Positions 1 to 64,000 of a stretch of DNA of 64,000 bases are shown here, in pieces; position 1 is the first letter of the stretch; each line of letters opens with the position of its first letter. This DNA is from Chloroflexota bacterium (lineage in GTDB: Bacteria; Chloroflexota; Anaerolineae; JAAEKA01): contig JAYELL010000100.1 of assembly GCA_034717495.1 (NCBI GenBank), positions 1 to 64,000 on the forward strand, in the 5' to 3' direction. The notes beneath the pieces are model-generated. The model saw nothing but the letters and a program-made list of their open reading frames with translations. It ran no database searches and was not told the origin of the DNA. Both the position numbers and the translations under genes were made by a program.

Positions 1-432
1 GCTGGTTTCGTTGATCAGGCGGTTTGTCTGTTTTTGGGTGTCTGGTGTGCTCAAGATAGGCTCCATGGAAACGGGAAGTGGGGATTTTGAGTACGAACTT
101 CATCAAAATATATCGTATTATAGCATAGGAAAGGTATTTGGTGGCGTTGCCCTCTGGTATGAACAATCGACTATTCACCGATTCACAATTGACAGTCAGC
201 TGAATCCTGCCTTGTGAGAAAACGGTCAATTGTGGCACGAGAACTTGCCCTCTGTTGCATGCTGTGGCAAACTGACTCTTGCGGAAATTTCTTTCGGACT
301 ATCTGTATTGACCACCGGTGAACGCAGAGAGGCACTGGTTTGCGTTCCATTTCGAGCCCGCCAGAGAAAACGCAAACTCAGTGGCGGGAAAGGCTTTCCG
401 AAAACCATCCCCATTCATCAAGGAGTGCTGCG
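1..432. other. Gene-free leader region with two inverted repeats
   Basis: I see no convincing gene here; the short open frames lack ribosome sites and recognisable sequence. Two inverted repeats are visible. CACAATTGAC at 184-193 is mirrored by GTCAATTGTG at 225-234. GTTTGCGTT at 338-346 is mirrored by AACGCAAAC at 369-377. The second pair lies about 55 bases before the ThuA-like gene and could be an operator, but no clear promoter accompanies it. Confidence 0.5.
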
Positions 433-1173
433 ATGACCATCAATCTGACCATTTGGAACGAGTTTCTTCACGAAAACGAGGCCCCGGCCGCTGGCAACAT
501 CTATCCAGATGGCATTCACGAGGCAATTGCGGCTCATATGCGCCAACAGTCCACTATCAGCGTTCGTACGGCGACCCTTGAGGAAGCAGAACATGGCCTT
601 CCTGACGCTGTTCTAAACGACACCGATGTTCTGATCTGGTGGGGCCATCGAGCGCACGACCGAGTAGCGGACGAGGTCGTCGACCGGGTCCACCAGCGGG
701 TGCTGCAAGGGATGGGCTTGATCGTGCTGCATTCCGGTCATTATTCCAAGATATTCAAACGCCTTATGGGCACCAGTTGCGGCCTGTGCTGGCGAGAGAT
801 CGGTGAGAAGGAACGGCTCTGGGTGGTCAATTCCTATCATCCCATCACCGCAGGTCTCAATCGTTACATCGAATTGCCCCAGACTGAGATGTATGGCGAG
901 GAGTTCGATATTCCCGAGCCCGATGAACTGATCTTTATCAGCTGGTTCGAGGGTGGCGAAGTCTTTCGCAGTGGCGCTACCTGGCACCGCGGCCGGGGGC
1001 GCGTCTTCTACTTCCGGCCCGGCCATGAGACCTTTCCGATCTATTACGATGAGTCTGTGTTACAGGTGTTGACCAATGCCGTGCACTGGGCCAGGTTCCA
1101 GGGCACCACCCGGACCAGGGGGGTCGGTGAAGCACCGAATATGCGCGAGCCGATCGAGCCACTGGCGCGGTAA
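433..1173 (+). CDS. ThuA-like (trehalose utilization family) protein
   Basis: This 246-residue protein matches the ThuA family, which has a class I glutamine amidotransferase-like fold and usually sits with sugar or polyol catabolism genes; the exact reaction is not settled. Family landmarks are [11 protein letters not shown] (about residue 70), [13 protein letters not shown] (about 100), [10 protein letters not shown] and the C-terminal [14 protein letters not shown] (about 200). The start at 433 was chosen because AAGGAG at 420-425 lies seven bases before it; the frame is open further upstream, but without a ribosome site. The next gene, a dehydrogenase on the same strand, follows after 186 bases, fitting a sugar-oxidation pair. 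There is no signal peptide, so it is probably cytoplasmic. Confidence 0.85.
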
Positions 1174-1359
1174 TGGACCGGTCAAAAAAGATCGGCGGAA
1201 ATCTGCGGTGAAATCAGAAACAATCACAACCGCAGACCTGTCCTGAGCGATGTCCCGAGCTTGTCGAGGGGCGCAGCCGAAGGGTACTCGCTGATCAGAC
1301 ATCAGAGAAGAACGGCGACCATCTGCACAGTTTTGAGGAAAGGACGGGAGCGAGGCAAC

Positions 1360-2385
1360 ATGCGCGGCAAAGAGTTAGTTTTTCCCGAACCATTTCGGGC
1401 AGAGTGGCAGGATGTGCCGGTTGGGGAGCCAGGTCCTGGCCAGGTGCTGATCCATACCCGTAAGACTTTGATCAGTACCGGCACCGAGCTGACAGCCTAT
1501 ACGGGTGATTTCCCCGCCGACTCTGGCTGGTCCAGGTATATCTCCTATCCCTGGCGACTGGCTGGCTATTCCAACGTCGGTAACATCGTTGCCTTGGGTC
1601 CCGATGTTCAGGATCTGGCCATTGGGGATCGGGTGGCCAACTGGGGCCATCATGCCGAATACAACATACAATCCCTGGCGGGGCGCTATAGTGGCGTGCA
1701 AATCGTGCCTGAAGATGTGAGCGATGACCAGGCGGCCTTTTGGCAACTGGGAAAGACGGTGATGAACGGTGTGCGTCTGGCGCGCATTGCCCTCGGCGAG
1801 GCGGTAGTGACCGTGGGGGCCGGTATTCTGGGACAGCTTGCCATCCAATACATCCATTTGAGCGGTGCTTTCCCCCTCATCGCCGTCGATCTGTCGGAAC
1901 GACGCCTCGAGTTGGCGGCCGACAGTGGCGCAACGTATACCTTGCCTGGTGACCGGCAGGATCTAATCGACGAACTCCGCCGAATAACCCACGGTCGCAT
2001 GGCTGATGTCGTCTTTGAAATTACCGGCAATCAGCAGGTGATCCCCATAGCCTTGCGCATGGCCCGGCCCCAGGGGCGGATTATTATCCTGGGATCACCC
2101 AGAGGGCCGGTTGAGATCGATTTCCATAACGAGGTGCATTCGTTGGGACTGCAGGTCATCGGCGCCCATGTGTCAACGCATCCCGATACCGCGACGCCCT
2201 GCAATCCCTGGACAGCGCAGAGAAATGGGGAACTCTTTTTTGACCTGGTACAGGCAGGTCGCCTTCAGGTGGATGGTCTGATCTCCCACCGTTTTTCGTG
2301 GCAGGAGGCACCCTCCGCCTATACGATGTTGGCCGAGGATCGAACCCAAGCGATGGGTGTGGTGCTGGAGGGATGGCAGGATTGA
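1360..2385 (+). CDS. Zinc-independent medium-chain dehydrogenase/reductase
   Basis: This 341-residue MDR-superfamily protein has an N-terminal GroES-like domain and a Rossmann domain with the nucleotide motif VGAGILGQLA (about residue 150). The usual catalytic zinc cysteine is absent: the N-terminal loop reads LISTGTELTAYTG, as in the BchC-like and related zinc-less branch, and the only cysteine is near the C-terminus (CNPWTAQ). It probably oxidises or reduces a sugar-like substrate with NAD(P), but the substrate is unknown. The start follows a purine-rich stretch (GGGAG at 1346-1350); the longer open frame upstream runs through a dispersed intergenic repeat and is unlikely to be translated. 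It probably works with the preceding ThuA-like protein. Confidence 0.8.
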   Translation: MRGKELVFPEPFRAEWQDVPVGEPGPGQVLIHTRKTLISTGTELTAYTGDFPADSGWSRYISYPWRLAGYSNVGNIVALGPDVQDLAIGDRVANWGHHAEYNIQSLAGRYSGVQIVPEDVSDDQAAFWQLGKTVMNGVRLARIALGEAVVTVGAGILGQLAIQYIHLSGAFPLIAVDLSERRLELAADSGATYTLPGDRQDLIDELRRITHGRMADVVFEITGNQQVIPIALRMARPQGRIIILGSPRGPVEIDFHNEVHSLGLQVIGAHVSTHPDTATPCNPWTAQRNGELFFDLVQAGRLQVDGLISHRFSWQEAPSAYTMLAEDRTQAMGVVLEGWQD

Positions 2386-2675
2386 TCTAAGGTTATGTAA
2401 ACTTTTTTGCCGTGGTCGGTGGAGGCGGGATCGAGCGCTGTCATCCCGGCGCCGGTTTGCAGTGATTCCCTCCCTCGTCGACGCCCCACCGAAACCTTAA
2501 AAGCGAACATGTGTTCTTGAATTAAACAATCCTGAACCTTAAAAAGGCTTAGCTGAGAATGTCATCATGTCACAGGGTCCCGGAGCGAAGCGGAGTGGAT
2601 GAATTCCGCATCTTGACATCTCGACATATTGACATCAGAATGTCACGAAGTCCTGTAGCGGAGTGCAATTGACAA

Positions 2676-3602
2676 TCAGCAGGGCTCTTTGAAGTCGTAC
2701 AGGCCATCGTGAACTGCCCAGCGGGCATGGCAGCCCGTGCAGTCCAGCGATTGGTCTCCTTCCGCCAGGGCGCCATGGCATTGGGGACAGACGAAGAGTG
2801 TTTCCGGCAGCGTGGCTGGTGATTGTCCGGGTACAGCGCACTGCACGAACACCGAAGGAGTCAGCTTCCATCGGGCGCCGATTTCCTGCACGGCTCCGTC
2901 GGCAGCCGCCAGATAACGGGCTGGCACCAGTTTTTTCAGCGCGGGCAGGCGAAAATGGGAGACCGCCAACTCCTTTTCGACCAAAAAACCGGCGTTTTGC
3001 AGTTGCTGGGTCATCCACGAGGGGTGAAAATCGAAGTTGAGGTGCACAAATTCAAAGGGTTGCTGATCAAAGGGATTCCAGCTTTGCCGGCGCGCCAGGT
3101 AGCGGGCAATTGATTTCAAGTGGCGCTTGCTGGCGAATTCGGCGACGAAGTGTCCACCGGGAGCAATGGTGTGGCGAATTTGGGCCAGGGCGGCGGGGAC
3201 ATCGGCCAGATGATGCATGACCCGTATCATGACCGCTGCGTCCACACTTGCGGGTCGCAGCGGCAGGCTATAAAGGTTGGCAGCAACGTAGATGTAACGT
3301 TGGCCGATTCCGAGCCTGGACTGCGCTTCCCGAAGCAAGGAACGGGAATAGTCGAGCAAAATCACCTGGTCGAAGGCGCTATAGAGGTCCACCATGCGAC
3401 CGAAGCCGGCGCCGAATTCAATCAAACGCCTGCCCGAGGCGGGTAAAAGCTTGCGCAGAGCGATTCTCTCGGCCAGATCCTCGTACTGGCGCTCCTCGCC
3501 CCCCCAGAAGCGCTCCTGGTAGTCGGAACCCTCGTAATCCATCACCGCCGCTTCGTTTCGCGGCTCATCTTGTGCGTATTTGTTCTGGTTGAGTGAATTC
3601 AT
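2676..3602 (-). CDS. SAM methyltransferase with C-terminal Trm112-like zinc ribbon
   Basis: This 308-residue protein joins two parts. Residues 40-210 are a class I methyltransferase: motif I LIEFGAGFGRMVDLY, an acidic end of strand 2 (VILLDYS), and VDAAVMIRVMHHL (about residue 120). Residues about 265-308 resemble a Trm112-type zinc ribbon, with CPQC and CTGC pairs and a WAVHDGLYDF ending. Trm112 is normally a separate activator of tRNA or protein methyltransferases, so the fusion suggests a self-activated enzyme, but its substrate is unknown. The first ATG shares its A with the parS palindrome and has no ribosome site; a second ATG at 3542 (MDYEGSDYQ) is also possible. No same-strand partner is adjacent. 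Confidence 0.82.
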   Translation of the reverse strand: MNSLNQNKYAQDEPRNEAAVMDYEGSDYQERFWGGEERQYEDLAERIALRKLLPASGRRLIEFGAGFGRMVDLYSAFDQVILLDYSRSLLREAQSRLGIGQRYIYVAANLYSLPLRPASVDAAVMIRVMHHLADVPAALAQIRHTIAPGGHFVAEFASKRHLKSIARYLARRQSWNPFDQQPFEFVHLNFDFHPSWMTQQLQNAGFLVEKELAVSHFRLPALKKLVPARYLAAADGAVQEIGARWKLTPSVFVQCAVPGQSPATLPETLFVCPQCHGALAEGDQSLDCTGCHARWAVHDGLYDFKEPC

Positions 3603-3617
3603 GTTTCACGTGAAACA
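3602..3617. promoter_or_regulatory. parS centromere site (ParB binding)
   Basis: TGTTTCACGTGAAACA is a perfect 16-bp palindrome identical to the canonical bacterial parS consensus. ParB loads there as a CTP-dependent clamp to organise origin segregation. parS sites usually cluster near oriC. I saw no second copy, and parA, parB and dnaA are not in the window. It overlaps the first base of the methyltransferase start codon. Confidence 0.85.
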
Positions 3618-3753
3618 CGTTTATGGTAAATTGATAATGTCCAAACTGATCGCCCACGGCGACGCAATGGCCGATGGCTTGTACCGCCATCGCCAGGTCG
3701 GGAGAGATTATACCATCGAATGGGTTTAGCTCACAACGATTCTTTTCACTGCC

Positions 3754-3783
3754 TTGCCAACAGCCCAGTGGGTGGGGTAGAAT
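3754..3783 (+). promoter_or_regulatory. Putative promoter of the moxR operon
   Basis: TTGCCA (3754-3759) and TAGAAT (3778-3783) are separated by 18 bases, giving a leader of about 50 bases before the MoxR gene. It is called by eye on consensus match only. Confidence 0.4.
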
Positions 3784-3841
3784 AGCAGGGGCCCTCTTTT
3801 CACAGGTGTTGCCCATTATCCTGCTCTGTGAGATCCTTTCT

Positions 3842-4795
3842 ATGGAATCAATCCAGTCCTTTGCCCGCAAGGTTAGCGAAAACGTTGAACGAGTCATCGT
3901 GGGAAAGCAGGATGTCATCGAGTTGTTATTGGTGGCACTGTTCTGTGATGGTCACGTCTTGTTGGAGGATGTGCCCGGTGTGGGAAAAACCATGCTGGCC
4001 CGTGCGCTGGCTGCAAGTCTGGGAATCACCTTCAAACGCTTGCAGTGCACGCCTGACCTGTTGCCCAACGACGTCACTGGTGTTTCGGTTTTCAACCAGC
4101 AGACCCGTCAGTTTGAATTCATGGAGGGCCCGACATTCGCCAATGTTCTTTTGGCGGACGAGATCAACAGGGCCACACCCCGAACCCAATCGGCCCTCCT
4201 CGAGGCCATGGGAGAGCGCCAGGTGACTGTGGATGGTGTGACACGGCCACTGGCGCGCCCCTTTTTGGTGCTTGCTACCCAGAATCCGGTGGAATACGAG
4301 GGCACATTTCCGCTGCCGGAGGCGCAGCTCGACCGTTTTTTGCTTAAATTGAGCCTGGGTTATCTGGATGCGGCCGGCGAAAACGAGCTGTTGCTTCACC
4401 TTCGACGCCATCATCCCATCGAAACCGTGGGGGCAGTGGTGGATGGCGGGGAAATCCCTGAGTTGGCTGAACAGGTGTGGGACGTTCATGTCGATGACAC
4501 GGTACGTGACTATATCGTGCGCCTGGTACAGGCGACCAGGGGACATCCGGACCTGCTGCTGGGTGCCAGTCCGCGGGGATCCCTGGCGCTTTATAAGACC
4601 GGCCAGGCTCTGGCGGCGTTGCAGAATCGTAACTACGTGCTGCCCGACGACGTTAAGCGGCTGGCGCCGCTTACTCTGGCCCATCGCTGTATTGTGCATC
4701 CGGAAAGTGCGCTGCGCGGTCGCACCGCGGAGGGGGTTATCGGGGAACTTCTTGATAAGGTCGCGCTCAACCTTGGCGATGATGCGGGTGGGTAG
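3842..4795 (+). CDS. MoxR-family AAA+ ATPase
   Basis: This 317-residue protein is a typical MoxR ATPase, a chaperone-like AAA+ group that works with DUF58 and von Willebrand-type partners. It has Walker A PGVGKT (about residues 45-50), Walker [11 protein letters not shown] (about 105-114), sensor [12 protein letters not shown], the arginine-finger region PEAQLDRF, and the C-terminal lid with SPRGSLAL. The ATG at 3842 gives the usual MoxR start; the longer frame upstream covers the putative promoter. The ribosome site is weak. The DUF58 gene starts two bases after the stop, so the two are almost certainly co-translated. Confidence 0.93.
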
Positions 4796-4797
4796 CT

Positions 4798-6063
4798 GTG
4801 AGCGCGCTGCCATTCCTGATTCTGTTGCTACTTGTCCTGGCTGTTTTGATGCGCCTGGATTTTGTCTATTATCTCATCTATGTGTGTGGGGGTATCTGGC
4901 TTCTCTCGCGATGGGCCACGCCTCGCAGCCTGTCGGCATTGCGCGTGGGTCGCAAGTTTGTGGACCATGCCTTTCTGGGAGAAACCATTCCGGTGAGCCT
5001 GGAATTGGTCAATTCAACCTGGCTGCCCATGCCCTGGGTACGTGTCAACGAGACTCTGCCACTGGACCTGTCGGCATCCCGGCAGATCCGCAGGGTGTTC
5101 ACCTTGCGACCGCGCGAGCACACCAGCATTCATTATGACCTTCATTGCTCTCGCCGGGGCTTTTACCCGATTGGACCAATGCAATTGACCAGCGGGGATT
5201 TGTTTGGCTTTTCAGATGTCAGGGCGCGGGATGAAGGCCAGCAGTTTCTGACCGTCTATCCCCGCATTATTCCATTGGCGAATCTGGCAGTGCCCTCCCG
5301 GCTGCCATTCGGCACCCTTTCCAGCACCCGCCGGATGTTCGAGGATCCGGCGCGCCCGCGCGGTGTGCGGGAATACCAATCGGGGGATTCCCTTCGACGC
5401 ATCAACTGGAAGGCCAGCGCCCATGCTGAGAATCTGCTGGTGAAACAGTTTTCACCGGCCATTTCTCTGGAGAGTATGGTGTTCCTGAACCTTAACGCCG
5501 CCGAATACAGCCGGCAACGCCGCTATGGCGCAAGCGAGTGGGCGATCGTCGTGGCCGCATCGGTGGCGAGCTATCTTGAGCGAGCCAGGCAATCGGTGGG
5601 CCTGGCAACCAATGGCAGCGATCCGCTGATAACGCTTGGCATGCAAACCGTTGCCAACAGCCTGGACCTGGCAGAATCGGTCAGCCCCGCGGCCATCCCC
5701 GCCAGGCCAGGGCGGCAACACTTGATGAAAGTATTGGAGATCCTGGCCAGGGTTGAGGTTATGGAAAGTAAGCAACCCTTCGCTGTCTGGGCCCAGCGAG
5801 CCGCCATTCCCTTGTCCTGGGGTACCACCGTTATCGCCATCACCCCAAACGCCGATGAGGCTGCCTGCCGGGGATTGCACGCTCTGGTTCGGGCTGGTCT
5901 GAACGTGGTCATGTTAGCTGTTGAACCCTACGGGCAATTTGGCCTGATTCGTGAGCGGGCTCGCCGCCTGGGTTTCGTGGCCTGTCGGGTGGCAACAGAG
6001 CAGGATTTGGAGACCCTCCAGGTAATCGGTGGGCCATCCTCTTTCCGGAGGATGGGGCGATGA
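4798..6063 (+). CDS. DUF58 membrane-anchored protein
   Basis: This 421-residue protein starts with GTG two bases after the moxR stop. Two hydrophobic segments occupy roughly residues 4-42. The DUF58 signature (REYQSGDSLRRINWKASA) lies near residues 200-217 and is followed by a vWA-like C-terminal half (MVFLNLNAAEYS). Proteins of this family are partners of MoxR ATPases, possibly in maturation of envelope or redox proteins; the specific client is unknown. The last four bases overlap the next start (ATGA), indicating translational coupling to the DUF4129 gene. Confidence 0.9.
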   Translation: MSALPFLILLLLVLAVLMRLDFVYYLIYVCGGIWLLSRWATPRSLSALRVGRKFVDHAFLGETIPVSLELVNSTWLPMPWVRVNETLPLDLSASRQIRRVFTLRPREHTSIHYDLHCSRRGFYPIGPMQLTSGDLFGFSDVRARDEGQQFLTVYPRIIPLANLAVPSRLPFGTLSSTRRMFEDPARPRGVREYQSGDSLRRINWKASAHAENLLVKQFSPAISLESMVFLNLNAAEYSRQRRYGASEWAIVVAASVASYLERARQSVGLATNGSDPLITLGMQTVANSLDLAESVSPAAIPARPGRQHLMKVLEILARVEVMESKQPFAVWAQRAAIPLSWGTTVIAITPNADEAACRGLHALVRAGLNVVMLAVEPYGQFGLIRERARRLGFVACRVATEQDLETLQVIGGPSSFRRMGR

Positions 6064-7736
6064 CCACTGACGCTGTGGAAATCCAGCCCGGCGAGAAAAT
6101 GGAACCCGGTATCCAGGATCCCAACTGGCAAAGCCTGATCGTCAGACCACTGCTTATCGCTGTTATGACAACTTGCCTGGTGGCGGGACCTGTGGCAGTC
6201 GCCCAGGTGGTCTCGTCGGACTATCGTTATCAAGTGGTTATGCCACTGGCCCTGCTGGCTTCCCTGATTGGAGTTTACATAACACACTGGTTGGTCCTGC
6301 CCGATCAACGTCTGACTCAAAAAACTGCCTTCCGCGGAGCGGAGTTGCTCATTCTTCTGGTGGCCCTGCGTTTGATCACATGGATAATCGGCGGGGATTT
6401 TCCCGATTTGCAGGATGTGCGAGGCTGGATTCTTCAGCCATTAAGCTTCTTCGATATGTTTTTTGTCGTTTCTGCATTGCTGGTGGCATTCGCTTGGCAT
6501 CGAGCCACGGTGATTGCCACCATCTTTCAGAGGTTAGGGTTAAATGAGTCGGAGGTGGCCTGGTTGCAGGAGAAACGTTCAGGAGGGGGTTGGCGTCGGG
6601 CCTTTCCGTTGGAGCGGGCCCGTACCTCGCGTCCCGAGTTAGTGGAGAGTTTTGTCAATCAGTGGTTGGCCGGCGGCATGATCCTTGTGATCTGTATTGG
6701 CCTGACCCAGGTGAGGACGGGAGGCAGATTGGGTTTTCACTTGCTGAATCAGGGAATTTCTCCCCAATTGGTATTGGCCGCCGTCGCCTATTTCCTCATT
6801 GGTTTGGTGCTGGCAAGTCATGCGCGATTGGCGATGCTACGGGCCCAATGGCTTTTTGACGGGGTGGATACGACTGAATCCCTGCCTGCGCGCTGGCAAC
6901 GTTACAGTATGTTTATCATTCTGGCTGTTGGGCTGGTGGCGGCTTTTCTTCCTCTTGGGTCGACCTGGCGGGCCGGTCATATACTCAACCTAATCGTGGC
7001 TGCGATCACTCAGATCGTGATGTTGGTTGTTTTTCTCTTCTTTGCCCTGTTCGCTGCGCTGCTGGCGCTGTTCGGCGTCGCGATGGAGACCCCGGAGATC
7101 GCCAAGAATCCTCCCGCTCTTATGCCAGACGATCTTGCCGAACCCCAGATCGTCGAGGGACTACCCGCCTGGCTGGGAGGAGCGGGTTTTTGGCTGGTGG
7201 CCGTGATCCTCGTGCTCGTGGCGCTCTGGTTCATCCTGGGAAAACAGGGAATCAACTTGACCCGGGAGAGTCTGGGGCGGGCATGGGACCGGCTGATGGC
7301 GAGGATCAAGGACTGGTGGTTCGGTGTGCGCCATTTGGTAAACAGTATTCAAATTGGACCTCGCAAGGGGGACGAGGGAATAGAGGGTGCGACAGCAGGG
7401 AGAAGGCCGTGGCGCTTTATCCGGGTCGGAGGACTGCCCGCTCGTGAAAAGATTCGCTATTTTTACCTCAGTACCGTCAGGCGAGCGGGAGAACGAGGGG
7501 TGAGCAGACAGCCCAGCCAGACTCCCCTTGAATTCATTCAAGATATGGAAGCTGCCTGGCCTGATGCGGAAATCGACCTTGATTCCCTGACGGAGGCTTT
7601 TGTGGCTGCTCGCTATGATGCAACACCGATCACCCCTGGGGAGGCCAGGGAAGTTCAAACAGTTTGGCAGCGCATCAAGAAGGCCCTGCGAGCTGGAACG
7701 GTGGAGGCACTCAAGGAATCGGAGGGTGGTGAGTAA
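6060..7736 (+). CDS. Multi-pass membrane protein with C-terminal DUF4129
   Basis: This 558-residue protein has about eight to nine hydrophobic segments between residues 25 and 400. Its cytoplasmic tail (about residues 455-530) looks like DUF4129: REKIRYFYLSTVRRAGERG, then SQTPLEF and FVAARYDATPI. In the common MoxR-DUF58-TgpA cluster, DUF4129 sits at the end of a membrane-bound transglutaminase. Here there is no periplasmic transglutaminase core with its Cys-His-Asp triad, so this looks like a scaffold-only version. It overlaps DUF58 by four bases and the following helicase-like gene by one base (TAATG), placing all four genes in one operon. Function is inferred only from context. Confidence 0.8.
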   Translation: MTTDAVEIQPGEKMEPGIQDPNWQSLIVRPLLIAVMTTCLVAGPVAVAQVVSSDYRYQVVMPLALLASLIGVYITHWLVLPDQRLTQKTAFRGAELLILLVALRLITWIIGGDFPDLQDVRGWILQPLSFFDMFFVVSALLVAFAWHRATVIATIFQRLGLNESEVAWLQEKRSGGGWRRAFPLERARTSRPELVESFVNQWLAGGMILVICIGLTQVRTGGRLGFHLLNQGISPQLVLAAVAYFLIGLVLASHARLAMLRAQWLFDGVDTTESLPARWQRYSMFIILAVGLVAAFLPLGSTWRAGHILNLIVAAITQIVMLVVFLFFALFAALLALFGVAMETPEIAKNPPALMPDDLAEPQIVEGLPAWLGGAGFWLVAVILVLVALWFILGKQGINLTRESLGRAWDRLMARIKDWWFGVRHLVNSIQIGPRKGDEGIEGATAGRRPWRFIRVGGLPAREKIRYFYLSTVRRAGERGVSRQPSQTPLEFIQDMEAAWPDAEIDLDSLTEAFVAARYDATPITPGEAREVQTVWQRIKKALRAGTVEALKESEGGE

Positions 7737-9853
7737 TGGCGCTAACTCTTTCCCCCGGGCAAAGAGACCTGGTGACCCTTGCGGCAGCGAATAAGGTGCT
7801 TCTTCAGGGGCCGGCCGGTACCGGCAAGACTACCGCAGGCGTCCACCGGCTGATTGACCTGCTCAGGTCGGGTGAAACAAGCAGTTCTGTTCTGGTTATG
7901 GTGCCTCAGCGAACGCTGGCCGTGCCCTATTCCGATGCGTTACGCAGCCCGGTCGGGCGCCCGGGCGGGATTCCCACCATCGTTACCGCTGGTGGCCTGG
8001 CCCGGCGTATGGTCGAGTTATTCTGGCCACTGGTCGCCGAGCAGGCCGGGTTTTCTCAGCCGGATCAACCGCCCACGTTTCTGACCCTGGAAACAGCCCA
8101 GTATTTCATGGCTCGATTGGTACGGCCTCTGTTGGCGGAAGGATACTTCGAGTCTATTTCGATCCAGCCCAACCGCCTTTATAGCCAGGTTATCGACAAT
8201 CTCAACAAGGCAGCGGTAGTTGGTTTCCCTTATTCTGAGATCGGGCAACGATTGAGATCGGCCTGGATGGGTGAACCCGGGCAAGCGCGCGTCTACGCCG
8301 ATGCTCAACAGTGCGCGAACCTTTTCCGGGAGTACTGTCTGGCCCACAACCTGTTGGATTTCTCCTTGCAGGTGGAGGTGTTTCGGCAATACCTGTGGCC
8401 CAATCAGGTGTGTCGCGATCATTTGAAGAGCACCTTTCGCCATATCATTGCCGACAATATTGAGGAGGATACGCCCTTCGCGCACGATTTACTGCGTGAC
8501 TGGCTGCCCGATCTCAAGTCCGCCCTTTTGATCTATGACGAGGATGGCGGGTATCGCCAGTTTCTGGGTGCCGATCCTCAGCATGCCTACACCTTAAAAG
8601 ACCTGTGTGATCGCCGCGAGCGATTTGATCAATCCTGGGTCACATCGACACCTCTGCAAGCCCTGGGTGATCAGTTAAGCTATACCTTAAGCCGCTCACA
8701 GGATCTGCCGCCAGACGCCGTGGCCCCCGAAACGATTCGGGACACCCTGGTCTATGATTCCCAGCTTCATCGATACTATCCCGAGATGCTGGATTGGGTC
8801 GCCGAGCAGATTGCAGGCCTGGTAGCCAGTGGCGTTTCGCCTGGCGAAATCGTCGTCATTATGCCTTTTCTGTCTGATGCCCTGCGCTACTCGCTGATGA
8901 ACCGCCTGGGACGCTTCGGCGTTCCGGCTCGCTCCCATCGGCCGTCGCGTGCTCTGCGGGATGAGCCTGCGGCCCAGTGCCTGTTGACTCTTGCGGCCCT
9001 GGCCCATCCCCACTGGGGATTTTGCCCCAGCAAGTATGATGTGGCCTACGCGCTGGTGCAGGCCATCGACGAGCTGGATTTGGTGCGGGCTCAACTATTG
9101 GCTGACATCGTTTACCGGCCCCGGGGCGGCAGACCAGCATTATCCTCCTTTGAGCAGATCAATCCGGAGATGCACGAGCGGATCACCTATCTTCTTGGAG
9201 GGCGCTATGATGCACTGCGGGTCTGGTTGACCGACTATCAACAAGGGGAAGAGGTGCCGTTGGATCATTTTCTGAGCCGTCTGTTCGGTGAGTTGCTGTC
9301 GCAGCCAGGATATGGGTTTCATCGGGATTACGACGCAGCCCGGGTTGCCGCCAACCTGGTGGAATCGGTGCAGAAGTTCCGTCGCTCGATCGGCGATGAG
9401 GTAGGCCAGGGTCTGGGCCAGGAGTACCTGGAGATGGTCCGGGATGGTGTATTGGCGGCTCAGTATATCCGAAACTGGCAAGAGGCTGACGACGACAGTG
9501 TACTCCTGGCCCCTGCACACACATTTCTGATGAGCAACCGGCCCGTAGACTACCAGTTCTGGCTCGATCTGGGCAGTGGCGGTTGGCACGAGCGTCTCTA
9601 TCAGCCATTGACCCAACCCTACGTGCTCAGCCGGCATTGGAACCCCTCGCGGACCTGGACGGACGCCGACGAGTTCGAGACCGGTCAGGAACGATTGAAT
9701 CGCCTGGTTTTGGGCCTGATTGGGCGCTGCCGAAAACAGATCTACCTGGGTTTCAGCGAGCTGGGCGAGCGGGGCTTCGAGCATCGCGGTCCCCTGCTAG
9801 GGGCCATCAACCAGGTGCTGTACCGCCTGTCTCGGCAGGAGCAAGTCGAATGA
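7736..9853 (+). CDS. SF1 helicase-like ATPase with degenerate motifs (AddB/AdnA-like)
   Basis: This 705-residue protein resembles UvrD/AddB-type superfamily I proteins. It has a Q-motif-like LSPGQRDLV (residues 5-13) and an intact Walker A GPAGTGKT (25-32). The later motifs are damaged: where motif II should read DE-Q-D it has IIADNIEEDTP (about residue 240), and the C-terminal motif VI region is GRCRKQIYLGFSEL rather than a TRA-type arginine motif. AddB of AddAB has the same character: it binds DNA but is not a motor. There is no nuclease domain at the C-terminus. It is coupled to the DUF4129 gene by a one-base overlap and followed by a complete helicase, a nuclease and RecJ. I infer a structural subunit of a resection complex. 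Confidence 0.78.
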   Translation: MALTLSPGQRDLVTLAAANKVLLQGPAGTGKTTAGVHRLIDLLRSGETSSSVLVMVPQRTLAVPYSDALRSPVGRPGGIPTIVTAGGLARRMVELFWPLVAEQAGFSQPDQPPTFLTLETAQYFMARLVRPLLAEGYFESISIQPNRLYSQVIDNLNKAAVVGFPYSEIGQRLRSAWMGEPGQARVYADAQQCANLFREYCLAHNLLDFSLQVEVFRQYLWPNQVCRDHLKSTFRHIIADNIEEDTPFAHDLLRDWLPDLKSALLIYDEDGGYRQFLGADPQHAYTLKDLCDRRERFDQSWVTSTPLQALGDQLSYTLSRSQDLPPDAVAPETIRDTLVYDSQLHRYYPEMLDWVAEQIAGLVASGVSPGEIVVIMPFLSDALRYSLMNRLGRFGVPARSHRPSRALRDEPAAQCLLTLAALAHPHWGFCPSKYDVAYALVQAIDELDLVRAQLLADIVYRPRGGRPALSSFEQINPEMHERITYLLGGRYDALRVWLTDYQQGEEVPLDHFLSRLFGELLSQPGYGFHRDYDAARVAANLVESVQKFRRSIGDEVGQGLGQEYLEMVRDGVLAAQYIRNWQEADDDSVLLAPAHTFLMSNRPVDYQFWLDLGSGGWHERLYQPLTQPYVLSRHWNPSRTWTDADEFETGQERLNRLVLGLIGRCRKQIYLGFSELGERGFEHRGPLLGAINQVLYRLSRQEQVE

Positions 9854-9898
9854 GGTGTGCACCAGGGTGGCCGCCCTGCTTTTCGGCCCCCATCCAAG

Positions 9899-9948
9899 AC
9901 ATCGATGTTTGGAATTGTTCAAATAAATGACCTGGGTCATATTTAATC
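9899..9948 (+). promoter_or_regulatory. Palindromes and possible promoter before the SF1 helicase
   Basis: The 102-base gap before the helicase holds two perfect palindromes, ACATCGATGT (9899-9908) and TGACCTGGGTCA (9928-9939). TTGTTC (9915-9920) and CATATT (9938-9943), 17 bases apart, could form a weak promoter straddling the second palindrome, so a repressor site is plausible. It is not a recognised LexA box. Confidence 0.35.
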
Positions 9949-9955
9949 TAAGATC

Positions 9956-12193
9956 ATGTTCAAACCTCGCGTAAAACAACAGGAAGTTCTCGACTACACC
10001 GGCGGAAAAATGGGCGTGGCCGCCGTGCCCGGTAGCGGCAAGACGGAAACGCTGGCTCGTCTGGCTGCCAAGATCATCACCAGTGGCTGGTTGGACAGCT
10101 ATCAGGAGGTGTTGGTTGTCACGCTGGTCAACTCGGCTGTCGACAACTTCTACCGCAGGGTGAGTGGCCTGGTAAAGCAGCGCGGTATGTTGCCCCATGT
10201 AGGGTACCGGGTCCGGACTCTTCACGGGCTCTCCCATGAAATCGTGCGGGAGCGCCCTGCTCTGCTCGGCCTTGATTCTGAATTTTCCATTCTTGATGAG
10301 CGGGTGGCTACAGAGATTCGACAGGATGCCGCGAAAGCGTGGCTGCGCAGCCATCCGGACGCCTTGGACGGCTATTTAAGCCTGGATGTTGACGAGAACA
10401 AGCGGGATTGGATCCGGCGTACTCCCTTGCCGGCACTTATCGATGAAACCGCCCTGGCCTTCATACGCCTTGCCAAGGATCGAGAGGTTTCGCCTGAGGA
10501 CCTGCGGGAGCGCCTTGATGACCTGGTGATACCACTGCCACTGGCTGAGATGGGCTGGGCCATTTATGCCGATTACCAGCGTGCCCTGGCCTATCGAGGC
10601 TCAGTTGACTTTGACGACCTGATTCGGTTGGCACTGAAAGCGCTTAATCTGGATGAGGGCATGTTGGCACGACTTCGGGACCGCTGGCCCTATGTGCTGG
10701 AGGATGAAGCACAGGACAGCAGCCGCTTGCAGGAGGAGATTCTCCGGCTTCTGGTTGGCGAGCAAGGCAACTGGGTGCGGGTAGGTGATCCCAATCAGGC
10801 CATCTATGAAACCTTTACCACCGCCAGCCCCGAGTATCTGCGCCGATTTCTGGCGGAACCGGGCGTCCAGTCCAAGGAGCTGCCAGACTCGGGACGTTCT
10901 GCCGGGAGCATCATCGATCTCGCCAACTATCTGGTTGACTGGACCAGGGAAAGCCACTCTGAACCTGCGGTACGCGATGCCCTGACCTTGCCCTACATTC
11001 TGCCGACCGCCCCGGGGGACTCCCAGCCCAATCCGCCAGACGCTCCGGGAGAGATTCACTTGATGGCGCGCAAGTACAGCCCGGCGGCGGAAATCAAAGC
11101 TGTGGCGGATTCCCTGGCCCGTTGGGTACCCGAGCACGCCGCTGAAACGGTAGCGGTGCTTGTTCCCCGAAACACCCGAGGCTTCGAACTGGTCGACCTG
11201 CTTCGGCAGCGGGGAATCGAGGTCGTCGACAGCCTGTTGCGCAGCACCGCCTCTACCCGGGAGGCGGCCGGTTCCCTGTCACACCTGTTGCGCTATCTGG
11301 CTGAGCCAGTATCCTCGGTTAAACTGGCTACCGCATTTAAGGTTTGGCGGCGGGATGACAAAGAAGATCAAGAAGCATGGGCCCATGTCAATGAGACCGC
11401 CCGGATACTGCGAAAGTGTCCGAGGGTCGAGGACTATCTCTGGCCGCGGGCGGGCCGGGACTGGCTGGCCAGCCTTGATCTGGATGGCGACCGGCACGAT
11501 CAACTGCTTGTTTTCAGAGAGTTGGTCCAGCGCTGGCAAGGCTTGATCCTGCTGCCGGTCGATCAGGTGATTCTTTCCCTGGCCCAGGACCTCTTTAGCG
11601 AACAGACCGATCTGGCCATTGCCCACAAGCTGGCCCTCCTCCTGCGCCAGGCCAGCATGGACCATCCCGAGTGGCGGCTTCCTGAATTGGCAGAGGAATT
11701 GGCAGTCATTGCCCGCAACGAACGCCGGTTTATCGGTTTTAGCGACGATGATATAGGCTTCGATCCCGACCGGCACAAGGGAAAGGTCGTGGTGTCGACC
11801 ATGCACAAGGCCAAAGGGCTGGAGTGGGACCGGGTCTATCTGATGTCGGTAAATAGCTACGATTTCCCGTCGGCGCAGCCCTACGATCAATATATCGCCG
11901 AAAAGTGGTTCGTTCGCGACCAGCTGAATCTGAGCGCGGAAGCCCTTGCCCAGCTGAATATGCTCACCGCCAACGGTGATACACGCGTCTATCGTGAGGG
12001 CTCGGCGACCCAGGATGCCCGGCTTGAATATGTCCGCGAACGCTTGCGTTTGTTCTATGTGGGCGTCACCAGGGCCAAAAGATCCCTGATAATCACCTGG
12101 AATTCGGGGCGAAAGGGTGATTTAACCCAGGCCTTGCCCTTCGTTGCGCTGCAAACACATTGGGAGGACCAGCTTCGTGACTCTGCCTCATGA
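9956..12193 (+). CDS. UvrD/AddA-like superfamily I DNA helicase
   Basis: This 745-residue protein carries a full set of SF1A helicase motifs: Walker A VPGSGKT (24-30), motif II EDEAQDSS (about 248-255), motif III VGDPNQAIY (about 275-283), motif V STMHKAKGLEWD (about 613-624), and motif VI RLFYVGVTRAKRSL (about 695-708). It should therefore be an ATP-driven 3'-5' translocase. Unlike AddA or RecB it has no C-terminal nuclease domain; that activity is encoded by the next gene, whose GTG start overlaps this stop by 17 bases. The first protein of the cluster lacks motor motifs, so this is the likely motor. An alternative is a free-standing UvrD-type repair helicase, but the neighbours favour a complex. 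Confidence 0.9.
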   Translation: MFKPRVKQQEVLDYTGGKMGVAAVPGSGKTETLARLAAKIITSGWLDSYQEVLVVTLVNSAVDNFYRRVSGLVKQRGMLPHVGYRVRTLHGLSHEIVRERPALLGLDSEFSILDERVATEIRQDAAKAWLRSHPDALDGYLSLDVDENKRDWIRRTPLPALIDETALAFIRLAKDREVSPEDLRERLDDLVIPLPLAEMGWAIYADYQRALAYRGSVDFDDLIRLALKALNLDEGMLARLRDRWPYVLEDEAQDSSRLQEEILRLLVGEQGNWVRVGDPNQAIYETFTTASPEYLRRFLAEPGVQSKELPDSGRSAGSIIDLANYLVDWTRESHSEPAVRDALTLPYILPTAPGDSQPNPPDAPGEIHLMARKYSPAAEIKAVADSLARWVPEHAAETVAVLVPRNTRGFELVDLLRQRGIEVVDSLLRSTASTREAAGSLSHLLRYLAEPVSSVKLATAFKVWRRDDKEDQEAWAHVNETARILRKCPRVEDYLWPRAGRDWLASLDLDGDRHDQLLVFRELVQRWQGLILLPVDQVILSLAQDLFSEQTDLAIAHKLALLLRQASMDHPEWRLPELAEELAVIARNERRFIGFSDDDIGFDPDRHKGKVVVSTMHKAKGLEWDRVYLMSVNSYDFPSAQPYDQYIAEKWFVRDQLNLSAEALAQLNMLTANGDTRVYREGSATQDARLEYVRERLRLFYVGVTRAKRSLIITWNSGRKGDLTQALPFVALQTHWEDQLRDSAS

Positions 12194-13052
12194 TTTCCAG
12201 TTCAACCAGGGCAATCTGCAGGATTTTGTAGATTGCCAGCGGCGATTTCAACTGCGACACCTGGAGCGATTGGCCTGGCCCGCCATGGAAGCCGAGCCTG
12301 CCAGGGACAATGAACGGCGTCTGCAGCAAGGTGCGCTCTTTCATCGCCTGGTCCACCAGTATTTCCTGGGCATATCTGCCGACCGATTATCGCGCATGGA
12401 TCTCGACGATGAGGTGGCCGCCTGGTGGGGTAATTTCCTGGCCCACGGTCCGGCTCTCTCCGGTGTACAGCATCCGGAGATAACGCTCTCGGCGCCTCTT
12501 GCCGATGCCGCTGGCGGCATCGGTTATGTCGAAGCTGCCGAGAGACATCTGATCGCAAAATATGACCTGGTTGTGCGGGCTGAAGATGGCCGGTTCTCTA
12601 TCTTCGATTGGAAAACCTCTCATCGACCTCCGTCCCGATCCTGGCTCCAGCAACGACTACAGTCCCGCGTCTATCCCTACCTGCTGGTGCGGGCAGGCGC
12701 CGCCCTTAACGAAGGGCAGCCGATTGCCCCCGATCAGATTGAAATGGTTTACTGGTTCGCAAAGAGACCGGACCATCCAGAGCGTTTCCGATACAGTCAG
12801 CAGAAATTCAACGAGGATCAGGCTTACATCCATCGTCTGGTGGAACAAATCGCTACTGCTAGCCTGAACGATCAGCCGTTCCCCCTTGTGGTTGGCGACA
12901 AAGCATGTCGCTTCTGTATCTACCGCTCCCATTGTGACCGGGGTCAGGTGGCGGCAGACCTGGCCGATTTCGATATGGATGATCCCGATGGCCCATCCGA
13001 CAGCCTCGATTTAAGTTTTGATTTCGAAAACATCGCCGAAATCGACTATTGA
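12177..13052 (+). CDS. RecB/AddB-like PD-(D/E)XK nuclease with Fe-S cysteines
   Basis: This 291-residue nuclease has the RecB-family core: D130 in KYDLV, D144-W-K146 in IFDWKTS, and Q162xxxY166 in QSRVYPYLL. C20 (DCQRRFQLRHL) near the N-terminus and C244-x2-C247-x5-C253 near the C-terminus reproduce the four-cysteine 4Fe-4S staple that closes the nuclease domain of AddB. The GTG at 12177 was chosen because GGGAGG (12162-12167) lies nine bases upstream; an ATG at 12144 has no such site. It overlaps the helicase gene by 17 bases and precedes recJ by 24. It looks like the detached nuclease domain of an AddB protein. Confidence 0.9.
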   Translation: MTLPHDFQFNQGNLQDFVDCQRRFQLRHLERLAWPAMEAEPARDNERRLQQGALFHRLVHQYFLGISADRLSRMDLDDEVAAWWGNFLAHGPALSGVQHPEITLSAPLADAAGGIGYVEAAERHLIAKYDLVVRAEDGRFSIFDWKTSHRPPSRSWLQQRLQSRVYPYLLVRAGAALNEGQPIAPDQIEMVYWFAKRPDHPERFRYSQQKFNEDQAYIHRLVEQIATASLNDQPFPLVVGDKACRFCIYRSHCDRGQVAADLADFDMDDPDGPSDSLDLSFDFENIAEIDY

Positions 13053-13076
13053 GTTTCCCAATGTCGCTTTTGCCCA

Positions 13077-15371
13077 ATGAAAACCTGGATTGAGCCCCAG
13101 TCAAGCCCCCTACCCGAAACATTGCCCGCCCTGACGGGCGGAAGTTTCCTGGTGGCGCAGATTCTGGCCCGACGGGGCTTCAGCGATCCCCATGCTGCCC
13201 GCGCTTTTATCGATCCCGGCTATTACGAACCGGCCCCTGCTGCCGACCTGCCAGATATGGATCGGGCAGTTGAGCGGTTGGAGCGGGCGCTGGCCAATCA
13301 GGAGAAGATCTGCGTCTGGGGCGATTTCGATGTGGATGGTCAGACGGCCACATCGTTATTGGTCTCTTTGCTCCGTAGCCTGGGTGCGGACCCTGCCTAT
13401 CATATCCCCCTTCGGTCGCAGGGACATGGCGTGCATACAGATCAACTGGCACAGCTGATCGATGAGGGCATAGATGTCCTGTTGACCTGCGACACTGGAG
13501 TGGCAGCCCACGACGCGATTGCCTATGCCAACCAGCATGGCGTCGATGTGGTGGTCACCGATCACCACGACCTGCCTCAGACACTGCCCGACGCCTACGC
13601 GATTGTCAACCCCAAACGCTTGTCGGCCGGACACCCGCTGGCCAGCCTTCCCGGCGTGGGAGTGGCCTACAAACTGGCTGAGGCGCTGTTGGATCGTTTT
13701 GGCCACCCTGGCGAGGCAGAACAATTTCTCGACCTGGTTGCTCTTGGGATCGTTGCCGATGTGGCGTTACAGGTGGATGACACCCGTTTCCTGCTTCAGC
13801 AAGGCTTAGAAAGCCTGCGAGGCACCCGGCGAATCGGCTTGCAGGTGCTGATGGAGAAAGCAGACCTCAACCCGGCAGGCCTCTCCGAGCAGCATATCGG
13901 CTTCGCGATCGGGCCACGCTTGAATGCACTGGGCCGGCTGGATGATGCCAATCTGGCAGTTGACTTTCTGCTCACGGAGGATCAAGGGAAAGCGACCCTG
14001 TTGGCCACGCGGTTGGAGGGTCTGAACGCGCGGCGTAAGTTCCTGACGGATCAGGTTTTCGAGGGCGCGCAGGCTCAAATCGAGCAGGATCCTGAATTAC
14101 TGGAACAGCCTGTGCTTGTGCTGGAAGATGCAGATTGGCCTGCCAGCATCATTGGTATCGTGGCCAGCCGCCTGGTGGAGCGCTACAATCGGCCAACCAT
14201 TCTGATTGCCAATCCGGAGGAGGAGCTGGCCCGCGGTTCGGCCCGTTCCATTAAAGGCTTCGACATCAGTCGGGCCATCGCCGGCCAGAGCGAGTTGCTT
14301 CACAGCTATGGGGGCCACCCCATGGCCGCGGGTATGTCTCTGGATCGCGGGAATATCGACGCGTTTCGGCGCCGCATCAACCAGAAGGCAACAGAGATTC
14401 TGGGTGACCAGCCGGTAGAAGCAACCTTGCAGATCGACGCTTACCTGCCTTTGGCTGACATTTCCCTGGAACTGGTGGACGATTTGGCCCACCTGGCTCC
14501 CTTTGGAGCAGGCAATCCCCCTGTCGTTTTGGCCTCCCGCGATCTCAGGTTGCTGTCGCAGGCGCCAATTGGCCGAAACAAGGAACATCTTCAGCTCACC
14601 GTGACAGATGATCAGGGAAACGTTCAGCGGGTACTCTGGTGGCAGGGTGCAGGGCGGCCCCAACCAGAGGGCGTGTTCGACCTTGCCTGTCTGGCCCGGT
14701 CGAACAGTTACCGGGGCCAGCGCCAACTTCAGATCGAGTGGCTCGACTTTCGACCGGTGGCAGCAGCTACCCTTGAGCCGCAACCGGTTTCGGATGTGAC
14801 GGTCATGGATCACCGCCACCACTCGCATCCCGAAGCCCTGCTACAGAAAATGAGCGAGGCTGGTTCATTTCAGGTCTGGGCCGAGGGTGAAGCGAGGAGA
14901 ATGATCGGGGGTACGGGTCGCTTCGAGCTGGTGCCGGGCAAGGACCTGGCCATCTGGACGATTCCACCGGGCCGGCAAGTGTTGCTGGATGTCCTGGAGC
15001 GTATTCAACCGGATAGTGTCGCCATCTTCGGAATCGACCCCGGTCTGGATGAACCGGTTGTTTTCCTCAAACGGCTGGCTGGTTTGGTACATCGCACTCT
15101 AAATGTCGAACATGGACAGGCCGATCTACCACGCATGGCGAGCGCCATGGCACATCGCATTGAGACGGTTCAGGTAGGGCTTGGCTGGTTAGAAGCCAGG
15201 GGTGATGTGCAAATCAAGCAGAAATCTCCTGAAGGCATGTTGCTCGAAAAGGGCGAAGGCCAGCCGAGCGAAGACGCCAAAAAAATCTACCATGAGTTAC
15301 AGGAGATTCTGGCGGAAGCAGCTGCCTACCGGGAATTCTTTGTCACAGCCAGAGCAGACAACTTGTTGTAG
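13077..15371 (+). CDS. recJ: RecJ single-stranded-DNA exonuclease
   Basis: RecJ degrades single-stranded DNA 5'-3' during recombination and repair. The DHH phosphoesterase motifs are present: GDFDVDGQTATSLL (about residues 81-94), LLTCDTGVAAH (about 138) and VVTDHHDLP (about 159-166). The DHHA1 motif SYGGHPMAAG lies near 410, followed by an OB-type region. At 764 residues it is about 180 longer than a minimal RecJ (about 560-580 in E. coli). The extra C-terminal part (about 590-764) resembles the long tails of some RecJ proteins, but I cannot assign it. The ribosome site is weak, so translation may be coupled to the nuclease gene 24 bases upstream. It would complement a 3'-5' helicase/nuclease in end resection. 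Confidence 0.93.
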   Translation: MKTWIEPQSSPLPETLPALTGGSFLVAQILARRGFSDPHAARAFIDPGYYEPAPAADLPDMDRAVERLERALANQEKICVWGDFDVDGQTATSLLVSLLRSLGADPAYHIPLRSQGHGVHTDQLAQLIDEGIDVLLTCDTGVAAHDAIAYANQHGVDVVVTDHHDLPQTLPDAYAIVNPKRLSAGHPLASLPGVGVAYKLAEALLDRFGHPGEAEQFLDLVALGIVADVALQVDDTRFLLQQGLESLRGTRRIGLQVLMEKADLNPAGLSEQHIGFAIGPRLNALGRLDDANLAVDFLLTEDQGKATLLATRLEGLNARRKFLTDQVFEGAQAQIEQDPELLEQPVLVLEDADWPASIIGIVASRLVERYNRPTILIANPEEELARGSARSIKGFDISRAIAGQSELLHSYGGHPMAAGMSLDRGNIDAFRRRINQKATEILGDQPVEATLQIDAYLPLADISLELVDDLAHLAPFGAGNPPVVLASRDLRLLSQAPIGRNKEHLQLTVTDDQGNVQRVLWWQGAGRPQPEGVFDLACLARSNSYRGQRQLQIEWLDFRPVAAATLEPQPVSDVTVMDHRHHSHPEALLQKMSEAGSFQVWAEGEARRMIGGTGRFELVPGKDLAIWTIPPGRQVLLDVLERIQPDSVAIFGIDPGLDEPVVFLKRLAGLVHRTLNVEHGQADLPRMASAMAHRIETVQVGLGWLEARGDVQIKQKSPEGMLLEKGEGQPSEDAKKIYHELQEILAEAAAYREFFVTARADNLL

Positions 15372-15464
15372 TGTAAACATAATAACCCGCATCGCTTGCT
15401 GCCTCCCGGTACGCCTGCTGGCGTGGCGTGGGTTCCGGCGCAGGTGTTAACAATTGACCATTAG

Positions 15465-16388
15465 CTAGTTGCCGGTCCAATCGGGTTGGGCATAGGTGGA
15501 ATCGTCGTCGACCAGCTGCCGGATCGTTCGGTCCTCGACGTTCATGATGTACAGCAGCTGTGAACCATCCCTGTCAGAGACGAAGACGATGTGTTTGCCA
15601 TCGGGCGACCAGGCCGGATCAATGTCGGAGGAACTGGTCTCAGTTATCTGGACCGCCTCTCCCCCATCTGGCTGGATGAGCCAGATGTCTTTTGAACCCT
15701 CGTTCTCCACCATCATGGCAATCTGATCCCCCTTGGGCGACCAGGCCGGAGTCCAGTGCCGGCCATCCACGCCTTCGCTCAGGACAGTTGGCGCTGCCGT
15801 CTCATCGGGCTCCTGAGCCAGGATTCGGGCCGCATCGCCGATATTCATGTAGGCCAGCTGTTCCCCATCGGGCGCCCATGTGGGATAAAGGGCCTGGTCT
15901 TCCGGATAACCGGTGAGTCGCTGCGGGTCACTGCCGTCCGGATTCATCAACCACAGCTCGAAACCTGCCTCGACTTGCTGCCGGCCACCCTGGCGCAGCA
16001 CCTCATAGCCCGCCGTCGAGGCAAAGGCGATCCTTGAGCCATCGGGGGACCATACAGGTGCCAGGCTGACGTAGGAGGGATCGGTGATAGCATGTTGATT
16101 GCTGCCATCTGCATCCATCACAAAGATCACAGGGGCGCCCTGTCGTTCAGACGCGAAGGCAATCCTGGTACCGTCGGGCGACCACGAGGGCACGCCGTCC
16201 CAGCCGGGGTCGTCGGTAAGTCGGGTCATGCCACTACCATCGATATTCATCACGTAGATATCGCTGTTGCCATCCTCTTCACGCTCGAAGACAAGCCGGC
16301 CTGACGGCTCCGACCTACCGGAAGTGCTGCAGCCGGTGAGAATGATGGCGGAAACCAGCACCAAAATGAAACCTATTTTCTGTACCAT
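15465..16388 (-). CDS. TolB-like beta-propeller lipoprotein
   Basis: This 307-residue protein begins with a lipoprotein signal ending in a lipobox, IILTGC (Cys about residue 20). The rest is five to six WD40-like/PD40 blades recognisable by repeats of PSWSPDGTRIAFASE, APVWSPDGSRIAFAS and DPAWSPDGKHIVFVSD. Such proteins resemble TolB and the propeller of DPP-IV enzymes; here there is no hydrolase domain. It is probably anchored on the outside of the membrane and binds a partner protein; the ligand is unknown. AAAGGA lies seven bases before the ATG. It converges on recJ, with only a short intergenic gap. Confidence 0.85.
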   Translation of the reverse strand: MVQKIGFILVLVSAIILTGCSTSGRSEPSGRLVFEREEDGNSDIYVMNIDGSGMTRLTDDPGWDGVPSWSPDGTRIAFASERQGAPVIFVMDADGSNQHAITDPSYVSLAPVWSPDGSRIAFASTAGYEVLRQGGRQQVEAGFELWLMNPDGSDPQRLTGYPEDQALYPTWAPDGEQLAYMNIGDAARILAQEPDETAAPTVLSEGVDGRHWTPAWSPKGDQIAMMVENEGSKDIWLIQPDGGEAVQITETSSSDIDPAWSPDGKHIVFVSDRDGSQLLYIMNVEDRTIRQLVDDDSTYAQPDWTGN

Positions 16389-16542
16389 GTGTTTTTCCTT
16401 TGATTGAGTTTCTCTGAGTATTGCACGAGGCCATGGGTTTTCTCTGTTAGCCCTGTTACATGGACCTCAGGTCGATTATACCTTACATTGGTCAAGTGCC
16501 AGAAGTGAAGACCCTGCTTGATTCCGGTGGTTGTCGGCCTTG

Positions 16543-16551
16543 TGTTATAAT
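16543..16551 (+). promoter_or_regulatory. Extended -10 promoter of obg
   Basis: TGTTATAAT (16543-16551) is a perfect extended -10 element (TG-N-TATAAT) with no good -35. Transcription would begin about seven bases later, at or next to the ATG at 16559. That implies a leaderless obg message and argues against the ATG at 16550, which lies inside the -10. Confidence 0.5.
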
Positions 16552-16558
16552 GCCCTCA

Positions 16559-17845
16559 ATGGGCAGAGAAACAGGTCTTTTTTTTGATCAGACAACGATC
16601 AATGTAAAAGCGGGCGACGGTGGCAATGGCATCGTCGCCTTTCGGCGCGAGAAATTTGTTCCCCGAGGAGGGCCTGCCGGTGGCAATGGGGGCAAGGGCG
16701 GCGACGTCATCCTGCACGCCGACAGCAGCCTGAATACCCTGCTGCCATTCAAGTACAAGGTTCACTTCCGGGCAGAGCGGGGTGGTCATGGTGGCGGAAG
16801 CAACAAGCAGGGGAAAAGAGGCAAGAATGAAGTTGTCCGCGTGCCGGCCGGTACTGCCGTGTTTCTCCGCGACAGCGATGACCAGATCGCCGACCTGGTG
16901 CAGGATGGCCAGGAGGTGATTGTAGCCCGTGGTGGACGTGGCGGGCGGGGAAATACTTCCTTCAAGAGTGCCACCAACCAGGCGCCTCGACTGGCGGAGA
17001 AGGGCGAACCGGGTGAAGAGCACTGGTTACGCCTGGAACTTAAGTTGATTGCCGATGTTGGAATCATAGGCGTGCCCAACGCGGGCAAGTCTACCCTCCT
17101 GTCTGTTGTCAGTCGTGCCAAACCAAAGATCGCCGATTATCCCTTTACCACCCTGGTACCCAACCTCGGCGTGGCGGTTGTGGACCACCGGGATTTCGTT
17201 CTGGCCGATATTCCCGGTTTGATCGAAGGTGCTCACGCCGGCAGCGGTCTGGGGCATCAATTCCTTCGCCATGTCGAGCGCACGCGCATGTTGATTCACA
17301 TGATCAACGGTCTTAGCCCTGATCCTCTTGGGGATTTTGAGGCAATCAATACCGAATTGCAGTTATTCAATCCCCTCATGGCGAGCAAACCCCAGATCGT
17401 TGTATTCAACAAGATGGATTTATCAGAGGTGCGTGAGTTGTGGCCGTTGGTCAAAGAGGAATTTGAGAACATGGGCGTTGTTAACCCGATGGCAATCTCT
17501 GCCGTAGCAGGTGAAAACGTTCAAATGCTGTTGCGCAGAACGCTGGCAATGCTCGATGAGCTTCCAGATGAGCAGCGCGCGCCCGTGGAAATAGCAGTTT
17601 ATCGTCCAGAGATAGATGAAAACATCTTCGAAATCGAAAAACTTGAGGACCATTGGCGAGTGAGGGGCAAACGCATCGAGCGGGCAGCCACCATGACCAA
17701 TTGGGATTACTATGAGGCTCAACTGCGTTTTCAGCGAATCCTGGAGGCCATGGGAGTCAGCGCTGCTCTGGAAGAAGCCGGTGTCGAGGACGGTAACACC
17801 GTAATGATCGGCGACACAGAGCTGGTCTGGGGAGATCAGGGCTGA
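16559..17845 (+). CDS. obg: Obg/CgtA ribosome-associated GTPase
   Basis: Obg is an essential GTPase of 50S ribosome assembly and stress control. This 428-residue protein has the glycine-rich Obg fold ([30 protein letters not shown]), then the GTPase domain with G1 GVPNAGKST (about 170), G3 [10 protein letters not shown] and G4 NKMD, and a C-terminal OCT domain ([20 protein letters not shown]). The start is uncertain: ATGs at 16550 and 16559 are in frame. I prefer 16559 because a TATAAT overlaps the first. nadD follows 32 bases downstream, a common bacterial pairing. Confidence 0.95.
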
Positions 17846-17877
17846 AATCAGTCTCGTCTTGCAAGGAAGGCAGTGCC

Positions 17878-18531
17878 ATGCGTTTGGGAATATTAGGTGG
17901 GACGTTCGATCCCATTCACCTCGGCCATCTGATACTGGCGGAAGAAGCCTGGTACCAGTTGGGTTTGGAGAAGGTTCTGTTGGTACCCGCAGGCGATCCG
18001 CCCCATAAGCGTGGCCGCCGGCTGTCGGCCGTTGACCATCGGGTGAATATGATCGAGCTGGCCATTGCTGACAATCCTCACTTCGAGCTGTCACGGGTCG
18101 ATGTCGATCGCCCTGGCCCGCATTTCACCGGGGATATGGTGCGATTGCATCTGGAGTTGTACGGCGCAGGCACCGATCTCTATTTTCTCATGGGCCTGGA
18201 TTCGCTGGCCGATCTTCCCAACTGGCATGAGCCCAAGAAGTTGGTAGAACTCTGCAACCTGGTGGCCCTCAGCAGGCCCGATACAGGCTTTGATTGGGAT
18301 GTCCTCGAGGACAAGTTGCCTGATGTGCGCTGGCGGGTGATTTTCCTGCCCATGCCGGAGCTTCAGATATCCAGCAAAATGCTGCAGCAACGGGTGCGCC
18401 AGGGCAGGCCCCTTCGCTACCAGGTGTTACCGCAGGTGGAGGCATATATCCACGAGCACTGCCTTTACCGCTGGGATTTCCAGGGCAATGACATTCCCGG
18501 CGCGGTGCTGGGCTCAGACGAAGGCGCATAA
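17878..18531 (+). CDS. nadD: Nicotinate-nucleotide adenylyltransferase
   Basis: NadD adenylates nicotinate mononucleotide in NAD synthesis. The 217-residue protein starts with the nucleotidyltransferase motif [12 protein letters not shown] (residues 7-18), has PPHK in the substrate loop, and ends with the [13 protein letters not shown] region. The last motif normally reads ISS-T/S-x-I-R, so K in place of T/S is a small deviation; the rest is standard. AAGGAAGG precedes the ATG. The position behind obg matches many genomes. Confidence 0.93.
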
Positions 18532-18595
18532 CGGTGATCCCTGCTCCGCCTGGTTTGGCTGTGGACATAGACGAGAGTGGTTGAAGGAGAAGGCT

Positions 18596-19168
18596 ATGGC
18601 GTCCGATAACCCCTTCTTTACCCGCTCCGGTGATGAGGGCTATACAGGCATTCTCGGCCACGAGCGCGTTGCCAAATATGATCTTCAGCCTGAGGCCTGC
18701 GGCACGCTGGACGAGGTATCCGCTGTGCTTGGCGTGGCGCGGGCTGCCGCAAACAGCCAGCTTGACGTTGATATTATTGTTACAGTTCAACGGGATCTCT
18801 ACGACGCCATGGCCGATCTGGCAATGACGCCGGAGGCAGCGGCGAAAGCTGGATGCAGGCTTGAGCAGTCCCGGGTCAACTGGCTGGAAAGCATGATCGA
18901 AGAGCTTGGCAAAGAGGTTGAGCTTCCACCGGCATTTGTCGTGCCCGGTGATAGCTATGCAGGGGCTATGCTCGATGTAGCCCGAACGGTGACTCGACGG
19001 GCTGAACGCCTGGTGGCAAAGCTCTACCACCAGGCGCTGCTCTGTAACCCGGCTGTTCTGCAGTACCTCAACAGATTGTCATCACTCCTGTTTGTGGTGG
19101 CTCGATTTGAAGATATAGCTGCCGGGGTGACCCAGTTTACCCTGGCGAAACCGGAGGAAGACAGATGA
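18596..19168 (+). CDS. PduO-type ATP:cob(I)alamin adenosyltransferase
   Basis: This 190-residue protein belongs to the PduO/MMAB adenosyltransferase family, which makes adenosylcobalamin from cob(I)alamin and ATP. The N-terminal ATP loop is TRSGDEGYTGILG (residues 9-21; the family norm is TRTGDxGxT), and the C-terminal helices carry ARTVTRRAERLV and YLNRLSSLLFVVAR. The ATG at 18596 is preceded by AAGGAGAAGG. The stop overlaps the start of nfo by four bases. A B12-dependent enzyme is implied elsewhere in the genome, since none is in this window. Confidence 0.88.
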   Translation: MASDNPFFTRSGDEGYTGILGHERVAKYDLQPEACGTLDEVSAVLGVARAAANSQLDVDIIVTVQRDLYDAMADLAMTPEAAAKAGCRLEQSRVNWLESMIEELGKEVELPPAFVVPGDSYAGAMLDVARTVTRRAERLVAKLYHQALLCNPAVLQYLNRLSSLLFVVARFEDIAAGVTQFTLAKPEEDR

Positions 19169-20016
19169 GTCCCAAATTGGGCGCCCATGTTTCGGCTGCT
19201 GGTGGCGTAAGCAAGGCATTTCCCAGAGCCGAATCCATCGGCTGCGATACCTTCCAGATATTCACCCGCAATCAGAATCGCTGGGTAAGCAAAGCACTGG
19301 ACCCGGCCGAGATTGAACGCTGGCATCAGGCTGCTGCTGACAGCGGCCTGATGCCAGTGGTGGCTCACGCTTCCTATTTGATCAATCTTGGATCGCCCGA
19401 CGATGAATTGTGGGAGAAGTCAATCGAAGCGTTCGTGGATGAGTTACGTCGTGCTGAGGCATTGGGATTACTGGGTGTTGTGCTTCATCCGGGTGCCCAC
19501 ATGAAAGAGGGCGAGCAGGCTGGTATCGCTCGGGTGGTTGCTGGCCTGGACCGCTGTCACGAGGAAACGCCTGGCTACAAGACTCTCACGCTATTGGAGA
19601 TCACCGCCGGGCAAGGAACGACCCTGGGCTATCGATTCGAGCATTTGGCCGCCATGCGTGGTCAAGTGGCGGAGCCAGCGAGAGTTGGTGTCTGCTTCGA
19701 TACCTGTCACGCCTTTGCCGCGGGTTATGACTTCCGCTCGATAGAGGATTATGGGGCAATGATGGATGAGTTCGACCAGGTTATCGGCCTGGAGCAGATA
19801 AAATGCTTCCATTTCAACGACAGCAAGAGGGAATTCGCCAGCCGCCGGGACCGCCACGAGCATATCGGTCAGGGCTTCATCGGCCTCAGCGGGTTTGCCC
19901 ATATTCTCAATGACCCTCGCTTTTCCCAGGTGCCGATGATTCTGGAGACTCCCAAGAGCAAGGATATGCACGAGGATGTGGAGAATCTGGCCCAACTACG
20001 AGAGTTGTTGACCTGA
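19165..20016 (+). CDS. nfo: Endonuclease IV (AP endonuclease)
   Basis: This 283-residue TIM-barrel enzyme incises DNA at abasic sites. It opens with KLGAHVSAAGGVSKAF (residues 4-19) and contains metal-ligand stretches VVLHPGAH (about 110), LLEITAGQG (about 147), GVCFDTCHAFAAGYD (about 180), KCFHFNDSK (about 213) and DRHEHIGQGFIG (about 230), all family signatures. Length is normal. It overlaps the adenosyltransferase gene by four bases (ATGA), so the two are translationally coupled. Confidence 0.95.
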   Translation: MSPKLGAHVSAAGGVSKAFPRAESIGCDTFQIFTRNQNRWVSKALDPAEIERWHQAAADSGLMPVVAHASYLINLGSPDDELWEKSIEAFVDELRRAEALGLLGVVLHPGAHMKEGEQAGIARVVAGLDRCHEETPGYKTLTLLEITAGQGTTLGYRFEHLAAMRGQVAEPARVGVCFDTCHAFAAGYDFRSIEDYGAMMDEFDQVIGLEQIKCFHFNDSKREFASRRDRHEHIGQGFIGLSGFAHILNDPRFSQVPMILETPKSKDMHEDVENLAQLRELLT

Positions 20017-20095
20017 CTCGTGGAGATTGATAACTCTTGACCGGCGCACTCTGTACAACGTGGCCAAAGCACTTTCACAAAGGAGATGGGTGTTT

Positions 20096-21502
20096 ATGAG
20101 CGAACAATACGATGTTTTGATCATTGGTGGTGGACCAGGCGGCTACGTAGCTGCCATCCGCTCTGCTCAACTGGGTATGAAGACCGCGCTGGTCGAAAGA
20201 GAATCGCTTGGCGGCGTGTGTCTGAACTGGGGTTGCATTCCCAGTAAGGCCTTGCTGCGCAATGCAGAATTGGTGAACGTCTTTCAGCACCAGAGTCGAG
20301 ACCTGGGATTCAGTTTCGACAACTTCAGTGCTGACTTCCAAAAGGCCTTCAAGCGAAGCCGGCAGGTGTCCAAGCGGTTGGTCAAGGGCGTGGGCTTCCT
20401 GATGCGCAAGAATGAGATCGATCTCTTTGAAGGCTCGGCCAGGCTGATCTCTGCGACGGCCGTCGAAATCCAACCGGATAATCAGGTCATCAATGCCAAA
20501 AACATCATCATAGCCACAGGTGCCCGCAACCGGACCTTTCCCGGCATGGAAGTCGACGGCGAACGGGTCATGGGGTATCGTGAGGCCATCGTGCTGGACC
20601 AATCCCCGGAAAGTTTTGTGGTTATCGGCACCGGTGCCATTGGTGTCGAGTTTGCCTACATGCACAACGCCTATGGCGCCAAGGTCACCCTGATCGAAAT
20701 GCTTCCCCATATACTGCCACTCGAGGACGAAGAGCTAAGCGAAGAACTGGAGAAGGCCTATAAGAAGTTGGGGATTGATGTGCGTACCGCGACTCGGGTA
20801 GAGCGAATCGAAAACAATGAGGCTGGGGTCACAGTACACGCCAAACAGTTGGATAGTGGCGAAACACTGACCTTTGAGGCCGAAAAAGCGCTGGTGGCTG
20901 TGGGTGTGCAGCCAAATACCGATGATTTGGGGCTTGACGTTGCTGGAGTCCACACCGCAAAAGGTGGCTTTATCACGATCAATGAGACTATGCAGACCAG
21001 TGTGCCCAACATATATGCCATCGGCGATGTCACTGGAAAGCTGATGCTGGCCCACGTGGCCAGTGCGATGGGAATGGTGGCCGCCGAAACCATTGCCGGC
21101 GAGGAAACGCAGGGATTCAGTGACGACGACTACCTTTTCATGCCGCGTTGCACCTATTGCCAGCCACAGGTGGCGTCCATGGGCTTGACTGAGAAGCAGG
21201 CGCAGCAGCGTGGCCACGAAATCAGTGTGGGGCGTTTCCCATTCCAGGCCAACGGTAAGGCGCTCGGCCTGAATGAACGCGCAGGTTGGATCAAGATCAT
21301 CTCCGACAAACGTTATGGTGAGATCCTGGGCGCTCATATGATTGGGCCCGAAGTGACAGAATTGCTGCCGGAGCTGGTTTTGGCCCGAACGTCAGAGTTG
21401 ACGGCTCATGAAATAGCCCGCAGTGTGCATGCACACCCCACCCTCTCTGAAGCTATCATGGAAGCAGCCCACGCTGTCGAGGGCGCGCCTATTCATTCGT
21501 AG
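20096..21502 (+). CDS. lpdA: Dihydrolipoyl dehydrogenase (E3 / L-protein)
   Basis: This 468-residue flavoprotein reoxidises dihydrolipoyl groups in 2-oxoacid dehydrogenases or the glycine cleavage system. It has the FAD motif [12 protein letters not shown] (residues 9-20), the redox disulfide [16 protein letters not shown] (about 38-53), the NAD motif [12 protein letters not shown] (about 180) and the C-terminal HAHPTLSEA with the catalytic His-Glu pair. AAAGGAG at 20079-20085 sets the ATG at 20096. lipA follows four bases after the stop, which fits a lipoate theme. No E1, E2 or glycine-cleavage genes are in the window. Confidence 0.95.
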
Positions 21503-21506
21503 AATT

Positions 21507-22427
21507 ATGACTATATCACCAATTGACTCGGGCAAATCGCAGACAGGACAGTTGACGCGCGGTCGCCGTCCTCCCTGGTTGCGTGTGCGTATGGCCGATA
21601 GCGACGGCTACCGGCGAATCAAACAGATGATGCGGGGCCACAGTCTGCATACTGTCTGCGAGGAAGCCATGTGCCCCAACATCGGAGAGTGTTGGGAACG
21701 GGGCACGGCAACCTTCCTTCTGATGGGCGAAACATGCACACGCTCCTGTGGCTTCTGTAAGATCAAGACAGGTCGGCCAGCTTCCCTTGATGAAGGCGAA
21801 CCCTGGCGTGTAGCCGAAACGGTGCAGATGATGGGTCTCCGGCATGCCGTGTTGACCAGTGTTAATCGAGATGAACTCCCGGATGGGGGCGCACACGTCT
21901 TCGCCGAAACCCTTCGTCAGATAAGAAAGATGCAACCCGGCTGCACAGTCGAGGTGCTGATTCCCGATTTTCAGGGTAACTGGGAGGCACTTCAATTGGT
22001 CATGGATGAACGACCGGAGATCTTAAACCACAATGTCGAGACCGTGCCTCCCCTGTATCGGCGGGTGCGTCCCCAGGCCAGGTATACGCAATCATTGGAA
22101 CTGTTGTGCCAGGCCCGCCAGATGGTTTCTGATGGCATAACAAAAACCGGTATCATGCTGGGCCTGGGGGAAACCAGGGAGGAAGTTTTACAGGTCATGG
22201 ATGATCTGAGGGCTGCCGATGTGGATATCATGACCATCGGGCAGTATCTTCAGCCCAGCAAGTGGCATTTGCCAATTGAGCGTTACGCTTCGCCCGAAGA
22301 GTTCGAACAACTCCGTGATGAAGGCATGGCGCGTGGATTCAAGTGGGTGGAATCAGGACCACTCGTTCGGTCATCCTATCACGCGGACGGGCAGGTGGAT
22401 CAACTGGCCGTTCAACCCGTCAGTTGA
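21507..22427 (+). CDS. lipA: Lipoyl synthase (radical SAM)
   Basis: LipA inserts two sulfurs into protein-bound octanoate. The 306-residue enzyme has both iron-sulfur sites: C51, C56 and C62 ([12 protein letters not shown]) for the sacrificial auxiliary cluster, and C77-x3-C81-x2-C84 (CTRSCGFC) for the radical SAM cluster. The C-terminal [11 protein letters not shown] supplies the serine ligand region of the auxiliary cluster. It starts four bases after lpdA. No lipB octanoyltransferase is nearby. Confidence 0.96.
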
Positions 22428-22579
22428 TTCCTCCCTTGTCAAGGCATGGGGTAAGAAGTGCCACGTATGGCGCGACTGTGGATGGCAGAGGCAATCAGCA
22501 CGGCATGGCAAGGGGTTCCTGTGGATACTTCAGCCACCTGGCCCCAATGTAGGGTTGATGATTTGGAGAGTGCTGCGCG

Positions 22580-22924
22580 ATGACAAAACCGATCGTGGTG
22601 ACCGACGATACTTTCGAAGCGGACGTTCTGGGCGCAGAGACGCTGGTATTGGTTGATTTCTGGGCGCCCTGGTGTGGCCCATGTCACATGATCGCGCCGG
22701 CGTTGGAACAGCTGGCCGTTGATTATGAGAATCAAGTGGTGATTGCCAAGGTCAACACCGATGAGGATTCTCGCTATGCCGAGATCTACGGAGTACGCGG
22801 GATTCCTAACATGATTCTGTTTTACCAGGGTGAACCGGTTGACAGAATTGTCGGTGCGATGCCCTATCTCCATCTCAAAGGGCGGTTGGAGAACGCACTG
22901 GCCCGAACATCTGAAACCTTTTGA
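22580..22924 (+). CDS. trxA: Thioredoxin
   Basis: This 114-residue cytoplasmic thioredoxin has the active site W31-C32-G-P-C35 (FWAPWCGPCHMIAP) and the cis-proline loop GIPNMILF. The size is that of a one-domain thioredoxin. The gene follows lipA after about 150 bases and precedes a second thioredoxin by 62 bases. There is no signal peptide. Confidence 0.93.
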   Translation: MTKPIVVTDDTFEADVLGAETLVLVDFWAPWCGPCHMIAPALEQLAVDYENQVVIAKVNTDEDSRYAEIYGVRGIPNMILFYQGEPVDRIVGAMPYLHLKGRLENALARTSETF

Positions 22925-22986
22925 TGATTTCTTGCATCCAATTCACGGAAACAGATAAAAACAATAATCGAGGATAGGAGATTAGC

Positions 22987-23406
22987 ATGACGAATCTATT
23001 GAAGCGCATATTTGGCGAAACCGAGAGCGAAATTGCAGTTGCTGAGGCTGGGGACGACAGCGGCACCAGCACAAACACCCAGGTGAAGCCAATCCACGTA
23101 ACGGATGCAGATTTCGATGAGATCATTCTGCAGGCCGATGTGCCGGCTGTGGTCGATCTTTGGGCGGAATGGTGTGGTCCTTGCCACATGATTACACCGT
23201 CGGTGGAAGAAATGGCAAGTGAATATGAGGGCAAGGCGATCATTGCCAAGATGAATGTTGACGAAAACCCAGGTACCCCGCCCAAGCTCGGTATTATGGG
23301 AATTCCAACCTTGATATACTTCAAGGATGGCAAAGAAGTAGATCGGCAAGTGGGCGTTGCCGGTTATGCACAACTGGCTGGCAAGCTGGAAAACCTGCTG
23401 GACTGA
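22987..23406 (+). CDS. Thioredoxin with acidic N-terminal extension
   Basis: This 139-residue protein has a thioredoxin fold with W62-C63-G-P-C66 (LWAEWCGPCHMITP) and cis-proline loop GIPTLIYF. About 35 residues precede the domain: a short basic helix (TNLLKRIFG) and an acidic, Ser/Thr-rich linker (EAGDDSGTSTNT). The extension is not a normal signal peptide, so it may tether the protein to a partner or membrane surface. A GGAG-type ribosome site (aggataggag) lies just upstream. It is followed by a terminator and is probably the last gene of the lpdA-lipA-trx group. Confidence 0.92.
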   Translation: MTNLLKRIFGETESEIAVAEAGDDSGTSTNTQVKPIHVTDADFDEIILQADVPAVVDLWAEWCGPCHMITPSVEEMASEYEGKAIIAKMNVDENPGTPPKLGIMGIPTLIYFKDGKEVDRQVGVAGYAQLAGKLENLLD

Positions 23407-23434
23407 TTCAGGCAAAGTAGTGCCCCCAATATTG

Positions 23435-23466
23435 AAGAGTGCGTCTAGGTCAGGCGCACTCTTTTC
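23435..23466 (+). terminator. Intrinsic terminator after the second thioredoxin
   Basis: AAGAGTGCG (23435-23443) pairs perfectly with CGCACTCTT (23455-23463) across an 11-base loop, followed by a short T-rich end. It lies 28 bases after the thioredoxin stop. Confidence 0.75.
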
Positions 23467-23619
23467 GATTCCCACACTATCCTCGCTCATCTTCAATGGA
23501 CCACTGATAAACGCCGGGTGATGCAGATCAAATCGAAACCGCAGATCTGTCCTGAGCAGTGATTTTGGACCGTACAGAGAGAGTGCAAACATAGAGTTTG
23601 GGGAAATCGTCGAAAAAAC

Positions 23620-23649
23620 TTGTGAAATATGAGCTGAATCATGTACAAT
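23620..23649 (+). promoter_or_regulatory. Putative promoter of fhs
   Basis: TTGTGA (23620-23625) and TACAAT (23644-23649) are separated by 18 bases. The leader to the fhs ATG would be about 130 bases and can form small hairpins, for example GGCTA/TAGCC near 23699-23711. I could not match it to the ZTP or THF riboswitch consensus. Confidence 0.4.
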
Positions 23650-23788
23650 GGGTTGGAAGATCGATACAATGGTCAAAGATAGTCGTATTTGTTTCCGGTG
23701 GCTAATGTAGCCGGCAACCGCATCGTCCGCAGCGGAGTCGGCAACACTGTGTCCTCGGGCACTCGTGGCTTCAAAGGAGAGTCCCACT

Positions 23789-25558
23789 ATGCCGAAAGAG
23801 AAATTCACCTACCTGGATCCGGTTCCGAGCGACATCGATATCGCTCAAGCTGCCGAGATGAAGCCCATCCTGGAGATAGCAACTCAGGTTGGACTCACTG
23901 AAGATGATCTGGACCTGTATGGCAAATACAAGGCCAAGGTCCATCTGGATGTTCTGGACAAGTTCAAGGATCGACCCCTGGGCAAGTATATCGATGTAAC
24001 CGCCATTACGCCCACACCGCTGGGAGAGGGCAAGACCACCACCACTGTTGGCCTGAGTCAGGCGATGGGCGCCTATCTGGGGAAAGATGTCATTACCTGC
24101 ATTCGGCAACCTTCCCAGGGACCGACCTTTGGAATCAAGGGTGGCGCGGCCGGTGGTGGCTACAGCCAGGCAGTGCCCATGGAGGACTTCAACCTCCACT
24201 TAACCGGTGACATCCATGCGGTAAGCGCTGCCAACAACCTGCTGGCAGCCGCAATCGATGCACGCATCATGCATGAACGCAACTATGGCGACCGGTTCAA
24301 GAAGGTTACAGGGTTGGATCCCCTTAACATCGACCCGTATAGCATAACCTGGAACCGTGTTATGGACGTCAACGACCGGGCGTTGCGCAATATCATCGTG
24401 GGCCTGGGCGGAAAGGCCGATGGCATTCCTCGAGAAACCGGATTTGACATCTCCGTTGCCAGCGAGGTGATGGCGATCCTGGCCCTGACCACCAGTCTTG
24501 AGGACATGCGGGAACGGTTTTCTCGCATCGTCATTGGGCAAAGCTATGCCAGGGAGCCTGTGACAGCCGAAGACTTGGGTGTGGCGGGCGCTATGACGGT
24601 CCTGATGAAGGACGCCATCATGCCCAATCTGATGCAAACCCTGGAGGGAACCCCTGCATTTGTCCATGCCGGACCTTTTGCCAATATTGCCCATGGCAAC
24701 AGCAGCATCGTGTCCGATCAGATTGCTTTGAGGCTGGGCGACTATGTGGTCACCGAGTCGGGCTTTGGCGCCGACATTGGCATGGAGAAGTTCATGAACA
24801 TCAAGTGCCGCTACTCGGGCCTGACTCCCGATACCGTGGTTCTTGTGGCAACGATCCGTGCGCTCAAGATGCATGGCGGTGGCCCCAAAGTGGTTGCCGG
24901 GCGCGACCTGGACAAGGCTTACACCGAGGAAAACCTGTCCCTGCTCGAAGCAGGCTTCGCCAATCTGGCCAAAAATATCGAGATCGCGCGGCTCTTCGGT
25001 GTACCTGTCGTGGTAGCGATCAATCAGTTCCAGTATGATACCCCGGCAGAGATCGAACTGGTACAGCAACTGTCGGCGGAAACAGGCGCCTATGCCGCGG
25101 TACCAACCAATCACTGGGCCAAGGGCGGCTATGGATCCATCGAATTGGCTGAGGCCGTCATCGATGCCTGTGAGCAGCCAAAGGACTTCAAGTTCCTCTA
25201 CCCGCTGGATCTATCGATCAAGGAGAAGATCGAAACGATTGCGGCCCAGGTCTATGGCGCCGACGGTGTCGAATATACGCCTGAAGCCAACAGACAGATT
25301 CGCGCCTATGAAAAGGCCGGGTTTGGCAATCTGCCCATGTGCATGGCAAAAACTCATTTGAGCATCAGCCATGACCCCAAGCTCAAAGGGGTCCCCACCG
25401 GTTTCACGCTGCCCATTCGCGAGGTACGAGCCAGCGTGGGCGCAGGCTTCATCTACCCGCTATGCGGTGAGATGCGCACCATGCCTGGCTTGCCTTCAAA
25501 ACCGGTCTACATGAAGGTAGATTTGGATGAGGAAGGCCGGGTGGTAGGGCTCTTCTAG
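23789..25558 (+). CDS. fhs: Formate-tetrahydrofolate ligase
   Basis: This enzyme makes 10-formyl-THF from formate, THF and ATP, feeding purine synthesis or the methyl branch of the Wood-Ljungdahl pathway. The 589-residue protein has the P-loop [16 protein letters not shown] (about residues 70-85), [19 protein letters not shown] (about 106-124), the FTHFS signature region around LTGDIHA, and [10 protein letters not shown]-like [15 protein letters not shown]. The ATG at 23789 follows AAAGGAG at 23774-23780; an in-frame GTG at 23765 lies upstream of that site and is rejected. It is monocistronic between a promoter and a strong terminator. Confidence 0.96.
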
Positions 25559-25616
25559 CGGTTAAATCGCCAAAACCAGCGCCGAGTGCGGGGCGATTCT
25601 GCCCCAATACTGGCTG

Positions 25617-25650
25617 AAAACCACCTCGCTTAGAGGTGGTTTTCTTTTTT
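25617..25650 (+). terminator. Strong intrinsic terminator after fhs
   Basis: AAAACCACCTC (25617-25627) pairs with GAGGTGGTTTT (25633-25643) across a five-base loop, followed by CTTTTTT. This is an 11-bp perfect stem with a good U-tract. Confidence 0.9.
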
Positions 25651-25841
25651 CTGCAGATTTCGAGCCTGCTGGGAGCAGATCGATCAGGAAAGCGTTCATG
25701 ACCGGTCGTGTGCGGGGTAAGTGGGGCCTGGCTTTACATTTTCCGAGCGATTCGGGAAAAACTCGATTTAGTTTACCTGTTATTACCCGGATGCTATACG
25801 AAAAATGGGGCGCATTTAAGGTTCAGGATGCCAAAAAAGCC

Positions 25842-25871
25842 TTGATTTTCGGGCCCCCGGCGTGCTAGGAT
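25842..25871 (+). promoter_or_regulatory. Putative promoter of the first LysM protein
   Basis: TTGATT (25842-25847) and TAGGAT (25866-25871) are 18 bases apart, and TG at 25863-25864 makes an extended -10. A second candidate, TTTACC (25772-25777) with TATACG (25795-25800) and a 17-base spacer, lies upstream. Confidence 0.4.
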
Positions 25872-25967
25872 ATGGTCGCACACAACAATTTTGCCTGTGT
25901 GCCAGGCAGATAGGCGCCGAGACTTGACGAGGTGCCTTACCGGGTATCGTTGAAAAAGGAGACGCAA

Positions 25968-28055
25968 ATGGCAAACCGACGAAGACGCATTGCACCCCTT
26001 GCCATCGTGCTCGTCATTCTCTTGAGCGCTGTGCCTGTGGGCTCGGGTCCCATGGCAGCCGTGGGAGACGCCCTATATAATGGTGGCTTCGAACACGGTT
26101 TCGAGGCGAACCAGGCGTGTGGAGGCATGGTGGGCGCTGGCTGGGGGTGCTTCCAGAATGGAGGCACGGCAGCCTACGGGTTCTACGATGATATGTGGGA
26201 TCCCGTGGTCTATGCCGGCGAACACTCGCAGCTCATCGAGATCAACACGAAGGAGATGGGTGGCGACAATGACCGCAACGCCGGAATCTACCAAACGGCT
26301 GGCGTATGGCCAGGAACCCAGTACGAACTGTCGCTCAAGGGCATGATCCGTGCCGAGGATAACGGCGGGGACCCCTGGCGCTACCGGGTGTACGTAGGGT
26401 TTGACTACTATGGAGGCACCGACTGGCAAGCGGTCACCGACTGGCGTGAGTTGCCCTGGGACAGCTACTACGATCGCTTGAGCCCGGGTGAATTCAGCAG
26501 CTACAACACGACGGTAACACCGATAACCAAGAGGCTGACCGTATTCGTGCGGGTGCAGCGCAAGTGGGGCACCTGGTACGAGGAAACCGACGTCAACCTG
26601 GACGCCATTAGTCTCTTTGGCCCGGTAAGGGTTGAGAACTACAAACCCAAACCAGTGCATCCACCTGTGGCCAAGCCGCCAGTCTGGCATCCACCCGTAG
26701 TTGAACCACCGATCGCTCATCCGCCGGTTGCCAAGCCCCCAGTCTGGCATCCGCCCGTGAAACCGCCGGTGCATCCAGGTTGGGGAGTTCACCCGCCCAA
26801 GCCGCGGCCAGAGCCAACCATCGTGTGTGATGGCCCCAACCTGCTGATGAACGGTGGGTTTGAGTATGGCTTCCAGGCCAACGGCGTGGCCAACTACTGG
26901 ATGGGCTTCAACAACGGTGGGCGAGCCAACTACGGTTACTATGATGAACAGTGGCCGCCAGTGGTGTCGGAAGGAAAGCACGGCCAGTTGATCGAGATCA
27001 ATACGCTGGACGTGGGAGATCAGACCGATCCCGACCGGATGTCAGGGATCTACCAATGGTTGTGGCTGAAGCCAGGAGCGACGTACGAGTTCTCGGTGGA
27101 TGCGATGATGCGGGAACGGAACGATCATTCGGACGAGGATTTCTACCGCTACATGGTGGAATGGGGCTACTCAGCCAATGGGTGGACGGATCCTGCCAAC
27201 ATGACCTTCCGGGAACGGGTGCCGTTGGACAACATCTACCTGCGGACGGAGCCGGGAGAGATGCAGTCCTACACCACGCGGTTCGCGGCACCGAGTGAGA
27301 CGACGACGATCTGGCTGTTTGCATTGAAGAAGTGGGCAACGCTGGAGCGGGAGTTGGATGCAAATCTGGATAACGTAGCGATCAGGATCTGTCGCAAGGC
27401 CTATCCTATGTACCCAGTCCATCCGCCGAAGCCGATGCCACCTGTGGTTTACCCACCATACCCCAAACCACCGGTGAACCCGGTACCGCCAAGCAAGCCC
27501 AAGCCGCCAATAGCAAGCTGCTCCGATCCAGGTAACGTGCAATATTGGGTCCAGCCAGGAGACACCCTCTCAGGCTTGGCTCAGCAGTTCGGCACAACCG
27601 TGGCCGAAATCATGGTGAAGAATGGCCTGAGCAATCCGAATTACATCTATGTGGGTCAGGAACTGTGCATACCCACACAGCCGGTGCCGGAACCCTACGA
27701 GCCTCCAACCGCGGAAGCGCCCCAACCGCTCCCTGCACCAGTCACACAGACTGAGCAGGTCCCGTCAACAGAGATCGAGGTTATCCAGGAAGCGGAAGCA
27801 TCACCGTTCGCGACCGAAGAGGCACCCGGGCCAACGGAATCGCCCCCAGCGGCGGCGCCCGCGGCAGTACCGCCAGCTCAGGAAGAGGTTGAGAGAATCG
27901 GTGTAACTGAAACCTACCAAATAAGGCGGGGTGATACACTCAGCAGGATTGCCCAGAACAACGGCACAACTGTTGAAGCCCTGGTTGCACTGAACGACAT
28001 CGAGAATCCCAACTGGATCTATGCCGGGATGGTTCTCGAGGTATCCGTGAGGTAG
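25968..28055 (+). CDS. Secreted protein: two carbohydrate-binding-like domains and two LysM domains
   Basis: This 695-residue protein has a Sec signal (RRRRIAPLAIVLVILLSAVPVGSG). Two related jelly-roll-like modules follow, residues about 35-220 and 290-475; both begin LYNGGFEHGF or LLMNGGFEYGF and share QLIEINT and GIYQ stretches, like carbohydrate-binding modules. Each is followed by a linker rich in KPPVWHPPV. LysM domains lie at about 528-575 (YWVQPGDTLSGLAQQFGTT) and 647-693 (YQIRRGDTLSRIAQNNGTT), so it should bind glycan or peptidoglycan in the envelope. AAGGAG at 25956-25961 sets the start. No catalytic motif is visible. Confidence 0.88.
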   Translation: MANRRRRIAPLAIVLVILLSAVPVGSGPMAAVGDALYNGGFEHGFEANQACGGMVGAGWGCFQNGGTAAYGFYDDMWDPVVYAGEHSQLIEINTKEMGGDNDRNAGIYQTAGVWPGTQYELSLKGMIRAEDNGGDPWRYRVYVGFDYYGGTDWQAVTDWRELPWDSYYDRLSPGEFSSYNTTVTPITKRLTVFVRVQRKWGTWYEETDVNLDAISLFGPVRVENYKPKPVHPPVAKPPVWHPPVVEPPIAHPPVAKPPVWHPPVKPPVHPGWGVHPPKPRPEPTIVCDGPNLLMNGGFEYGFQANGVANYWMGFNNGGRANYGYYDEQWPPVVSEGKHGQLIEINTLDVGDQTDPDRMSGIYQWLWLKPGATYEFSVDAMMRERNDHSDEDFYRYMVEWGYSANGWTDPANMTFRERVPLDNIYLRTEPGEMQSYTTRFAAPSETTTIWLFALKKWATLERELDANLDNVAIRICRKAYPMYPVHPPKPMPPVVYPPYPKPPVNPVPPSKPKPPIASCSDPGNVQYWVQPGDTLSGLAQQFGTTVAEIMVKNGLSNPNYIYVGQELCIPTQPVPEPYEPPTAEAPQPLPAPVTQTEQVPSTEIEVIQEAEASPFATEEAPGPTESPPAAAPAAVPPAQEEVERIGVTETYQIRRGDTLSRIAQNNGTTVEALVALNDIENPNWIYAGMVLEVSVR
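26658..26759 (+). repeat. 60-bp repeat encoding the Pro-rich linker
   Basis: Two copies of a 42-base block (26658-26699 and 26718-26759) repeat at a 60-base spacing with a few substitutions. Each encodes HPPVAKPPVWHPPV in the linker after the first carbohydrate-binding-like module. Such repeats can change copy number by slippage. Confidence 0.75.
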
Positions 28056-28307
28056 GACACCCTGCCACTTGAACGAGGCTAACATGCCTTACTTTCCAAC
28101 TTTTGCAGACAGCCAGTGGGGCTGCACCAGGAAGTCCCCACGGTTGTACCAACCGGGATTGTCGCACCCGGGAATGACGATCCCGACCCAATGGGTGTCT
28201 ATTCGGACAGAGACCGTCAAGCGGAATGTCGGAACAGAGCCCACCAATTCGAACGAAATCCTGCGATTGGCCCTCGGGTCAACGGCAAACTTGACAAGGA
28301 GCTAACG

Positions 28308-30023
28308 ATGTTTAGCAATTACAGCAAGCGAGTTCTCGTGGTGTCGCTCATGATAGCCATGGTTATGCTGCTCGCTCTGACCAGCACAACCGCGGCGAGT
28401 GCCCCCACTAATGGCACCGATCAGCCGGAAAACACGACCTGTGTCGACGGCTACATTATCAATCACCGTGAACAACCGGTGGATGGGACCAAGTTCGATC
28501 CGCCCCTGAAGGTCTACGCTTTTGGAATGTATGTGCCCCCTGGCACCAGTGTCAATGAAGCTAATCTGCCTGACCTGCCCGCCATGGCCGAGCAAGTTGA
28601 AAGCCTGGACTCCCTCATGGTACCGGCCGAAGGCGACCGCTCTGGTTCCTACATGGCCTGGGCCGAAGTAGACAGCAATGGCTACTTCAAGTTCGAAGAT
28701 ATGCCGGCTGGTTACACTTACCACTTCGGCTTCAACCTCCCTCAGGACTGGGACGGTATCGTACCTCAGGCGCCCCGCAATGGGACTGCCTGGACCGGTT
28801 GGACCGTGCTGCAGGATCTGGGCGAGGTCAATGGTAAGCAGAAATGCCACCGCATCGTCTTCAAGATCCGCCGTCTGTTTGACGTAACTGTTCTCAAGTG
28901 GGAAGAGTTGATGGATGGCACCGTGCAGCCTGGAGCCGGCTGGGACATCACGTTCCTGCCCCAGGGTGACCCCTTTGTTCACAAGCAGGCCGGGACGACC
29001 GACGAAAGTGGTCGTGTTACCTTCACGATAACCCCCGGAAAATGGCTTGTGAAGGAAAAGGTGAAACCCGGCTGGACGCCCATAACGCCTCCATCGGTCT
29101 ACCTGCACCTGGATCAATACGCACCTCCTGGCGCCCAAGCCCCCATCATCTTCAAAAACCGCCAACCTGCCTGCAAGGGCGAAATCGAGGTTGAGAAGAT
29201 TGGCTGGGGTCGCGATGCCAGTGGTCGACTGATCCCCCTGGGGCCGCTGGCCGGCTGGAAAATCGTCCTGAGCCGCTACGATGGCAACATGCATCCAATC
29301 AGCGGTTACACCGATGCCTCCGGGAAGGTCACCTTCTCCGGACTGTACCCAGGTGTCTACCAGGTCAAGGAATATGTCCAGCCTGGTTGGAAGCCCATGT
29401 CCGACAACCCCCAGACTGTCGTATTGTCTGGATGTGACACCGAATCTGTCACCTTCGAAAACGTAGAGACCACCGGTGATCTGAGCATCCGTGGCCGGAA
29501 GTTGTACAAGGCGTGGGTGCCCCCGTTCAAGGGGCAGATCGTCGGTCTCTCCGGCTGGAAGATCACGGCAACCCTGAAGGGTTCCGATCCTGAGCGCACC
29601 GTGGAAACCACGACCAATGCTCTGGGTGAATACGAGTTCTCCGCGGAAACGCTGCGGAACGCGGGGATTGCATTCCCTGGCGCCACAGTCACCGTTTGTG
29701 AGGAAAGCCGGGATAACTGGATCCACATCACGCCCAAGTGTGTCGATGTGACCTTCCCCTATCCTGTGCCACCTGACTACAAGGGTGCTACGGTGAACTT
29801 CACCAATATCCAGGATCCTCCGCTGCCCGGTACCGGTGTTGCAGCTTCCACTGCCTCTGCAGTAGCTGTAAGCAACTGCCAGGAGACCTACCTGGTCCGA
29901 CCTGGTGACACGCTGTCTGGCATTGCCGCCAGCCATGGCACAACTGTACTTGCCATCGCTCAGGTCAATGGCATCAGCAACATGAACCTGATCCGTGCTG
30001 GCAGCACGGTCTGTGTCCGGTAA
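28308..30023 (+). CDS. Secreted SpaA/Cna-B-like repeat protein with C-terminal LysM
   Basis: This 571-residue protein has a signal peptide (KRVLVVSLMIAMVMLLALTSTTAASA), then several Cna-B/SpaA-like beta-sandwich repeats recognised by TDESGRVTFTITPGKWLVKEK, TDASGKVTFSGLYPGVYQVKEY and a third module ending YEFSAETL. A LysM domain closes the protein (TYLVRPGDTLSGIAASHGTT, about residues 524-570). There is no LPXTG sorting signal, so attachment is probably through LysM. AAGGAG at 28296-28301 sets the ATG; an upstream open frame is rejected. It follows the other LysM gene by about 250 bases and probably belongs to the same surface layer. Confidence 0.87.
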   Translation: MFSNYSKRVLVVSLMIAMVMLLALTSTTAASAPTNGTDQPENTTCVDGYIINHREQPVDGTKFDPPLKVYAFGMYVPPGTSVNEANLPDLPAMAEQVESLDSLMVPAEGDRSGSYMAWAEVDSNGYFKFEDMPAGYTYHFGFNLPQDWDGIVPQAPRNGTAWTGWTVLQDLGEVNGKQKCHRIVFKIRRLFDVTVLKWEELMDGTVQPGAGWDITFLPQGDPFVHKQAGTTDESGRVTFTITPGKWLVKEKVKPGWTPITPPSVYLHLDQYAPPGAQAPIIFKNRQPACKGEIEVEKIGWGRDASGRLIPLGPLAGWKIVLSRYDGNMHPISGYTDASGKVTFSGLYPGVYQVKEYVQPGWKPMSDNPQTVVLSGCDTESVTFENVETTGDLSIRGRKLYKAWVPPFKGQIVGLSGWKITATLKGSDPERTVETTTNALGEYEFSAETLRNAGIAFPGATVTVCEESRDNWIHITPKCVDVTFPYPVPPDYKGATVNFTNIQDPPLPGTGVAASTASAVAVSNCQETYLVRPGDTLSGIAASHGTTVLAIAQVNGISNMNLIRAGSTVCVR

Positions 30024-30162
30024 CCAAGGAACTGCCGGTTGACGGCTTGTTCCTGGTGACTGAGCTAACAAACCGGCGCAATACTGCCACCTCCCAGGAC
30101 ATGATCCTCCCGAGTTGGCAGCCAGCCACGGCGTAGAACGCGCATCCTGGTGATCCCGTGGC

Positions 30163-30199
30163 GGAGCGGAATCGAGCAAGCTCGATTCCGCTCCTTACT
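30163..30199 (+). terminator. Long-stem terminator between convergent genes
   Basis: GGAGCGGAATCGAG (30163-30176) pairs perfectly with CTCGATTCCGCTCC (30181-30194) across a four-base loop, followed by TTACTTTAT. It sits between the SpaA-like gene (+) and the DsbA-like gene (-) and may serve both. Confidence 0.75.
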
Positions 30200-30270
30200 T
30201 TATGCCAGACTCGTTACCCACGTCCATCCCCCAGTTGTGTCAGGATCATGATCTCGGTCTGTTTTCGCCG

Positions 30271-31137
30271 TTACCGGGCTGCCAGGGCCTCGTCAATCAA
30301 GGCTGCCAACTGCGCGTAGCTTTGTGCTCCCGGTATTATCAGGCCGTTGATGGAGAAGGTAGGGCGCAGGCGGATGCCCTCACCGCGACGCACACGATCA
30401 AGAGCGATGGTTTTTTCGGCGAACTGACCGGTTTCAAGGCATTGGCGGAACTGGGCAAGATCAGGCACCCCTGATCTTGCAGCGAAATCGGCATAAGTAT
30501 CCATGTCGGCGCTCCACAACTGATTCTGATCAGAGTAAAAGAGATCATGAATCGCCCAGAAGGCCACTGGGTCCTGGTCACCGGCGCACTCGGCGGCCTG
30601 GTAGGTCTTTGCAGTCGGACCATGATCCAGTATGGGAGAGTAGACGTAACGGATTTTGCCTGTGTCAGCATAGTCGGCGACGATATCATGTTCAGTGGAT
30701 AACACGTATCCACGGCAGGCGCCTCAGAGAAAATCCGAGTAATCAATGACAGTGACTGCTGCATCAGGATTGCCCCTGAAGTACTGTCCTTCCCCGGTCT
30801 GTCCGAAGATGCTGGTAACGGCCGGTTCTTCCGCGGGCACGGGAGTATCGGTGGCAGGCACCGCGGTGGGTGATTCGATTGGTGGCACTGGCGTGTCCGC
30901 TGGCCCTTCATCGGCCTCGGTTTCGGGTGAATCGGCCGGGACAGGGGTATCAGTTGGCGGGACAATCGCAGGCGTATCGGTGGCAAGTGCCGCAGTGGGC
31001 GCGTCGGTGGCTGTCGCTACATGTTCAGCCGCGGGCGTTGGCTCGGCACTACCACCGCACGCTGCCAGCAGCAGCGCCAGAGAAAGAAGCAAGCCAATGC
31101 TGACCATAACATTGGGGCGCAGGCGTTTTGGTTTCAT
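30271..31137 (-). CDS. Probable selenocysteine-containing DsbA-like lipoprotein (UGA read through)
   Basis: Read through one in-frame TGA (30724-30726), this is a single 288-residue protein. AGGAGG lies seven bases before the ATG at 31137. It has a lipoprotein signal (LLAAC), a Thr/Pro-rich stalk with repeats such as TDTPVPA, and a DsbA/thioredoxin-like domain. The domain starts GNPDAAVTVIDYSDFL, where the family continues C-x-x-C; here it reads U138-G-A-C141, then RGYVLSTEHDIVADY, YVYSPILDHG and the cis-proline loop RPTFSINGLIIPGAQSY. TGA thus falls exactly on the catalytic cysteine. A hairpin fitting bacterial SECIS rules follows. The role would be extracytoplasmic thiol-disulfide or peroxide chemistry. 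The alternative is a nonsense mutation, but frame and motif are otherwise perfect. SelA-D genes are not in the window. Confidence 0.82.
30695..30726 (-). promoter_or_regulatory. Candidate bacterial SECIS element
   Basis: Ten bases after the UGA (30726-30724) the message forms GUGGAUA / UAUCCAC, a perfect 7-bp stem (30713-30707 with 30701-30695), closed by the loop CGUGU. The UGA-to-loop distance is 17 bases and G is the second loop base, matching the bacterial SECIS rules as I recall them (loop 16-37 bases after UGA, G in the first two loop positions). Confidence 0.75.
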
Positions 31138-31274
31138 GAGGTACCCTCCTGGGAATTCGTAACGATCACCATTGTAACAGGTCACCCCTCCACCCTAAGT
31201 AAGCTCGCTTTCAAAAGCGGGATCACGGTCTTGCCTTGCGCGCTTATACGATCTCCGTCAGCAACCGGGTTTTT

Positions 31275-32417
31275 CTATCGATAGAGCTCCCGGGCGATGA
31301 TCACTCGCTGAATCTGGGAGGTGCCCTCATAGATCTGGTAAATCTTGGCGTCCCGCATCAGTTTTTCGACTGGATACTCGGCGCTGTAGCCGTAGCCACC
31401 GAAAACCTGCACCGCATCGGTGGTTGTCTTCATACACATGTCGGCGGCGAAGGCCTTGGCACAGGCCGCCACCTTGACGTTGTTCATGTCATGATCCACC
31501 AACCAGGCCGACTTGTGGACCAGTAGACGGGCGGCCTCGATGTTAATGGCCATGTCGGCCAGCATGAAGCCTATGGCTTGCTGATAGGCGATAGGCTTGC
31601 CAAAGGCCTGCCGTTCACCGGCATAGCGTACCGCCTCTTCCATGGCCCGACGCGCTACCCCAACAGCCGCAGCCGAGACGCCGGGCCGGCTGCGGTCGAA
31701 AACATTCATGGTGATCAGGAACCCCTGACCCTCCTGGCCCAATCTGTTTTCGGCCGGAACCTCCACATCTTCCAGAAAGATCTCACCGGTGCAGGCAGCA
31801 TGTTGTCCCAGCTTGGGCATCGGTTTACCGGCGCTCACACCAGGCCATTCCTTTTCGACGATGAAGGCGGACATGCCTCGATGGCGGGCCTCCGGATCGG
31901 TCTTGGCGAAGATCACGTAAAAATCAGCCACGGGGGCATTGGTAATCCAGGTTTTGCTGCCATTGAGAATGTAGCCGCCCTTTTGTTTGATTGCCGTGGT
32001 TTTGATCCCGGCCACATCGGACCCGGCATCTGGCTCAGTCAGGCCATAGGCCGCCAGCTTGCCATTGTCCATGAGCCACTCACCCAGATATTTCTCTTTC
32101 TGGACTTCATTGCCTGCCAGAATGATTGGCCAGGCCGCCAGGCTGTTGAGCATCATGGCTGTCTGGATTCCGGAGCACCCCCAGGCCAGTTCCTCGTTGA
32201 CAATGCACTCGCCCAGTACATCCAACCCTGGACCGCCGTATTCTTCCGGGATGTTAACGTTCATCAGGCCCAATTCCCAGCCCTTCCTGACAATCGGCCA
32301 GGGAAACTCGTGGGTCGTGTCATAGTGTTCGGCCTGGGGCAAGATTTCCTTTTGCGCAAACTGGTGGGCCAGATCGCGGAGCATCCGTTGTTCGTCGTCG
32401 AACGTGAAGTCTATCAT
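31275..32417 (-). CDS. Acyl-CoA dehydrogenase
   Basis: This 380-residue flavoprotein has the three-part acyl-CoA dehydrogenase fold: [20 protein letters not shown] (FAD-binding signature, about 124-143), [21 protein letters not shown], and [22 protein letters not shown] near the C-terminus. The catalytic base is E364 in YEGTSQIQR, as in short/medium-chain enzymes. It catalyses alpha,beta-desaturation of an acyl-CoA; chain length cannot be read from the sequence. AGGAGG lies eight bases before the ATG. It appears to have its own promoter and no electron-transfer flavoprotein genes beside it. Confidence 0.94.
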
Positions 32418-32460
32418 CGCTGATGCCTCCTGTGGAGAACCGAAGGGGTTGCCTGTATGA

Positions 32461-32511
32461 CGCGATGTGTCATCGCGGAATTATTCTAACACGAAAGTGG
32501 GCCGGGTACAA
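32461..32511 (-). promoter_or_regulatory. Promoter and 5' hairpin of the acyl-CoA dehydrogenase gene
   Basis: On the minus strand TTGTAC (32511-32506) and TAGAAT (32488-32483) are 17 bases apart. The start point would be near 32476, right at a perfect hairpin CGCGATG / CATCGCG (32461-32477, three-base loop). The palindrome could be an operator at +1 or a message-stabilising 5' stem. Confidence 0.5.
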
Positions 32512-32553
32512 GAGGCAGGCTGATTGTCAATTGTGGATTGCTGTGCCAGGGAT

Positions 32554-33393
32554 TTATCTCTCCCAGCCGTGCTGGGCTTCATAATCGAGGTAGCCAGCCA
32601 TTAGTTGACCAGTTACGGGGCCTGGACAGGTGGGGAGCAGGACGTCGTCGATCTGGCGAAGGGGAAGGGCACGGCGGTTGGTGCTGGTGATGAAGGCCTC
32701 GTCCCAGGTGGGTACCTCATTGAGTGGCAGGGTGGTGTGCTGCACGGGAATCGCCAGGTCCTGTGCCAACTGCAAAACAATCCCTTCGGTGACTCCCGCC
32801 AGGGCGGTACCTTCCAGCGGGCGAAGCAACACGCCATCCCTCACGGCCAGAATGTTGCTGGTGCTGCCCTCCGTGATGTTGCCGTGGCGATCGACGATCA
32901 ATCCCTCCTGAGCCCCCAACGAGCCGGCCTTGCGACGGGCCATGGTTTGCGCCAGGCAGTTGGTGGATTTGGCCAACGGCCAGGTGCGCTCGCCTTCACT
33001 GGATATGGCCCAGGCCCCTGCCTTGTAGAATCGTTCGGGATGGATGATTGGTGGCTTGTAATAGAGACCGCATACCGCGGGGTTGACGCCGTCACTGCCG
33101 TAGGCAACGATGCGCAGCATGCCGTCGGTGCCATGCCAGGTTGCGGCCAGCCGGCGACTCCATTCAGCGATCTCCTCCACGGGTGCTGGCAGGTCCAGAC
33201 CCAGGATCTCGGCGGACTGGCCCAACCGCTCCATGTGCCAGCTGAGGTGAAAGAATCGTCCCTTTTCAAACTTGATCGTCTCATAGATGCCGAAGGAGTC
33301 CACCAATGACTGGTGAAAAACAGGGAAACCGGCCTGGTCGGCGGGCTGCATTGCACCGTTGACGATGACGCGGGAACCTGGTAATGCGTCCAT
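32554..33393 (-). CDS. Class IV PLP aminotransferase (branched-chain / aminodeoxychorismate lyase-like)
   Basis: This 279-residue fold-type IV enzyme has the PLP lysine K142 in PLAKSTNCLAQ and the conserved E175 in GNITEGSTSNI, followed by TALAGVTEGIVLQLA. These features fit branched-chain aminotransferase, D-amino-acid aminotransferase or aminodeoxychorismate lyase; the sequence does not separate them. The ATG at 33393 was chosen because it lies seven bases after the upstream gene's stop, with AGGA in between, and gives a normal N-terminus (SRVIVNGAM). The longer frame reading upstream is antisense noise. Confidence 0.85.
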   Translation of the reverse strand: MDALPGSRVIVNGAMQPADQAGFPVFHQSLVDSFGIYETIKFEKGRFFHLSWHMERLGQSAEILGLDLPAPVEEIAEWSRRLAATWHGTDGMLRIVAYGSDGVNPAVCGLYYKPPIIHPERFYKAGAWAISSEGERTWPLAKSTNCLAQTMARRKAGSLGAQEGLIVDRHGNITEGSTSNILAVRDGVLLRPLEGTALAGVTEGIVLQLAQDLAIPVQHTTLPLNEVPTWDEAFITSTNRRALPLRQIDDVLLPTCPGPVTGQLMAGYLDYEAQHGWER

Positions 33394-33400
33394 GGGTGTC

Positions 33401-34117
33401 CTATTGAGATTGAAGTTTATCTGCCACGAGGCTGGCCAGGAATCGTCGCTCAGCGCCATCCTCGAAGCGAATCGTGATCTGGGGATCGTCGATGCCATCG
33501 ACCCTTTCCACAGTACCTGCACCGAACTTGCCGTGGATAATCGGCATGCCGGGCTTAAAGTCAACTGGCGCGACAGCACCTGCGTTTCCCTTGGCCACCG
33601 GGGTTCTGGTCGCGGCGATCGATTCTGTTTCTCGATCCCGCCATAGCTCCGCATAGATGGCCAGATCCTCCGGCTGCCGTACGCGGCTGACCACTTCGTC
33701 CAGACGTGCACGGGATTCGGCCAACATTGGCATGTAGGTGAGCTTGTCTTCGTCGGGGCGATTGCCCTGGGCAAGCAAGCGAGAGATACGACTTAACGCT
33801 GAGCGCAGTTTTCGCAGTTGATCGCGAGGATAGGGCGTGTTGGGATCAAGTAGAAAGAGTTCCACATCGTTCTGACGGCACAATTCGGCGCGAATCTGGT
33901 TGCGCTGCTCGTCGTCCGTCAGTTCCCAGTCGCTCTGCCTCGGTTGGCCCCTGGCAGTCAATCCTACGAAACGAATGGCGAGCCCCACTTCGTCGTAGAG
34001 TTGATCAAGCTTGAGACGCCGACCTGTCGCCGGGTTGATCAGCCAATCGGGGCTAATATTATCCTGATGATCGAAGCTGTCCATTACGCGAGCCAGAATC
34101 TCTCGCCAGGCCATCAT
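33401..34117 (-). CDS. Uncharacterised protein with C-terminal Tudor-like domain
   Basis: This protein of about 238 residues ends in a segment much like the C-terminal Tudor domain of UvrD/PcrA helicases, which contacts RNA polymerase: GMPIIHGKFGAGTVERVDG, then ITIRFEDGAERRFLASLV. There are no helicase motifs. The N-terminal half (LDQLYDEVGLAIRFVGL, then RNQIRAELCRQNDVELFLLD) vaguely recalls small nuclease-like folds, but I see no complete PD-(D/E)XK set. Two adjacent ATGs (34117, 34114) are possible starts; the upstream frame looks unconvincing. It sits seven bases before the aminotransferase gene. Function unknown; a transcription-coupled role is inference. Confidence 0.7.
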   Translation of the reverse strand: MMAWREILARVMDSFDHQDNISPDWLINPATGRRLKLDQLYDEVGLAIRFVGLTARGQPRQSDWELTDDEQRNQIRAELCRQNDVELFLLDPNTPYPRDQLRKLRSALSRISRLLAQGNRPDEDKLTYMPMLAESRARLDEVVSRVRQPEDLAIYAELWRDRETESIAATRTPVAKGNAGAVAPVDFKPGMPIIHGKFGAGTVERVDGIDDPQITIRFEDGAERRFLASLVADKLQSQ

Positions 34118-34248
34118 GTTCAATCCACTACTCACAAGTGCAACTCCATTGGTAAATGGTCGAGGCGCTTTCGTTATTGTGTTCGCCCCGACAAGGCCGC
34201 AAAAGGATAGCACGTTCGTTCTGGCAGGTCAAGTCTGCCGCGCCTGCA

Positions 34249-35490
34249 CTAGCGATAGCGCAGCAGGGTATTCTCGTGGATAAGCTGGAACTGCTCCAGG
34301 CTGAAGGGATGCCACCCTGCCAGCAGCGCGCCGTAGAGGCTGACGACGATTCCTATCACAATGAGCCCCTTGATTCGCCACGACGTGATACGCAGGCCAG
34401 CCAGTGCCATACCCAGAATCAGAACAGGCAGAAAATCGGCTGCGTAACGATAGCCGTACTGGGCGAATCCGGTGTTGGCATAGAACAGAGCGGGCAGGAA
34501 AATCAAAGCACTGGACAGCAATGCCGTCCTGGCTGCCGGGGTCCAGGCCCGCAACCATGGCAACATGACCAGTAGCGGCGTGGTAATCAACAGACTGAGC
34601 CCTTCCGGGTTGAACAGAATATAAGGCGATTCTGGAACCAGTACCGGCAAGCTGGTAAACGCGGCGTGCAGATTGCGTTCCACGTAAATCGAATTGAACA
34701 GTCCCCAGGCTATGACTTCAGAATCGTTTTGCCATCCCAGGTACCGGTAGCCCAACTCCAGGGGATGGTCAAAGCGGGCCCAGTTGTAGACTGCTGACAG
34801 GATCAGAATGATGCCCAGCGCCAGCCCGAATTTCAGCAGTGGTTTTCCGACGCCTTCAGTGTCGTCCCCCGAATCCGCCCTGCCCTGCCAAATCTCAACC
34901 AGGGCAAAGGGCAGAGCCAGCAGGACGGCACCGCGAGCCAGAAAACCCAGGCCCAGAAACAGGCCGGCCAGTAACGGGAAGCGACCGCGATAGGCAGCCA
35001 GCAGGAAGAAACAGACGAACAGGACGGCGACGATCTGGCCGGTGAAGTAAACATTGCTCTTCACCGCCAACGGGGCGAGAACACTTCCGAACGCGAGCAG
35101 CGCCACTAACCAGAGGTTTTCTCGTATGCTGTAACCGGTATCGGTTTCGTAGCGCCTGAGGACGAGGAAAAAAAGGGGAAGAATCGTGGCTGACAACAAC
35201 AGATGTAGCGGTGCGTGGTGAACCCCTCGTCCAAAGGCTGCCACAGCCGGCAGGTAAAGTAGTGCCGGCGCAGGGGGATAGGGGACATAATAGCGTTCTT
35301 GAAACGTTGCCAGATCGAGATAGGGCGCGAGTTCCGGGATGATATCCAGATGGCCATCCAGAAAAGCCTCGGCCAGGGCAACGAACTCGTTGGGCGTCTG
35401 CTTCACGAGGTTTGGCCATGCCAGGAGTCCGTAGACCAGGAGGCCAACCGCGAAGAGAAGAAGAAGCGTGACTGAGAGTCGCGAAGTCAT
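34249..35490 (-). CDS. Multi-pass membrane protein, GT-C glycosyltransferase-like
   Basis: This 413-residue protein has about ten hydrophobic segments and an early lumenal-type loop with acidic residues (PNEFVALAEAFLDGHLDI) followed by YYVPYPPAPALL. This arrangement is seen in GT-C (PMT/ArnT-like, family 39-type) lipid-linked sugar transferases. No complete family signature can be confirmed by eye, so the enzymatic role is tentative. The gene starts 21 bases after the class V aminotransferase stop. Confidence 0.7.
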   Translation of the reverse strand: MTSRLSVTLLLLFAVGLLVYGLLAWPNLVKQTPNEFVALAEAFLDGHLDIIPELAPYLDLATFQERYYVPYPPAPALLYLPAVAAFGRGVHHAPLHLLLSATILPLFFLVLRRYETDTGYSIRENLWLVALLAFGSVLAPLAVKSNVYFTGQIVAVLFVCFFLLAAYRGRFPLLAGLFLGLGFLARGAVLLALPFALVEIWQGRADSGDDTEGVGKPLLKFGLALGIILILSAVYNWARFDHPLELGYRYLGWQNDSEVIAWGLFNSIYVERNLHAAFTSLPVLVPESPYILFNPEGLSLLITTPLLVMLPWLRAWTPAARTALLSSALIFLPALFYANTGFAQYGYRYAADFLPVLILGMALAGLRITSWRIKGLIVIGIVVSLYGALLAGWHPFSLEQFQLIHENTLLRYR

Positions 35491-35511
35491 GACCTGTCGG
35501 CATCTGGATGG

Positions 35512-36624
35512 TTATCCACCTATAACCTCTTTCAGCGCTGCCAGCACCAGGGTCACGTTCCTATGCTGGGAGGAGTAGCCCATCAGGCCGATGCGCCACA
35601 CCTTGCCCGCCAGAGCGCCCAATCCACCCGCAATCTCGATGTCATAGTCGTTCAAAAGGGATTTGCGCACGGCGGCCTCATCGATACCGTCGGGCAGGCG
35701 CACGGTAGTGAGGGTGTGCAGGCGGTTTTCCCTGGGCACGTGCATGCTCATGCCCATTTCCTCCAGCCCGGCCCAAAGCAACTCGGCGTTGCTCTGATGG
35801 CGGGAAAAACGGGCGGCCAGTCCCTCCTCATAAACCAAACGCAGGGCCTCGCGCAGGGCATAGTTCATGTTGATCGGGGCAGTGTGGTGGTAGGCGCGCT
35901 GGGGTCCCCAGTATTTGCGCACCATGGTCAGATCCAGGTACCAATTGGCAACCTGGGAGCTCCGCTGGTTCAATACATCCTGTGCTCTCGGACTGATCGT
36001 AAGCGGTGCCAGGCCGGGCGGGGCACTGAGGGCCTTTTGGCTTCCGCTGTAAACGATGTCCAGGTCATTTGCGTCGACGCCGACTGGCACCCCGGCCAGG
36101 GATGCCACCGTATCGACCAGCAGCAGTCCGCCATGGCGATGAACAACATCAGCCATGTCGCCTAACGGTTGGCGGGCACCTGTGGAAGTCTCGCCATGGA
36201 CAAGGGCAACGATCTTGGCCGGCTTTTTCGCCAGGGCTGCATCGATCTCATCGACAGTGAAAACCTCACCCCATGGCCTTTCGATCCGGGTAATTTCGGC
36301 ACCATACCGGCCCGCCATGTCACAGAGGCGCTCACCGAAATAGCCGTTTACGCCGATAAGTACCTGATCGCCAGGTTCGATGAAATTGCACAGGGCGGCT
36401 TCCATGCCGGCGCTGCCCGTGCCGGAAACTGGTATGGTAAGCTCGTTTTCTGTCTCAAAGACGAAACGCAGAAGATCCTGCACTTCGTTCATGAGGTCGA
36501 TAAACTGGGGATCCATATGACCCACCAGCGGATAGGAGAGGGCGCTCAGGACGCGGGGATGGACATCGCTGGGCCCTGGTCCGAGAAGGGTTCGAGGGGT
36601 GATGTTCAGGTCCGTGTAAGGCAT
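35512..36624 (-). CDS. Class V aminotransferase (alanine/ureidoglycine-glyoxylate type)
   Basis: This 370-residue PLP enzyme matches the alanine-glyoxylate/serine-glyoxylate family. It has LLGPGPSDVHPRVL at the N-terminus, VSGTGSAGMEAAL (PLP phosphate loop, about 66-78), VHGETSTGARQPL, LLLVDTVASLAGVPV (about 167-181) and the PLP lysine in YSGSQKALSAPPGLA (about 192-206). PucG-type relatives transaminate ureidoglycine with glyoxylate in purine breakdown. The divergent 8-oxoguanine deaminase and hydantoinase genes make that role attractive, but alanine-glyoxylate activity is equally possible. GGAG lies upstream of the ATG. Confidence 0.88.
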   Translation of the reverse strand: MPYTDLNITPRTLLGPGPSDVHPRVLSALSYPLVGHMDPQFIDLMNEVQDLLRFVFETENELTIPVSGTGSAGMEAALCNFIEPGDQVLIGVNGYFGERLCDMAGRYGAEITRIERPWGEVFTVDEIDAALAKKPAKIVALVHGETSTGARQPLGDMADVVHRHGGLLLVDTVASLAGVPVGVDANDLDIVYSGSQKALSAPPGLAPLTISPRAQDVLNQRSSQVANWYLDLTMVRKYWGPQRAYHHTAPINMNYALREALRLVYEEGLAARFSRHQSNAELLWAGLEEMGMSMHVPRENRLHTLTTVRLPDGIDEAAVRKSLLNDYDIEIAGGLGALAGKVWRIGLMGYSSQHRNVTLVLAALKEVIGG

Positions 36625-36654
36625 GGGATGCTCCTGGGGGTTGAGATTTGGAAT

Positions 36655-36730
36655 TCAGAGTGCCGGAATGTCAGAGAGTTTCAGAGTGTCAGAATGCCAG
36701 AGTAGCGGAGTGTCAGAGTAGCGGATGAGT
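36655..36730. repeat. Degenerate short direct repeats (GTCAGAG-type)
   Basis: The start of the divergent intergenic region repeats a unit like CAGAGTGTCAGAATGCC and AGTAGCGGAGTGTCAGAG several times. A similar GACAT/GTCA-rich patch lies at about 2555-2660. No coding or CRISPR-like organisation is visible. Confidence 0.55.
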
Positions 36731-36865
36731 CTGGTGACCAATAGAATCACTACCTGCCGCCGCCTTCGAGTGTAGCTGAAGACGGTACGGGTGTCAAACC
36801 ATGCGTTTCCGGGATTTGCCCGGCGACTGCTCGAGCAGTATTCAGAACGTTCGCGCCATGATCTG

Positions 36866-36894
36866 TTGCCAGCCTGTCGGAAGTTTGGTATACT
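36866..36894 (+). promoter_or_regulatory. Promoter of the purine-catabolism operon
   Basis: TTGCCA (36866-36871) and TATACT (36889-36894) are 17 bases apart, giving a leader of about 37 bases to the deaminase ATG. Confidence 0.55.
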
Positions 36895-36937
36895 CGCCAT
36901 GGGCGTCCTGCCCGATGAAACCACTGGAGAGACTTCG

Positions 36938-38299
36938 ATGTCAACCCTTCTGTTGAAAAACGCCGATCATCTCATCACCATGGATCGGGAACGTCGCCAG
37001 ATCAGCGATGGCAGTCTTCTGGTGCGTGATAATGTCATCGAGCAGGTGGGACCGGCTGGTGACCTGCCCGGACACGCCGACCGGGTGATCGATGCCCGTG
37101 GTATGGTGATCCTCCCCGGGCTGGTCAACACCCATCATCATCTCTACCAGACGCTCACCCGTTGCATCGCCCAGGACGAAGGCTTGTTTAACTGGCTCAG
37201 AACCCTCTATCCGATCTGGGAGGACCTGACACCCAAGGCGGTCTATGTTTCAGCCAAGGTGGGTCTGGCTGAACTGCTTCTAAGTGGATGTACAACTTCC
37301 AGCGATCACCTGTACCTCTATCCAAATGGCAGCCGGGTCGACGACGAGATCCGTGCTGCTCAGGAGATCGGAATCCGTTTTCATGCCACGCGGGGCTCCA
37401 TGAGTCTGGGCGAAAGCAAGGGTGGTCTGCCGCCGGACAGCGTGGTCGAGGAAGAGAGTTTCATCCTTCAAGCCTGCCAGAGGGCTATCGAAACCTTCCA
37501 TGATGCCGATCGCTACGCGATGATACGGATAGCTTTGGCTCCTTGTTCACCCTTTAGCGTTACCCCTGACCTGATGAGGGAAAGCGCCGCGATGGCACGG
37601 CAATTCGGCGTTCGGCTGCATACCCATCTGGCTGAGACGCTGGACGAGGAAGCCTTTTGTCTTGAAACTTTTGGTAGAAGACCTGTGGAATATGTCGAGG
37701 AGCTGGGCTGGACCGGTGATGATGTCTGGCATGCTCACTGCGTTCATATGAACAGCCAGGAGATAGCGCTCTTTGCCCGTACCGGAACCGGTGTGGCCCA
37801 TTGCCCTGCCAGCAACATGCGACTTGGCAGCGGCATCGCACCGATAAGGGCATTGAGGGATGCTGGCGCCCCGGTCGGTTTAGGCGTAGATGGTTCAGCC
37901 AGTAATGACTCCAGTCATTTACTTGCCGAGGCGCGTCTGGCACTATTGTTACAGAGAGTTCAGGGGGACGCTGGTATTCTCGGTGCCCAGGAAACCCTGG
38001 AGATGGCAACCCTGGGAGGAGCGGCTGTTCTGGGCCGGGATGATATCGGCGCGTTGGCGCCAGGTATGGCGGCTGATTTTATCGGTTACGAATTGGAACG
38101 CCTGGAGTTCACCGGCGCCCGCCATGATCCCCTGGCGGCGCTGGTTTTCTGCACACCCGTCAATGTGGACCTGTCCGTGGTCAATGGACAAACCCGAGTT
38201 GACCAGGGTCAAATCGTGGGCCTGGAAATGCCGGACCTGATACAACGCCACAACGCCATCAGCCGTGCCTTGATTCGGGGAGAGCGAGTACCTGGATGA
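36938..38299 (+). CDS. 8-oxoguanine deaminase (amidohydrolase family)
   Basis: This 453-residue enzyme closely follows the 8-oxoguanine deaminase pattern of the cytosine deaminase/TrzN group. It has LPGLVNTHHHLYQTLTR (metal HxH), ELLLSGCTTSSDHLYL, RFHATRGSMSLGESKGGLPP, IALAPCSPFSVTPDLM, RLHTHLAETLDEE, WHAHCVHM and GLGVDGSASNDSSHLL with the metal aspartate. It would convert 8-oxoguanine to urate, linking oxidative damage or purine salvage to urate catabolism. GGAGAG six bases before the ATG sets the start. It leads an operon with a sirtuin and a hydantoinase and diverges from the class V aminotransferase gene. Confidence 0.92.
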   Translation: MSTLLLKNADHLITMDRERRQISDGSLLVRDNVIEQVGPAGDLPGHADRVIDARGMVILPGLVNTHHHLYQTLTRCIAQDEGLFNWLRTLYPIWEDLTPKAVYVSAKVGLAELLLSGCTTSSDHLYLYPNGSRVDDEIRAAQEIGIRFHATRGSMSLGESKGGLPPDSVVEEESFILQACQRAIETFHDADRYAMIRIALAPCSPFSVTPDLMRESAAMARQFGVRLHTHLAETLDEEAFCLETFGRRPVEYVEELGWTGDDVWHAHCVHMNSQEIALFARTGTGVAHCPASNMRLGSGIAPIRALRDAGAPVGLGVDGSASNDSSHLLAEARLALLLQRVQGDAGILGAQETLEMATLGGAAVLGRDDIGALAPGMAADFIGYELERLEFTGARHDPLAALVFCTPVNVDLSVVNGQTRVDQGQIVGLEMPDLIQRHNAISRALIRGERVPG

Positions 38300-38321
38300 G
38301 CCAGGTTTCGAGTAGTGACCC

Positions 38322-39086
38322 TTGACCATTCCAACGTCAAACCTCGTTCAGCAGGCTGCCGCAATCATCGAAACTGCCCAACAGATGGTGGTGCTCACCG
38401 GAGCAGGCATCAGCAAGGAAAGTGGTATCCCCACCTTTCGTGAAGCGCAGGATGGGCTTTGGGCTCAATATGATCCCGAACGTCTGGCAACCATGCAGGG
38501 GTTTCTGTCCAATCCGAGGTTGGTGTGGGAGTGGTATCAATCCCGGCTAACGAAGGTGCGGCATTGTGAACCCAATCCAGGCCATCGAGCCATTGCCGAC
38601 CTGGAACGACTCCTGCCCGGTGTTGTGGTTGTGACCCAAAACATCGACAGCCTTCATGCCAGGGCTGGCAGCAATGATGTGATCGAACTCCACGGCAACA
38701 TCGGCCGCTTCAAATGCCTGCATGGACACCTGAATCTATCAATGGACGACCTGGCCGATCAGGCAACGATTCCTCCCCTTTGTCCTCACCCCAAATGCGA
38801 TGCCATGGTGCGCCCAGACGTCGTATGGTTTGGAGAGATGCTGGATGACGCGGTAATCAATCGGGCGTTCGAGGAAAGCGAGGCCTGTGACGTCATGTTG
38901 ATCGTCGGTACCAGTGGTGTGGTAACGCCTGCGGCCAATCTGCCCTATTATGCCAAACAATCTGGTGCAGTGATCGTCGAGGTTAACCCTGTGCCCAGCG
39001 CACTGACCCACCTGGCCGATGTTTTCCTCGCCGGCCCGGCGGGTGAAATGCTGCCAAACGTGGTAGCGAAGTTGAGCGAAAAATGA
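38322..39086 (+). CDS. Sirtuin-type NAD-dependent protein deacylase
   Basis: This 254-residue Sir2-family protein starts at TTG 38322, the only in-frame start before the family N-terminus. It has the NAD motif LTGAGISKESGIPTFR (25-40), TQNIDSLHARAG (105-116) with the catalytic His in IELHGN (H124), and RPDVVWFGE (164-172). The zinc site is unusual: the first pair reads C132-L-H-G-H rather than C-x2-C, and the second is C154-x4-C159. Histidine may substitute, or the site may be weakened. Bacterial sirtuins regulate acyl-CoA and other metabolic enzymes. Its stop overlaps the hydantoinase start by four bases (ATGA), a tight link to nucleobase catabolism. Confidence 0.9.
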   Translation: MTIPTSNLVQQAAAIIETAQQMVVLTGAGISKESGIPTFREAQDGLWAQYDPERLATMQGFLSNPRLVWEWYQSRLTKVRHCEPNPGHRAIADLERLLPGVVVVTQNIDSLHARAGSNDVIELHGNIGRFKCLHGHLNLSMDDLADQATIPPLCPHPKCDAMVRPDVVWFGEMLDDAVINRAFEESEACDVMLIVGTSGVVTPAANLPYYAKQSGAVIVEVNPVPSALTHLADVFLAGPAGEMLPNVVAKLSEK

Positions 39087-40744
39087 ATCAATCAATCTTA
39101 ATCCAACACGGCACCCTGATTACTCCTGGTGGTCCGTTGAACGCCGATATGCGTCTGGCAGATGAGCGAATCCACAGCATTGGTTTGGATCTGGAGCCAG
39201 AGCCTGGCGAAGAGGTTATCGATGCCTCCGGATGGGTAGTGTTGCCCGGCATCGTGGATCCCCATACCCACATCCAGCTCGATACTGGCATTTATCAGAC
39301 GCCCGATGACTGGGATGTAGGCACCCGCACGGCAGCCTGTGGCGGAGTCACTACGGTAATCGACTTCGCTACCCAATTCCCAGGTCAAAATGTGCGGGAG
39401 GCCGTGCAGAATCGTCTCGATGAAGCCCATGACATGGCCCACATTGACTATGGGCTGCATGTGATGCTGACTGAGATTCCTGCCAACGATGCCGATCTGG
39501 AGGACTGGATGGGAGATCTGGTAGCGTTGGGAACACCGTCGGCCAAGATTTACACCACCTACCGCCCCAATTACTACCAGGATGACGATTCGTTGCTTCG
39601 GGTGTTCCAGGCAGCTGCACGGCAAGGGGTCATTGTCATGGTTCATTGCGAAAACGATGATCTGGTCACAGCTGCTACCTCGCGGCGGCTGTCTGAAGGC
39701 AAGACAGCCCTGGCATTTCATGGTGAGGCGCGACCTGCACTGGCTGAGGTCGAGGCAGTCAATCGTTGCCTGTTGCTGGCAAAAGAGGCCAACTGCCCTT
39801 TGTACGTGGTGCATTGCTCCGTCGGGCGCTCGGTTCTGTTGATCGACGCTGCCCGACAGGCCGGCCAGGTAGCGTATGCTGAGACCTGCCCCCAATATTT
39901 GCTGTTGGATGAAAGCGCCTATCGTGGAGACCATCCCGAATGGGCAATCATGCAACCGCCGCTGCGGCAGGCTGATCAACGTGAGACACTTTGGCAGTTG
40001 ATTGAGGGCGGCAAAGTGAGCAGCATTGGCACCGACCACTGTGATTACACCCTTCAACAGAAGGTTGGGCTTCAACCTCTTGAGCAACCTGACGTGCAAA
40101 AAGCGCTGGTCGCACTCACAGACGATGAACGGGAAATGGTCACCCTGCGGGCTGGACTGCGCGATGGCTGGCGGCGAGAGTGGACTGAGGTGGCTCGATC
40201 GATGGGTCGATCACGCGATGCCGTACGTCGCATGGAGACCGACGCCATTCGTTGCCTTCAGGACGCCGATGGTGCTCTGGAGGCCATTCGGGTGGCAACC
40301 GAACTCAACGGTCATCCCCGGCTATCCTTTTCCGAAACCCCGGGCGGCATCCCCGGTCTGGAGACCTCTTTGCCATTGCTGGCAACCTACGGAGTGGCCG
40401 CAGGCCGGTTGTCATGGACCCAACTGGCGCGGCTGATGGCCACAAATCCTGCCAGGCTGTTTGGCTTGTTTCCCCGCAAAGGTGCCTTGATACCGGGCGC
40501 CGACGCCGATGTAGTGATATTTGACCCTGGCGTTCAGTGGACAGTCAAGGCCGGCGATCTGCATAATATCGCCGGGTATACCCCGTACGAAGAGCGGCGT
40601 CTTCAGGGGCGTGTGCGTACAACGATCAGTCGCGGCAAGATCGTTTTTCGTGGCGGTGAATTCAGGGGCGAACAGGGCTGGGGTCAGTTTGTAGAGGGAC
40701 GGATTTCCGGGGGCAAGGCTGGGCTCGGGGAATCTGGCCTGTAG
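39083..40744 (+). CDS. Dihydropyrimidinase/hydantoinase-like amidohydrolase with inserted sigma-4-like helix-turn-helix
   Basis: This 553-residue cyclic amidohydrolase has all metal ligands: H61 and H63 (DPHTHIQ), the carboxylated lysine K155 (AKIYTTY), H188 (VHCEND), H244 (VVHCS) and D318 (GTDHC). Relatives run directly from GTDHC...QK to F..TPGGIPGLE. Here about 85 residues (329-413) are inserted at that point. Residues 341-394 (nt about 40103-40264) read like sigma-70 region 4: LTDDEREMVTLRAGLRDG, then WTEVARSMGRSRDAVRRMET and AIRCLQ. The rest is a normal barrel, so the enzyme is probably active on a dihydropyrimidine, hydantoin or allantoin. DNA binding by the insert is inference. It is translationally coupled to the sirtuin. 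Confidence 0.88.
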   Translation: MNQSILIQHGTLITPGGPLNADMRLADERIHSIGLDLEPEPGEEVIDASGWVVLPGIVDPHTHIQLDTGIYQTPDDWDVGTRTAACGGVTTVIDFATQFPGQNVREAVQNRLDEAHDMAHIDYGLHVMLTEIPANDADLEDWMGDLVALGTPSAKIYTTYRPNYYQDDDSLLRVFQAAARQGVIVMVHCENDDLVTAATSRRLSEGKTALAFHGEARPALAEVEAVNRCLLLAKEANCPLYVVHCSVGRSVLLIDAARQAGQVAYAETCPQYLLLDESAYRGDHPEWAIMQPPLRQADQRETLWQLIEGGKVSSIGTDHCDYTLQQKVGLQPLEQPDVQKALVALTDDEREMVTLRAGLRDGWRREWTEVARSMGRSRDAVRRMETDAIRCLQDADGALEAIRVATELNGHPRLSFSETPGGIPGLETSLPLLATYGVAAGRLSWTQLARLMATNPARLFGLFPRKGALIPGADADVVIFDPGVQWTVKAGDLHNIAGYTPYEERRLQGRVRTTISRGKIVFRGGEFRGEQGWGQFVEGRISGGKAGLGESGL

Positions 40745-40787
40745 CAGAGGAATCACCTCAATTTAACAGAAGGTCAATTTTTGCCTC

Positions 40788-40818
40788 TTGACTCTAACGT
40801 TACGTCATGGTGTATGAT
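40788..40818 (+). promoter_or_regulatory. MerR-type promoter with 19-bp spacer
   Basis: TTGACT (40788-40793) and TATGAT (40813-40818) are separated by 19 bases, the over-long spacer typical of MerR-family targets. The spacer contains TAACGTTA and is flanked by TGAC and GTCA. It lies immediately before the MerR-like gene, suggesting autoregulation. Confidence 0.65.
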
Positions 40819-40838
40819 GAGTGCACAGGAGAAAAAGC

Positions 40839-41606
40839 GTGACAGTCTACACCGTTCGCCGGTTGGCAAGCCTGGCAGGGATAAGCGTCCGGACGCTACA
40901 CCATTACGACCATATCGGACTGCTGAAGCCGTCCGATCGTACAGCCGCTGGCTACAGGCTTTACGCCGAAGAGGATCTGCTGCGGCTGCAACAGGTCCTC
41001 TTCTTCAAAGAGCTTGATATGCCGTTGGCGGAGATTCGAGATATCCTTGACAGCCCGGGATTCGATCGGGTCGAGGCTCTCGATCATCACCGGCAACTGT
41101 TACAGCAGCGAATGGTGCGACTGAATCGCCTCCTGAATACGATCGACAAGACGATCAATAAGCTTACGGAGGATACCATGACGCTGACAGATGAAGAGCT
41201 GTACGAGGGTTTTTCCAGGGAACAGATCGAGCGTTACAAGCGTGAGGCTCAGGAACGCTATGATCCTGAACTGGTGCAGGAGTCTCAACGCCGTGTGAGC
41301 GAGATGTCGAGGGATCAGTGGAAAGCCACACAACAGGAAAGCGAAGACGTCGCCCGGGCCCTGGCGGATCTGGCCGATCAGGACCCAGCGGCACCCGAGG
41401 TACAGGCGCTTATCGTCCGCCACCATGCCTGGATCGAGGTGTTCTATCCCTGCTCAGCCGACGTCTACCGCGGCCTGGGGATGCTCTATGTGCAAAACGA
41501 GGAGTTCAGGGCATTCTACGACAAGTACCGGCCTGGATTGGCCGATTTCATGCAGGCGGCCATGACGGTCTATGCTGATGCGGTGTTGGAGGAGATGGCG
41601 GAGTGA
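40839..41606 (+). CDS. MerR-family regulator with TipAS-like effector domain
   Basis: This 255-residue regulator has the MerR winged helix (YTVRRLASLAGISVRTLHHY, then GLLKPSDRTAAGYRLY, residues about 3-50), a dimerisation helix (about 75-115), and a C-terminal helical domain like TipAS (EELYEGFSREQIERYKREA, and FYPCSADVYRGLGMLYVQNEEF near the end). TipAS domains bind large peptide antibiotics or other hydrophobic ligands. The GTG at 40839 follows AGGAG by seven bases; an earlier in-frame GTG (40821) precedes that site. No obvious efflux target is next door, so the regulon is unknown. Confidence 0.9.
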   Translation: MTVYTVRRLASLAGISVRTLHHYDHIGLLKPSDRTAAGYRLYAEEDLLRLQQVLFFKELDMPLAEIRDILDSPGFDRVEALDHHRQLLQQRMVRLNRLLNTIDKTINKLTEDTMTLTDEELYEGFSREQIERYKREAQERYDPELVQESQRRVSEMSRDQWKATQQESEDVARALADLADQDPAAPEVQALIVRHHAWIEVFYPCSADVYRGLGMLYVQNEEFRAFYDKYRPGLADFMQAAMTVYADAVLEEMAE

Positions 41607-41672
41607 CCTACCGGGCGATATGGGCAAGCTCATCTCTCAGTAAAACCCTCTCGTCGCGATACCCGCAAGGGC

Positions 41673-41729
41673 ATGAATGGCGGCACCAATATCTCGCCTG
41701 GCAACCGTGACCTCATTGCCGCCATTCAT
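41673..41729. repeat. 13-bp inverted repeat in a 337-base intergenic stretch
   Basis: ATGAATGGCGGCA (41673-41685) is mirrored perfectly by TGCCGCCATTCAT (41717-41729) across 31 bases. The surrounding stretch 41607-41943 has no convincing gene; on the minus strand a frame of about 40 codons ends near 41790 and looks like nothing I recognise. It is too far from a T-run to be a standard terminator. Confidence 0.6.
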
Positions 41730-41849
41730 GTCCAAACCATGGACCCCTGCTCATCGTTGGGATCCTGTGGCACCAGGCGAACTCAAGAGGTCAAATCGAT
41801 CTTGCCGAGGTGCCCGCCCTTCAGTCGCACCTTGGTGGCCTCGTAGCCG

Positions 41850-41878
41850 TTGACAACCCATCCCCACCATGATATAGT
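41850..41878 (+). promoter_or_regulatory. Near-consensus promoter of the amidohydrolase gene
   Basis: TTGACA (41850-41855) and TATAGT (41873-41878) are exactly 17 bases apart, one of the best promoter matches in the window. The start point would be near 41885, leaving a leader of about 59 bases. Confidence 0.7.
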
Positions 41879-41943
41879 GCGGTCATTCGCTGCAATCTGG
41901 CAGGCGTCCCGTTTTCAGTCATCTGTTTCGCGAGGAGAAACGC

Positions 41944-42903
41944 TTGTTCCAAGACCTTCATGTTATCGATTTCCATTCCCATTTCCCCACCTCGCGGCCA
42001 TGGTTCGCGGGCATGAGCAACTGGCAGCAGGAGTACGTCGAACGTGTTGGCGAACGACGGGCTGCCATCGCCAAAGGGTATGCCATGGACTACAACCGCG
42101 ATTGGCGCCTGGCCTGGGATTTCCCATTGCCCGAAAAGCAGCACCCGGGCGATGAGGAACAGGCCGATCGTTGGGCTGCCGAGGTGGATCGCTACGGGCT
42201 ACGGGCTGTGGGCTTCGTTTCCGGCGGCGGCAACGATCACCTGGCCGGGATAGTGGCCCGTCATCCCGATAAGTTCATCGGCTTCGCCCACCATAGCCCT
42301 TTCTCGGAAAACGCCGCTGCCGAGCTTGAGCGATCTGTAAAGGAACTCGGGCTGCGGGGCTACAAGCTATTGGCGCCAGCCATCCAGGAACCCATCGAAG
42401 GTGAGGCTGCCTTTCCCGTCTGGGAGAAATGCGCCGAGCTGGACATCCCCGTATTGATCCACTTTGGCGTCATGGGCAGCGGCGGCGGCATCGCCTGGCA
42501 CGAGAACATCAACCCCCTGAAGCTTCACAACGTGGCCAAGCTCTTTCCAGATGTCACCTTCGTCGTGCCTCACTTCGGCTGTGCCTGGTTGCGCGAGACC
42601 CTGCAACTCTGTTGGGCCTGCGCCAACGTCTGCATTGACACCTCCGGCTCTAACCAGTGGATCCGCTGGGTGCCAGGTGAGCTCACCGTCAAGGAGTTAT
42701 TCCGCAAGTACGTAGAGACGGTGGGCGCCGAGCGCATCATCTTCGGCAGCGATTCGAGTTGGTTTCCCCGGGGCTTTGCCATCCGCTATCTGCAGGATCA
42801 AATCCGTGACTGCCGCAATCTGGGACTGACCCACGAGCAGTTGCAACTCATTTTTGGCGGCAACGCCGCCAGGCTTTTTAAGATCGACCTGAACGGCTCG
42901 TAA
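41944..42903 (+). CDS. Amidohydrolase-2 family metal-dependent hydrolase
   Basis: This 319-residue TIM-barrel protein belongs to the amidohydrolase-2 (ACMS decarboxylase-like) group. It begins VIDFHSHFP (metal HxH, about residues 8-16), has IPVLIHFGVMG (about 170), FVVPHFGCAWLRE (about 205) and ends with IIFGSDSSWFPRG (metal Asp, about 262). Members decarboxylate or hydrolyse small aromatic or cyclic acids; the substrate here is unknown. The TTG start is supported by GAGGAG six bases upstream (41932-41937). It precedes an ABC importer and two amino-acid-type enzymes and may act on the imported compound. Confidence 0.85.
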   Translation: MFQDLHVIDFHSHFPTSRPWFAGMSNWQQEYVERVGERRAAIAKGYAMDYNRDWRLAWDFPLPEKQHPGDEEQADRWAAEVDRYGLRAVGFVSGGGNDHLAGIVARHPDKFIGFAHHSPFSENAAAELERSVKELGLRGYKLLAPAIQEPIEGEAAFPVWEKCAELDIPVLIHFGVMGSGGGIAWHENINPLKLHNVAKLFPDVTFVVPHFGCAWLRETLQLCWACANVCIDTSGSNQWIRWVPGELTVKELFRKYVETVGAERIIFGSDSSWFPRGFAIRYLQDQIRDCRNLGLTHEQLQLIFGGNAARLFKIDLNGS

Positions 42904-43076
42904 ATCGTGCCAGCGCAGCAATTTCTGTCCCGGCTTTCCCCCCTACTCGTCCTTGCCCGGCCGGGTCAGAATTGTCAACGACGGTTTTTTTCTCCAACCT
43001 CAAACTGGCAACCGGTCAGTTTCCTCAACGCAGGCACCTGCCTGCTCGTTCAATTCTCCCAAGGAGGAGTGTTACC

Positions 43077-44444
43077 ATGCGAAAGCAAAGACTTCTAGCG
43101 TTGTTTGCCATTGTCCTGACGGCAAGCCTGGTCCTCACGGCCTGCGCTGTGCCTGCTGCGCCACCTCAGATCCAGACGGTCGAGGTCACCAGGGAAGTCG
43201 AGGTGGAAAAGATCGTCGAAGTGCCGGCCGAAGACGAGATTGTGACTATTGAGTACTGGCAGTACTTCTTCGACCCGCGCGTCGACGCCATGAACCGGCT
43301 CATCCAGCAGTTCGAGGCCGAGAATCCGGATGTGCGCGTGGTCCACAACAGCGACATCCCTTACGGTGACTACCGAGACAAGATCGCAGCGTCGGTCCCT
43401 GCCGGTGTCGGCCCCGACGTCGCCACTCTCTTCTATGGCTGGCTGCCGGTCTGGTTGGATGCTGGCTATCTGGTGCCACTGCCAGAGAGCGAGTTCCCGC
43501 CCGCGGACATTGAAGCCGACTTCAGCCCCATGGTGCAGGCAGGCAAGTTCGACGGCAAGTACTGGACTCTGCCCACGGCCGTTCGTACCCTGGCCCTGTT
43601 CTGGAACAAGGACCTGGTCGCTGCAGCCGGGCTTGACCCCGAGAAAGCACCGGAGACACTCGATGAGTTGGTCGAGATGGCCAAACAATGCACCCAACTG
43701 GACGAAAACGGTGATTTCGCGGTCCAGGGTTACACGGTGGAGATGGATGGTCAGGATCATCACTGGTTCCGTGAGGTGCTGTTGCGCCAGTATGGTGTAC
43801 AGCCCCAGAGCGATGACTTCCACACCATCCAGTGGAACAGCTCGCCCGAAGGCTACGAAGCGTGGCAATTCCTGCTGGACTTCCCAACGGTCCACAAGAC
43901 AGGTGACAATACCCTGTTCGACGGTGCTACTCAGGCGTTCCTCAATGGCAAGGTCTGCTACCACATTGACGGCTCCTTCCGTCTGGGCAGCATCGCCAAA
44001 AACGCGCCCGACATGAACTTCGGCGTGGCTGAGTTGCCGGTGGGCCCCAACGGCGAAAAGCATACCTTTGGCTCCTATTGGACCCATGGTCTGACCAAGA
44101 AGGCCGCCGAAGACCCGAAACAGATGGACGCGGCCATCCGCTTCCTCAAGTTCATCACCACCCCGGAGGCGGGCACGCTCTGGGTCAACAAGGTGGGTGA
44201 GCTGCCGGCCCAACTGGCGGCCCTGGAGAACGAGGAACTGCTCGCCGACCCCAACCTGGGCGCCTTTGCCCGCGGCCTGCCCTACGCCCATGCCACCTTC
44301 TTCGTCAACGAATCCAACGACCGCCAGGCGCTGATCGACGCTTACGATATGGTCGTGCTGACCGACGAGGACCCGGCAGTGGCTCTCGACACAGCGGTGG
44401 AAGCGGTGCAGGCCGAGTTCGACGAGTTCTGGGCCGAACGCTGA
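43077..44444 (+). CDS. ABC importer solute-binding lipoprotein (CUT1-type)
   Basis: This 455-residue protein has a lipoprotein signal (LLALFAIVLTASLVLTAC) and a family 1 extracellular solute-binding fold: TIEYWQYFFDPRVDAMNRLIQQFEAENPDV, GVGPDVATLFYGW, and LALFWNKDLVAAAGLDPEKAPETLDELVEMAK. Such proteins feed sugar-type CUT1 permeases, although relatives also bind amino-sugar or peptide-like compounds. AAGGAGGAG lies shortly before the ATG at 43077. The two permease genes follow after a 550-base gap; the ATPase is absent from the cluster. Confidence 0.9.
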   Translation: MRKQRLLALFAIVLTASLVLTACAVPAAPPQIQTVEVTREVEVEKIVEVPAEDEIVTIEYWQYFFDPRVDAMNRLIQQFEAENPDVRVVHNSDIPYGDYRDKIAASVPAGVGPDVATLFYGWLPVWLDAGYLVPLPESEFPPADIEADFSPMVQAGKFDGKYWTLPTAVRTLALFWNKDLVAAAGLDPEKAPETLDELVEMAKQCTQLDENGDFAVQGYTVEMDGQDHHWFREVLLRQYGVQPQSDDFHTIQWNSSPEGYEAWQFLLDFPTVHKTGDNTLFDGATQAFLNGKVCYHIDGSFRLGSIAKNAPDMNFGVAELPVGPNGEKHTFGSYWTHGLTKKAAEDPKQMDAAIRFLKFITTPEAGTLWVNKVGELPAQLAALENEELLADPNLGAFARGLPYAHATFFVNESNDRQALIDAYDMVVLTDEDPAVALDTAVEAVQAEFDEFWAER

Positions 44445-44996
44445 TCTATTGAACTGAACCGCAGGACTGGCATTCCTTCCGCCCGATCTACGGACACCAA
44501 GTGCCAGTCCTCCATGCACCCAAGGCAAAGCCTGGCCATAACCAGTGATAAAAGCCGACCGAGCAAGCGGAGTCGAAACTTTAGCCGGTCTTGCTCGGTC
44601 GGCATCGTTCGGCGTGCTGCGCAACCCTTGGCAGAGGGCAAAGCACAGACCAGCCTGAGTCTGCTGTACCGGAATGCGGCTAAAGCCTCGACTCCAAGCC
44701 ACTCAGGACTCAATTAGGCGTTTATGAGTCAGATTCTTGCACACTGGGCAAGAAGATTAGCCACGAACCTAACAAGGATGTACCGCAGCGCTGTCCTGCC
44801 CACTCCGGGGCACCTAACGGTGAGCGCAGTCGAAGGGCGCTGAATGAACCGCAGATGACGCAGATGATCGCAGATCAATCAAAAAAAAGAGCAGCGAGAA
44901 TCTGCGCCGAAGGTCTGCGCAATCAGCGTTCCTCTGGCTTGTCCAGGTCAGGGACAGCCAGTCCTTGACAGCCATTGATAACCGCTACGAGAATCC
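44445..44996. other. Long intergenic gap with a 14-bp inverted repeat
   Basis: There is no convincing gene in this gap between binding protein and permeases. GCCGACCGAGCAAG (44554-44567) is mirrored perfectly by CTTGCTCGGTCGGC (44590-44603) across 22 bases, a stable hairpin without a T-run. It may protect the binding-protein message or attenuate read-through. Further on, at 44806-44875, it carries the dispersed repeat type also seen near 1211-1285 and 23523-23565 (CGCAG / GTCGAAGGG elements). Confidence 0.6.
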
Positions 44997-45905
44997 ATGC
45001 CAAAACTAACCCTTCGCCGGCGGCGTATACTGTGGGCCTATGCCTTTTTGTTGATTCCACTGGTTTTCTTTTTGTGGATTCGCATCTATCCCACGCTGTC
45101 CGCCTTCAACATCAGCTTGCGGGAGTGGAACATCCTGGCGGAGGAGAAGCCCTGGGTGGGCCTGGCCAATTATGCCAAGATATTCGAGGAACTGGGCAAT
45201 TCCAGGAGCGTTACCCACAAGGCGTTTGTAAATACATTTCTCTACGTGCTGATCGGTATGCCGGCCCAACTCATAATTGCTCTGGGCGTAGCCTTGATGC
45301 TGGACCGCATCCGGCGGGCCGTGGGTTTCTTTCGGGCAGCCTATTTCATTCCCTTTGTCACCTCGGCAGTGGCGGTAGCCTGGGTCTGGCGCTGGCTCTA
45401 CCAGCCCAAATTCGGTCCCATCAATGTTCTGTTGAAATCAGTGGGACTACCCGATCAGCCCTTTCTGGCCAGTCCCGACCAGGCGCTGGTTTCCATTGCA
45501 GCCGTGGTAGTGTGGCAGGGGTTGGGCTTTGCAATCATCATTTTCCTGGCCGGTCTGCAGCAGATACCTCAGACACTGTACGAGGCCGCCAGGATCGACG
45601 GCGCCAATGGCCGGCAGGAGTTTCGCTACATCACCCTGCCCATGCTGAACACTTCCATTGTCTACCTGGCGGTGTTGCAGACCATCAGCTTCCTGCGCAT
45701 GTTTGCCCACGTTATCAACATGACCAGGCAGGGATCTGGCGGCCCGCTCAACAGCACGGTAACGGTGGTGCTGCACGTTTACCGCTCGGGATTCAGCAGC
45801 TACAAAATGGGCTATGCCTCAGCTCTGACCGTACTGTTGTTTCTCGTCATTCTGATCATTACCGTTGTGCAATTGCGCGTTCTGCAGCGGCGCGTTGACT
45901 ACTAA
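44997..45905 (+). CDS. ABC importer permease (MalF/UgpA-like)
   Basis: This 302-residue integral membrane protein has about six transmembrane helices and the permease EAA loop EAARIDGANGRQEFRYITLP (about 197-216) that docks on the ATPase. It corresponds to the first CUT1 permease. The ribosome site is weak. The second permease begins three bases after its stop, so both are co-translated. Confidence 0.92.
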   Translation: MPKLTLRRRRILWAYAFLLIPLVFFLWIRIYPTLSAFNISLREWNILAEEKPWVGLANYAKIFEELGNSRSVTHKAFVNTFLYVLIGMPAQLIIALGVALMLDRIRRAVGFFRAAYFIPFVTSAVAVAWVWRWLYQPKFGPINVLLKSVGLPDQPFLASPDQALVSIAAVVVWQGLGFAIIIFLAGLQQIPQTLYEAARIDGANGRQEFRYITLPMLNTSIVYLAVLQTISFLRMFAHVINMTRQGSGGPLNSTVTVVLHVYRSGFSSYKMGYASALTVLLFLVILIITVVQLRVLQRRVDY

Positions 45906-45908
45906 CCC

Positions 45909-46796
45909 ATGACACTAGCAAGCGAAGAGACGGTGGTACAGGATCCCACGGTACTGACAACCCGGCGGGGTGAACGGCGTCCAGGCAGTTGGCTCGGTCA
46001 GGCTTTGACCTACCTGCTGCTGATCCTGGGGGCCACCATCATGATTATCCCCTTCATCTGGATGGTGGCTACCTCGCTTAAACCAGGCAGCGAGATTCTC
46101 AAATACACCTTCCTTCCTCAGGAACCGACCCTGCAGAACTACCAGGAGGTTCTCTTCGGGACCCGCTTTCCCACCTGGTACATCAATAGCATCATCGTGG
46201 CCATCATCAGCACCACCAGCGTAGTCATCTTCGATAGCCTGGCCGGCTACACCTTTGCCAAGTTCGAGTTTCCCCTCAAAAACCTCTGGTTCATTCTCAT
46301 CCTGAGCACCCTGATGGTACCCACCGAGATGTTGATCATCCCCTGGTTTCAGATGGCGGTGAAATATGGATGGAACGATACCTTCTGGGGTATCGCTTTT
46401 CCCGGCGTCATCACCGCGGCCGGGCTATTCCTCATGCGCCAGTTCATGCAAGGTGTGCCCGATGAACTGATGGACGCGGCTCGCATCGACGGCATGAATG
46501 AGCTTGGCATCTTCTTGCGGATAGCCGTGCCGTTAGTCAAGCCAGCCATTGCTGCCCTGGCCATCTTCAACTTCCTGGGCAACTGGAATGCCTACATCTG
46601 GCCCCTCATCGTGGCCAGCACGCAGGCCAAATTCACCCTGCCTGTGGGTCTGGCATTTTTCTCCGGCGAGTCCGGCTCCGATTGGGAGTTGATCATGACC
46701 GGCGCTACCCTGGCCACGATACCCCTGTTGATCGTGTTCATGATCTTCCAGCGCCAGATTATCCGTGGCATTGCGCTCACGGGCTTGAAGGGATGA
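45909..46796 (+). CDS. ABC importer permease (MalG/UgpE-like)
   Basis: This 295-residue protein has six transmembrane helices and the EAA-type loop DAARIDGMNELGIFLRIAVP (about 190-209). It carries the MalG-like N-terminal IPFIWMVATSLKPGSEI and FGTRFPTWYINSIIVA. With the preceding permease it forms the membrane channel. No ribosome site is visible, consistent with coupling to the upstream gene. The lyase gene starts three bases after the stop. Confidence 0.92.
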   Translation: MTLASEETVVQDPTVLTTRRGERRPGSWLGQALTYLLLILGATIMIIPFIWMVATSLKPGSEILKYTFLPQEPTLQNYQEVLFGTRFPTWYINSIIVAIISTTSVVIFDSLAGYTFAKFEFPLKNLWFILILSTLMVPTEMLIIPWFQMAVKYGWNDTFWGIAFPGVITAAGLFLMRQFMQGVPDELMDAARIDGMNELGIFLRIAVPLVKPAIAALAIFNFLGNWNAYIWPLIVASTQAKFTLPVGLAFFSGESGSDWELIMTGATLATIPLLIVFMIFQRQIIRGIALTGLKG

Positions 46797-46799
46797 TTC

Positions 46800-48281
46800 G
46801 TGTCTGACCACAGCTTTCCCCACCCGGCCTATTCCCGCCATGTGCTGCAGCCGGCTTACGCCGACGCCCAAAATCACTTATACCAACCCATGCTGGATGC
46901 CAACCGCGCCCACGCCGTCATGTTGTACGAAGCTGGTATCATCGACCTGGCCTGTACTCGGGGGCTGTTGGTCGCGCTGAACCAGGTCGAGGTCGAGGGC
47001 CTGGAGGCGCTGGCCTACCAACCAGGCGTGGAGGATCTTTTCTTTCGCATCGAGAACCGTCTGGTTGAGTTGACCGGTCCCGACATCGGCGGCAACCTGC
47101 AACTGGGTCGAAGCCGCAACGACCTCGGTCAGGCCCTGGCCCGCATGGCGTTGCGACCCATGCTCCTGGCGGTGCTACGCCGGTTGAATACGTTTCGCTC
47201 TACACTGCTCGACCTGGCTCGCCGACACGTACACACGGTCATGCCGGGCTATACCCACACCCAGCCGGCCCAACCTACCACTTTTTCTCATTATCTGGCC
47301 GGCGTGTTGAGTTCGCTGGAGCGAGACGCTCGCAGGCTGCGCGCCGCTTACGATACGCTCAATCTTTGCCCGCTGGGCGCCGCCGCCTTCACCGGCAGCG
47401 GTTTTCCGCTCAATCGGCAGCGGACGGCGGCACTGTTGGGCTTTGCTGGCCCACTGGTCAGCAGCCATGACTGCATCGGTGCCTCTGACAACTTGACCGA
47501 GACTGCCGGTGCCCTGGCAACCATGGCCGTGAACCTCTCCCGTGTTACCCACGACATGCTCTTTTGGGCAACGAAGGAGAGCGGCACCATTTACATCGAC
47601 GACAGCTTTATTCAGATATCCTCCATAATGCCACAGAAACGCAACCCGGTGGTGTTGGAGCATCTGCGCGCCCGCCTGAGCAGACTGCAGGGAGACTGTC
47701 AGACAGTGTTCAACCAGTGTCAGAAGATTCCTTTTGGCGATACCCAGGACATCGAGGACGAGATATGGCCGCCCATCAGCCAGGCGCTGAGTACCGCCGA
47801 TGATGTGCTGGAGTTGTACGAAGCTGTCTTCTCCACGTTGGAACTGAATAGCGATCATCTTCTAACTCGCGCTGCAAGGGGTTTCACGACGGCTACCGAA
47901 CTGGCTGACACATTGGTGAGGGAGGCTGATTTACCTTTCCGCACAGCCCACGCCATCGTGGCTCGCCTGGTCGCTCGTGCCTACGCCGAAGACCTGGCGC
48001 CGGGCGATATCAACCAGGCCCTGTTGGATGAGGTCGCTGTCGATGTGATCGGGCGGCCCCTTGGATTGGATGATGATGCGGTCAGCCGCGCGCTGGATCC
48101 AGAGCATTTCGTGGCCGTGCGCCAGACGTTGGGCGGCGCCGCGCCGGAGGCAACGGCTACCCTGCTTGCCCGGCAGAATGACGCTTTGCAGGACGACCAG
48201 AGCTGGCTGGATAGAGAGTCGGCTCGCCTGACCACAGCACAGGATATCCTGCTTGCTCGATCGGCTGAACTCGTGAGGTAG
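46800..48281 (+). CDS. Argininosuccinate lyase-family C-N lyase
   Basis: This 493-residue enzyme belongs to the fumarase/aspartase superfamily near argininosuccinate lyase. It has LQLGRSRNDLGQALARMALR (the ASL norm is TGRSRNDQ), MPGYTHTQPAQPTTFSHYL, and the catalytic-serine loop ISSIMPQKRNPVVLEH (about 273-288). True ArgH enzymes are about 460 residues and read GSSLMPQKKNP, so this is a divergent member. Relatives include EDDS lyase, which cleaves N-substituted aspartates. Co-transcription with importer permeases and an FAD amine oxidase suggests it releases fumarate from an imported N-substituted amino acid; that is inference. It starts with GTG, with AAGGG upstream. Confidence 0.85.
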   Translation: MSDHSFPHPAYSRHVLQPAYADAQNHLYQPMLDANRAHAVMLYEAGIIDLACTRGLLVALNQVEVEGLEALAYQPGVEDLFFRIENRLVELTGPDIGGNLQLGRSRNDLGQALARMALRPMLLAVLRRLNTFRSTLLDLARRHVHTVMPGYTHTQPAQPTTFSHYLAGVLSSLERDARRLRAAYDTLNLCPLGAAAFTGSGFPLNRQRTAALLGFAGPLVSSHDCIGASDNLTETAGALATMAVNLSRVTHDMLFWATKESGTIYIDDSFIQISSIMPQKRNPVVLEHLRARLSRLQGDCQTVFNQCQKIPFGDTQDIEDEIWPPISQALSTADDVLELYEAVFSTLELNSDHLLTRAARGFTTATELADTLVREADLPFRTAHAIVARLVARAYAEDLAPGDINQALLDEVAVDVIGRPLGLDDDAVSRALDPEHFVAVRQTLGGAAPEATATLLARQNDALQDDQSWLDRESARLTTAQDILLARSAELVR

Positions 48282-48287
48282 AAACCA

Positions 48288-49460
48288 ATGAAAACCACAA
48301 AAGATGTCATTGTCATTGGCGGCGGCGTGATGGGCACCAGTATCGCTTACCAGCTTGCCAGCAGGGGTATGGACGTTATTCTCCTGGAGAAGTCCTTTCT
48401 TGGGGCCGGCTCCAGCGGTCGCTCCAGCGCCATTATCCGCCAGCATTATTCCAACGAAACCACTGCCCGCATGGCCCGCCACAGCCTGGAGGTCTTCCAG
48501 AACTTCGGCGAGATCATCGGGGGCAATGTAGATTTCGAAAAAACCGGCATGCTGTTCATTACGCCGGCCGATGACCAGGCGGGAATGGAGAGCAACGTGC
48601 TCATGCAGCGCCGTGTGGGCATCGACACCAGGGTACTCAGCGGCGCCGAACTGAAGGAGTTACAGCCACAGATTGCTGGCTGGCAGGATGTGGTGGCCGC
48701 CTGGGAGCCCGAGGCAGGACACTGCGATCCAGCTGGCACAGTGAATGCTTTTGCTGCGGCGGCCAAACGCAAAGGAGCCTCTATTCGCCAGGGCGTGGAG
48801 GTTCTGGGCATCAACATGGCCGGCGGTCGAGTGCAAGGGGTCACTACCTCGGGGGGTGAAATAACAGCTCCCGTCGTGGTCAACGCGGCCGGCCCCTGGG
48901 CCAGGCCCGTGGCACAGAATGTGGGTGTGGACATTCCGGCGTACGCTTGCCGGGTACAGGTAAGCCTGTTGGGCTGGCCGGAGGGGTTTCAACCCCATCC
49001 CATCGTGGCCGACTTCGTTAACGTGATCTACTTCCGGCCAGAGACCGGCCGCCAGACCCTCATCGGTTCCATCGATCCGGCCGAGGCCAATGATCGCGTC
49101 AACCCTGATCGCTTCAACGAGGGTGTGGACTTCGGGTTTGTGCTGGACAGCGCTGAGCGCGCCGTGCAGCGTTATCCGGCTCTGGAAGCAGCTGAGAGCC
49201 GGGGCGGATTCGCTTCACTCTACACGATCACCCCTGACTGGCACCCTATCCTGGATGAGGTGCCCGCCGGCAGTGGCTGCTTTTTGGCCTGCGGCTTCAG
49301 CGGTCACGGCTTCAAACTGGCCCCGGCCATCGGTGAAATGGCAGCCGATCTTGTAACTGGCGAGGCCCGTAGCGGTTTCGACCTGGAGTTGTTCCGCCTG
49401 GACCGGTTTGCGACGAGTAAGCCAGTGCGCGGGCAGTATGAATACAGTATCATTGGGTAA
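48288..49460 (+). CDS. FAD-dependent amine/amino-acid oxidoreductase (DAO family)
   Basis: This 390-residue flavoprotein has the dinucleotide motif VIVIGGGVMGTSIAYQLAS (residues 7-25) followed by an acidic strand end (VILLEK), the DAO-family GAGSSGRSSAIIRQHY, and a C-terminal FAD-binding GCFLACGFSGHGFKLAPAIGE. Relatives are sarcosine, glycine and opine-type oxidases or dehydrogenases that cleave C-N bonds in N-alkyl amino acids. It begins six bases after the lyase stop and is last in the importer operon, so the pathway likely handles a secondary amine. The exact substrate cannot be read. Confidence 0.88.
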   Translation: MKTTKDVIVIGGGVMGTSIAYQLASRGMDVILLEKSFLGAGSSGRSSAIIRQHYSNETTARMARHSLEVFQNFGEIIGGNVDFEKTGMLFITPADDQAGMESNVLMQRRVGIDTRVLSGAELKELQPQIAGWQDVVAAWEPEAGHCDPAGTVNAFAAAAKRKGASIRQGVEVLGINMAGGRVQGVTTSGGEITAPVVVNAAGPWARPVAQNVGVDIPAYACRVQVSLLGWPEGFQPHPIVADFVNVIYFRPETGRQTLIGSIDPAEANDRVNPDRFNEGVDFGFVLDSAERAVQRYPALEAAESRGGFASLYTITPDWHPILDEVPAGSGCFLACGFSGHGFKLAPAIGEMAADLVTGEARSGFDLELFRLDRFATSKPVRGQYEYSIIG

Positions 49461-49466
49461 CTACTC

Positions 49467-49561
49467 AGGTGCGACGCACTTGGTCCACAGAATCAAGCCG
49501 ACCTTGAATTTAAGTCCGATAGCGACACCATTGGAGCCATCTGAGCAAGTGCGTTGCACCT
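49467..49561. repeat. Inverted repeat with self-palindromic arms
   Basis: AGGTGCGACGCACTTG (49467-49482) is mirrored by CAAGTGCGTTGCACCT (49546-49561) with one mismatch, 63 bases apart. Each arm is itself nearly palindromic (GTGCG-A-CGCAC; GTGC-GTT-GCAC). It lies between the convergent FAD oxidoreductase and thiamine-transport ATPase genes. It looks REP-like; no protein-coding content is seen. Confidence 0.6.
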
Positions 49562-49640
49562 TATGCCTGAGCAGTTCCATCGTTGGTTAGACAAGGTCCA
49601 TTGTCGCGTAACTGGCAGCGAAGTTAATCCTGGACGGCCA

Positions 49641-50732
49641 TCAGGAAAGTTTTTCCGGCGCCAACAAAGCCAGTCCATCGGGATCCACTGACAGGCTGAG
49701 TTTACCACCTAACGGCGGCAGGTCATCAGCCATTGCGCCCGGAAGCTCAAATTCCAGCCAGGTGCCGCTGGCCTGGCCCACTGCAATCTTGACCTGGCTG
49801 CCCCGGAAGGAGACGTTCAAAAGCCGTCCGTGGATGACGTTCTCTGCCCCCGCTTCCTCCTCGCCCGGTAACAGCAGGGTGGCAGCGTCAGGCCGGACAA
49901 CCAGTGTTGCCGCCTCGCCTGGAAACACAGGATGGGCACACTGGCGGCAACGCAAGGTCCCAAGAGAAGTAACCACCTCGGGCACAGGGCCATCACCCTG
50001 GATCTGGGCAGATATGAGATTGCGCATCCCCAAAAAACGCGCAACGAATTCGTTGGCCGGTTGGCGATAAACTGTCAGCGGCGGCCCCTGCTGTTCGATC
50101 CGACCGGCATTGAGAATGATGACCCGATCCGATATGGCAAAAGCCTCCTGCTGATCGTGGGTCACATACAGGGCAGTGACCCCGACCAGTTTGAGGATTC
50201 GGCGCAAGTCAAACATCAGATCTTCCCGGAGGGTTCGGTCCAGGGACCCCAGGGGTTCATCCAGCATCAACAGGGTGGGATTGGGCGCCAGGCTGCGGGC
50301 AAGGGCAACGCGCTGCTGTTGCCCCCCGGAAAGCTCATGGATCTTGCGATCGCCGTAACCACCCAGATCAACCAGGTCCAGCACCTCGTCAACCCGCCCC
50401 TGAATCTTCGCTGGATCCTGCCCTTCCATTCGCAGCCCGAAGGCCACGTTTCCAAAGACATCTTTATGGGGAAACAGCGCGAAGTCCTGGAACATGAGGC
50501 CAAACCCGCGCTCGTGAACGGCAACCGTTGCCATATCCTGGCCATCAAAAACGACCCGACCCGCGTCGAGCGTCTCCAGGCCGGCCACGATACGCAGAAG
50601 CGTGGTCTTGCCACAGCCGGACGGCCCCAAAAGGCACACGATTTCACCAGAGTCGGCGCCAAAGGAGACATCCTGCAGCACCGGCGTGTCACCAAAGGAT
50701 TTGCTCACGTCAAAGACGTTCAGGTCCGCCAT
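49641..50732 (-). CDS. ABC importer ATPase of the thiamine transporter
   Basis: This 363-residue ATPase has Walker A GPSGCGKTT (about 36-44), signature LSGGQQQRVALARSL (about 134-148), Walker B LLMLDEPLGSLD (about 154-165) and the switch histidine in YVTHDQQEAF. A TOBE-like domain (about 240-355) makes it longer than E. coli ThiQ (about 230), more like PotA/FbpC. Its start overlaps the permease stop by one base (TGATG). The operon is led by a TPP riboswitch, so the substrate is most likely thiamine or a phosphate ester. Confidence 0.92.
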   Translation of the reverse strand: MADLNVFDVSKSFGDTPVLQDVSFGADSGEIVCLLGPSGCGKTTLLRIVAGLETLDAGRVVFDGQDMATVAVHERGFGLMFQDFALFPHKDVFGNVAFGLRMEGQDPAKIQGRVDEVLDLVDLGGYGDRKIHELSGGQQQRVALARSLAPNPTLLMLDEPLGSLDRTLREDLMFDLRRILKLVGVTALYVTHDQQEAFAISDRVIILNAGRIEQQGPPLTVYRQPANEFVARFLGMRNLISAQIQGDGPVPEVVTSLGTLRCRQCAHPVFPGEAATLVVRPDAATLLLPGEEEAGAENVIHGRLLNVSFRGSQVKIAVGQASGTWLEFELPGAMADDLPPLGGKLSLSVDPDGLALLAPEKLS

Positions 50733-52417
50733 CAGAACTCCCCGATATCACCGATCCGAAAACGCTCGATGAACAGTAACCCCACTGCACAGACCAGCAT
50801 CAACACCGTGCTCATTGCCAGGGCTCGCCCATAGTTGAGCATACCCGGCTGGCCCAAAGCCCGGTAAATGGCCACCGACATGGTAGGAAATTCAGGGCGG
50901 TAGATCAGCAGGGTTGCGCCAAATTCTCCCATGCTCACCGTGAAAGCAAAAACAGCTGCCACGAGAAGAGCCCGCCCGATAATCGGTAAATCGATCTCCC
51001 GCAACACCCTGGTCGGCGACGCGCCCAGAACGGCTGCGCCCTCTCGAAGCCGGGGATTCAGGCCCCTCAACGCAGGCAAAACGCTGCGCACTACGAAAGG
51101 CATAGCAATCAAGGTGTGTGCAATTGGCACCAGCAGCAGGGATGTGCGCAGGTCCAGCGGGGGTTCGTCCAAAGCAATGATATAGCCGAAACCCAATGTG
51201 ACCGCCGAAGTCCCCAGGGGTAACAGAAACAAGGGATCGAGCCAGCCAACCAGGCGGCTATCCTTTCGATCGGGACCGGCCAGTAAGTAGGCACTGATCA
51301 GCCCAAGAGCCAGGGATATCACCACCACGACGAAAGCGATCAGCAAGGAATTTCGAATTGCCTGAATGGGGGCTACAAAAAAAATGTCCTGGGTGGGGTT
51401 TTCCGTCAATGCCTGATAGTAACGCAAGGTCGGCGGCCCATCCCCGAGAGTCACGGAACGGACTGCCAGGGCAAGCAGCGGGATCATTACCACAATCAGC
51501 AGCAGGGTGTTGACTACCCCAACAACCAGCCACTGCCGCCAGTTTGCCGGGCGCCGGGCCGTGCTGGATTGGGGTCGCATGTTGAGAGGTATCGAAGCCC
51601 GAGCCTGGATTCGGGTGTAGACGACCATCACGATAAAGGTAAATCCCAGCTGGACCAGCGACAGGACCGCTGCCAAAGGCAAGTTAAAGAAATTCACCGC
51701 CTGCCGGTAGATTTCCACCTCCAGCGTGGCATACCGGGGGCCACCCAGGATCAAAACAACCCCAAAACTGGTGAAACAGAACAGGAAGACCAGCAAAGAC
51801 GCCGCCACGATCGCCGGCATCAGAAGAGGAAAGGTAATCTCCCACATCACCCGCCAGCGATTTGCCCCCAACACGGCTGCCGCCTCGCTCATTCGAGGAT
51901 CCAGGTTTGCCCAGAAGCCACCAACGATGCGCACCACTACGGTAGCATTGTAGAACGCGTGAACCAACAGGATTATCCATACGGTGTACAACAGGCTAAC
52001 CGGCGGTTCCGGCAGCCCGAAGGCCGTCATCAGCCATTCGTTGATAAATCCCCGCGGCCCCAGCAGCGTCGTGAAGGCCGTCGCCGCGACCACCGTTGGA
52101 ATCACAAAAGGGATCGTTGTAAGGGCACGAATCAGGCTCTTTCCAGGAAAGGCGTAACGAGCAAAGACGTAGGCCGCCGGCATACCCAGCAGCAGGGTCA
52201 GTGCGGTCGAAGCCAATGCCTGCCAGGTAGTGAACCATAGCGCCCGGCCGACATAGGGACTGAAGATCATATCGAACAGTGCCCCCAGGTCCAGTTGCCC
52301 ATCCGGTGCGAGGCTCATCCCCAGGATGCTGGCAAGGGGATAGAAGTAGAAGATCAGCAGAAAGGCCAGGGGAAGAAGATAGATCAGACTGCGAGCACGG
52401 GCCAGTTGAGCGCTCAT
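50732..52417 (-). CDS. thiP: Fused ABC permease of the thiamine transporter
   Basis: This 561-residue protein has about 12 transmembrane helices and two permease halves, each with an EAA-type loop: SEAAAVLGANRWRVMWEITF (first half) and REGAAVLGASPTRVLREIDL (second half). That is the ThiP/FbpB architecture. It lies between the ThiB-like and ATPase genes. The riboswitch context supports thiamine rather than iron or sulfate. Confidence 0.9.
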   Translation of the reverse strand: MSAQLARARSLIYLLPLAFLLIFYFYPLASILGMSLAPDGQLDLGALFDMIFSPYVGRALWFTTWQALASTALTLLLGMPAAYVFARYAFPGKSLIRALTTIPFVIPTVVAATAFTTLLGPRGFINEWLMTAFGLPEPPVSLLYTVWIILLVHAFYNATVVVRIVGGFWANLDPRMSEAAAVLGANRWRVMWEITFPLLMPAIVAASLLVFLFCFTSFGVVLILGGPRYATLEVEIYRQAVNFFNLPLAAVLSLVQLGFTFIVMVVYTRIQARASIPLNMRPQSSTARRPANWRQWLVVGVVNTLLLIVVMIPLLALAVRSVTLGDGPPTLRYYQALTENPTQDIFFVAPIQAIRNSLLIAFVVVVISLALGLISAYLLAGPDRKDSRLVGWLDPLFLLPLGTSAVTLGFGYIIALDEPPLDLRTSLLLVPIAHTLIAMPFVVRSVLPALRGLNPRLREGAAVLGASPTRVLREIDLPIIGRALLVAAVFAFTVSMGEFGATLLIYRPEFPTMSVAIYRALGQPGMLNYGRALAMSTVLMLVCAVGLLFIERFRIGDIGEF

Positions 52418-52488
52418 GATTTTTGCACTGCCTGTTTAACCAATTGGGCGATACGCCGTCGCTGCACGAGCAAGAACTCCCATGGCAA

Positions 52489-53577
52489 TTACCTTAACAC
52501 TGTCTCAGTCCAGGCCTCGATCCACCGCTCGCGGTTGGCTTCAATCGCGCCGGCATCGATATCGACGGGCTCAACGGGCACTTCCGCGAAGCGGGTGAAC
52601 AGATCAGGCAGAGCAGCCTCGCCGTTGGCAGGATAGACAAACATCTGAAGGGGGATATCCTCCTGAAAAGCCCTGCTCAACATAAAATCGACCAGTTCCT
52701 CAGCCGCTTCCCGTTGCTCTGTTCCCTTCAGGATTCCGACGAATTCGATCTGGCGAAACGTACCATCAGCGGGAGATATATTGCCGCTATCAGGCTCACT
52801 TTTGCTGCTTTCGCTATAAAAGACATCAGCCGGTGGACTGGTGGCATAACTGACCACCAGGGGCCGGTCTCCCTCTCCACCACTGCCCACGGTGAAGTGA
52901 CCAAAGTAGGCCTCACTCCAGCCATCGGTAATCAATACGCCATTGGCCCGCAGGTCTCGCCAAAAGTCCAGGTAAGAATAGTCGCCATCCTCACCGAAGT
53001 GGGCAATGGTAGTCAATAGAAACGCCAACCCTGGCGAGGATGTTGCAGGGTTTTCGACCACCAGCAAGCCCTTGTATGCAGGCTTGATCAGGTCTTCCAA
53101 CCTTCCAGGCACAGCCAGCCCTTGCTCGTCAAACCAGCGACGATCATAGTTCAGATTGACGTAGCCGAAGTCAACGGGCAACAGCCCAAAGGCAGGATCC
53201 AGGTACAGCTCGGAGGGCACAGAGTCCAGCGCCGGGGATCGATAGGGCTCAAAGATGCCGCAGTTGATGGCCCGACTGAGAAAGGTATTGTCGACGCCAA
53301 AGAACACATCACCAAGAGGATTGCCCTTGCTCAGACAGGCCTTGTTCAGCGCAGCACCCGCATCGCCGGCCAGCAGGAATTCGACGGTGATATTCGTTTC
53401 CTGCTCAAACTGGGTGATCACATCCTCGCTGACAGCAAAGCTGTCATGAGACATCAGAACCAGTTTTTTCCTCGCCTGTCCCGCGTCCGGATCGCTCGTC
53501 GGCGCAAATTGAGGGCCACAGGCTGCCAACAACATCGTAGCGACCAACGCAACTATCAGCAAGATTGTCTTTTTCAT
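52489..53577 (-). CDS. thiB: Thiamine-type solute-binding lipoprotein
   Basis: This 362-residue protein has a lipoprotein signal ([17 protein letters not shown]) and matches the ThiB family: [25 protein letters not shown] at the mature N-terminus, [32 protein letters not shown], and the C-terminal [23 protein letters not shown] precedes the ATG at 53577; the earlier in-frame ATG is on the wrong side of that site. It starts 23 bases after the thiamine pyrophosphokinase stop. Confidence 0.92.
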
Positions 53578-53600
53578 CTCTTTTTCTCCTCCGCGCAATA

Positions 53601-54260
53601 TCAGCCAGTCGACGAAACATGGACGACCAGCACCATCCCCTCGGTCACACTTACCACCGCGCTCGATTCAACCAAGCGGTTGCTGATGCTCAGCGACGGC
53701 CCGAGTGGCAGTTCAGCCTGCTGCAAGGGCCAATGGACTCCCGTCAGGCTGACGCCACCAGCTTCGCCGCCATAGGGTATCAAGGAGAGCGTATCGCCCA
53801 CCTCACCGTTGACGACGCTTTCACCCCTAACCAGCCAGATCGTCTGTCTGCCGTCAACGATACGTGTGGGCGTGCCGATCAGCTCCGGAAGTGCCAGCAG
53901 GCCGAGGTTTCCAAGTGTGTGGTCGATCCTGGCGCCCAGCACACCGGCGATGATGATCTCGTCAGGATCAGCGTCCAATGCCCGGCCCAAGGCGATCTCC
54001 AGGTCGGTTTGGTCCTTCTCCGGGGAATATGCCTCCATGGGCACACCGGCTGCGTTAAGCTTTTTCAACACCTCCCGGTCGATGGAATCCATATCGCCCA
54101 CAATCCGCGTGATGGGCCAGTCCCACTCGATACACCGGTTGGCCCCGCCATCAGCGGCGATGACCACCTCCCCTGGCTGAGGGTCCAGGCCTGGCGGTTT
54201 TTCTGCTCGCGGGCTGCTGGCGACGACGAATGCGCGTTTGCTGGCAGTATCTTTACTCAT
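53601..54260 (-). CDS. thiN: Thiamine pyrophosphokinase
   Basis: This 219-residue enzyme converts thiamine to TPP using ATP. It has [15 protein letters not shown] (about 32-46), IVGDMDSID (about 53-61), [17 protein letters not shown] (about 78-94), and [17 protein letters not shown] (about 105-121), all thiamine pyrophosphokinase signatures. The ATG at 54260 gives the family N-terminus; the longer frame upstream is riboswitch RNA. As the first gene behind the TPP riboswitch it joins import and activation of thiamine in one unit. Confidence 0.93.
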
Positions 54261-54300
54261 TCTTTGCCCCAATTCCAATGCGCTCCCGCAGCTCCCTTGA

Positions 54301-54344
54301 ATCAACAAAGGCCGCCTGCCTGTAGTCTGGCAAGTGGCCTTTTT
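54301..54344 (-). terminator. Expression-platform hairpin of the TPP riboswitch
   Basis: On the minus strand AAAGGCC (54342-54336) pairs with GGCCTTT (54313-54307), with an inner CTTGCC/GGCAGG stem, followed by GTTGAT. The U-tract is weak, so termination is likely but not certain. It lies directly after the aptamer. Confidence 0.55.
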
Positions 54345-54360
54345 GCGCTGGTTCGAGTGC

Positions 54361-54453
54361 ATCCCTACGCCGGCATTACCCAGGTCAGGTTCTAAGGGTC
54401 GGTGGCAGTTCGACCACCCTCTCAGCCGGGCGCTTCCCGGCTCCCCTGGCAAC
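54361..54453 (-). promoter_or_regulatory. TPP riboswitch (THI element)
   Basis: The minus strand carries the conserved TPP aptamer in order: CCAGGGGAGCC, GGCTGAGAGGG, ACCCTTAGAACCTGA and GGGTAATGCCGGCGTAGGGA. A P3-type hairpin (GGTGG / CCACC) sits between. It lies about 100 bases before thiamine pyrophosphokinase and should lower expression of the thiN-thiB-thiP-ATPase operon when TPP is high. Confidence 0.96.
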
Positions 54454-54471
54454 GGGTTATCTATTGGGTCA

Positions 54472-54500
54472 AGTGTAACATCGGGGACGCCTCATGTCAA
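54472..54500 (-). promoter_or_regulatory. Promoter of the thiamine operon
   Basis: On the minus strand TTGACA (54500-54495) and TACACT (54477-54472) are exactly 17 bases apart, with a TG extension before the -10. Transcription would begin near 54465, just ahead of the aptamer. Confidence 0.7.
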
Positions 54501-54524
54501 GTAGGGGTCACCCCTTTCCGCCTC

Positions 54525-54929
54525 CTATGGCTCTCTGTCAGTCGCTGACCCATGCCAGACCGTTTCGTCGCTGCCCCAGTGGCGAATACCATCGCTGTTG
54601 CCAATGGCCCAAACGCGTCGTCGAACTGCGATGATCGGACCATGTTCCCGATCTTTTTCGACAATGGCTGGCGGTTGGGCTTTTTTTCGTCGCTGCATCA
54701 GGCGAGGCATCAGATAACGGGCGAGCCGCAGGCCGGCGCTGGCCGCCACGACCGCAGCCCCCACAGCCAGAGGCCGCGCTACCAGGCCAACGGGCAAGAC
54801 GGACACCGGGGCACTGTTGCGTACCACCAGGGGCCCCACGTCGGGATGAGCGCCACACACTGAGCAGCGAGTAGTTTCCGCTGCCACAGGTGCACCACAG
54901 CGAGTACAGGTCCGTCCGTTCTGAGCCAT
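54525..54929 (-). CDS. Small zinc-ribbon protein with one hydrophobic segment
   Basis: This 134-residue protein opens with a two-pair zinc ribbon, CTRCGAPV and CSVCGAHP (residues 8-28). A hydrophobic stretch (VSVLPVGLVARPLAVGAAVVAASAGL, about 42-67) and a basic, low-complexity tail follow. I do not recognise a family beyond zinc ribbon. GGAGGA lies six bases before the ATG. It stands alone between the thiamine operon and a transposase remnant. Confidence 0.75.
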   Translation of the reverse strand: MAQNGRTCTRCGAPVAAETTRCSVCGAHPDVGPLVVRNSAPVSVLPVGLVARPLAVGAAVVAASAGLRLARYLMPRLMQRRKKAQPPAIVEKDREHGPIIAVRRRVWAIGNSDGIRHWGSDETVWHGSATDREP

Positions 54930-55333
54930 GAACTATCCTCCGGGGAAATGCTGCAAACACCTCAAGAAGCCACCAGCAGTCTAACCCACGATTGAGAGGC
55001 TGCTGCTGCGGGGGTGTCCGCGATTATCCAGAGTGTAGCAGAAAACAGGTGAAAACTCAAACGGAACTGTCGTGCTGGCTACCGCGCACATCCGTTCGCC
55101 TATGGAGGATGTTGGGTCGGATAGTGAGAGAGAATACGATCAGTTCGCTCGTGTCGAGCGACTCCATTATGAGCAGTTACATGGTCAAAACAATGTTCCA
55201 CCCCACGAACAGAACGACGAAATGCAACAATTGCCATGCATCTGGCGTGCGAAAGCAGCATTGGAGCGCGTTGACACCCCTTGCTTTGGCTCCCAGTAGA
55301 AAACCGTGCCCCTTTGCCCTTTCGGGTCTGCGC
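54930..55333. other. Intergenic stretch between zinc-ribbon gene and transposase remnant
   Basis: I see no gene here. On the minus strand TTGAGT (55060-55055) and TACACT (55037-55032), 17 bases apart, could be the promoter of the zinc-ribbon gene. The part nearest 55333 may include the end of the insertion element, but I could not define its terminal repeats. Confidence 0.4.
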
Positions 55334-56421
55334 TCAGGCCGCGCGGCGGTAGTCGTGGTGTAACCCTCCCTGCACAGGAAAAACCACGACTTTGCCTGTC
55401 TGCGGCCGCTCTGCGCCAGACGGGGCGGGTATGTTCTGGTCCAAACCTTGATGGTGTCGAGCCTGATGGTAATAGTTCAAGTATTCCTATGTGACTCCCT
55501 GCAGGTGGCGCTCCTTGAGGATCAGGACATGGTCCAGGCACTAGCGACGAAGGCTGCCGAGAAAGCGTTCGCGTTGGGAGCGCTAATTGGCGTGCGAATT
55601 TCTATGATGCCCGTCCCTGCTGCCACTGCCGAGAAATGCCCTCCGAACTTGGGGTCATTGTCACGTATCAAATACCTGGGTCCTTCGCCCCAGGGCGTGG
55701 CTTCCCGCAATTGCCGCGCCACCCAGGCATCGCTTGGGTGAGAGGTGACGGCAACATGCACGATACGGCGGCTGGCATGTTCAATGATGAGAAAGATGAA
55801 GAGGGAGCGGAACATGATGTCGAAGACCTGGGTGAAATCACAGGCCCAGATGTGGGGGGCATGGTTCATCAAAAAGGTGGCCCAGGTCTGACCTGAAGGG
55901 CTTGGCGTATCATTACGTGCCATATACTTCTGGACCGTGCGTTTGCTGACTTTGATGCCCGGTTTGAGGAGTTCGCCCCGAATGCGTTCCGCGCCCCAGG
56001 TCAGGTTGTCCGCCGCCATCTCACGGATCAGAGAAATGGTTTCTGCCGAAATCCTGGGATCTGATGAGCGTGGTTTCGACTTTCGTCGCCAAATGAAACG
56101 GAAGAGTTCACGATGCCAACGCAGAAGGGTATCAGGTTGGACAATGAGCAGCGCTTGCTTCCAGAAAGGAGTGGCGCGAGCGAGCAAGAGGAGTTTGATG
56201 CGATCGAAGTTATTGAGTTGCGGACGCTTGCTCTGGCGTTGGAGGATGATGAATTGCTGACGCAGGAGGGCGTTTTCGGCGATGAGATCGGCTTTGCCGC
56301 GCGTCAAGTCGGCGGTAGCACCACGCAGAAGGGAAAGGGTGTTGGGTTTGAGCCAGCGTTTGAAGTGAAACTGCACGGCATCGAAAAATCGACGGCGGAA
56401 TCGACGGACGTTTGATAGCAT
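55334..56421 (-). pseudogene. Decayed DDE transposase (integrase-core, IS481/IS3-like)
   Basis: The first part (from ATG 56421) encodes an integrase-core transposase: helical N-terminus, NLTWGAERIRGELLKPGIKVSKRTVQKYM, WACDFTQVFD (first Asp), and YLIRDNDPKFGGHF (second Asp). After PNANAF the frame shifts; in another frame the protein continues CLDHVLILKERHLQGVT, a TAG stop, EYLNYYHQARHHQGL and ends GLHHDYRRAA at 55334. So one frameshift near 55550 and one internal stop (near 55490) disable it. It should be immobile unless complemented. Confidence 0.85.
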
Positions 56422-56726
56422 GTCGCTACTGCTCCCGTTTTGGAGATGTGAAAGCGGGAGTATAGCAGTTTGTCGCCTGCAAATCAAGCGAAGGGAGTGC
56501 TCAAATCAGAACGGATATGCGAAGTAGCCACCACGCCGGTTGAAGTCGGCGGAAGAGGAAGTAGGCGTGGTATCGAGGATCTATGCTCGGAAGATCCAGG
56601 GTGGCGGCAGCCGGCGATTAGCCTGACGGCGGTAGAGCGCGAGACTGCCGAAGCGAGGGGTCGCGCTCTGGATCTGTGGCGGACTGCAACCGAGTTGCGG
56701 CAGGGAAAGCCGATTCCCTGAACTCA
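56422..56726. other. Intergenic stretch without recognisable gene
   Basis: The 305 bases between the transposase remnant and the short-chain dehydrogenase hold no convincing frame, promoter or terminator. One end of the insertion element probably lies in the part next to 56421. Confidence 0.5.
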
Positions 56727-57533
56727 TTACCACACGCAGTATCCGCCGTCGATGACCATGTCGTGACCACTCATGAAATCGGAGGCCTGGGATGCCAGGT
56801 AAACGACGGCCCCCTGCAAGTCGGTTACCTCGGCCATCTTGCCAGCTGGCGTCATGGCCATCCAGGTGGGCATCACCTGCTGGCCCAGCGGGGTCTCCAG
56901 CAGATCATCCACCAGCTTGGTGCGCGTGTAGCCGGGGCTAATACTGTTGACCCGCACCCCGCGCGCTGCCCACTCGCCGGCAAGGCTGCGGGTAAGGTGG
57001 ATCACCGCAGCCTTGCTGGCATTGTAGGCCGCCTGGTTTTGGGGCATATTGACAATGTGGCCCGACATGGAGGCGGTGTTGATGATCTTGCCGTAGCCAG
57101 TCTCCAACATCACGCGTGCCTCGGCCTGCGCGCAGAGGAAAACTCCTGTCAAGTTCAGGTCGATAACCCGCTTCCATTCCTCAACCGCCATCTTCTCGGA
57201 GTCAGCCCATACACCGACGCCTGCATTGTTGACGCCGATCGTGAGTTTACCCCAGCGCGCCACCACGACGTCCACGGCGCCCTGGACCTGGTCGGGATCG
57301 GTGACGTCGGCGGTGACGGCCAGGGCCTCAACGCCCTTGCGAGCCAGTTCGGCCACGACCATTTCGGCGGCCGCCCGATTGATGTCCACGATGGCCACCG
57401 CCGCGCCCGCCTCGCCCAGGGCATGCGCGTAGCCACGGCCGATGCCCTGGGCACCGCCGGTCACCAGTGCGACCCGTCCGTCCAGCTGAAAGCGCTCCAG
57501 GATTGGTCGAGCTTCGAGAACCTTGTCAGCCAT
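56727..57533 (-). CDS. Short-chain dehydrogenase/reductase (polyol type)
   Basis: This 268-residue classical SDR has the cofactor motif [12 protein letters not shown] (about 25-36), NNAGVG (about 102-107), and the active-site serine with Y-x3-K in NTASMSG and [10 protein letters not shown] (about 151-174). A D after strand 2 ([10 protein letters not shown]) indicates NAD preference. In context with an importer and three MDR dehydrogenases it probably oxidises a sugar alcohol (arabinitol- or sorbitol-type). AAAGGA lies before the ATG; the previous gene ends 21 bases upstream. Confidence 0.9.
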
Positions 57534-57554
57534 GGGTGTTCGTCCTTTCCCTGC

Positions 57555-58592
57555 TCATTCCATCACGATGCAAACCTTGCCGCTCTGTCCCCGGTCGGCC
57601 ATACCGTAGGCCTCAGCCGCTCCGTCCAAAGGGAAGCAGTGGCTGACAGTGACCTCGGGTCTCAGGCGCCACTCGACCAACTTCTCCACCAGGTCCTCCA
57701 TGTGACCCAGGCTGGTCACCCATGAGCCGTAGACGGTGATCTGATCGTGAATGATAGTCTGGCTAACGTCGAATTCAACATTGTCACCCTCGCCTACCAT
57801 GGCGCTTCGCCCCCAGCGCCGCGTGCCTTGCAGCGCGAGCAGCCGCCCAGCCGGCGAGCCGGAGCAGTCGATGGACACTTCACAACCCAGGCCATCCGTC
57901 ATCTCTGTGATAGCCTCTAGCGCACCGTCACCGGCAGCGATTCCGTCGTCCACCGCGCCGATACCTTTTGCGAACTCCAGGCGCGCTGTGGAGATGTCCG
58001 CGCCGATCACCCGGGTTGCACCCATCGCCCTGGCGACTAACCCGGCTGCCATACCCACCGGTCCGACACCGGTGATCAGCACCCGGTCCTCGCCCGACAC
58101 GCTCACACGGTTCAGTGCCTCGTACACGGTGCCGAATCCACAGGCCACCAGGGCGCCGTCCATGTAGCTTAGTTCGTCGGGCAAGGCGATGCAGGTATTC
58201 TCCTCGGCCAGCAGGTAGTCGGCGTGGCCACCGTCCCGCTGCCAGCCATAGGCTGCCCTAAGCGGCGAGGTGCAGCTGATCATGTAGCCTTTACGGCAAT
58301 CGTTGCACACGCCGCAGCCGCTAATATGGTAGATAATGACCCGGTCGCCCTCACGGAAGCGCTTGCAGCCTGGTCCCATCTGGACGATTTGGCCGCATGG
58401 CTCGTGCCCGGCGATGACGTTCTGATAGGCCTCCGGGCCGTGACCGAGGTGTTCGCGGTAGATGGCCCGTATGTCGCTGCCACAGATGGAGGAGGCCTTC
58501 ATCTTCAACAGCACCTGGCCGTGGCCCGGCTCGGGCACCGGAAAGTCAGCAAATTCGACCCGGCGTTGGCCGGGCAATAAAACACCTTTCAT
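57555..58592 (-). CDS. Zinc-dependent medium-chain alcohol/polyol dehydrogenase
   Basis: This 345-residue MDR enzyme has the catalytic-zinc motif SICGSDIRA (about 36-44) and GHEPCGQI (about 62-69), the structural-zinc cysteines in [16 protein letters not shown] (about 92-107), and the NAD motif [11 protein letters not shown] (about 165-175). It oxidises a secondary or primary alcohol, probably a sugar alcohol given its operon. GGAGG precedes the ATG by six bases. Confidence 0.9.
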
Positions 58593-58650
58593 TCGTTTCC
58601 TCCACGCCGGTCCTGGAAAACCGTCGGCGTTTGCTTCCGTTGACCGTTTT

Positions 58651-59715
58651 TCACGGCAGCAACATCACTTTTATCGATTCTTCACTGTTGGCCACCAGGT
58701 CGATTCCCCGTTGAAACTCGGCCAGGGGCAGACGGTGGGTGACGATCAGGTTCATGGGCAACAGCCCGCGCGCCAGCATGTCGATGGCGACCGGATAGCA
58801 GTAGGGACTGAGATGGGAACCATGGATATTCAGTTCCTTGCTGTCGCCAATAATGGTCCAGTCCACAGTCACCAGATCCCGCATCAGGCTGAACTCGACG
58901 AAGGTGCCCAGCTTGCGGATCATGTGCAATCCCTGTTCCACTGCCGCAGGATGCCCCGTCGCCTCGATATAGACGTCGCACCCGTAGCCTTCGGTCAGCT
59001 TGCGTACTTCGTCCACGACGTCCACCCTATTCGGGTTCAGGCCCATATCGGCGCCGCAGGCTCTGGCGACAGCCAGCCGCTCCTCTCGCAGGTCCAGCGA
59101 AATCAAGAGACCCGGGTTTTTTAGTCGGGCTGCGGCCACCATGCCCAGCCCCAGCGGACCGGCGCCGGCGATCACCACCACGTCGCCGAACTCGATTTCA
59201 CCTCGCTGCACCGCGTGGATCGAGCAGCCAAGCGGCTCGATGAACACAGCATGCTCGATCGGGATGGATTTGGGCACCCTGTAGTTGAGCGCGTCGGCTG
59301 GAAACCGCATGTACTCGGCCATGGCGCCGAACGTACGCTGGCGAAACCCGTAGACGTCGTGTTTGTCCTGGCACATCCAGTACTGGCCGCGCCTGCAGAA
59401 ACGGCACTGCCAGCAGGGCACGAGTTGCTCGGAGACGGCCAGGTCGCCCAGGACCAGGCCATACTTCTGGCCTGCTCCCTCGCCCAGGGCCACAACCTGG
59501 CCCACGAACTCATGGCCGGGAATCACCGGCGGCTGGCAGTAGCCCTCCCGGTGTTGGTCGCCCCAGAAGAGCGGGGCACCCAGGTAACACTTCAGGTCGC
59601 TGGCACAGATGCCCACGGAGCTGACCTGGATCACCACCTCGCCCGGGCCCGGCTCCGGCACGGCCCACTCCTCGAGACGGTAATCCTGTGGACCATGGCA
59701 GACGATAGCCCGCAT
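58651..59715 (-). CDS. Zinc-dependent MDR dehydrogenase (threitol/erythritol-type)
   Basis: This 354-residue MDR enzyme starts [17 protein letters not shown] and has [10 protein letters not shown] and PGHEFVGQV for catalytic zinc, [15 protein letters not shown] for the structural zinc, and [15 protein letters not shown] for NAD. Overall it recalls erythritol/threitol dehydrogenases, but that is a family impression. The ATG at 59715 is the natural family start; no ribosome site is visible and the longer frame upstream is unlikely to be translated. Confidence 0.87.
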
Positions 59716-59831
59716 GGTTTTTGGTAGGGGGGTGTGAGTTTCGTAGGTCACAGGGTGACCTACGGCTGGGCAGTGACCAGTGGCTGTACACCCTTTTGCC
59801 TGTTCGCTGTCCACTTTTCACTTTCTACTTT

Positions 59832-60890
59832 CTACTCCACTTCGCTCCGGGACCTTGTGTCCACTACGATCTGCGCCTTCACCGAGGTAGGCGGCATCTC
59901 GACAGCGAAGTCGAAGGCCGCGATGCTGTCGGCAAAGTTAAACGTGTCGGTGATCAGCGGCTTGACGTCGATCTTGCCACTGCCCATCAGGGCCAGCGCC
60001 CTGGGATAAACGTGGGCATAGCGGAAAACGTGTTCGACGCGGGCCTCCTTCACTTGGGCAGCCACCACGTCGTAGGGTATCGGCTCCAGGGGCATGCCGA
60101 TCAACACCACCGTACCGCCGGGTGCTAACGGTTCAAAGACACCGGCGGTGGCCTGCTGGCTGCCGCTGCACTCGAAGACGATGTCTGCTCCCCAGCCATC
60201 GGTCAGGTCGGAAACAACTTCCGTCAGGCTCTGTTCGGCCACGTTGACCGGCAGAATCGGCCCCAGCGAAGCGGCCAGATCCAGCTTGGGCTGCACCACG
60301 TCGGTCATGACGATTTGACTGCAGCCTCCGGCCAGGGCGGCCAGCGCGGTGACCATGCCAATGGGGCCGGCACCGGTGACCACGGCCAGGTCGCCCGGCT
60401 TGATCTGAGCCTTCATCGCGCCATGCATGCCCACCGCCAGCGGCTCCACCATGGCCGCCTCGGCCAGGCTTACATTGTCCGGCACCTTGAAGGTGAAAGT
60501 GGCCGGGTGCACCACGGTTGGTCGCAGCACGCCATGGATGGGCGGCGTGGCCCAGAAGCGCACAGCCGGGTCCAGGTTGTACATGCCCAGCCGGGTGGCC
60601 TTGCTGTTGGGATCGGGAATGCCTGGCTCCATGCACACCCGATCATCGACCTTCAGATGGCGGACCTCACCACCTGTTTCGACCACGGTGCCGGACGCCT
60701 CATGGCCCAGCACCATGGGCTCCACCACCACGAAGGGGCCGATGCGACCGTGGGTGTAGTAGTGCACGTCGCTGCCGCAGATGCCGACGGTATCAATGGC
60801 AACCCGGACGTCATGGAGACCGAGCGGCTCGGGAATATCGATATCTCGCAGGGAGAGCTCGCGGACTCTTTCTAGCACCAGCGCTTGCAT
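59832..60890 (-). CDS. Xylitol/sorbitol dehydrogenase-like MDR
   Basis: This 352-residue protein matches xylitol dehydrogenase/sorbitol dehydrogenase: [21 protein letters not shown] (about 36-56), LGHEASGTV (zinc ligands), and [17 protein letters not shown] (NAD). In place of the structural-zinc cysteines it has [18 protein letters not shown], the usual pattern of the zinc-lean polyol dehydrogenases. AAGGAG lies six bases before the ATG. The polyol reading of the whole operon rests mainly on this gene. Confidence 0.9.
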
Positions 60891-60971
60891 GACGGGCTCC
60901 TTAATTGCTAATTGGTGAATTGGTGGATTTTGAATGGCTAATGGTCGGTGTTGGCCGTGGTCAGGTGTTTT

Positions 60972-61190
60972 TCAGCCCCAGCGAAGGATAATGTATCCCA
61001 GAATGAAGGAGACAACCCCGGCGATCCACAGGGGCAGGTACTGTTCCACAAAGCGCATCCATAGCAGGCCGATGGCGATCGTCAGGATCACGCTGATAAA
61101 GACCCGGTCGAAGGTATTGGTCTTCATGGGCAGGAAACCGCGCCGACCGGTATGTTCGACCGGCGCACGTACGGGTTCTTGTTGAGCCAT
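60972..61190 (-). CDS. DUF2160-like small membrane protein
   Basis: This 72-residue protein has two hydrophobic segments (about 28-46 and 53-70) and the family motif RRGFLPMKTNTFDRVFIS, ending in ILRWG. DUF2160 proteins are small subunits found in glycerol/polyol ABC operons; this copy seems to lack the extra N-terminal helix of longer relatives. It lies 19 bases after the permease stop, consistent with a transporter accessory role. Confidence 0.75.
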   Translation of the reverse strand: MAQQEPVRAPVEHTGRRGFLPMKTNTFDRVFISVILTIAIGLLWMRFVEQYLPLWIAGVVSFILGYIILRWG

Positions 61191-61209
61191 AAGGAACCTC
61201 TCGCGGGGC

Positions 61210-62064
61210 TTACTCCTTCACTGCGCCGAAGGTGAGGCCGGTGACGATATAGCGCTGGATAAAGACCAGGAATATCAGTGCTGGCAGAATGGTAACGATA
61301 GCCACGGCAGCCATCTGACCCCAGTTTGTACCGGTAACCGTGACAAACTCCGCCAGACCGGTGGTGATCGTGCGAGCGTTGACGCTGGTCAGCGTTGCTG
61401 CGAACAGGTACTCGTTCCAGGCGAAGATCCAACTGAGTATGAACGTGATCGCCAGCCCGGGCGCGGCGAGCGGGACAATGATTCGCCACAGGACCGTCGA
61501 TCGGGTGGCACCATCCATGTAGGCCGCCTCGTCCAGTTCCTTGGGGATTCCGTCGATAATGCCTTGTAACAACCAAATGGCAAAGGGCAGATTAAACACG
61601 CAGTACACGAGGATCAGCCCGATCTTCGTGTCGAAAAGCGACGTGTCGCCAATCCTGAAAACCCGTGTGTATAGGAGAAACAGTGGGAGTAAGAATGCGG
61701 CCGCCGGCGCCATACGATTGGTGATAGTCCAGAAGAAGATATTGTCCGAACCCTTTAGCCGCCAGCGAGACAGCGCATACGTGGCGAGTAAGGCCAGAAC
61801 AGTCACAAGCAGCGCATTGCTCGTTGCCACGATGATGGAATTGGTCAAATAGCGCTGAAAGGCGGGGCTGGAAAGCGGTGTAGTGTAGTTCTCGATGTAG
61901 AAGGACTTGATAAGTAGCGTTGGTGCGTCGAACAACTGCACACGGCTACGGGACGACACCACGAACATCCAGTAGATCGGCAATACCGTGAAGACGGTCA
62001 GGCCGATCCAAAGAACATAGAGGCCAATTCGGTTCAGGGTTTTCTTTCGGGGCGCGGTGGTCAT
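61210..62064 (-). CDS. ABC importer permease (MalG-like), polyol system
   Basis: This 284-residue protein has six transmembrane helices, the typical N-terminal [15 protein letters not shown] and the EAA loop [21 protein letters not shown] (about 177-197). AGGAAG precedes the ATG. It is the second permease of the polyol importer; no ATPase gene occurs in the cluster, so a shared MsmK-type ATPase is expected elsewhere. Confidence 0.92.
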
Positions 62065-62075
62065 GGACAGTCTTC

Positions 62076-62951
62076 CTACTCTCTCTGCTTACCTACCTGG
62101 GTGAGGGCAATGAACAGTAACCAGCAAGCCACGATGGTGAAATACAGTACCAGGAGGGACATCGCCGATCCGTACCCATAGTCGGTCTTTGGGAAAACGG
62201 TGCGATAGATATGGAGGCCTACGAACCTGGTCGACAGTCCTGGGCCGCCGTTGGTTAGCATGAAGGCCTCGTCCACGATGCGCAGGGCGTCCATGAAGCG
62301 GATGAAGACCACCGTCAGGATCACCGGCATCATCATCGGGATGGTAAGATAACGAAACACCTGCCAGCGATTAGCCCCATCTACCAGGGCCTGCTCCAAA
62401 GGCTCCTTGGGAAGCGCCGTCAAGCCAGCCAACAGGGTAAGGGTAACGAACGGTGTCCAGTGCCAGATATCCATTACAATGAGAGTTAGCCAGGCGTGAG
62501 TAGCGGAGGTACCGATACGGAAGGGATAGTCGAAGAACCTGTCCAGATAGTAGGGGACCGGCCCGAACCCAGGGATGACCAGAAGCCGCCAGGTTGCGCC
62601 TACCGCGATGGGGGCCACGACCAGAGGCAACACGTAGATGGTGCGGAAGAATGAACGTCCACGGAAAGGAGTAACGAGGGTTTGAGCCAACAGGAAACCC
62701 AAGACTAACTCCACCGAAACGACGATGAAGGTGAACTGGAATGTGCGCCCGAGGGAATTGAGGAAGTCCTGGTCGAAGACCAGGCGGCGGTAATTATTGA
62801 CGCCGGCCCAGGTCATGCCTCGGACGGCCGAAAATACGTTCCAGTCGTAAAAGCCCACCCACAACACATAGAGGAAAGGTAAAAGCCCCACGATGAAGAG
62901 AATAACCAGTGTCGGCGTGAGCATTCGCCAACCCATTCGATTTGAACGCAT
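62076..62951 (-). CDS. ABC importer permease (MalF-like), polyol system
   Basis: This permease of about 291 residues has six transmembrane helices and the EAA-type loop [20 protein letters not shown]. ATGs at 62960 and 62951 are both in frame; 62951 is preferred because AAAGGG lies about nine bases upstream, whereas it abuts the other. The open frame continuing into the intergenic hairpin is rejected. It starts 12 bases before the second permease. Confidence 0.88.
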
Positions 62952-63042
62952 GCCGTTCATCCCTTTGTCCGATACGAGGCCAGATACGCACGCGATGTAC
63001 GGGTATCCGGCCTCGTCGGTGCCCGTTGGGCATAGAAAACTC

Positions 63043-63080
63043 GGGGGGGGGAAAGGCCGTGGGGTGCGTCCCACCCCACG
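63043..63080 (-). other. Hairpin and homopolymer between binding protein and permease
   Basis: CGTGGGGTG (63058-63066) and CACCCCACG (63072-63080) form a perfect 9-bp stem with a five-base loop, followed on the minus strand by a run of nine C (63051-63043). It lies 23 bases after the binding-protein stop and probably protects its 3' end, giving more binding protein than permease. Confidence 0.6.
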
Positions 63081-63102
63081 ACCAGCGGTTAACGAAGATT
63101 GG

Positions 63103-64000
63103 CTACTCGCCGTAACCCAGGTTGACCAGCTCAGCGTCCGCAGCAGCAGCAGCAGCGTCCATGGCATCGGCTGCTGACATTTCGCCGGTGATCGCCTGCC
63201 AGATGAAGGGCGCGATTACCTCGCGCACCTGGGCGTGGAAGGGGAAGGGCGGCGCGCCGCGGAAGAGGTATCCCTGATCCTCCATCATGGTGAAGTAGCC
63301 ATCGGTGATGGTATCGACCTCGACGACCTCAGGGGCATCATAGGTGGAATCCATGACGATGCGCGAGCCAGCGACGGCCCATTCAGGCTGCACTTCCTCC
63401 TGGCCGACGTATTGCAGCCAGAGCAGGGAGCAGAGCGGGTTCTTGGAGGAGTGGGGCATGGCGAAGGCACCGCCGTCGTAGTAACCGATGTAGCCGGCTC
63501 CGCTCTCAGCATCCTCCATAACACCTTCGTACACTGGCGGAAGCGCCACACCCACGCTGCCGACCACCTTGGAACGCTCCGGATCTGTCGCGATCCAGGC
63601 AGCGTTCTCACCGTATATCCAGCCTTGGGCAGCGCGGCCGGCGGCGAAGGATGCAGCCACCTCGTCCCACGTACTGCTGGTGGTTTCCGGCGGGGCATAC
63701 TCCAACATACTGACCCAGAACTCCAGGGCTTCCTTGGCGCGGTCGCTGTTCATCTCGCCACCTTCAGCCTCAGACGCCTTGTAGTTGTCCATGTTGATAC
63801 CCCAGTTATAGACACCAAAGCTGGGGAGAATGGTCTCAAACACCTCGTAGAAGGAGGACACGTGGCCTGAGGCAGCCTGTACCGTGGTTCCCCACAGTTC
63901 CATGTCGTTCTCCTCAGCGTATTTGGTGAAGAACTCGGCGTTGTCTCGATACTGATCGAAGGTCGTGGCCGGCGCCAGGTCATAGCCATACTGCTCATTG
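63103..64000 (-). CDS. Solute-binding protein of the polyol importer (partial, N-terminus outside)
   Basis: The frame is open from the window edge (64000) to the stop at 63103, giving about 298 residues of a family 1 solute-binding protein without its N-terminus. Visible stretches include the hinge region [71 protein letters not shown] and [11 protein letters not shown]. It is the first gene of the importer operon seen here; any upstream promoter is outside the window. Confidence 0.9.

Follow-up and report, generated by a model that had tools for sequence, protein, structure and literature searches.

A predicted selenocysteine-containing DsbA-like lipoprotein of the NF041057 family in a Chloroflexota bacterium

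Gene layout and family assignment

The window analyzed here, a 64,000-nucleotide stretch of a Chloroflexota contig, carries on its minus strand a reading frame of 288 codons that starts with ATG at 31137, ends with TAA at 30271 to 30273, and contains a single in-frame TGA at codon 138 (Table 1). Standard ORF finding breaks this gene into two pieces (30724 to 31185 and 30271 to 30705), and the plus strand of the same interval holds several stops. The first-pass annotation, which left the strand unstated, had placed the lone TGA at the first cysteine of a C-x-x-C motif and had noted a lipobox and an optimal ribosome-binding site upstream; all of these features were recovered, with the lipobox reading L24-A-A-C27. 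The read-through protein is composed of a lipoprotein signal, a long linker rich in proline, threonine, and alanine, and a DsbA-type domain. From this arrangement we infer that the gene product is a lipoprotein of 288 residues with a DsbA/BdbD fold.

Table 1. Positions of the gene for the predicted selenolipoprotein and of its sequence features
Feature	Position	Strand	Description and basis
Putative CDS of selenocysteine (Sec)-containing DsbA-like lipoprotein	30271..31137	-	288 aa plus TAA, one UGA read through; NF041057 and Thioredoxin_4 matches
UGA codon 138, predicted Sec, first position of U-G-A-C	30724..30726	-	UGA at same column in 30 fetched class relatives, Cys in five orthologues
Cys141, predicted resolving cysteine of UxxC	30715..30717	-	Invariant in alignments A2 and A3
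Predicted SECIS hairpin	30695..30713	-	Stem of 7 bp, CGUGU loop whose second base is G, 17 nt from UGA to apical loop; folding, covariation, rules in PMC13188914
Predicted lipoprotein signal peptide, lipobox LAAC, C27 lipidation site	31057..31137	-	Sequence; C27 invariant in alignment
Ribosome-binding site AGGAGG	31145..31150	-	7 nt ahead of ATG; sequence
Pro259 of the cis-Pro loop (RPTF)	30361..30363	-	Invariant in alignments A2 and A3

Residues 117 to 283 match the Pfam domain Thioredoxin_4 (E value, 3.1e-25), and the score against Pfam DSBA (PF01323) is 17 bits, below the gathering cut-off of 25.6. The protein reaches 243.2 bits against NCBIfam NF041057, named "Rcas_1661 family thioredoxin-like (seleno)lipoprotein" (curated cut-off, 190), with residues 17 to 283 aligned to positions 2 to 246 of the 247-position model. 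Invariant positions in the alignment include C27, U/C138, C141, and P259, in agreement with the DsbA-like motifs that had been traced as far as the cis-proline loop from the sequence, and also C184 and C233, which may form a second disulfide. The closest solved relative, both by sequence (E value, 6e-12) and by fold, is BdbD of Bacillus subtilis. The fold matches take in BdbD, DsbA, ScsC-type, and Mycobacterium tuberculosis "DsbG" structures, for a structure model that is of only moderate quality (mean pLDDT, 58.5).

Two large secreted proteins with LysM-like repeats at their ends are encoded next to the gene on the plus strand (25932 to 28055 and 28116 to 30023). The selenoprotein gene shares its neighborhood with a formate-tetrahydrofolate ligase-type gene (23765 to 25558, plus strand), an association found also in the nearest relative (81% identity) but in none of the other relatives examined. 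The window also includes a TPP riboswitch at 54345 to 54457 on the minus strand (69.6 bits, above the Rfam gathering score).

A conserved hairpin downstream of the UGA

Downstream of the UGA, 10 nucleotides are followed by a GTGGATA stem, a CGTGT loop, and a TATCCAC stem, exactly the 7-bp hairpin with a five-base loop and a G in the second loop position that had been described at first pass. The published bacterial SECIS model specifies a loop of 3 to 9 nt, a stem of 4 to 16 bp, a G within the first two loop positions, a spacing of 16 to 37 nt, and a minimum free energy of -7.5 kcal/mol or lower (PMC13188914). The hairpin falls within every one of these limits (loop, 5 nt; stem, 7 bp; G second; spacing, 17 nt; -12.3 kcal/mol), which bears out the fit to the bacterial rules that the first-pass annotation had proposed. 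Among the 2,098 TGA triplets of the window, eight are followed by a qualifying hairpin, defined as a Watson-Crick stem of at least 7 bp and a loop of 3 to 9 nt that obeys the published loop and spacing rule. The folding energy taken by itself is unremarkable (z, -0.6 to -1.75) and was excluded from the evidence, and an Rfam scan returned no match near the selenoprotein gene.

Comparison across genomes is more informative. Among nine orthologues, 96.8% of the stem cells are paired and 22 two-sided changes were counted, a number matched by none of 500 shuffles, and the pairing was destroyed when the partner was slid by one to three columns. In a set of 29 Sec genes, 93% of the stem positions pair, versus 32% in Cys homologues, and the Cys orthologues (n = 5) pair at just two to four of the seven stem positions. 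A scan of named genomes was built on the Cys pattern and so yielded four Cys orthologues only, all above the NF041057 cut-off, which were used as controls. Given this conservation across genomes, the putative SECIS hairpin is far beyond chance, and its retention in Sec genes together with its loss in the Cys orthologues examined is the strongest single argument for Sec insertion.

Conservation of the UGA and the selenocysteine machinery

A protein search among 100 relatives found orthologues with one UGA in nine genomes (G001, with 54% identity, and G099, G096, G070, G055, G051, G042, G073, and G016), each with the UGA at exactly the DFLU column. Across 396 genomes of the class, 43 matches to NF041057 scored at least 205 bits, 42 of them with one UGA and one (G328) with Cys, and each of the 30 loci fetched in this search proved to have its UGA at the same column. 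The alignment of homologues that had been proposed as a check thus places UGA or Cys, at exactly the column of codon 138, in the active site. No UGA was present in 17 homologous stretches from eight genomes that lack SelA and SelD above cut-off.

The source genome is a draft assembly of 5.0 Mb in 120 contigs, estimated to be 95.6% complete. The first-pass annotation had named selA, selB, selC, and selD as the genes that the genome should contain, and most of this expectation was borne out: a tRNA-Sec with a UCA anticodon, SelB (349 bits), and SelA (568 bits), both proteins above cut-off, are encoded in the same assembly. The exception is selD, for which the family model gave no match above cut-off in the draft assembly, and the Sec-containing SelD of the nearest relative, used as a query, gave none at all. 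Two SelD matches below the cut-off look like related paralogues. SelD was found above cut-off in 83 of the 100 relatives, nearly always with a UGA of its own, and SelA was found in 86 of them. The missing selD weighs against Sec insertion but is likely an assembly gap rather than a true absence. Two formate dehydrogenase alpha genes (L106 and L108, on contigs C38 and C53) carry a UGA at the canonical UH site (ARLUHSATV and ARIUHSATV), which indicates that Sec decoding appears to be in use in this genome. A hairpin also lies downstream in both of these genes.

In other DsbA-fold genes of the class (L029, L031, L032, L034, L037, L040, L042, L046, and L047), a UGA likewise takes the place of the first Cys of CxxC, in DFQUPFC or a similar motif. 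Several of these genes have more than one DsbA domain, with a UGA in one of the domains, and two such UGAs occur in L037. The single gene scored against NF041057, L031, falls below the cut-off, and in many of these genes the hairpin is weaker or its offset differs.

Interpretation and relation to known families

Taken together, these results make it very probable that the gene product is a thiol-disulfide oxidoreductase, secreted and held by a lipid anchor, with Sec as its nucleophile (U138-G-A-C141), the UGA being decoded through the hairpin and SelB. The evidence, which is comparative and drawn from genomes, strongly supports Sec insertion at codon 138, and the signal peptide and domain matches point to the predicted export and fold. 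A Cys-type DsbA pseudogene, produced by a plain nonsense mutation or by an error in sequencing, would need a single base change (TGY to TGA) in what is a draft assembly. This origin is exceedingly improbable, given that dozens of genomes assembled independently have the UGA at this column, that the downstream hairpin covaries, and that UGA forms are lacking where SelA and SelD are missing; conservation of the UGA across genera refutes it. Recoding of UGA as Trp or Cys has precedent in other organisms, so that the codon might be read as a residue other than Sec or by unspecific readthrough. The chance of this is equally slight, since tRNA-Sec, SelA, and SelB are all encoded in the genome, a UGA occupies the known Sec site of its formate dehydrogenase, the aligned residue is the catalytic Cys, and a SECIS-type hairpin is conserved in the UGA forms only. 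This decoding was rejected on the strength of the conservation and the Sec machinery. It is also very unlikely, if marginally less so, that the hairpin is a by-product of conserved protein sequence and that another signal inserts Sec. The ACGUG loop is partly dictated by the conserved YVL/HVL residues, and synonymous codon resampling still leaves 68% of the stem positions paired (standard deviation, 2.4), but the resampling maximum of 78% lies below the 93% observed. The stem pairing is thus more than the protein sequence accounts for, and both the many two-sided changes and the loss of the stem in Cys orthologues argue against a by-product.

The redox role is far less settled than the selenoprotein assignment. 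Sec in a UxxC motif would favor a reactive reduced selenolate, as might be expected of a reductase or isomerase, a peroxidase-like enzyme, or a metal-handling protein rather than an oxidant of substrate thiols. We consider such a role a substantial possibility, though somewhat short of an even chance. The filing of the family as DsbG-like (PMC13188914) and the presence of ScsC-type and M. tuberculosis "DsbG" structures beside DsbA and BdbD among the fold matches favor it, while the proximity to BdbD by sequence and fold and the occurrence of VKOR in the genome speak for the oxidant without fixing the direction.

For the preferred reading, an oxidoreductase with Sec at codon 138, we propose that SelB would bind the hairpin just 3′ of the UGA and deliver Sec-tRNA(UCA) made by SelA, and that translation would then run past the UGA as far as the TAA at 30271. 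The protein would be exported, lipidated at C27, and anchored on the external face of the membrane, where its Se-S pair would exchange with substrate disulfides, U138 and C141 being the reactive residues and P259 the cis-Pro. Recharging probably occurs via a membrane partner such as VKOR, and the two VKOR genes of the source genome are possible partners; a comparison of the neighborhood with relatives revealed no conserved gene neighbor pointing to one. What is said here of the substrate, the partner, and the redox direction is conjecture.

Selenoproteins of this kind have precedents. Reports of UxxC selenoproteins of the DsbA-like and DsbG-like types appeared in 2005 (PMC1088965) and 2006 (PMC1794560), and 41 organisms with DsbA-like selenoproteins had been counted by 2016 (PMC5029168). 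The DsbA-like examples from the Sargasso Sea, Desulfovibrio, Anaeromyxobacter, and Desulfotomaculum (PMC1088965, PMC1794560) resemble the present protein in their DsbA fold, in having Sec as the first residue of UxxC, and in their bacterial SECIS; they are filed under PF01323, whereas the present protein fits Thioredoxin_4 and NF041057. BdbD is likewise an extracytoplasmic thiol-disulfide oxidoreductase, but it has a Cys-type active site without Sec and shares only about 22% identity with the present protein. With NF041057 there is no difference of substance: the match is full-length, and both have a lipoprotein signal and either Sec or Cys as the first residue of the xxxC motif. The first-pass annotation had hoped for a notable addition to the known bacterial selenoproteins, a hope that did not survive, as the family is already curated and is listed in a 2026 review as "DsbG-like protein" with a UxxC motif and a high-confidence prediction (PMC13188914). 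The comparative evidence thus points to genuine Sec insertion in one more Sec member of an already known family, and the selenolipoprotein opens no new category.

The comparison nonetheless indicates that what appears as a "truncated" lipoprotein at this locus would be an intact selenoprotein, and the compensatory hairpin changes and the hairpin loss in Cys orthologues supply clean comparative proof for a family so far only predicted in the literature. This bears on the correct annotation of Chloroflexota genomes and on which envelope proteins need selenium. More tentatively, and with the odds leaning slightly against it, the class may carry, beyond the near-strictly Sec NF041057 lipoprotein, a broad set of extracytoplasmic DsbA-fold proteins with Sec that has largely escaped cataloguing. 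If this is true, the extracytoplasmic disulfide chemistry of the class would depend widely on selenium.

What the first reader, a model, noticed from the sequence alone, without database searches (positions are those of the whole stretch)
39083..40744. Sigma-70 region 4-like helix-turn-helix inserted in a hydantoinase active-site loop
The enzyme has every metal ligand, but right after D318 (GTDHC...QK) about 85 extra residues occur. Residues 341-394 read almost like RpoD region 4 (DEREMVTLRAGLRDG, then VARSMGRSRDAVRRME). The normal chain then resumes at TPGGIPGLE. A DNA-binding module embedded beside an active site suggests a metabolite-sensing transcription factor, or a domain whose access changes with substrate.
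Basis: partly seen in the sequence, partly recalled or inferred. Interest (0 to 1): 0.85.

Follow-up and report, generated by a model that had tools for sequence, protein, structure and literature searches.

The report
Sigma-factor domain inside a hydantoinase
In two families of Anaerolineae (Chloroflexota) bacteria, a ring-opening enzyme (a hydantoinase) carries, beside its active site, a copied piece of the protein that normally recognises promoters (sigma-70 region 4); the fold has been kept by selection, but in one of the two families the DNA-reading residues are mostly gone, so the piece has probably been recruited for a new job.

Summary
The 553-residue protein at 39083-40744 (+) is a D-hydantoinase/dihydropyrimidinase-type enzyme with all metal ligands. 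Eighty-three extra residues sit in the loop after the last ligand (D318). They are a real homologue of sigma-70 region 4: Pfam Sigma70_r4 scores above its cut-off, the family profile hits SigA/RpoD region 4 at 4e-14, and AlphaFold plus Foldseek give the sigma4 fold. It resembles primary (RpoD/SigA-type) sigma much more than ECF sigma.

It is not an assembly chimera. All 6 genomes of the window's family and all 10 orthologue-bearing genomes of a second family have it at the same site with the same junctions, under purifying selection. Nineteen close orthologues read directly lack it, and 17 more align as if they did. The data fit one acquisition.

The "metabolite-sensing transcription factor" reading is unproven and not supported as the common function. 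Sigma's -35 contacts are partly kept in the window's family (Arg378, Arg382) but mostly lost in the other, the insert is charge-neutral, and neighbouring genes differ.

Best reading: a domesticated sigma4 fold acting as an accessory module on the active-site face (lid, subunit or partner contact). DNA binding remains possible in the window's family.

The parts
39083..40063 (+). Hydantoinase catalytic core, N-terminal part (residues 1-327), with metal ligands H61, H63, K155, H188, H244, D318 and catalytic Tyr160
   Evidence: TIGR02033 above cut-off; ligands invariant in 46 homologues; Foldseek 1k1d TM 0.96 by target length
40064..40327 (+). Inserted segment, residues 328-415 (88 aa where close orthologues have 5), in the loop after metal ligand D318
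   Evidence: alignments with insert-less orthologues; same junctions in 16 genomes
40103..40264 (+). Sigma-70 region 4 homologous part of the insert (residues 341-394); model helices at 336-343, 347-357, 367-374 and 378-394 form the sigma4 fold
   Evidence: Pfam PF04545 25.1 bits, own-genome hit 40103-40261; PDB profile hit E 4.4e-14; AlphaFold pLDDT 94.6 overall; Foldseek top 50 all sigma region 4
40214..40264 (+). Helix corresponding to the sigma recognition helix (residues 378-394, RDAVRRMETDAIRCLQD); keeps Arg378 and Arg382, which match sigma R409 and R413 (Taq numbering)
   Evidence: alignment to sigma factors of the same and related genomes
40265..40327 (+). C-terminal helix (398-406) and linker back to the enzyme; a weakly conserved part of the insert
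   Evidence: AlphaFold; dN/dS by segment
40328..40744 (+). Hydantoinase core, C-terminal part (residues 416-553 plus stop), resuming at F..TPGGIPGLE
   Evidence: PDB alignment 414-538
36791..38299 (+). Upstream 8-oxoguanine deaminase gene; its homologue is directly adjacent to the insert-bearing hydantoinase in two genomes of the other family
   Evidence: NF006055 704.6 bits, cut-off 532; gene order in L093 and L101
38322..39086 (+). Sir2-family NAD-dependent protein deacylase gene, overlapping the hydantoinase start by 4 bases (ATGA)
   Evidence: NF001753 289 bits, cut-off 243; ORF coordinates

Best explanation
SHOWN (by sequence and model): this is a D-hydantoinase-type amidohydrolase in which a complete primary-sigma-type region 4 was inserted, most simply once, into the loop after the metal ligand D318, and was then kept by purifying selection in two Anaerolineae families. 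INFERRED: the sigma4 fold has been domesticated as an accessory module of the enzyme. It is tethered by two short linkers on the catalytic face of the barrel, so it most likely caps or gates the active-site entrance and/or makes a subunit or partner-protein contact in the expected homotetramer; it does not select promoters. Catalysis itself should be ordinary hydantoin, dihydropyrimidine or related purine-ring-product hydrolysis. Residual DNA binding is possible in the window's own family only.
For: Homology: Pfam hit in 16 of 16 carriers; SigA region 4 at E 4.4e-14; inserts match RpoD-type sigmas of the same and related genomes at 35-53 bits against 20 or less for the remaining, smaller sigmas; Foldseek gives sigma4 for all 50 listed hits, for example 1rio_H TM 0.90 by target length, rmsd 1.0 A over 59 columns. 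Reality and age: 6/6 genomes of the window's family and 10/10 orthologue-bearing genomes of family f15 carry it; one clade not rejected, p-AU 0.30. Constraint: insert dN/dS mostly 0.1-0.4 against 0.06-0.22 in the core. Fold kept, DNA face not: Taq-equivalent G389, D392, G393 invariant and E400, E416, A419 nearly so across all carriers, while in f15 R409 is lost in 10/10 and R413 in 7/10, although both are invariant in all 11 sigmas compared. The insert is roughly neutral in charge, K+R 8-17 against D+E 9-18. The enzyme is intact. The insert is better defined in the whole-enzyme model (blocks 82-97) than alone (83.2 mean), which weakly suggests docking.
Against: No coordinates or PAE were available, so docking of the module on the active-site face is inferred from topology only. 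The window's family keeps Arg378 and Arg382 (sigma R409, R413) in all six genomes, which a purely structural role does not require. Loss of DNA-contact positions is not statistically greater than loss of other sigma-invariant positions (Fisher p 0.24 for f1, 0.70 for f15). No core residues clearly co-vary with having the insert beyond four positions.
Confidence: 0.55

Rival explanations
1. Trigger enzyme: the hydantoinase binds DNA through its sigma4 module, four copies per tetramer, and substrate or product bound at the adjacent active site changes access to that module, so the enzyme senses its metabolite and regulates genes.
For: The domain is a true HTH of DNA-binding ancestry. All six proteins of the window's family keep Arg at sigma R387, R409 and R413, D or E at E410, and S at T408. 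The HTH is under purifying selection there, dN/dS 0.06-0.32.
Against: Sister family f15 carries the same insert with R409 lost in 10/10 and R413 lost in 7/10. In the window's family R379, L398, E399, Q414 and K418 are replaced, some by acidic residues. The charge is neutral. Gene neighbourhoods are not conserved, so there is no obvious target.
Confidence: 0.22
2. Sigma mimic: the module presents a sigma4 surface to a protein that normally binds sigma4 (RNA polymerase beta-flap, an anti-sigma or an activator), coupling the enzyme to transcription by protein contact, in the manner of PhyR, which uses a sigma-like domain to bind NepR.
For: Scaffold positions of sigma4 are kept while DNA contacts decay. 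The longest Foldseek alignments are to sigmaA region 4-beta flap tip chimeras (7kug, 7kuf, 8cyf; 81-90 columns), so the extra C-terminal helix may fill that groove.
Against: No partner gene is conserved nearby. If the insert's own C-terminal helix fills the flap groove, the groove is not free. No co-occurrence test was possible.
Confidence: 0.13
3. Nearly neutral passenger: the domain was acquired by accident, folds independently and is tolerated, with no function beyond not disturbing the enzyme.
For: The insert evolves faster than the core and its head and tail are variable. Orthologues at about 60% core identity do without it.
Against: It is retained by every orthologue found in two families at dN/dS well below 1, with invariant scaffold residues.
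Confidence: 0.08
4. Assembly or gene-fusion artefact in one metagenome-assembled genome.
For: The source genome is in 120 contigs.
Against: The same insertion with the same junctions is present in 16 independent genomes of six genera.
Confidence: 0.01

Closest known systems
D-hydantoinase/dihydropyrimidinase (TIGR02033; 1k1d, 1gkp, 1yny)
   Same: Whole catalytic core, metal ligands, carboxylated-lysine position, Y160; 30-32% identity in the structural alignment to bacterial D-hydantoinases, TM 0.96 by target length
   Different: Solved relatives align in two pieces on either side of a middle stretch that they do not match, with no region 4 insert. The substrate-loop PNG of classical enzymes is PGG here, as in insert-less orthologues
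Sigma-70 region 4 of primary sigma factors (PF04545; SigA/RpoD, e.g. 1ku7, 1rio, 4g6d)
   Same: Complete region 4 by sequence and fold, including the R.GL.DG motif and the turn
   Different: Sits inside an enzyme with no regions 2-3; several -35-contact residues are changed, and in family f15 most are lost
PhyR-type sigma mimics (from the literature: PMC4598750, PMC5830050)
   Same: A sigma-like domain fused to a non-sigma protein
   Different: PhyR joins a sigma-factor domain (ECF-type, from general knowledge) to a response-regulator domain, not inserted in an enzyme; no NepR-like partner was identified here
Trigger enzymes that bind DNA (PutA, PepA, BirA; from general knowledge)
   Same: Metabolic enzyme plus a possible DNA-binding module
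   Different: Those modules are N-terminal or part of other folds; DNA binding is untested here

Membership tests
D-hydantoinase/dihydropyrimidinase | Family profile above curated cut-off | tested here: met
   TIGR02033 409.1 bits, cut-off 393.25
D-hydantoinase/dihydropyrimidinase | Binuclear metal ligands: 4 His, carboxylated Lys, Asp | tested here: met
   H61, H63, K155, H188, H244, D318 invariant
D-hydantoinase/dihydropyrimidinase | Substrate-loop Asn (PNG motif after the D318 loop) | tested here: not met
   PGG in the window and in its close orthologues with or without the insert; PNG in several more distant homologues. Substrate class therefore uncertain; filed as hydantoinase-type by profile and ligands, not as a proven dihydropyrimidinase
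D-hydantoinase/dihydropyrimidinase | Hydrolysis of hydantoin or dihydrouracil | not testable with these tools
   needs an assay
Sigma-70 region 4 domain (PF04545) | Profile match over cut-off across the full model | tested here: met
   25.1 bits, cut-off 24.1, model positions 1-49 of 50; 16/16 carriers match at E <= 0.1
Sigma-70 region 4 domain (PF04545) | Sigma4 fold | tested here: met
   AlphaFold of the insert alone pLDDT 83; Foldseek top 50 all sigma region 4
Functional sigma factor | Region 2 present (core binding, -10 recognition) | tested here: not met
   No other sigma region in the protein
Functional sigma factor | -35 contact residues of region 4.2 | tested here: not met
   3 of 9 sigma-invariant contact positions kept, as group consensus, in each carrier family
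DNA-binding trigger enzyme | Specific DNA binding altered by substrate | not testable with these tools
   needs EMSA/footprinting with and without ligand

The most novel reading that the evidence does not exclude
In the window's family, the hydantoinase is a metabolite-gated DNA-binding protein: a homotetramer displaying four sigma-4 modules beside the active sites, with changed -35-like specificity and substrate-dependent access, i.e. an enzyme turned regulator by capture of a promoter-recognition domain.
Probability: 0.18. Interest if true: 0.88.

Novelty: new variant of a known kind. Interest (0 to 1): 0.66.

Why it matters
It is a clear natural case of a primary sigma factor's promoter-recognition domain being captured inside a metabolic enzyme and maintained over deep divergence. 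It gives a graded series (insert-less orthologues, carriers with residual recognition-helix residues, carriers without) in which one can test whether a DNA-binding fold was repurposed as an enzyme lid or contact, or kept as a metabolite-linked regulator. It also warns that Sigma70_r4 hits in these genomes are not always transcription factors.

Tried and rejected
Assembly artefact: rejected, 16 independent genomes. Ordinary hydantoinase lid: rejected, solved relatives and close orthologues lack the segment and it has sigma4 homology. ECF-sigma origin: rejected, scores of 20 bits or less against 35-53 for RpoD-type. Other chimeras of the same kind in these genomes: five odd long frames with Sigma70_r4 hits were fetched; by eye four are ordinary ECF-type sigmas and one a response regulator, with upstream in-frame sequence. 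Conserved neighbour as target or partner: none, apart from the 8-oxoguanine deaminase in 3 genomes. Core positions co-varying with the insert: only four weak ones. Insert outside the class: the plasmid search listed only two-piece hydantoinase hits among its top ten; a 400-genome phylum sample found it only in genomes already known. Literature: no paper in the held library joins hydantoinase or amidohydrolase with sigma region 4. The one genome-contig scan returned a single insert-less homologue.

Full report
OBSERVATION. The ORF at 39083-40744 (+) encodes 553 residues. It scores over the curated cut-off of the D-hydantoinase/dihydropyrimidinase model TIGR02033 (409 bits) and matches solved D-hydantoinases in two pieces, about residues 7-325 and 414-538. 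The metal ligands H61, H63, K155, H188, H244 and D318, and Y160, are invariant in 46 homologues. Between QK327 and F416 it has 88 residues where close orthologues have 5. Pfam Sigma70_r4 covers 341-393 above its cut-off.

CONSERVATION. A search of relatives and of 396 genomes of the class found 51 genomes with a close orthologue. In 16 the protein aligns in one piece through the insert: all 6 genomes of the window's own family (f1) and 10 genomes of family f15. A full look at f15 (20 genomes) found the orthologue in those same 10, all with the insert. In the other 35 the best aligned piece ends at 306-332, as expected without it. Nineteen close orthologues were read directly and lack it: 18 from those genomes plus one from genome contigs. 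The only organism name obtained is 'Anaerolineae bacterium' for that insert-less relative, so the class is taken to be Anaerolineae. All 16 inserts hit Sigma70_r4 (best 4.5e-10). The junctions QK.G..P and PF[ST] (SF in the window itself) are shared by both families. A core-only tree needs two changes of state, but a single clade of carriers is not rejected (p-AU 0.30); shared junctions and a shared sigma4 origin make one acquisition, perhaps with one loss, the simplest reading.

WHAT THE INSERT IS. A profile of the 16 inserts finds SigA/RpoD region 4 in the PDB at 4.4e-14. Against sigma factors from the same and related genomes, it scores 35-53 bits with RpoD-type proteins and 20 bits or less with the remaining, smaller sigmas. 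AlphaFold gives the whole enzyme at mean pLDDT 94.6 with the insert confident, and the insert alone at 83.2. Foldseek returns sigma region 4 for all 50 listed matches, E 2.4e-3 at best but probability 1.00, with 1rio_H at TM 0.90 by target length and rmsd 1.0 A. The whole model matches D-hydantoinases at TM 0.96 by target length.

SELECTION AND DNA CONTACTS. Pairwise dN/dS in the insert is mostly 0.1-0.4, somewhat looser than the core (0.06-0.22); one very close pair gives 0.57 from few changes. Positions were mapped to Taq SigA numbering (Taq sequence and the list of -35 contacts from memory; ten sigmas from these genomes agree at every contact except K418, which is Q in three). Scaffold positions G389, D392 and G393 are invariant in all inserts, and E400, E416 and A419 nearly so. 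Of contacts, R387 is kept everywhere. R409 and R413 are kept in 6/6 of f1, but R409 is lost in 10/10 and R413 in 7/10 of f15. R379, L398, E399, Q414 and K418 are replaced in f1. The excess loss at contact positions is not statistically significant, so this is suggestive. The inserts are about neutral in charge.

CONTEXT. The window gene overlaps a Sir2-type deacylase and follows an 8-oxoguanine deaminase (704.6 bits, cut-off 532). In G019 and G188 (f15) the deaminase directly precedes the hydantoinase; elsewhere neighbours differ. This hints at purine-ring catabolism but shows no conserved regulatory target. The classical substrate-loop Asn is Gly in this whole subgroup, so the true substrate is open.

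MECHANISM. In amidohydrolases the last Asp ligand ends barrel strand 8 (established knowledge), so the loop after it lies on the catalytic face, and short linkers (about 8 residues each in the model) must keep the module there. Most likely (0.55) it is a domesticated accessory domain acting as lid, subunit contact or partner contact. Rivals: DNA-binding trigger enzyme, most plausible in f1 (0.22); sigma mimic (0.13); passenger (0.08). None has been tested biochemically, and no coordinates or PAE could be examined here.

VERDICT. A real, conserved capture of a primary-sigma region 4 by a hydantoinase, for which no description was found in the held papers.

Noticed in passing
window 36791-40744: 8-oxoguanine deaminase, Sir2 deacylase and hydantoinase lie in one tight same-strand run; the deaminase-hydantoinase pair recurs in two genomes of another family (L093, L101), suggesting a purine-breakdown unit.
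   Followed up: partly
window 40328-40360 (residues 416-426): The substrate-loop motif is TPGGIPGLE instead of the classical IPNG.PG.E in this orthologue group, with or without the insert, so the substrate may not be a standard hydantoin or dihydropyrimidine.
   Followed up: no
L012:1492-3207, near residue 119 of the window numbering: The f15 protein in L012 carries a second, short extra segment (about 17 residues, Pro-rich) before the IDY motif that the window's family lacks; the lengths of the other f15 proteins suggest that they share it.
   Followed up: no
window 40821-41606: A MerR-family regulator gene with a long C-terminal region (TipA-like, judged by eye) follows the hydantoinase; no corresponding gene turned up beside the relatives' hydantoinases that were read.
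   Followed up: partly
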